From a virus: a DNA stretch of 20,567 bases. The position numbers and the translations under genes are program-made. The stretch is taken from IMG/VR virus record IMGVR_UViG_3300009157_000051, positions 1-20,567 of that record, one strand, 5' to 3'. Shown here one piece after another: positions 1 to 20,567 of this stretch (within the stretch, counting starts at the first letter, position 1; each line of letters starts with the position of its first letter). The notes under the pieces were generated by a model that saw nothing but the letters and a program-made list of their open reading frames with translations, searched no databases and had not been told where the DNA came from.

Positions 1-375
1 CAAAATTAAAGAAGAAAAAGGTAAGAAAAAAGGAAAAATAAAAATAACTGTAAGTAGTAAAAAAATAAGAAGGAATAATTTAAAAATAAAAAAAAGTAAC
101 AACAATAAATGAAATGTAACGCAAAATGGACAGAAATAAACACGATATTGAAGAGAACTATAGGAAATAAAACATTAAGCTAAGATTTAAAAAGGGTAAT
201 GAAAAGAAAATGACCATATGCTGGATGATAAATAACATTATGATTAAGACAATAAACATAGTTGAATAATAAAAAGACTGAAACAATGAGACAAGAACAA
301 TAAGATAGAGGATAAAAACACTAATATAGAGGTAAAAACAAACAAAAATAGAATAAAACAAATAAACTAACTACT
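1..375. other. AT-rich non-coding segment
   Basis: This stretch is extremely A-rich on the plus strand, with few C and T bases in the first 120 positions, and all three plus frames are broken by many TAA codons. The only long open stretch (158-361, minus strand) encodes almost nothing but F, I, L, Y, V and M, which is what A-rich DNA gives when read backwards. I see no convincing gene, tRNA or long repeat. It may be intergenic DNA or decayed sequence. The strong strand asymmetry is the only notable property. Confidence 0.5.
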
Positions 376-425
376 AATAAAAAAGGTGCTGTTTACCCGA
401 TGGACATTTACAGATGGGAAACGGC
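376..425 (-). terminator. Probable rho-independent terminator of the GIY-YIG gene
   Basis: GCTGTTT (388-394) pairs with AAACGGC (419-425), including one G-T pair, and CCC (396-398) pairs with GGG (416-418) across a single-base bulge. On the minus strand the stem is followed by ACC and then a run of six T (379-384). It lies about 90 bases beyond the stop of the minus-strand nuclease gene at 512, the expected side for a terminator. It belongs to a GC-richer island (385-452) in very AT-rich DNA, so it could also be part of a larger structured RNA. Confidence 0.45.
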
Positions 426-511
426 ATATTTGAGCCCTCAGAGATAATCACCAAAAACAAATAAAAGCAATAAAAATATCATTTCTGACTTACCTAAAAT
501 ACCATTTAAAG

Positions 512-856
512 TTAATTAATACAGTTGTTATTCCGTTTAAAAATGCGGTCTAAAACAGGCAATGCAGACTGTTTAGATTTCTTATAGCTCTTATTACCCA
601 AATAAGAATGAACGTTTAAGCAATTCCCTTTTAGTGTTTGTTTATATATCATTTCATCTTCAAGTTTTTTAATTTTATCTTCTTCACCTACGGTTATAAT
701 TTCCTTCTTAAAGTTTTCCCAACCAAACTTGGAAATTGCATTATAAAGAGGTTTATCCTGATTACAGCAAGAATGATCGTTCATTCTACGTTTGAAGTCT
801 TTCGTAATACCAAAATAGATTTCATTATCAGGGCTTGTTAATTTGTAAAGATACAT
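512..856 (-). CDS. GIY-YIG family endonuclease (copy A)
   Basis: This 114-residue protein has the GIY-YIG nuclease core near its N-terminus: YLYKLTSPD (2-10), then IYFGIT (13-18) and the FKRRMNDH segment (21-28), which holds the conserved Arg and His. GWENF (45-49) and an acidic helix with Glu66, the likely metal-binding Glu, follow, then a conserved Asn (81). These enzymes make DNA cuts and occur in phages as free-standing homing-type nucleases or repair nucleases. No extra DNA-binding module such as NUMOD is visible, only a short basic C-terminal tail. AAGGAGA six bases before ATG fixes the start. The gene is divergent from the operon at 1343 and is homologous to the protein at 2348-2704. 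The biological target cannot be read from the sequence. Confidence 0.85.
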   Translation of the reverse strand: MYLYKLTSPDNEIYFGITKDFKRRMNDHSCCNQDKPLYNAISKFGWENFKKEIITVGEEDKIKKLEDEMIYKQTLKGNCLNVHSYLGNKSYKKSKQSALPVLDRIFKRNNNCIN

Positions 857-867
857 AATTTCTCCTT

Positions 868-904
868 TTTATAATATAATCGTATTTGAAAATGATTTTT
901 CAAA
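868..904 (-). promoter_or_regulatory. Candidate promoter with an inverted repeat for the GIY-YIG gene
   Basis: Just upstream of the copy A ribosome-binding site, the minus strand shows TTGAAA (-35-like) and, about 18 bases on, TTATAT (-10-like). A perfect inverted repeat TTTGAAAA-TGAT-TTTTCAAA (885-904) overlaps the -35 side and could be an operator. AT-rich DNA gives such matches easily, so this is a weak call. Confidence 0.3.
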
Positions 905-960
905 ATATGCAAATAGAAAACGTTTGACAAAAATTATTCATATAAATAAAAGACTTAATG

Positions 961-1073
961 AAGACGAGAACCTGAATTGGCCCACACAACAACACAATTA
1001 AAGAAAAATAACTAAAAAATATGCACTGACCCCAAATTGGACAATATAATTAACGACAAGAACCTGAATTGGC
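961..1073 (+). repeat. Pair of 21-base direct repeats (GAACCTGAATTGGC core)
   Basis: Positions 961-981 and 1053-1073 share the 14-base core GAACCTGAATTGGC (968-981, 1060-1073) and most of the seven flanking bases, with start-to-start spacing of 92. The box GACCCCAAATTGGAC (1028-1042) and the dyad at 1091-1108 reuse the CC-n-ATTGG pattern. Iteron-like binding sites are the likeliest explanation. Confidence 0.6.
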
Positions 1074-1090
1074 TCTCAAACTAACTCACC

Positions 1091-1108
1091 TGAACCAGGA
1101 TTGGTTCA
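1091..1108. promoter_or_regulatory. Perfect 7-bp-arm dyad, operator-like
   Basis: TGAACCA (1091-1097) and TGGTTCA (1102-1108) form a perfect inverted repeat with a GGAT centre. An 18-bp symmetric site immediately before the 11-bp tandem repeats fits a dimeric helix-turn-helix regulator. The initiator at 1343 and the small HTH protein at 2697 are possible binders. Confidence 0.5.
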
Positions 1109-1117
1109 AATATGTAC

Positions 1118-1150
1118 TCTATATATACACTATATATACACTATAAATAC
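1118..1150 (+). repeat. Three 11-bp tandem repeats (ACTATATATAC type)
   Basis: The units 1118-1128 (TCTATATATAC), 1129-1139 (ACTATATATAC) and 1140-1150 (ACTATAAATAC) follow one another without gaps. An 11-bp period is about one helical turn, so protein subunits would line up on one face of the DNA. The AT-rich content would also melt easily. This is consistent with an iteron/DNA-unwinding element or a stacked operator. Confidence 0.55.
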
Positions 1151-1342
1151 AACGGCTGTTACTACTACAACATATGAATAAGACAGAAAAGCGTGGGAAG
1201 CATAAAATGGCTACGTCTTATTAGGAATTAAATGGACTTGTCTTTAAATGGACCAACCCCAAAATGGGGATTAATTTTTACCCTAAAAAAAGTTTGCAAA
1301 ATCAAAATAAAAGATTACAACTATATATAAGGGGAAAAGAAG

Positions 1343-2137
1343 ATGATATTCAGAATACATAATAACCAATTAAAAGAAGCTAATATTTTAAAGATTTTAG
1401 TTGCTTCAATGAAATATTTGTCAAATGCACAAATTGCAAAAATACTGGGCGTTTCAATATCAACTGTAAAAAGATATAAGAAAGCTGATATACCTAAACC
1501 AGATTATAACGAAAAATATATAGACTTTAATCTGCAACAAATGGGACTGCTTGGTTTAGATGTATATACTTATGCAACAGCTTTAATGATAAGTAGCTTT
1601 TGTAATGGTTTCAAAAGAAATTCAACTTTTGTTTCAATAAAAAGAATGAGTAAAATACTAAACATAGATAAGAGAATAGTATCGAAATCAATAAAGAAAT
1701 TAGGAGATATGGAAATAATAAAAATAGAAACGGATATAGTGCAGGGATATAAGATAAGGTATAAATTAATAATCGAACCATCGTGGGTGAATTCATTCAA
1801 ATATGCACCCAATTATAAAATATTTGGCAATAATGAAAATCTACCAAAAATAAACCAAGGAAAAAGAGAAATAATAGAATTGGAAAATACAGATTACGAA
1901 CCTGAAAAAATTGAGAAACAAATAATGAAATTAGTTGAGAAAAGAGAAGAAAAAGCGACAGAAGTCGAAAAGTTGGACTTTTCAGAAAACTATGAAAAAG
2001 AAAAGTATATAAAAAGAAAAATAGAAGAATTAGGATATGACGGTGAAATAAGTGATTTTGATGAATTTACGCTAAAAGAAACTATCGAGATATTTCAAGA
2101 AATAGAAAAGAAAATGGAGGTGAAAAATGAGATATAA
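1343..2137 (+). CDS. Putative replication initiator / helix-turn-helix DNA-binding protein
   Basis: This 264-residue protein has an N-terminal helix-turn-helix (about 26-47, LSNAQIAKILGVSISTVKRY). A winged-helix-like domain follows (about 68-145) with the pattern STFVSIKRMSKILNIDKRIV...IKKLGDMEIIKI, as seen in replication initiators and replisome-organizer N-domains of phages and plasmids. The rest is a charged, probably helical tail (155-264). The start ATG follows AAGGGGAAAAGAAG. It is the first gene of the plus-strand operon and sits directly after the repeat-rich region, which supports origin binding. It could instead be a transcriptional regulator; no catalytic replication motif is visible. 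Its last 11 bases overlap the next gene. Confidence 0.6.
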   Translation: MIFRIHNNQLKEANILKILVASMKYLSNAQIAKILGVSISTVKRYKKADIPKPDYNEKYIDFNLQQMGLLGLDVYTYATALMISSFCNGFKRNSTFVSIKRMSKILNIDKRIVSKSIKKLGDMEIIKIETDIVQGYKIRYKLIIEPSWVNSFKYAPNYKIFGNNENLPKINQGKREIIELENTDYEPEKIEKQIMKLVEKREEKATEVEKLDFSENYEKEKYIKRKIEELGYDGEISDFDEFTLKETIEIFQEIEKKMEVKNEI

Positions 2138-2315
2138 AGCAATCATCTGTATAGCTGCAATTGTTCTAATAGGTTTAATCTTCCTATTACCTAAAGAACC
2201 TGCAACAAAAGCAAACTTAAATGCTGTGGAAATAACAGCGAAAACTTTAGAAATAACCCTGCAAAATGAAAAGTTAGCAGATAGTTTAAAAAATTTAACC
2301 AAAACTGTCAGGTAA
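2127..2315 (+). CDS. Small single-pass membrane protein with coiled-coil tail
   Basis: This 62-residue protein has an N-terminal hydrophobic segment (about 4-21) after one positive patch (MRYK), then a polar, probably helical stretch rich in A, L, E, N and K (25-62). No signal-peptidase site is obvious, so it is probably anchored in the inner membrane. A very strong ribosome-binding site, GGAGGTG, lies inside the end of the preceding gene, and the start overlaps that gene by 11 bases, so the two are translationally coupled. The family is not recognised. Small anchored proteins in early phage operons sometimes modulate host membrane functions or exclusion, but that is only a possibility. Confidence 0.6.
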   Translation: MRYKAIICIAAIVLIGLIFLLPKEPATKANLNAVEITAKTLEITLQNEKLADSLKNLTKTVR

Positions 2316-2322
2316 CCTGATA
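2306..2322. promoter_or_regulatory. 17-bp dyad, near copy of the capsid/tail leader site
   Basis: TGTCAG-GTAAC-CTGATA overlaps the stop codon of the small membrane protein and lies 25 bases before the GIY-YIG start at 2348. It has the same arm length and 5-base spacer as the sites at 14455-14471 and 18493-18509, with one arm mismatch (TGTCAG for TATCAG). The inner TCAGGT-A-ACCTGA is itself a perfect palindrome. A TATAAA (2321-2326) overlaps its end and could be a -10 element. Confidence 0.4.
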
Positions 2323-2347
2323 TAAAACAAAAAGGAGTAACAGAAAA

Positions 2348-2704
2348 ATGAAAACATCTATATACAAAATATCATCACCAGATGGGAAGTTCTACATAGG
2401 ACAGACAATAGATTTAAAGAGAAGATTAATGCAACACAAGAACCTGAAAAAAGATGACCAATTGCATTTAGACATACAAGAGCTGGGTTGGGAAGTTTTT
2501 AAGATTGAGGAGATTTGTAAATGCCCTGTGGCTATAGCTGATGAAATAGAGACTGCTTTCATTGGATATTACAGAGAACAAGACCCGGAAAACTGCTATA
2601 ACAAGGTAACCACACCATACAATTACGAAGAGAGAAAAAGCAACTTACCAGAAGAACCTAAAGATCGAATCGTAGCAATATTTATGAGAAAAGATAATGA
2701 CTAA
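2348..2704 (+). CDS. GIY-YIG family endonuclease (copy B)
   Basis: This 118-residue protein has the nuclease core SIYKISSPDGKFYIGQT (4-20), then DLKRRLMQH (22-30) with the conserved Arg and His, GWEVF (47-51), Glu68 in the metal-binding position (E..FI) and Asn85. It aligns along its whole length with the minus-strand protein at 512-856, including SPD, the KRR-x-x-x-H block, GWE-x-F and a DRI...R-ND/NN tail, so the two are paralogues. GGAG lies about 11 bases before ATG. Its end overlaps the next gene by 8 bases. It could be a free-standing homing-type nuclease or a host-DNA nuclease; neither can be chosen from sequence. Confidence 0.85.
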   Translation: MKTSIYKISSPDGKFYIGQTIDLKRRLMQHKNLKKDDQLHLDIQELGWEVFKIEEICKCPVAIADEIETAFIGYYREQDPENCYNKVTTPYNYEERKSNLPEEPKDRIVAIFMRKDND

Positions 2705-2975
2705 GAAACAATTTGAAAAATATTACTTGGAAAATGGAGGTAGCGAGACTGCCTCCTATTTTTCTATTTCTCGCAGTCAAGTTTATAAGCTGTTAAAGAA
2801 ATATAAAACGCAAGATAGGAAAGAATATTTGAAAGTAAAAAAGGAAAAATATTTAGATTCATTAATACCAAAAGATGTTGAGGATTATCAGAAGAAATTT
2901 AAACACGTTGGACCTGTGCCTAAATGGTTTTATGAAGGTGTTAAGTATCAAGTAAATAAGGAGTATGTACAATGA
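2697..2975 (+). CDS. Small helix-turn-helix protein
   Basis: This 92-residue basic protein has an N-terminal helix-turn-helix of the resolvase/transposase-like type (about 11-36, with GSETASYFSISRSQVYKLLKKY). A lysine-rich helix follows (37-70), then a short aromatic tail (VPKWFYEGVKYQV). Its ATG lies inside the last codons of the nuclease gene (8-base overlap) and its stop overlaps the glycosyltransferase start by 4 bases (ATGA), so the three genes are translationally coupled. It may regulate transcription from the dyads in this window, but no sequence evidence ties it to a particular site. Confidence 0.65.
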   Translation: MTKKQFEKYYLENGGSETASYFSISRSQVYKLLKKYKTQDRKEYLKVKKEKYLDSLIPKDVEDYQKKFKHVGPVPKWFYEGVKYQVNKEYVQ

Positions 2976-3982
2976 AAGTAAATATGTATCCGGCTGATAA
3001 ACATGGGTGCGGCTATTATAGAATGTATCTTCCTGCTAAATACATTCAAAGAAAAGCAAAAGATATTGAATTAAAGGTGATAGAAGAACAAAGTCATATC
3101 GATTTATTAAATAACCTTGATATAATGTATTTACAGCGTTCTGCATGTAACGAATTATTTAAACACTTACTGTATGCTAACAAACAAGGTGCAATGGTAT
3201 TATATGATGCAGATGATGATTTTTTTAATGTGCCTTTGTTAAATCCATCTTATAACTATTATAATAATGAGATTGTAAAAGCTAATATTGAGACATACTT
3301 AAAGACTGCAAATTGTATAACTGTAAGCACTGAATATTTAAAAAATGAATACAAGAAATATAATAAAAATGTAGTTGTATTGCCAAATTCGATAGATTTT
3401 GAGATGTGGAATGAATATTACAAACAAAAAAAAGAAAATAAGATTGTAATGATATATCCAGCTTCACCGACACATGCAGAAGATATATTTGAGATTGTTG
3501 ATGTATTAATCAGGGTGCTGAAAGAAAACCCGGAAGTTGAGCTACATTCTGTAAATTGGAATTTTACAAAAGCTGATATATTTGATAGTGTAAGAAATCA
3601 AGTTAAACATATACCAGGCAAAACACCTTTTGAATTTGGTTCTTTACTTACACATGGTTCAATTGGAATAGCACCTTTAGCTTATAACAAGTTTAACAGG
3701 TCGAAAAGCAACATCAAATTTTTAGAATACTCAGCTTTGGGAATACCAACTGCAGCAACTGATATTACACCTTACGAGTGCATACAAGAGGGGATTACTG
3801 GATTTAAGATTAAGAAAAACGATAAAAATGATTGGTATTGTGCCTTAACTGAGCTAATAAGAAATGTAGAAATGCGGAAATCGATAGGAAAACAGGCAAG
3901 AGATTATGTATATGAAAACTATAATATTGAGAAAAATGTAGATAAGTGGATAGAAGTGTTTTATACTTTACTAAACAAATAA
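2972..3982 (+). CDS. Glycosyltransferase, GT-B fold (GT4-like)
   Basis: This 336-residue protein would transfer a sugar from an activated donor; the acceptor could be host surface polysaccharide, a virion protein or modified DNA. The N-terminal domain (about 1-150) starts with YPADKHGCGYYRMYLPAKYI and has YDADDDFF (78-85), a block seen in phage-type glycosyltransferases. VVVLPNSIDF (134-143) marks the domain boundary, as in GT4 enzymes. The C-terminal domain has IYPASPTHAED (161-171) and the donor-binding region SNIKFLEYSALGIPTAATD (246-264). The length is normal for the family. It starts with ATGA overlapping the HTH gene. Seroconversion of host surface sugar is a common phage use, but here that is inference. 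Confidence 0.8.
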   Translation: MKVNMYPADKHGCGYYRMYLPAKYIQRKAKDIELKVIEEQSHIDLLNNLDIMYLQRSACNELFKHLLYANKQGAMVLYDADDDFFNVPLLNPSYNYYNNEIVKANIETYLKTANCITVSTEYLKNEYKKYNKNVVVLPNSIDFEMWNEYYKQKKENKIVMIYPASPTHAEDIFEIVDVLIRVLKENPEVELHSVNWNFTKADIFDSVRNQVKHIPGKTPFEFGSLLTHGSIGIAPLAYNKFNRSKSNIKFLEYSALGIPTAATDITPYECIQEGITGFKIKKNDKNDWYCALTELIRNVEMRKSIGKQARDYVYENYNIEKNVDKWIEVFYTLLNK

Positions 3983-4003
3983 AAAATAGTAATTTAGGGT
4001 GGG

Positions 4004-4022
4004 AATACTACAAAATACTACA
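4004..4022 (+). repeat. Tandem AATACTACA repeats before the lipoprotein gene
   Basis: AATACTACA occurs at 4004-4012 and 4014-4022, a 10-bp period, in the 94-base gap between the glycosyltransferase and lipoprotein genes. A two-site operator for a separate promoter of the lipoprotein gene is possible. There is no clear -35/-10 pair. Confidence 0.35.
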
Positions 4023-4076
4023 TCACTTCGGAAACCAGAACCCAAAGAAAATTACCAAATATAGAAAGGTTTTAAA

Positions 4077-4442
4077 ATGAAAAAAATATTTTTTGTTTCA
4101 TTTGTTTTATTAATTTTCTATTCTTGTGGAAATAAACCAAGCAACAACGTAATAGCGGAAAAAGTGAAAAACTATTATTCAACAAGAGATATATCAAGCA
4201 ATATTGGTGATGGAATGGATTGGAGAAATTGTATAATAAAAGATGTAGAGGTAAAAGAGTGGGGAGAAAACAACAGAGTGAGATTAAAAATAAGCGGAAA
4301 CGGAGACAGATATAAATCAACAGGAATATTAACGGGACATGACACATATATAGCTGAAAAATTAGGGAATCAGGATTTTTATTTCCAAGCTGAGTTTACT
4401 ATAAAGAAAAATAACTTTGGAGAATGGGATATAAGCTATTAG
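4077..4442 (+). CDS. Predicted lipoprotein
   Basis: This 121-residue protein has a lipoprotein signal peptide: MKK, a hydrophobic core (4-15) and a lipobox-like FYSC with the lipid-bearing Cys17, followed by GNKPSNN. The mature part (18-121) has one mixed alpha/beta domain rich in charged residues and ends in a beta-like stretch, FYFQAEFTIKKNNFGEWDISY. The bare Ser-Cys box resembles Bacteroidota lipoproteins. The start follows AGAAAGG. The gene sits alone between a 94-base gap and a bidirectional terminator, next to the lysis genes but on the opposite strand, which is typical of a moron-type accessory gene. Superinfection exclusion is a common role for such phage lipoproteins, but nothing in the mature domain proves it. 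Confidence 0.7.
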   Translation: MKKIFFVSFVLLIFYSCGNKPSNNVIAEKVKNYYSTRDISSNIGDGMDWRNCIIKDVEVKEWGENNRVRLKISGNGDRYKSTGILTGHDTYIAEKLGNQDFYFQAEFTIKKNNFGEWDISY

Positions 4443-4477
4443 TAAATGATACCCCGCGTTTACATTCTCCTTAACAA

Positions 4478-4507
4478 AAAAGCCAGTGAAAACTGGCTTT
4501 TGTTTTT
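4478..4507. terminator. Bidirectional rho-independent terminator
   Basis: AAAAGCCAGT... pairs with ACTGGCTTTT around a GAAA tetraloop (AGCCAGT 4481-4487, GAAA 4488-4491, ACTGGCT 4492-4498, plus A-T pairs outside). T-rich tails occur on both strands, TTTTGTTTTT on plus and TTTTTTG on minus. It lies exactly between the convergent lipoprotein and endolysin genes and ends both transcription units. Confidence 0.9.
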
Positions 4508-4508
4508 A

Positions 4509-5096
4509 TCAAGCTGCTATTGCCTGATGTGCTTCTATTAGAGAAGCTTTCAAGACTTTATAAAACCTTTCGGCGTTGGAAGCTATTGGTTTGTAGCTGT
4601 CATAGTCTTTAGGATTGATTATTTTACGTGCATTATAGAAATCCTGCTTTTCATCATTAAAGAAATCTTCAATTGACCACTTCGTAAATTCAGGATCTTG
4701 TGGTGATAAATCTGTCATCCCTTCTTCTAAGATTAACCAAGCTGTTTCAGGTTCGTTTGCTAAATGAGGATTGCTTACTAAATCGATACCTAATACATCA
4801 CCAAAAGCTTTATAATTAGATTTCCATGTAAGCTGAACATAACCACGTCCTATAAAAGGATAATATGATTTACCTTTAAGATACTTCTGAGAACCATATT
4901 CTGTTATTGGTTGGAAAGTATGTGCTGTTTCAAATTGAATGGTAGCTAATGTATAAGCTTGTGCGTCTTGTCTGGTTAACTTTTCAGATGTTTCGAATTT
5001 ACTGAGAATAAACTCTAATCCATTAACCTGTTGCTGTGAAAGTTTACCAAAGTATTTACGATACTCTGTAAAAAATAGCTCTCTATTGTATATCAT
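4509..5096 (-). CDS. Endolysin, GH19 chitinase-like muramidase
   Basis: This 195-residue lytic enzyme cleaves peptidoglycan at the end of infection. The GH19-like core has a first catalytic Glu in IQFETAH (Glu56), a second in ITEYGS (Glu66), the substrate-groove block FIGRGYVQLTWKSNYKAFG (about 81-99) and NPHLANEPETAW further on. I place the start at 5096 (MIYNRELFF), where GAGG lies at a good distance, because a longer in-frame reading from 5165 would overlap most of the end of the holin gene. With this start it overlaps the holin gene by 14 bases. No signal peptide is visible, consistent with release through the neighbouring holin. Confidence 0.9.
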   Translation of the reverse strand: MIYNRELFFTEYRKYFGKLSQQQVNGLEFILSKFETSEKLTRQDAQAYTLATIQFETAHTFQPITEYGSQKYLKGKSYYPFIGRGYVQLTWKSNYKAFGDVLGIDLVSNPHLANEPETAWLILEEGMTDLSPQDPEFTKWSIEDFFNDEKQDFYNARKIINPKDYDSYKPIASNAERFYKVLKASLIEAHQAIAA

Positions 5097-5322
5097 TTTT
5101 CTTATCCTCAATCCATTTAGAAACGTTCTTCCCGGCTTGTGTGAAACCATATATTGTACCTGCAAAGATTGTTAAAGCTGTTATGACAGCTACATTCCCT
5201 GAAGTGAAAGCAATTCCAATAACTGCAAAACCTATTAAAAGAATAAGGAAACTAAATAGAATAAAAATTAGCCTTTGACTTGAATGTTTTGTATCGTTTT
5301 CGTTGAAAAAATCAATGAACAT
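5083..5322 (-). CDS. Holin-like protein with two membrane segments
   Basis: This 79-residue protein has two hydrophobic segments (about 17-37 and 44-63), a short turn (SGN), a charged N-terminus and a strongly charged C-terminus (KWIEDKKNDIQ). This is the usual build of small class II holins, which make membrane lesions to release the endolysin. It overlaps the endolysin downstream by 14 bases and the spanin-like gene upstream by 11. Family membership is inferred from topology and position, as holins have little sequence conservation. Confidence 0.7.
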   Translation of the reverse strand: MFIDFFNENDTKHSSQRLIFILFSFLILLIGFAVIGIAFTSGNVAVITALTIFAGTIYGFTQAGKNVSKWIEDKKNDIQ

Positions 5323-5938
5323 TATAGCTTAATTTTAGTTTAATTGAATTATCACCTGTATTAAAATCTCTTTCTAAACCTAAATTCATATCAAACTGAT
5401 TTCTAAAAGAGATACCAGATTCAAAAGATAACCGATAGTTTTTCTGTTTGTAAAAATCTTTGTTAATGTTTTGGAATGGTAAATTATATTCTGCGTTGAA
5501 TTTAAAGCCTGTGAAATACCAGTTTTTACTTTTAACGAAAACATTACCGTGTTGAGAAGTGGCAATAAAATCATTACCAACATATTTATATAAATACTGT
5601 TTAAGAACTTTGTTGTTTTGATTTAAAGCAAAGATATGAAGTTCATCGTCTTGCTTTTTAACTGACAGCATAACATCTAAATCCTGAACTTTATCAATAA
5701 ACACACTATCAGCCCTATCAAAATAAACAACATCAGGTTTGGATTCTTTCCATTGGATTCTATCATACCATTTTATAACTGTATCACATTTAACTTCTGT
5801 ATTAAAACGCTCAACGATGGTTGTGTCATGCTGATATATGATTGTTGGTAATTGATTAACCTGTATATTCAAATAAATACAATAGGAAACCAAAGCAACT
5901 ATAAAAGCTGCAATAGTAAATTTAAACCAATTTTTCAT
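5312..5938 (-). CDS. Membrane-anchored protein with beta-rich C-terminus; spanin candidate
   Basis: This 208-residue protein has one N-terminal membrane segment (about 8-26). A polar, partly helical periplasmic-type middle follows (27-110). The C-terminal part (about 118-208) shows alternating polar/apolar strands, such as WYFTGFKFNAEYNLPF, YRLSFESGISF and MNLGLERDF, and ends SIKLKLSYNVH, like strands of an outer-membrane beta structure. It is embedded in the lysis cassette, overlapping the holin by 11 bases and the upstream gene by one. Spanins connect inner and outer membranes in the last step of lysis, so a one-piece spanin is a reasonable guess. No lipobox is present, so it is not a standard u-spanin. 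The function remains unproven. Confidence 0.5.
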   Translation of the reverse strand: MKNWFKFTIAAFIVALVSYCIYLNIQVNQLPTIIYQHDTTIVERFNTEVKCDTVIKWYDRIQWKESKPDVVYFDRADSVFIDKVQDLDVMLSVKKQDDELHIFALNQNNKVLKQYLYKYVGNDFIATSQHGNVFVKSKNWYFTGFKFNAEYNLPFQNINKDFYKQKNYRLSFESGISFRNQFDMNLGLERDFNTGDNSIKLKLSYNVH

Positions 5939-6216
5939 TATTTCTGAATTATGTGTTGTACGAGAAGTTCTCTAAGCTTTTTGAGCTCTTGGTTTTGATT
6001 ATCAAGTTTTGTGTCTATTTTCATTAATAAATCGTGATCAGGTTGTTGTTGACGAACTTTATCTTCTAATTGAGAAATTTTTTCTTCCTGTTTACCTGAT
6101 TCTTTAGAAGAAACAAGAACAGAACCGCCAATAGAAAGAGAAAGAACAATTAAAGAGCTAATAATAAATTTAAGCCAACCATTAAAGCGGGTTTTATCAT
6201 CAAGAGGAGTTTGCAT
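5938..6216 (-). CDS. Small membrane protein with coiled-coil domain, lysis-associated
   Basis: This 92-residue protein has a charged N-terminus (1-13), one membrane segment (about 14-36) and a long coiled coil (42-90) with heptad-like L, I and V positions, ending in LRELLVQHIIQK. It joins the next gene as TAATG. The build resembles Rz-type inner-membrane spanins and also XhlA-like lysis accessory proteins. With the adjacent beta-rich protein it could form an envelope-spanning pair. No clear Shine-Dalgarno precedes it. Confidence 0.5.
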   Translation of the reverse strand: MQTPLDDKTRFNGWLKFIISSLIVLSLSIGGSVLVSSKESGKQEEKISQLEDKVRQQQPDHDLLMKIDTKLDNQNQELKKLRELLVQHIIQK

Positions 6217-6220
6217 AATA

Positions 6221-6643
6221 TTAGGAGATAGGATTTATAATAAACCAAGCTACTTTAACACCTTCATCTGCAGAACCTGAATTAGAAACAATTCTGAAAG
6301 TGCCAACAGAAAGGTTTGTAATATAACAAGTTCCGACAACGGGCATTAAAGGAGTGATAACAATAATTGAAGCTGTTGTTGCAGCAGCGGAAGTAACTGA
6401 AAGAATACCATTTTCATTTAAAGTGCCTGTTCCACAAAGTAAAGAACTTGCTTGTAAGTTAGTTAATACTTTAACAGTATCAGCTTGAACAACATTTGTA
6501 TGAATAACACCACCGTTTTCACCAGAGTTATTTATATCACCGTTTGTAATGGTGAGGTCATTAGTAAGAGATAAACCATCAGGAAGAACAGAAGCGTTAT
6601 CATCGTCTAATTGAATATTTTTACCAATGTATTGTTTAATCAT
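6221..6643 (-). CDS. Receptor-binding / fiber-tip structural protein
   Basis: This 140-residue protein has an Asn/Gly/Thr-rich N-terminal half typical of beta-structured fiber shafts. Its C-terminal half is beta-rich (about 70-140): GTGTLNENGILSVTSAAAT, then IIVITPLMPVVGTCYITNLSVGTFRIVS, then VAWFIINPIS. This pattern of a constant value block followed by a T/S-rich beta-sandwich ending in VAWxII recurs at the C-termini of phage tail fibers and appendages. It lies between the large fiber gene and the lysis cassette, where host-range proteins are usual. There is no Shine-Dalgarno. It probably forms a trimeric tip; the ligand is unknown. Confidence 0.55.
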   Translation of the reverse strand: MIKQYIGKNIQLDDDNASVLPDGLSLTNDLTITNGDINNSGENGGVIHTNVVQADTVKVLTNLQASSLLCGTGTLNENGILSVTSAAATTASIIVITPLMPVVGTCYITNLSVGTFRIVSNSGSADEGVKVAWFIINPIS

Positions 6644-6654
6644 TTTGTTAAAAT

Positions 6655-8004
6655 TTATATTAAATAGTTATCAGTTGTATCAAAAACATAAGTATAAACC
6701 TTATCGTGAGTTTGCCAAGTAATATCTTTATTACCAAAACCATTAATAATTTTGTTATTATCAGCAGAAGTAATAAAACCACCAGCATAAAGACCGGAGT
6801 TTCTTAAAATAGATTTTGTAATAACAACATTATCAGAAACAGAATTAAAAACACAATCTACAGCTTCTACACCGCCAACGTCGTGGGAACCATCACTTTC
6901 AAAAGTGATACCTTGAACTTTAGAAGTAATAGCTGAAAATAAAGAACCTGCTCTTGAAAATTGACCAGTGATTTTAACCTGTCCTTCACCAATTAGATTA
7001 AAGTATTCAGGTAATGAAACTGATTCATCATAATAACCTTCTTTAGGTTGTTTAACGATAATGGTCCATCTTGTAGAAGAAGTTGGAGGTTCTAATTCTA
7101 ATAGTTCTGTTATGGCAGCACTTACAGTAGTGTATATTTTACCGGAAATATTTTCAGTTGCATTAGAATCAATATAAACGGTTTTAGAAGACCAGGTTGT
7201 TTGCGTTAAAGGAGCAAAATTATTAACAACCCATTTTTTCCATACAAAATCATTATTAGCAGGAGTACCGCTAATATATTTAGATGCTGTAGTCGGAATA
7301 AATAAATTAGTTGCTTTTATATCTGATGAATAAAAATCAAATAACATTTTACTGCTTGATTGATATTTAGCGTCTAATCCTATAACACCGCCATTAGGGG
7401 GATTGGAATTCATTTGAAGTCTAAACTTATCAGTAGAAGCACCTAAATCGAAAACATTACCACCAGAAAAAGTTTTCTTACCTGAAATAAATTGTGCAGA
7501 TGCAAGTGTAACGAAACCGCCTGAAACAAGAGGTTGATAATTATCTGTTACCCATTTCTTATGAACTAAAGAACCATCAAAAGGAGTTAAGTTTGCTAAA
7601 GTAACAGCAGCGTCGTAATTAATTAAACCGAATATACTATCACAACCTGCATTTGGGTCTTGTCCTGAAATACCTCTATCTAATCTACCCCAAAGGACAC
7701 CCTGACCATTTGGTTCTCTTTCATCACGATATACATTAAAAACACCATATCCGTCTTGAAAAACGTTATTTATTTTTAATCTAACCTGATATGTTTCAGG
7801 GAAATTAGGTTGTGTTTCGTAAGCTGGAACATCAAAACCCCAAAAAAGGTAATTTCCATTACCATTATTATAAAAGCCTATAAAAACTATTTCAGTAGAA
7901 TTATCGGAAGACTTAACAAATTTAAAACTACCTTGTTCTAAATTTGTTATTGGAACAATTTGGTTATCAACAACATCTGTTACAGTAATTGCTAATTTTT
8001 GCAT
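6655..8004 (-). CDS. Tail fiber/spike protein with beta-helix domain
   Basis: This 449-residue protein has an N-terminal beta domain (1-110) that probably attaches to the tail tip. Two copies of a short motif follow, HKKWVTDNYQPLV (148-160) and WKKWVVNNFAPLT (255-267). Between them lies FVTLASAQFISGKKTFSG (164-181), a block widespread in phage fibers. Residues 288-400 resemble a right-handed beta-helix start (TTVSAAITELLELEP... then YFNLIGEGQVKITG). It may bind or cleave surface polysaccharide; no catalytic residues are identifiable. GAGGT lies before ATG. It is one base coupled to the gene upstream. Confidence 0.7.
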   Translation of the reverse strand: MQKLAITVTDVVDNQIVPITNLEQGSFKFVKSSDNSTEIVFIGFYNNGNGNYLFWGFDVPAYETQPNFPETYQVRLKINNVFQDGYGVFNVYRDEREPNGQGVLWGRLDRGISGQDPNAGCDSIFGLINYDAAVTLANLTPFDGSLVHKKWVTDNYQPLVSGGFVTLASAQFISGKKTFSGGNVFDLGASTDKFRLQMNSNPPNGGVIGLDAKYQSSSKMLFDFYSSDIKATNLFIPTTASKYISGTPANNDFVWKKWVVNNFAPLTQTTWSSKTVYIDSNATENISGKIYTTVSAAITELLELEPPTSSTRWTIIVKQPKEGYYDESVSLPEYFNLIGEGQVKITGQFSRAGSLFSAITSKVQGITFESDGSHDVGGVEAVDCVFNSVSDNVVITKSILRNSGLYAGGFITSADNNKIINGFGNKDITWQTHDKVYTYVFDTTDNYLI

Positions 8005-8522
8005 TATGATACCTCAATTATGTTAAAAGGATTGTGATTGAAAAAAGCAAAGAATTGAATTGTATCTGGATCAATCCAGTCGAAGTCGGAAAGAATATTT
8101 TTAGTAGTCCATTGAATTGAAAGCAACCTATTACCAATTGATTTATTACCACCTTTTTTAATACCATATTCAATTGAATCACCAGAAAAGATAACTTCAA
8201 AATGTCTTCTGGGTAAATCGGCTCTTGGAATTAATATTAATTTATAACCACCTTTACGATACCTAAATAAAGATTGAACTTTAAGCATCGTAGATTTATT
8301 AGCGTATTCAGAATAGGGAAGCAACCAAGTTATTTTATAACCTTGAATATATTCAAGAGACTCGTATGTAAGTAATTCATGAACAATTTTCTTTTCTTCA
8401 ATAGATTCGATTAAACCTTCAGAATTAACGATTGGAAGTTCGATAGTATCTATGAGGTTATGAGAAGTAGGATGGTATATTTTAAAAACCGGGTGTTTAC
8501 ACCCATTAATATAATATGACAT
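8004..8522 (-). CDS. Baseplate/tail-tip protein, unknown family
   Basis: This 172-residue soluble protein has no signal peptide or membrane segment and is rich in Ile, Tyr and aromatic residues with many likely beta strands. It begins MSYYINGCKHPVFKIYHP, and its centre has YRKGGYKLILIPRADLPRRHFEVIF. I do not recognise the family. Its start abuts the stop of the 476-residue protein (TAA then ATG) and its end overlaps the fiber gene by one base, so it is part of the tail operon between the tip proteins and the fiber. A connector or adaptor that attaches the fiber is plausible. Confidence 0.55.
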   Translation of the reverse strand: MSYYINGCKHPVFKIYHPTSHNLIDTIELPIVNSEGLIESIEEKKIVHELLTYESLEYIQGYKITWLLPYSEYANKSTMLKVQSLFRYRKGGYKLILIPRADLPRRHFEVIFSGDSIEYGIKKGGNKSIGNRLLSIQWTTKNILSDFDWIDPDTIQFFAFFNHNPFNIIEVS

Positions 8523-9953
8523 TTATATTTCTATTAGTTTTATATCAGCAGAGGAGTTTCTTAAATCGACGTTATTAACTTCATCAATCCAATAAGAAGT
8601 GTTCTCGAAATTAACAATGTGATATGATGAAATATCAAAAGGGTGATTATATACAATTTTAAGTTCTTTTCTTTTTTTAAGACGTGAAGCTAAAAAGTCA
8701 TATCTAAATGGCAACAATGCATTAATGATTTCTTTAAAACCTGTGGGATGGATATGTTTAAGATTAGGAATTGGTGAATAAATTGTTTCAGTATTTACCC
8801 ACATACGAGGTGAGCTTATTTCATCTAAATAATAATCATCGTGTGTGAAGAAATAATAAACAACAGCATTATATGGAATATTTAAAGGAATACGATCTAT
8901 ATCTATAACATTAGTGTTTTCAGGATATAGAAATGTGAAGTCAAGTATTCCAAATTCAAAACATAAATAAGCTTCTTTAAGATTTAAATTAATTGGAAAC
9001 CAAGGACTGCCTTTTTCGACTGTTTCAATTCTATTAACATAACGCGTAAACCTGCTACCATCATAACAGGAAGAGTTAACAAGGCATTCATAAGGATCTT
9101 TACCATAAAGACCATTATCGTGGTATTTGCCATAATAAATTAAAACATTGTTTTTAAGATTAGGAACTACACCTTCAATATGTTCAATTAATTGAATTTC
9201 GTTAGAAAAGATACCTTCACTACGCCAAAATAACTTAAGAACAGGATAACACCATTGATTAATAAGAAAGTGCTGTGGAGGCAGGATTTTAAACATAAAA
9301 CCAAAACCTTTAACCCAACCTTTAAAAACTGTCCATGCGTCTGTATTATTAAATGCTTTTTTAATTTCTGAAAGTTTAGGTAAAAAGCTATGTTTTAATA
9401 AAACTTTTAAACTAAAATCTAAGCTATCTGATAAAACAACATTAGAATTAAAAGCAAAATTTGGCATAATCATTTCAAAGGTAGAACCAATACTAACATC
9501 ATAAACTAAATCACCAAAATTGCGAGAAGCTAAAAAATCAGACCATTCTTTTTCGCTATTTAAAACAGTAAAAGAAAGAATTAAACCATTCTGATTTACA
9601 TTATAATTAAACTCTATACTTTCAAGATCTATAAAACCAAAAGACTTAATTTGTTCGTTTTCTTCAATTGCGATTCTAAGAATGTATATTTTATCTAACT
9701 TGAAAAATTCTTCTACGGATTTATTTAAAAATGATTTAGCTTTTGAAAGTAAACTTATGTTTAAATCAAACTCACCTGCTTGAAAGGTAAATAAATCATC
9801 ATCCTTAGTTAAAGTATCAGAAAACAACGGAAAACCATCAATCATGATATCTTCAATAGTGATGTAATCAACTATGTAAGGTTTATTGAAGTAGTTGGGT
9901 GTAAAAGAACCTTCTAAACTATTATCGAAAAATTTTGTAATTAAAAGCTTCAT
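8523..9953 (-). CDS. Tail-tip / distal tail structural protein
   Basis: This 476-residue protein is encoded directly after the tape measure (one-base gap), the usual position of the distal tail or tail-hub protein that caps the tube and starts the baseplate. It has no signal peptide. The sequence is mostly beta with many aromatic residues, beginning MKLLITKFFDNSLEGSF and including a W-rich central part (NNTDAWTVFKGWVKGFGFMF) and a C-terminal SYWIDEVNNVDLRNSSADIK that resembles the end of tail-hub beta domains. No peptidase or carbohydrate motif is visible. The role is inferred mostly from gene order. Confidence 0.6.
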   Translation of the reverse strand: MKLLITKFFDNSLEGSFTPNYFNKPYIVDYITIEDIMIDGFPLFSDTLTKDDDLFTFQAGEFDLNISLLSKAKSFLNKSVEEFFKLDKIYILRIAIEENEQIKSFGFIDLESIEFNYNVNQNGLILSFTVLNSEKEWSDFLASRNFGDLVYDVSIGSTFEMIMPNFAFNSNVVLSDSLDFSLKVLLKHSFLPKLSEIKKAFNNTDAWTVFKGWVKGFGFMFKILPPQHFLINQWCYPVLKLFWRSEGIFSNEIQLIEHIEGVVPNLKNNVLIYYGKYHDNGLYGKDPYECLVNSSCYDGSRFTRYVNRIETVEKGSPWFPINLNLKEAYLCFEFGILDFTFLYPENTNVIDIDRIPLNIPYNAVVYYFFTHDDYYLDEISSPRMWVNTETIYSPIPNLKHIHPTGFKEIINALLPFRYDFLASRLKKRKELKIVYNHPFDISSYHIVNFENTSYWIDEVNNVDLRNSSADIKLIEI

Positions 9954-9954
9954 T

Positions 9955-12651
9955 TTACATAGCCCTTTTCATATCTCTGGAGTTAGACATTAATTTACCG
10001 TTTTGATAAACTTCATAATCTAAAAACTTGGAAGCTCTATCTTTTGTAATAATTTGAATGTTTGGAACTAAAGGACGCGAAGCTGCATAACCACCATTTG
10101 CAAATTCATAGCTACGATTTAAAGATTGACCATTAAGGATTTGTAAAAGAGGAAAGAATTTAGCTGTGGATTCTTTATTGATAACAAACTCACCTTTATG
10201 AACAACACCAGCCGGTTCATATTTACCACCATCACCAGTATAACCACCTTCTGCAAAACCTAAAGAGAATAGCTTAATAAGACTACCAACTGTTTGAATA
10301 GCTTGAAAAATACCTTGTATTAATTGAACTATTTGATAAGCCTGCTGGAATGCCTGAACAACACTTTGTCCACTTTCACCAAATAAACCTGCTATACCCT
10401 GAGCTATAGAAAATGCTGAATTCATTGCAGATAATAAGCCTTCTTCTATAGAAGATTCTATTAAATCAGATTGTTGTTCTGCAGTTTTCTTTACTGCATT
10501 TTTCTTGTAATCTTTTTCGGATTTATCGAGAGCTCTATATTGTTCATTCTCCAGTAAAGTTTTCTTAGCTATTAAAGAAACTTCTTCAATATGCTGATTG
10601 AGAGTTTGCTGAAGTAAATTCTTTTTCTTTTCTAAGTATGCAATTTCGACAGAAGAAGAACCTAAATTAATTGCAGAAACTAATTGTGCTTCAATTTCAG
10701 CTATATCTTTTTTTTCTTTTTCGAAATTATAACCAAAACCACTTTCTGTTTCACTTAATATTTGATTATGAAGTTCATTCTTGAGATTTTGAAATTCGGA
10801 TAATTTAGAGAAGTTTTCTTGTGTGATTTCATTTAGCTTAAGAAATAAATCATCTTTCCATGAATCAGATATTGTTTCTGAGATATTACCAACAAATTCA
10901 ACAATTTTAAAGTAAAGGTCATCACCTTCACGCAAAATATCCCATGATCTTTGGTCAGCTTTTATTAGTTCATTTGCTAATTCTTTTTGAATTTCAAGTA
11001 GTTCAACTTTTTTATCATACTCTGCTGAAACAAGCTTATTTATATCTTCCTGCTTTGCTACTTTTGATTGCAGAGTTTGTAATTCTAAAAATTGATTTCT
11101 TAAATCAAAAGATTTATCTGAGATAGATTTTTCACCAAGTTTAATCTGTTTATCTGTTAATGAATTTGTTTCTCGTTGCTTCTTTAAGAGCTCTTCAACG
11201 ATATCTTTCTCTTTTTCTTTTTCCTTTGTAACCTTTGCTGCTGAAACGTGGGGTTTAAACTTTAAATCAAGTTTTTCATTTTCTTTTTTAGCATCAGTAT
11301 TATTCTTAACAGCATCAGTATTTTCTTTTACTATTTTTGTTTCGCCATTAAAATAATCTTTACCTAAAATATCATCAGGGTTTTGAAAAACTGATTCATC
11401 AGAATATTGAACAAATTTATTTTGGTCTTGACCAACTTGGGATGAACTATATGTTTGAGTTTTGTTTTCAATTCTTTCCTGCCATAATTCAGAATTTTTC
11501 CAGAGTAAATTAATCGTTTCAATAATACCAACAATACCTGCAAGAGCAAGAAAAGCAGCTGAACCGGGACCTAAAGCAGAAACAACAGAACTACCAAAAG
11601 AAGAAACACCAGAACCCATTGCAGCCCAATCAATAGCTTTTAAAGTAGTAACTAAACCACCAATAGCGGGCAAAACATCTGTAATACCTTTACCAATTGT
11701 ACCAATAGCAACAACAAAATCAGCAGTGCCTTGAGATGCAATACCTAAATGGTCTTCAAGCTTTATTAAACCTTCAGCTATAAAAGAACCCATTCTTAGC
11801 TTTGCATTATCTAATTCTTTTTGAACTGATGCTAATTTGTCAGCTTGGTCTTGTTGTTTGTTATTTATTTTAGAAACGGAATCGCCGTATAAATCTAAAA
11901 AAGATTTGGCTCTCAGGCGTTGTAAACTTTCATCAGTTAAATTTTGAATCTGTTTATCAGAGAGACCTGAAAGCTCCCTCATTTTTTGATTTATATCTGA
12001 AATCTTTATTCCATATTGTTCAAGACCTTTACCCCTGCCTGTTTCTATAAATCTAACAAACTTATCAGTAGCACCATCAATAGTTGTACCTAATTCATCA
12101 GATTTGCGTTCAGCAAAATCTAAAATCTTAGTGGATTGTTCAGTTGAATAGCCTAATTCGTCAAGTTTATTAACATACTGAATTAGTTCTTTATCATTGA
12201 GATTACCAGAAGCTGCTTTTTTGAGAAGATTAAATTTTTCAGTTGCTTCTTCGATACCACCATTCATATCAACGAAGTGTTGATACATTATCTGAAATGA
12301 AGCCCCTTCTTCAGCAATACCGTGTAATTCTTTACCAAAAGCAACTAAATCTTGAACAGCTTTCTGAATACCAAAAGCAATAACTGTAATGTTTTGACCT
12401 AAATCTAAAAGCTGTTTTGAAGAGGGTTGAACTTCGGAAGATAAACCTTTAAACTCTCTGTTAAGAGATTTGATTTCATTAGATAAACCACCTGCGGAAA
12501 TTTGCAAAGAACTATAAGCATCGGAACCACGTTTACCTTGCTCAACAAGCTTGTTCATTTCAGATTGAACAGCTTTAAGTTCAGCTTTTAAATCATTTAA
12601 ACCTTTATTCGAGGTTGTGACTTCAATATTTAGTTGTTTGTTAGCTGGCAT
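9955..12651 (-). CDS. Tail tape measure protein
   Basis: This 898-residue protein, the longest in the window, sets tail length and is ejected with the DNA. Residues 1-110 are coiled coil (LNDLKAELKAVQSEMNKLVEQ). About 310-385 hold glycine/alanine-rich hydrophobic stretches (IGTIGKGITDVLPAIGGLV and PGSAAFLALAGIVGII) likely to insert in the host membrane. About 440-740 is a long charged coiled coil. About 745-795 is another hydrophobic region, and 798-828 has the typical C-terminal block GGYTGDGGKYEPAGVVHKGEF. At about 1.5 angstroms per residue, a tail near 130-135 nm is expected. It overlaps the gp10-like gene by one base (TAATG). Confidence 0.95.
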   Translation of the reverse strand: MPANKQLNIEVTTSNKGLNDLKAELKAVQSEMNKLVEQGKRGSDAYSSLQISAGGLSNEIKSLNREFKGLSSEVQPSSKQLLDLGQNITVIAFGIQKAVQDLVAFGKELHGIAEEGASFQIMYQHFVDMNGGIEEATEKFNLLKKAASGNLNDKELIQYVNKLDELGYSTEQSTKILDFAERKSDELGTTIDGATDKFVRFIETGRGKGLEQYGIKISDINQKMRELSGLSDKQIQNLTDESLQRLRAKSFLDLYGDSVSKINNKQQDQADKLASVQKELDNAKLRMGSFIAEGLIKLEDHLGIASQGTADFVVAIGTIGKGITDVLPAIGGLVTTLKAIDWAAMGSGVSSFGSSVVSALGPGSAAFLALAGIVGIIETINLLWKNSELWQERIENKTQTYSSSQVGQDQNKFVQYSDESVFQNPDDILGKDYFNGETKIVKENTDAVKNNTDAKKENEKLDLKFKPHVSAAKVTKEKEKEKDIVEELLKKQRETNSLTDKQIKLGEKSISDKSFDLRNQFLELQTLQSKVAKQEDINKLVSAEYDKKVELLEIQKELANELIKADQRSWDILREGDDLYFKIVEFVGNISETISDSWKDDLFLKLNEITQENFSKLSEFQNLKNELHNQILSETESGFGYNFEKEKKDIAEIEAQLVSAINLGSSSVEIAYLEKKKNLLQQTLNQHIEEVSLIAKKTLLENEQYRALDKSEKDYKKNAVKKTAEQQSDLIESSIEEGLLSAMNSAFSIAQGIAGLFGESGQSVVQAFQQAYQIVQLIQGIFQAIQTVGSLIKLFSLGFAEGGYTGDGGKYEPAGVVHKGEFVINKESTAKFFPLLQILNGQSLNRSYEFANGGYAASRPLVPNIQIITKDRASKFLDYEVYQNGKLMSNSRDMKRAM

Positions 12652-13082
12652 TAATCTTTTAGTAATTCTTTATCAATTTGGGAATCTGCCTGTGGAGAAA
12701 TTCCAAAGAATGGTCTTGGAGGAATTTTATTTGTTCCAAAATGGAGATAAGAAGCTATAGAGGAACGATTTTCAGATATAAAAATATTAAAGGTAGAATT
12801 ATCAACTTTCTGTGAAATAACAGAAGAAGCTAATTCACCTGTATTATAAAGCGGTCTATTGAAACCTTTAATTTTAATTGTTGAAGGAGAATTGGATTTA
12901 AGTGAGGATTTTTGATAGTCTAAAGATCTGCGTATATTATCTTCAATATCACTTCTAATTAGATTAGCTATATATTGAAGTTTAGTTTCGCTGACTTCAA
13001 AATTCTTTTGTATATATTGTTCAATCTCACTTTGCCAAACACCATGATTAAAAGACTTACCTTCAACGGTAATTCTTAACAT
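12651..13082 (-). CDS. Tail completion / gp10-gpG-like virion morphogenesis protein
   Basis: This 143-residue protein has an N-terminal helical half with charged residues (11-60). Conserved blocks of the HK97-gp10/Mu-gpG group follow: RPLYNTGELASSV (76-88) and LHFGTNKIPPRPFFGI (113-128). These proteins act at the head-tail junction or in tail completion. The gene usually precedes the major tail gene; here it follows the chaperone and precedes the tape measure, a departure from the standard order. Its start lies inside the end of the frameshifted chaperone reading frame (20-base overlap). Confidence 0.8.
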   Translation of the reverse strand: MLRITVEGKSFNHGVWQSEIEQYIQKNFEVSETKLQYIANLIRSDIEDNIRRSLDYQKSSLKSNSPSTIKIKGFNRPLYNTGELASSVISQKVDNSTFNIFISENRSSIASYLHFGTNKIPPRPFFGISPQADSQIDKELLKD

Positions 13083-13799
13083 TAGTTAATCTTTCTTGTG
13101 CAATTCTCTCGCGGAATGAATCAAATTTCTTAAAGCATTGGATTTGAATATAATCTATCAAATCACAGTTTTTATAAACGAAATCAAACTTTGTAATATC
13201 ATAATTAGATAGTGACATAATCATATAATTCCATTGAAAACCTTCAGGTATTTTTATATCGCTAATATCGGGATCATCTGAAAGCTCGAAAGTTTCAAAC
13301 TGTTCAACTATAGCATTAATGGATTCATTGGTTTCCTGAATTTCGTAAAAAAATCCTGAATTATAGCATCACTCACTTTCTCCAATTCATCAATGGCTTT
13401 ATCACCTTCAGGATTAAAGTTTATATCAGAAATATCATCCAACCATAAAGAGAAGAGTTCTTTTAGGTTATTAGAATCTAAAAGAAAAAGCTGTAAAGCA
13501 GTTTTCTGATCGGATTGAAAATTATTTATGACAGAAATAAGCTGAAAAGATTTATTTGAATCTTTTTTAATTTTACTTAAAATTGATTCATTAGAATTAT
13601 CAGCATTAGAGATATCTATTTCTTTAATAAATTCTATTAACTCAGAATATTTATTTTGTAAATCAGAAACAGAATCTTTAGTAAACTCTTTTAAATATTT
13701 TTCGTAGCGATTTAAAAACTCTACAGCTTTTTTTCTATATTCAAAACAAGGTTTTCTTTGTGTGAAAACCTTACCTTGAATCTTGTATTTTTTTAACAT
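13063..13799 (-). CDS. Tail assembly chaperone, -1 frameshift long form (gpGT-like)
   Basis: The join is at 13347: after codon 151 (TTT, ending at 13347) the ribosome slips back one base, re-reads 13347 and continues TAC GAA ATT CAG in the -1 frame. That frame is open for 94 codons to a TGA at 13063-13065. The product is about 245 residues: 151 of the short form plus an extension beginning YEIQETNESINAIVEQF and ending RERIAQERLTNVKNYR. The stop lies 20 bases inside the next gene. The extension has no start codon with a ribosome-binding site near the join, so slippage is the natural way to express it. This mirrors the lambda G/GT arrangement. Confidence 0.85.
13308..13799 (-). CDS. Tail assembly chaperone, short form
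   Basis: This 163-residue, highly charged and probably helical protein is encoded directly between the major tail and tape measure modules, where siphoviruses encode the gpG-type chaperone that coats the tape measure during tail assembly. AAAGGAG six bases before ATG is a strong start. A slippery T TTT TTT (13347-13353, codons 149-151, D-F-F) precedes the last 12 codons, and -1 slippage there gives the long form described separately. Only the short form ends at TAG 13308. There is no strong similarity by eye; position plus the slippery site make the call. Confidence 0.85.
   Translation of the reverse strand: MLKKYKIQGKVFTQRKPCFEYRKKAVEFLNRYEKYLKEFTKDSVSDLQNKYSELIEFIKEIDISNADNSNESILSKIKKDSNKSFQLISVINNFQSDQKTALQLFLLDSNNLKELFSLWLDDISDINFNPEGDKAIDELEKVSDAIIQDFFTKFRKPMNPLML
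13347..13353 (-). other. Programmed -1 frameshift slippery heptamer
   Basis: On the minus strand the codons read CAG GAT TTT TTT ACG, giving T TTT TTT in the X XXY YYZ arrangement. Both P- and A-site Phe tRNAs can re-pair perfectly after a one-base back-slip. The zero frame ends 12 codons later, while the -1 frame stays open for 94 codons. Confidence 0.85.
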
Positions 13800-13824
13800 T
13801 TTACTCCTTTAAACAATAGCAAAG

Positions 13825-13851
13825 TTGAGCTGGAGGACCCAACTCAACTAA
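13825..13851 (-). terminator. Hairpin after the major tail gene
   Basis: AGTTGAG (13825-13831) pairs with CTCAACT (13845-13851). An inner TGG/CCA stem follows after one mismatch, with a 5-base loop. On the minus strand it lies about 17 bases past the stop of the major tail gene. The following T tract is weak (TTTGCTATTG), so it may be a partial terminator or an mRNA 3' stabiliser. The next gene starts 26 bases later with its own AAAGGAG. Confidence 0.6.
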
Positions 13852-13868
13852 TACTATTCGCGAATTGA

Positions 13869-14408
13869 TTATGTAGATTTAACAGTGTAATATTTTTCAG
13901 CGGCTACTATGTAAGCGGAAGCAGCTGCTTTTGCCCAGGTAGGAACCGAAGCGGGGGTTATGGCAGTAGCGTTACACTGAGGAATGATTTTAATTTCAGG
14001 TCTGCGACCCGGGGAATCTGATTTATATGAACTATCAATAGTAGCAATAGCTATAAATCTTTCTTTTATTTTACTATCAGAATCTTCACCTGCATTCATA
14101 AAGATTGCAAAGTAAGTTCCTTGAGTTTCGTCTTTTAAAAATGTTTCTGTAGCAGCATCGTCTTGTAAAGATGTGATAGACCAAGAAGTTTTTACTTCCT
14201 CTAAATCTGTTGCTACTTGCTGTCCACTTTCATCGATAATAGGAGTAGAACCTCTGCCCCATTCGAAAGTGCTTTTTTCTCTGTAAACACCGTCATGCCA
14301 CGTATCAGCCTGAGATAAATCAGAACCGTCTTCTTGAACTCTCTTATAAGCCCATTTTTGTCCACCATCTTTAGTAATAGCAGAGCGGTTAAATGTTAAT
14401 TCAGCCAT
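13869..14408 (-). CDS. Major tail protein
   Basis: This 179-residue protein would form the tail tube. It has the composition of a tail-tube beta-sandwich: a short N-terminal arm (MAELTFNRSAITKDGGQKWAYKRV), then beta segments such as STFEWGRGSTPIID, EEVKTSWSITSLQ, GTYFAIFMNAGE and RFIAIATIDSSYKSDSPGRRPEIKIIPQC, and an Ala-rich tail (155-179). No signal or membrane segment is present. Gene order, directly before the frameshifted chaperone and tape measure, supports the call strongly. It has a long 5' leader with no Shine-Dalgarno, a dyad shared with the capsid leader, and its own 3' hairpin, as expected for a protein made in hundreds of copies per virion. Confidence 0.85.
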   Translation of the reverse strand: MAELTFNRSAITKDGGQKWAYKRVQEDGSDLSQADTWHDGVYREKSTFEWGRGSTPIIDESGQQVATDLEEVKTSWSITSLQDDAATETFLKDETQGTYFAIFMNAGEDSDSKIKERFIAIATIDSSYKSDSPGRRPEIKIIPQCNATAITPASVPTWAKAAASAYIVAAEKYYTVKST

Positions 14409-14534
14409 ATTGATTGATTGTTATTAGGTTTGTTGAAATAGTTTGTTTTGATTGTATCAGGTTTTCTGATAGTAGCGGGCAAAAAAATTCCCTCTAATTA
14501 ATAATACTTCAGATACAATCAATAGCAAAATTGT
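14409..14534 (-). promoter_or_regulatory. Major tail gene leader with conserved hairpin/dyad
   Basis: On the minus strand this leader contains TTAATTA, then TTTTTTTGCCC, the dyad TATCAG-AAAAC-CTGATA (14455-14471), and AAACTATTTCAA before the start codon. The same elements occur in the same order in the capsid leader. A longer inverted repeat, 14512-14522 against 14448-14458 (11 bp), shares bases with the dyad, so the two foldings exclude each other. It may be a late promoter with operator, or a structured 5' UTR. Confidence 0.6.
14455..14471. promoter_or_regulatory. 17-bp dyad TATCAG-N5-CTGATA (tail leader copy)
   Basis: TATCAG-GTTTT-CTGATA on the plus strand has perfect 6-bp arms and a 5-base centre. 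It matches the capsid-leader site at 18493-18509 in both arms but not in the centre. The arms are 11 bp apart centre to centre, one helical turn, as expected for a dimeric regulator. It could equally fold as an RNA hairpin. Confidence 0.6.
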
Positions 14535-16364
14535 TTATTCTATACCTGCTCCAATTGCAGTTAAATAGGTTTCTATGAGGGTATTCTTTATAAGAATCTC
14601 AGATTTTGTAAGACCACTACCGATATATGCGTGTGAGTATTCCCTCACAGCAAAACCATAAGGATTGTTACTTCCATCATTAATAGCAGAAATATAAATT
14701 GATTTATCTATTAAGCCTGAAGAAGAGCTGGAAAAATTGTTAACATGGGTACTACCATTTTTATAAGAAGTGATATTAGTGGAATTTAATCTAACAAGAT
14801 CCCAATAACCTTGCGAGTTTGTGGAAACACCAGATACTGATTGATTACCACCATTTAAAATATATAAAGAGATATTACCAGAATAACGTGAAACTATTCT
14901 TACACGAGCACCACCACCGCCTGAACCACTTGCACCCATATCATAACCAGCGTCACCACCAGATGCATAATTTGTGCGGCTATAAATACCAATTGATGCA
15001 GAATTTTGTGTGAAATTAACACCGTTAACAGATGGGATATAGTTAGTATTTAAATAACCAGAAGTGCCATTAGAAATTAAACCACGGTCAATTGTGAATG
15101 ACATTACACCATTAACAGTGCAGTTATGAGAATTCTTTATCCAGTTTAATAAAGCTTCACCATTATTATTAGAATGTGAAGCGAACATATAAAAAGCGTC
15201 TAATTTATTCCAAATTCCATAAGCTTTCAAATCTTTAATAAGATTATTTATTAATACAATTCTATCACTACATGGTTGTGTAGTCATTCGTGCTAACAAA
15301 GCTGTTGTCTCAGGTTCGTATTGATTTATATTAACTGTGAAAGAACGGGTTGATGACCAGTTGCTATTTGTATTGGAATTTTTGCTTCTGACTGACCAGT
15401 AATAAGTTGTGCCATCAGATAAACTATAATCATCAGGAATTGTATATGAACTATTAACAAGATTATTTTCTCTTAAAATTAATGTAGAAAAATCACTTGC
15501 TGTAGATAACCTGAAATCATATGTATCTGCAAAACTTGAATAATTCCAGTTAAAGTCTTGTCTATTTATTCCGTTTTGAAATCCATCCGTTGGAGAGATT
15601 AAAACAGGAACAACTGGAGGGTCTATGGTTGTTTCAAAACTGAAAACAGAAGACCATTCACCATTACCACGTTCATTTATACCACGAACACGCCAATAAT
15701 ATTGAGTTGTGTAGTTAAGCGAAGCCGTAAAAGAATTTATTGCAATAGATTCATCTGAAATTATATGTGAAAAAGAATTATCTGTAGCTATTTGAATTTG
15801 ATATGTATCTGCATTAGTAACTTGAGACCAATGAAATTCAAGAGAATAAGGAACGTTAGATAGTTCATCAACAGGATTTAAAAGAGTTGAGCTGTAAGGA
15901 ACTAATGAAGCAAGAAAATCATAATATTCTACCTTTAAAAGAAAACCTAATTCTTTAAGGTTATTGTTAAGATAAGGAGATACTTCACTAATTGTATATT
16001 TCTGAACACCATTAATATCAAGTATTCTACAGGTTTTAGAAGAATCTATTGAACCATCAAGATTAAAAAATCTTTTAAAATCCTCAATTATTAATTCAGC
16101 ATCATCAGTTGTATTAACAGAATTTATATAAATTAAGACTAATACATCTAAAGATTTCTTATCAATTTCTAAACCTTCGATTTCACTAAGATTAATTTCA
16201 TTACCTAACTGAATACAAACAGCGGGAAATGAATTAAAACTACCTGAAGTTGAATAACCCTTATTAACAATAGCAATTGAGTTATGATAACCATTCGCAG
16301 TTGTGATATTTTGAATATCATTATAAAGACTATCAAGGATTTGCTGACGGATGGTATTAGCCAT
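14535..16364 (-). CDS. Tail terminator-like protein fused to FN3 and lectin-like domains
   Basis: This 609-residue protein has four parts. Residues 1-150 resemble small tail-terminator/completion proteins (helix, then beta strands with SFPAVCIQLGNE and SLDVLVLIYI, and a C-terminal KVEYYDF). About 158-247 and 252-347 are two FN3-like beta domains, each ending in YYW.VR....W SS..SF. Residues 355-609 match a known phage appendage module: ALLARMTTQPCSD, WNKLDAFYMFASHS, a Gly-rich core and a lectin/LamG-like fold. The position between connector and major tail gene is that of the terminator, normally about 120-160 residues, so the extra 450 residues are probably displayed outside the neck. It overlaps the connector gene by 8 bases. 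Confidence 0.75.
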   Translation of the reverse strand: MANTIRQQILDSLYNDIQNITTANGYHNSIAIVNKGYSTSGSFNSFPAVCIQLGNEINLSEIEGLEIDKKSLDVLVLIYINSVNTTDDAELIIEDFKRFFNLDGSIDSSKTCRILDINGVQKYTISEVSPYLNNNLKELGFLLKVEYYDFLASLVPYSSTLLNPVDELSNVPYSLEFHWSQVTNADTYQIQIATDNSFSHIISDESIAINSFTASLNYTTQYYWRVRGINERGNGEWSSVFSFETTIDPPVVPVLISPTDGFQNGINRQDFNWNYSSFADTYDFRLSTASDFSTLILRENNLVNSSYTIPDDYSLSDGTTYYWSVRSKNSNTNSNWSSTRSFTVNINQYEPETTALLARMTTQPCSDRIVLINNLIKDLKAYGIWNKLDAFYMFASHSNNNGEALLNWIKNSHNCTVNGVMSFTIDRGLISNGTSGYLNTNYIPSVNGVNFTQNSASIGIYSRTNYASGGDAGYDMGASGSGGGGARVRIVSRYSGNISLYILNGGNQSVSGVSTNSQGYWDLVRLNSTNITSYKNGSTHVNNFSSSSSGLIDKSIYISAINDGSNNPYGFAVREYSHAYIGSGLTKSEILIKNTLIETYLTAIGAGIE

Positions 16365-16938
16365 ATATATTTATTAACCTATATCTATTAAGTTTTTTGT
16401 GCCATTCAGGAATCATATCTTTAAAAGATTTACCTTCACTTGTGGTACTATTGAAGTTTTTATTAGACAACCCTAATTGCGATTGACCTGAAAGAGGACT
16501 ATTGAAAAACTTTAAAGCTGACATTTCTATGCAAACACCTTTTAAATCATCCGGTGCATCCGTGAAACCGCCATCAAAAACAACTTCAATGTTCTTTCTG
16601 CCTTTAGGGAAAGTATAATATTTTAGCAGTATAAGGGAATTGGATATAACAATAGCTGAATCTTCAATTGTATCAGGAGAATTAAGCAAATCAACAAAAG
16701 AATTGTTATATAAATACTTTATTGATGAAATAGAAAAAACAGGGTGAGCATTAAGAAATATTTCATTTTTACCATTACCATTAATATATTCAGTATATTC
16801 ACCTGCTGTAAGACTTCTATTGCAATAGCTTTCAATATCTTTCACAGATTCATTAATACATTTTTGTAAGAAAGTATCTTTAGATGTATCTTCTGCATTA
16901 ATATTAAGATATGTTTTAAATTCTGAGACTGTAATCAT
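16357..16938 (-). CDS. Head-tail connector (gp6-like adaptor)
   Basis: This 193-residue protein is mostly helical at the N-terminus: MITVSEFKTYLNI, then DTFLQKCINESVKDIESYCNRSL (22-44), the signature opening of gp6-like DNA-packaging adaptors that bind below the portal. The middle is beta-rich (HPVFSISSIKYLYNN and KNIEVVFDGGF), followed by DAPDDLKGVCIEMSALKFFNS, another conserved helix of the family, and a flexible tail. Gene order (capsid, small proteins, this, terminator, major tail) agrees. It shares one base with the zinc-ribbon gene (TAATG). Confidence 0.85.
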   Translation of the reverse strand: MITVSEFKTYLNINAEDTSKDTFLQKCINESVKDIESYCNRSLTAGEYTEYINGNGKNEIFLNAHPVFSISSIKYLYNNSFVDLLNSPDTIEDSAIVISNSLILLKYYTFPKGRKNIEVVFDGGFTDAPDDLKGVCIEMSALKFFNSPLSGQSQLGLSNKNFNSTTSEGKSFKDMIPEWHKKLNRYRLINIYG

Positions 16939-17120
16939 TATGAGTAGTCAGTTTTGTAGAAACCAGAACCTTTGAAAATAAAAGATTGAATATTACCAAT
17001 TAGTCTTTTCAAAGTGTTTTGCTTGCATTGAGGACATTCTACCAAAGGTTTTTCATTAATAGTTTGTAACTCTTCGAAAGAATGGTTACAAAAAGAACAT
17101 ACGTATTGATAGAATGGCAT
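16938..17120 (-). CDS. FmdB-like zinc-ribbon protein
   Basis: This 60-residue protein begins MPFYQYVCSFCNHSFEE and has two Cys pairs, Cys8/Cys11 and Cys29/Cys32, that would bind one zinc. The pattern YxYxCxxCxxxFE followed by CPxC and a terminal GSGFYKTDYS matches FmdB-family zinc ribbons. Such proteins occur in bacterial regulators and occasionally in phage head modules, where the role is unclear; DNA, RNA or protein contact is possible. It shares one base with genes on both sides (TAATG), so it belongs to the head operon. Confidence 0.8.
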   Translation of the reverse strand: MPFYQYVCSFCNHSFEELQTINEKPLVECPQCKQNTLKRLIGNIQSFIFKGSGFYKTDYS

Positions 17121-17281
17121 TATTTAGTTTTGAAACTTTTAAAAGATTTGTCAACGAAAAGTGAAATAAAACCAAGGTCTAAATACTTCTTTGCTTCGTT
17201 ATCATAAAGCCATATATATTCGTTTGGTTGATGGATAATACCTAAATGATAAAATCTTTGTATTACTTTGTAATTTTTCAT
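17120..17281 (-). CDS. Small head-module protein, unknown function
   Basis: I start this gene at ATG 17281 (MKNYKVIQRFYHLG), giving 53 residues. An upstream TTG at 17305 would place the start inside the capsid gene's terminator hairpin. The sequence follows the pattern of short phage proteins between capsid and connector genes: a beta strand ending in F, a Gly-containing turn, a helix with EAKKYLDLG, and a final hydrophobic FIS. It has no membrane segment or signal. It shares one base with the zinc-ribbon gene. No Shine-Dalgarno is visible. Confidence 0.6.
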   Translation of the reverse strand: MKNYKVIQRFYHLGIIHQPNEYIWLYDNEAKKYLDLGFISLFVDKSFKSFKTK

Positions 17282-17325
17282 AGAAAAAGAAATAGAGCTG
17301 AGCAAGGAGCAAACCCAGCTCTATT
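17281..17325 (-). terminator. Rho-independent terminator of the major capsid gene
   Basis: AATAGAGCTG (17291-17300) pairs perfectly with CAGCTCTATT (17316-17325), a 10-bp stem with a 15-base loop. On the minus strand it starts about 9 bases past the capsid stop and is followed by TCTTTTTCTA. This should end or reduce transcription after the capsid gene, so downstream genes would be made at lower levels or from another promoter. Confidence 0.8.
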
Positions 17326-17334
17326 AGTAAGGGT

Positions 17335-18456
17335 TTAGCTTGTCTTTGATAAAAGAATTGAGAATGCAGATGGATTTACAATTTGAATATCAATTGATTC
17401 ATCGAATCTGAAACCAGTTAACGCTTTTGCGAACATATTATCTGAACCTATTGTAGCGTGTTGAGATGTAGAAATACCGAAACCATTTCTTTCTGCTAAG
17501 TAAGCATTCTTTAGGTCACCGAAAACAATATATTTTGTTCCAACAGTTGTTGTAGCTGTAGAAGGCAATACAGAAGTAGTTCTAACAGGATACCCTAAAA
17601 TCATAGGATTTGCAGAATCAAAAGCACCCATAAATGGGAACTTCAGATTGTTAGCGTCTGCAAGCTGTAAAATTAAGCTTAATACTGATGGATGCATATA
17701 CCAAGCTGCGTTTGGAAGAGTAACTGCGGGAATACCATAAACACAATCCAAAAGTTTACCATAAGTTAAAGCTGCTGCTAAAGTACCTGACAATTCGACT
17801 GCGTTTGTACCAACAACTGCAGAGATACCTGTAATAGGAGAACCAGTACCAACAAAACCTTGTGTATCTTCTTGTTTAGCGAAATCATTTGCTGCTACTT
17901 CTGCTAAGATACTAATAAGGTCTACACCACTATCTTGTAACAATTCATTTGAAACAGGAGTTAATTTTGCATATGTGTGTCTTGTAAATGTTGTTACACC
18001 ATAAGTATCATTACCAACTGTACCTGCTGTATTTTCATCAACCCATGCACCTGAAGATTGAGTAGCAAGCTTAGGCATTGTTAAGGTCTTACTATTCATC
18101 TTTAAGTTAGTAGAATATTTTCTAAACAAGCCATAAATATCTAAAAGCCTTGTTACTTCAGCTTGGAATTCAACTGGTACTAAATATCCACCTGCTGCGT
18201 CTGTACCTTCAACGTTATAAGCTTTGGCGAAAGGATTACCAGAATTAACAAGAACTTCACCTAAGAATTTTTTAAATTTAGCATTCTTGGCTTGTGTTTC
18301 ATTCATACCTTTGGTATTTACTTCATCTGTACCAGGAAGCTGTGCGTGTTTCACATCTATTTTATCTATACCGTATTCTTTTACGGCACTATCAATGGTT
18401 TCAGCTATATAGCTTTTAATGTTTTCCATTGAGTCTAATTTTATTTCGTCAGACAT
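17335..18456 (-). CDS. Major capsid protein (HK97 fold)
   Basis: This 373-residue protein builds the icosahedral shell. About 1-75 is a short charged helical N-terminal region (MSDEIKLDSMENIKSYIAET), which may act as a removable delta/scaffold domain. GGYLVPVEFQAEVTRLLDIYG (from about 89) opens the folded HK97 part, followed by AWVDENTAG, KLTPVSNELLQDSGVDLISILAE and a C-terminal RNGFGISTSQH. I choose ATG 18456; a TTG reading from 18519 would start inside the leader hairpin and its first residues do not look like protein. No Shine-Dalgarno precedes it, but the leader is A-rich. It has its own terminator and a leader matching that of the major tail gene. Confidence 0.95.
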   Translation of the reverse strand: MSDEIKLDSMENIKSYIAETIDSAVKEYGIDKIDVKHAQLPGTDEVNTKGMNETQAKNAKFKKFLGEVLVNSGNPFAKAYNVEGTDAAGGYLVPVEFQAEVTRLLDIYGLFRKYSTNLKMNSKTLTMPKLATQSSGAWVDENTAGTVGNDTYGVTTFTRHTYAKLTPVSNELLQDSGVDLISILAEVAANDFAKQEDTQGFVGTGSPITGISAVVGTNAVELSGTLAAALTYGKLLDCVYGIPAVTLPNAAWYMHPSVLSLILQLADANNLKFPFMGAFDSANPMILGYPVRTTSVLPSTATTTVGTKYIVFGDLKNAYLAERNGFGISTSQHATIGSDNMFAKALTGFRFDESIDIQIVNPSAFSILLSKTS

Positions 18457-18545
18457 TATATTTTCTTTCTTGACATAGTTTATTTGCCGTATATCAGATA
18501 TGCTGATAGCAGAGGGCAAAAAAGGGGAGTTAATTAAGATTTGAT
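18457..18545 (-). promoter_or_regulatory. Major capsid gene leader with conserved hairpin/dyad
   Basis: The minus strand shows, in order, TTAATTAA, TTTTTTGCCC, the dyad TATCAG-CATAT-CTGATA (18493-18509), GGCAAA and AAACTATGTCAAG before the start codon. TTTGCC/GGCAAA (18483-18488 and 18515-18520) encloses the dyad and gives a nested hairpin. TTGCCC followed 17 bases later by TGATAT could be a -35/-10 pair with the dyad as operator. The same parts occur before the major tail gene. Confidence 0.6.
18493..18509. promoter_or_regulatory. 17-bp dyad TATCAG-N5-CTGATA (capsid leader copy)
   Basis: TATCAG-ATATG-CTGATA on the plus strand has perfect arms, and the outer TTTGCC/GGCAAA pair encloses it. 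It lies 37 bases upstream of the capsid start codon. Confidence 0.6.
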
Positions 18546-18656
18546 TTCTACATTCGGAATATCTCCAGTTACTATTTCACCTAATATCTCAAGTAGCTTT
18601 GCGGACTACCTAATATCTCCAGTGAATTCACCTAATATTTCAGTGAATAAGAAATC
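18546..18656 (-). other. Repeated protein-like extension after the protease stop
   Basis: In the same frame as the prohead protease, codons beyond its TAA (18657) continue as DFLFTEILGEFTGDIR, then TAG, then SAKLLEILGEIVTGDIPN and EIKS-like residues to a TAA. The two parts are copies of one unit (EILGEFTGDI and EILGEIVTGDI). They differ by a synonymous GAA/GAG change and by one inserted codon, so the frame is kept. No start codon with a ribosome-binding site is apparent. It could be a stop-readthrough tail, a decayed gene part or a regulatory RNA. Confidence 0.5.
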
Positions 18657-19382
18657 TTAGTTTTGACCTATTTTATTTTTTATTGTTTTGTTTATAAATT
18701 TTTGAAGTTCGTCTTTGATTTGAATAGTTTTGAGATTGGATACTTCGCTGAGAATAGATTCAAACTTATCATTCATTTCTTTTTTGTAGTCTTCAAAAGT
18801 TTGTTTTATATCTTGTGCGGATTGAAGAGAAGATTTAAGAGAACTGATTTCTTCTTCAAATGCAGTAAGCAAATATTCGTTAGTAAAATGAGACTTTAAA
18901 GTATCGGATTTAAGACTTTTAACAAATGAAAGATTAATAGCTGCGGGATTTGCCGGAACAGAAACAGCAGAATATTCTAATAAGTCTATTTTACCATAAA
19001 CATAGACACCATTATCATTTACAGAACCTTGTTCCATTGGAACATAGCCAACTGACCAAGCTTGTAAGAAACCATCCTGATATAAACTAAAGATTTCATT
19101 AGCTAATGGGGTGGTTGCGAATTTTGTTTTTGCAATTATGCCACGCCTTGAATCGTCAAGCTTTGTCCATAGATTTTTACCAATTGGGTTTTCATAAATA
19201 TGTGAGAACAGAACAACAGGATTGTTTCTGTAATTAACAGTATCTACTAATTCAGGAACTATAATTTCATTTGTTCTATCAATATCACGGGTTGTAATGT
19301 AGTGTTCAATAGTTCTTTCTTCAGAATTTACATCCTTATCAACTATTAAAGGACTATCAAAATTTTTATAGAGTGTGTCCAT
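18657..19382 (-). CDS. Prohead protease (HK97-type, U35) with coiled-coil tail
   Basis: This 241-residue serine protease matures the capsid. Catalytic His61 is in LFSHIYENPIG, Ser110 in LQAWSVGY and an acidic residue near Glu136 in DLLEYSAVSVPANP, all in the family order. Residues about 155-235 form a charged coiled coil (FEEEISSLKSSLQSAQ, DYKKEMNDKFESILSEV), which may serve as the scaffold that is fused to the capsid protein in HK97. No Shine-Dalgarno is seen. The gene starts 11 bases after the portal stop. Confidence 0.93.
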   Translation of the reverse strand: MDTLYKNFDSPLIVDKDVNSEERTIEHYITTRDIDRTNEIIVPELVDTVNYRNNPVVLFSHIYENPIGKNLWTKLDDSRRGIIAKTKFATTPLANEIFSLYQDGFLQAWSVGYVPMEQGSVNDNGVYVYGKIDLLEYSAVSVPANPAAINLSFVKSLKSDTLKSHFTNEYLLTAFEEEISSLKSSLQSAQDIKQTFEDYKKEMNDKFESILSEVSNLKTIQIKDELQKFINKTIKNKIGQN

Positions 19383-19393
19383 TGAGGTGAGAA

Positions 19394-20512
19394 TTAATTG
19401 TTATCGAAACCAAAAGCTTGGCGGGCTTCATCTTTAGAAATGACTTCCTTATCAAGAAGCATTTTATAAAGATTAATTTTTATGTTTGTATCTTCGAACT
19501 CAGGATATTCGAAAGTTAGGAAAAGAGATTTATCGTAGTTCTTTTTTAAGAAAATATTAAACTTATCAGTAATAAATCTGCTAAAAGGTTTAATAGTATT
19601 ATCAATGAAATTAACCATAGCAGCTTCAGAATTAGCACGATTAGAGTTTTCTGTAATACCAAATATTGCTGGCGGAACTCTCATTTTAGCAATAATCTCG
19701 TTACGTATATCAATGCGCGATTTATTATAATCAACTTCGCGTGGAGTGCCTTTAAGAGGTTGGTAATTAAGACCGTTTTCTAAGACTGCGAGTTTATTAG
19801 CATTATCAGCACCTTTAAATCTATCATACCAAGAGGTTATTAATCTATCGTAGGTTTCATCAGTTAATTGTTGGTCTGTTGAAAGAACTGCACCCACTGA
19901 AGCATCATTCTCATAAAATCTTTTCTGATAAAGCTGTTGGAGATTATCTATATCTATAGCAAACTTACAGCTATTAATTGTTGGCAAGCCCAAAAACTGA
20001 GATTTAGGAGATGGAAGCTTGAAGTGAATTATTTCATCAATACTGAAAAACCTTGAACCGGATGGCAACCAGTATTCATAACCTATTATCTGTGAACCAT
20101 TATCATCAAACTTTGGCTTAACATTATGAGTTGGAAGTATATAAAAAGAATCTGGCTTGTTAATCTTATTTCTTAAATTCCATACATAGCAATTACCGTA
20201 TAAATCAAGATTAATAGAAATAAGAAATAACAGTTCATACATCGTTTGATCACGTAAATTGGTCTGATTCATTAAATCTATGAATGGATGGTCTGTTATC
20301 TCTTTAATTACAGAACTTCTTTTACTGTAAAGAAAAATTTCTGCTTTTGCTAAGTTTTCTGCCCTTGCTACAACACAAGAATAAACCCAACTTGAAAAAT
20401 AATCTGAATCTGAATCATCACTTAATAAAGGTTTCCATAAACCATTTGAAAAAAATGTTTTCTTAACCGGAGTGAGTTCTTTTTTAGAAAATATCTTTTG
20501 GAAAAATCCCAT
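19394..20512 (-). CDS. Portal protein (HK97 family)
   Basis: This 372-residue protein would form the twelve-subunit ring at the capsid vertex through which DNA enters and leaves. Typical blocks are WVYSCVVARAENLAKAEIFLY (about 42-62), ELLFLISINLDLYGNCYVW (about 93-111), SIDEIIHFKLPSP followed by FLGLPTINSCKFAI, then NKLAVLENGLNYQPL and RNEIIAKMRVPPAIFGI, NRANSEAAMVNFID and a C-terminal LLDKEVISKDEARQAFG. Length is normal for the group. AAGGTGG seven bases before ATG is a good start, and the ATG directly follows the stop of the previous gene. Confidence 0.95.
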   Translation of the reverse strand: MGFFQKIFSKKELTPVKKTFFSNGLWKPLLSDDSDSDYFSSWVYSCVVARAENLAKAEIFLYSKRSSVIKEITDHPFIDLMNQTNLRDQTMYELLFLISINLDLYGNCYVWNLRNKINKPDSFYILPTHNVKPKFDDNGSQIIGYEYWLPSGSRFFSIDEIIHFKLPSPKSQFLGLPTINSCKFAIDIDNLQQLYQKRFYENDASVGAVLSTDQQLTDETYDRLITSWYDRFKGADNANKLAVLENGLNYQPLKGTPREVDYNKSRIDIRNEIIAKMRVPPAIFGITENSNRANSEAAMVNFIDNTIKPFSRFITDKFNIFLKKNYDKSLFLTFEYPEFEDTNIKINLYKMLLDKEVISKDEARQAFGFDNN

Positions 20513-20567
20513 TTATAACCACCTTATTTTAGGTTCTTTGTAATTAAGCGTTCCAGCTTCTAAGGCA
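20513..20567 (-). CDS. C-terminal end of a gene in the terminase large-subunit position (partial)
   Basis: On the minus strand the frame reads ALEAGTLNYKEPKIRWL and stops at TAA 20513-20515, directly before the portal ATG. The rest is outside the window. In HK97-type head modules the gene directly before the portal is usually the terminase large subunit, whose C-terminus is often basic and Trp-containing as here. Only 17 codons are visible, so the identification rests on gene order. Confidence 0.5.
   Translation of the reverse strand, partial: ALEAGTLNYKEPKIRWL

Follow-up and report, generated by a model that had tools for sequence, protein, structure and literature searches.

Why do two structural genes of one phage, that for the capsid and that for the probable tail tube, begin behind the same leader? 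The question arises in IMG/VR record IMGVR_UViG_3300009157_000051, which we analyzed over its whole length of 20,567 bp (the window; G+C 31%) and which has no completeness estimate and may be a fragment. An early block on the plus strand (1343-4442) converges here on a late block that runs on the minus strand from 20512 down to 4509. The two blocks are separated by the hairpin AAAAAAGCCAGTGAAAACTGGCTTTTGTTTTT (4476-4508), which is flanked on both sides by A- and T-runs and looks like a bidirectional terminator. The late genes follow each other in the order portal, protease, capsid, two small proteins, head-tail adaptor and a tail terminator with Fn3-like domains, then the probable major tail protein, a 163-aa protein, a 53-aa ORF, a gp10-like neck protein and the tape measure, and finally further genes as far as a predicted endolysin. 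The tail-terminator gene (14535-16364, minus strand) encodes 609 aa in an unusual fusion of a tail-terminator-like N-terminus with Fn3/Ig-like domains; the C-terminal part has relatives among functionally uncharacterized phage proteins, some of which are annotated as putative YapH. Most late genes abut or overlap, and non-coding gaps of 200 nt and 126 nt precede the capsid gene and the probable tail gene, respectively.

Additionally, we noted some features of the record outside the two leaders. Repeated CCTGAATTGGC, CCCAAATTGGAC and CCAGGATTGG elements together with a 34-nt repeat are found at 960-1270 (plus strand), upstream of the replication-like gene at 1343, and are possible operator or origin repeats. 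By eye only, an inverted repeat around TTTTCAAAATATGC and GAAAATGATTTTTCAAAAT (~884-906), upstream of a GIY-YIG gene (512-856, minus strand), appears operator-like. Shine-Dalgarno-like sequences were seen at six of the seven early genes and at five of the 18 late genes. Because the late genes mostly lack them, as is reported for the genes of Bacteroidota (PMC6847099), our guess for the host is this phylum, a guess that is weakened by the Shine-Dalgarno-like sequences of the early genes.

The identity of the two downstream genes was addressed with profile libraries and remote homology. The first gene after the capsid leader (17335-18456, minus strand, ATG at 18456) matches NCBIfam TIGR01554 major_cap_HK97 (E 1.1e-54) and the PHROG major head protein, and its assignment as an HK97-type major capsid protein is firm, in agreement with the sequence-only reading of this locus. 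That reading had also named the first gene after the tail leader (13869-14408, minus strand, ATG at 14408) as major tail gene, a name that we retain as probable: the 179-aa product gave no family match in the profile libraries, and its position before the tape measure together with weak similarity to remote homologues suggests a major tail (tube) protein. The homologues are located in two prophages of presumed Bacteroidota genomes, L071 (22-24%) and L209 (26-27%), and the L209 homologue is encoded upstream of a gene that weakly matches the tape measure. A single-sequence AlphaFold model of the tail protein reached a pLDDT of 37 and was unusable.

The two leaders align without a gap over 58 nt, 45 of which are identical, and the spacing is fixed throughout the block. 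In the capsid leader (18466-18523, minus strand) the block reads TTTTTTGCCC TCTG C TATCAG CATAT CTGATA TACGGCAAAT AAACTAT G TCAA GAAA, and in the tail leader (14429-14486, minus strand) it reads TTTTTTGCCC GCTA C TATCAG AAAAC CTGATA CAATCAAAAC AAACTAT T TCAA CAAA. Both leaders with their dyads are thus present as first described. The dyad of the tail leader, TATCAG-AAAAC-CTGATA, lies at 14455-14471 (minus strand) as given, and that of the capsid leader, TATCAG-CATAT-CTGATA, initially placed at 18493-18509, is correctly located at 18492-18508 (minus strand). All 13 differences fall outside TTTTTTGCCC and the two palindrome arms, which are invariant, and the centers of the dyads vary.

Can such a block arise by chance? 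The strict core TTTTTTGCCC-N4-CTATCAG-N5-CTGATA is found at exactly two sites in the window (14455-14486 and 18492-18523, minus strand), and shuffles expect none. Local alignment of the two intergenic regions furnished a score of 51, while the highest score among 5000 paired dinucleotide shuffles was 36 (Gumbel-extrapolated p ~6e-8). Furthermore, the tail leader matches the capsid leader at 49 of 65 positions, compared to 35 of 65 for the next best 65-nt match in the window. The leader that the capsid gene shares with the probable tail-tube gene is real and non-random. Within it, AAACTAT-N-TCAA has evidential weight only as part of the aligned block, as this motif alone is not rare in the window when one mismatch is allowed. 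TTAATTA, which had been counted among the shared components of the leaders, is rejected as a component of the block, since it occurs in the window at background-level frequency (15 copies vs 21.5 expected); it is also one base out of register between the leaders. A coding origin of the block was rejected as well, since the differences are not spaced with a codon periodicity and the block stands in a different frame to each of the two ATGs, and so was an intrinsic terminator, none being called there.

In the same intergenic region, from the protease stop to the capsid leader (18555-18642, minus strand), we observed four near-copies of (T/G)GAGATATTAGG with 0-2 mismatches and spacings of 22, 29 and 25 nt. 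This motif has 10 matches in the window vs 3.5 expected, a number reached in 0 of 100 shuffles. The repeats look DNA-level, because the spacings break a single reading frame, and they are possible upstream binding sites; before the tail gene they were not seen.

The identical arms around variable centers had been taken as a sign of a constrained site. With 13 differences distributed over 58 positions, identity of the arms alone is only mildly unlikely (p = 0.032, post hoc), and only together with TTTTTTGCCC does the argument become stronger (p = 7e-4, again post hoc). With only two clear copies, it is difficult to distinguish constraint from a duplication of moderate age. An inert or recombinational repeat would be either a duplicated leader or a module-boundary sequence that promotes capsid-to-tail exchange, with no regulatory role in both cases. 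Indeed, the copies form direct repeats on either side of a module, at a distance of 4037 bp. The differing centers could be simple drift, and the identity of the arms taken alone has a p of only 0.03. However, the copies end near the start codons of the two genes that are expected to be most highly expressed, and the invariance is concentrated in TTTTTTGCCC and the arms. Site-specific recombination between the copies is unlikely because the dyad centers differ. Altogether we regard an inert or recombinational origin as improbable. The data support a constrained leader shared by the capsid and probable major tail genes, and with this the earlier interpretation is partly supported.

If the block is constrained, it may act as DNA or as RNA; the sequence-only reading had named both, a late promoter-operator and a 5' UTR element. 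The same arms that form a palindrome also fit an RNA hairpin, which speaks against a promoter. As an RNA element, the transcribed UAUCAG/CUGAUA hairpin and a single-stranded UUUUUUGCCC in the 5' leaders would serve as translational operator, processing site or stabilizer. Both leaders are able to form the 6-bp stem with a 5-nt loop. In the capsid leader, an outer stem UUUGCC/GGCAAA brings the hairpin to -10.3 kcal/mol (z -3.15), while the core hairpin of the tail leader reaches only -5.0 kcal/mol and the outer stem is absent there (no GGCAAA). The tail leader contains instead an 11-bp perfect inverted repeat TTGATTGTATC/GATACAATCAA (14522-14512 and 14458-14448, minus strand), a length reached in four of 1000 shuffles, and a second partner at the start codon, so that alternative folds are possible; this long pairing, in turn, has no counterpart in the capsid leader. 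We also noted that the 11-bp repeat (14448-14522, minus strand) overlaps the right arm of the dyad and could thereby compete with the dyad hairpin, and that the left arm can pair with the start-codon region. Against an RNA element stand the arms of the two copies, which are identical and show no compensatory change, and the Rfam covariance models, which at the gathering threshold gave 0 matches in the window. The lambda nut sites, in which boxA is followed by a boxB hairpin with a 5-nt loop, resemble the block in having a conserved single-stranded box and then a short hairpin with a 5-nt loop. Here, however, there is no boxA-like sequence, the loops differ between the copies, and the position is directly before structural genes. 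An RNA function is a possibility that we hold to be rather doubtful.

The sequence TTTTTTGCCC is invariant although its GGCAAA partner exists only in the capsid leader, and it is thus not kept for that pairing. Between the two copies the arms keep their sequence and do not covary, as would be the case for DNA that a protein binds, and the additional pairing is not shared. This slightly favors a DNA site over an RNA hairpin, although the data do not separate the two. The most likely reading, to which we give an even chance, is a phage-specific transcription control site, a promoter or operator. One sequence stands before late genes of this phage in two copies, at the capsid gene and at the probable tail gene. 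The block would be a late-operon promoter region with the 17-bp palindrome TATCAG-N5-CTGATA, to which a dimeric DNA-binding protein may bind. With one copy ahead of the capsid gene and another ahead of the probable tail-tube gene, it would provide both with extra transcription over the upstream read-through. In this arrangement, TTTTTTGCCC would be the upstream promoter element, with the palindrome between it and the start point; AAACTAT-N-TCAA would lie at or just past the start point, and from there an A-rich leader without structure would extend to the ATG. The promoter would require a phage factor, and the expression of both genes would rise.

Which polymerase could read such a promoter? 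TTGCCC-N17-TGATA(C/T) is present in both leaders in a sigma-70-like geometry, but the -10-like hexamers are poor (TGATAC/TGATAT, or TACAAT/TATACG at 20-bp spacing). No sigma-70 promoter (TTGACA-N16-18-TATAAT, at least 9 of 12 matches) was called at either block. In T7, the phage RNA polymerase recognizes non-palindromic 23-bp sites, the class III (late) promoters, of which phi10 precedes the capsid gene. Like the block, these promoters are short, repeated, phage-specific sequences directly before highly expressed structural genes; in contrast, the core is palindromic here and only two clear copies exist, and no polymerase gene was recognized in the record. Bacteroidota sigma-ABfr promoters have the form TTTG/TAnnTTTG (PMC6847099). 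The TTTTTTG of the leaders could be a -33 element of this type, but no TAnnTTTG lies at the right distance in either leader, and the complete pattern (TTTG-N17-24-TAnnTTTG) was absent from both. Since neither of these two host-type consensus promoters is found at the block, transcription from it would need a phage factor. A regulator of the block could conceivably be the small possible helix-turn-helix protein of the early operon (92 aa, 2697-2975), whose Pfam scores are sub-threshold.

The early operon may also contain a degenerate third copy of the element, TTTAACC-AAAA-CTGTCAG-GTAAC-CTGATA (2294-2322, plus strand), which lies 25 nt before the ATG of the early GIY-YIG gene (2348-2704) and overlaps the stop of the preceding ORF. 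Its dyad (2306-2322) has one mismatch; over the entire window, 0.08 sites with at most one mismatch are expected. When a trimmed box, TTTGCCC, is included, the copy has 3 mismatches in 20 fixed bases, which was reached in 0 of 100 shuffles, while the comparison with a weight matrix of the two leaders was non-significant (p 0.21). We therefore treat 2294-2322 as a possible but unproven third copy. One may speculate about a two-site regulon for the two most abundant virion proteins, in which one phage regulator would bind TATCAG-N5-CTGATA before both genes and, more weakly, a third site in the early operon, and would balance the supply of capsid and tail apart from the rest of the late operon; we judge this to be a long shot.

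Next to these comparisons within the window, we searched for relatives and for further copies. Neither Rfam nor IMG/VR nor ~85,000 prokaryotic genomes contained a match to the element, and exact and relaxed motif scans of viral contigs and prokaryotic genome contigs gave chance or coding matches only. No relatives were detected when capsid and portal peptides were compared with the viral contigs and the capsid with the genome contigs. The tail protein gave one unrelated match (L003) among the viral contigs and nothing among annotated phages. Profile and low-GC pattern scans retrieved relatives at no more than 38% capsid identity, none with the element, and capsid searches in ~1,200 genomes (the phylum and two orders, presumed Bacteroidota) gave only distant prophages. 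In the 26 distant relatives with both genes recognized, the protease-capsid gap is at most 162 nt and mostly below 50 nt. Among the distant capsid loci screened, the best score of a capsid leader against another leader was 32, compared to 51 here, and no leader duplication of similar strength was found; at a capsid identity of 38% or less, these relatives are too remote to prove or disprove a function. To judge from the databases searched, the phage is an orphan, unclassified and with no close relatives found.

A repeated element before start codons is known from the cluster K mycobacteriophages, whose SAS/ESAS sequences combine a GGGATAGGAGCCC box at translation initiation sites with upstream 17-bp inverted repeats and are of unknown function; the non-structural genome half carries 11-19 copies of SAS (PMC3203893). 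The block shares with them the location upstream of start codons and the combination of a conserved asymmetric box with an inverted repeat of variable spacer. It differs in that the box lies upstream of the dyad, ~60-75 nt from the ATG, and before structural genes; neither the GGGATAGGAGCCC box nor its placement is found in the two leaders. The sequence of the element is new, while the kind of phage regulatory arrangement is already known. If the block is a late promoter, it shows an uncultured tailed phage boosting exactly its capsid and tail-tube genes and provides a motif by which its kin could be searched for. In the case of an RNA operator, two virion proteins would be under a common translational control. 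In either case, the block is a short and defined target for reporter experiments.
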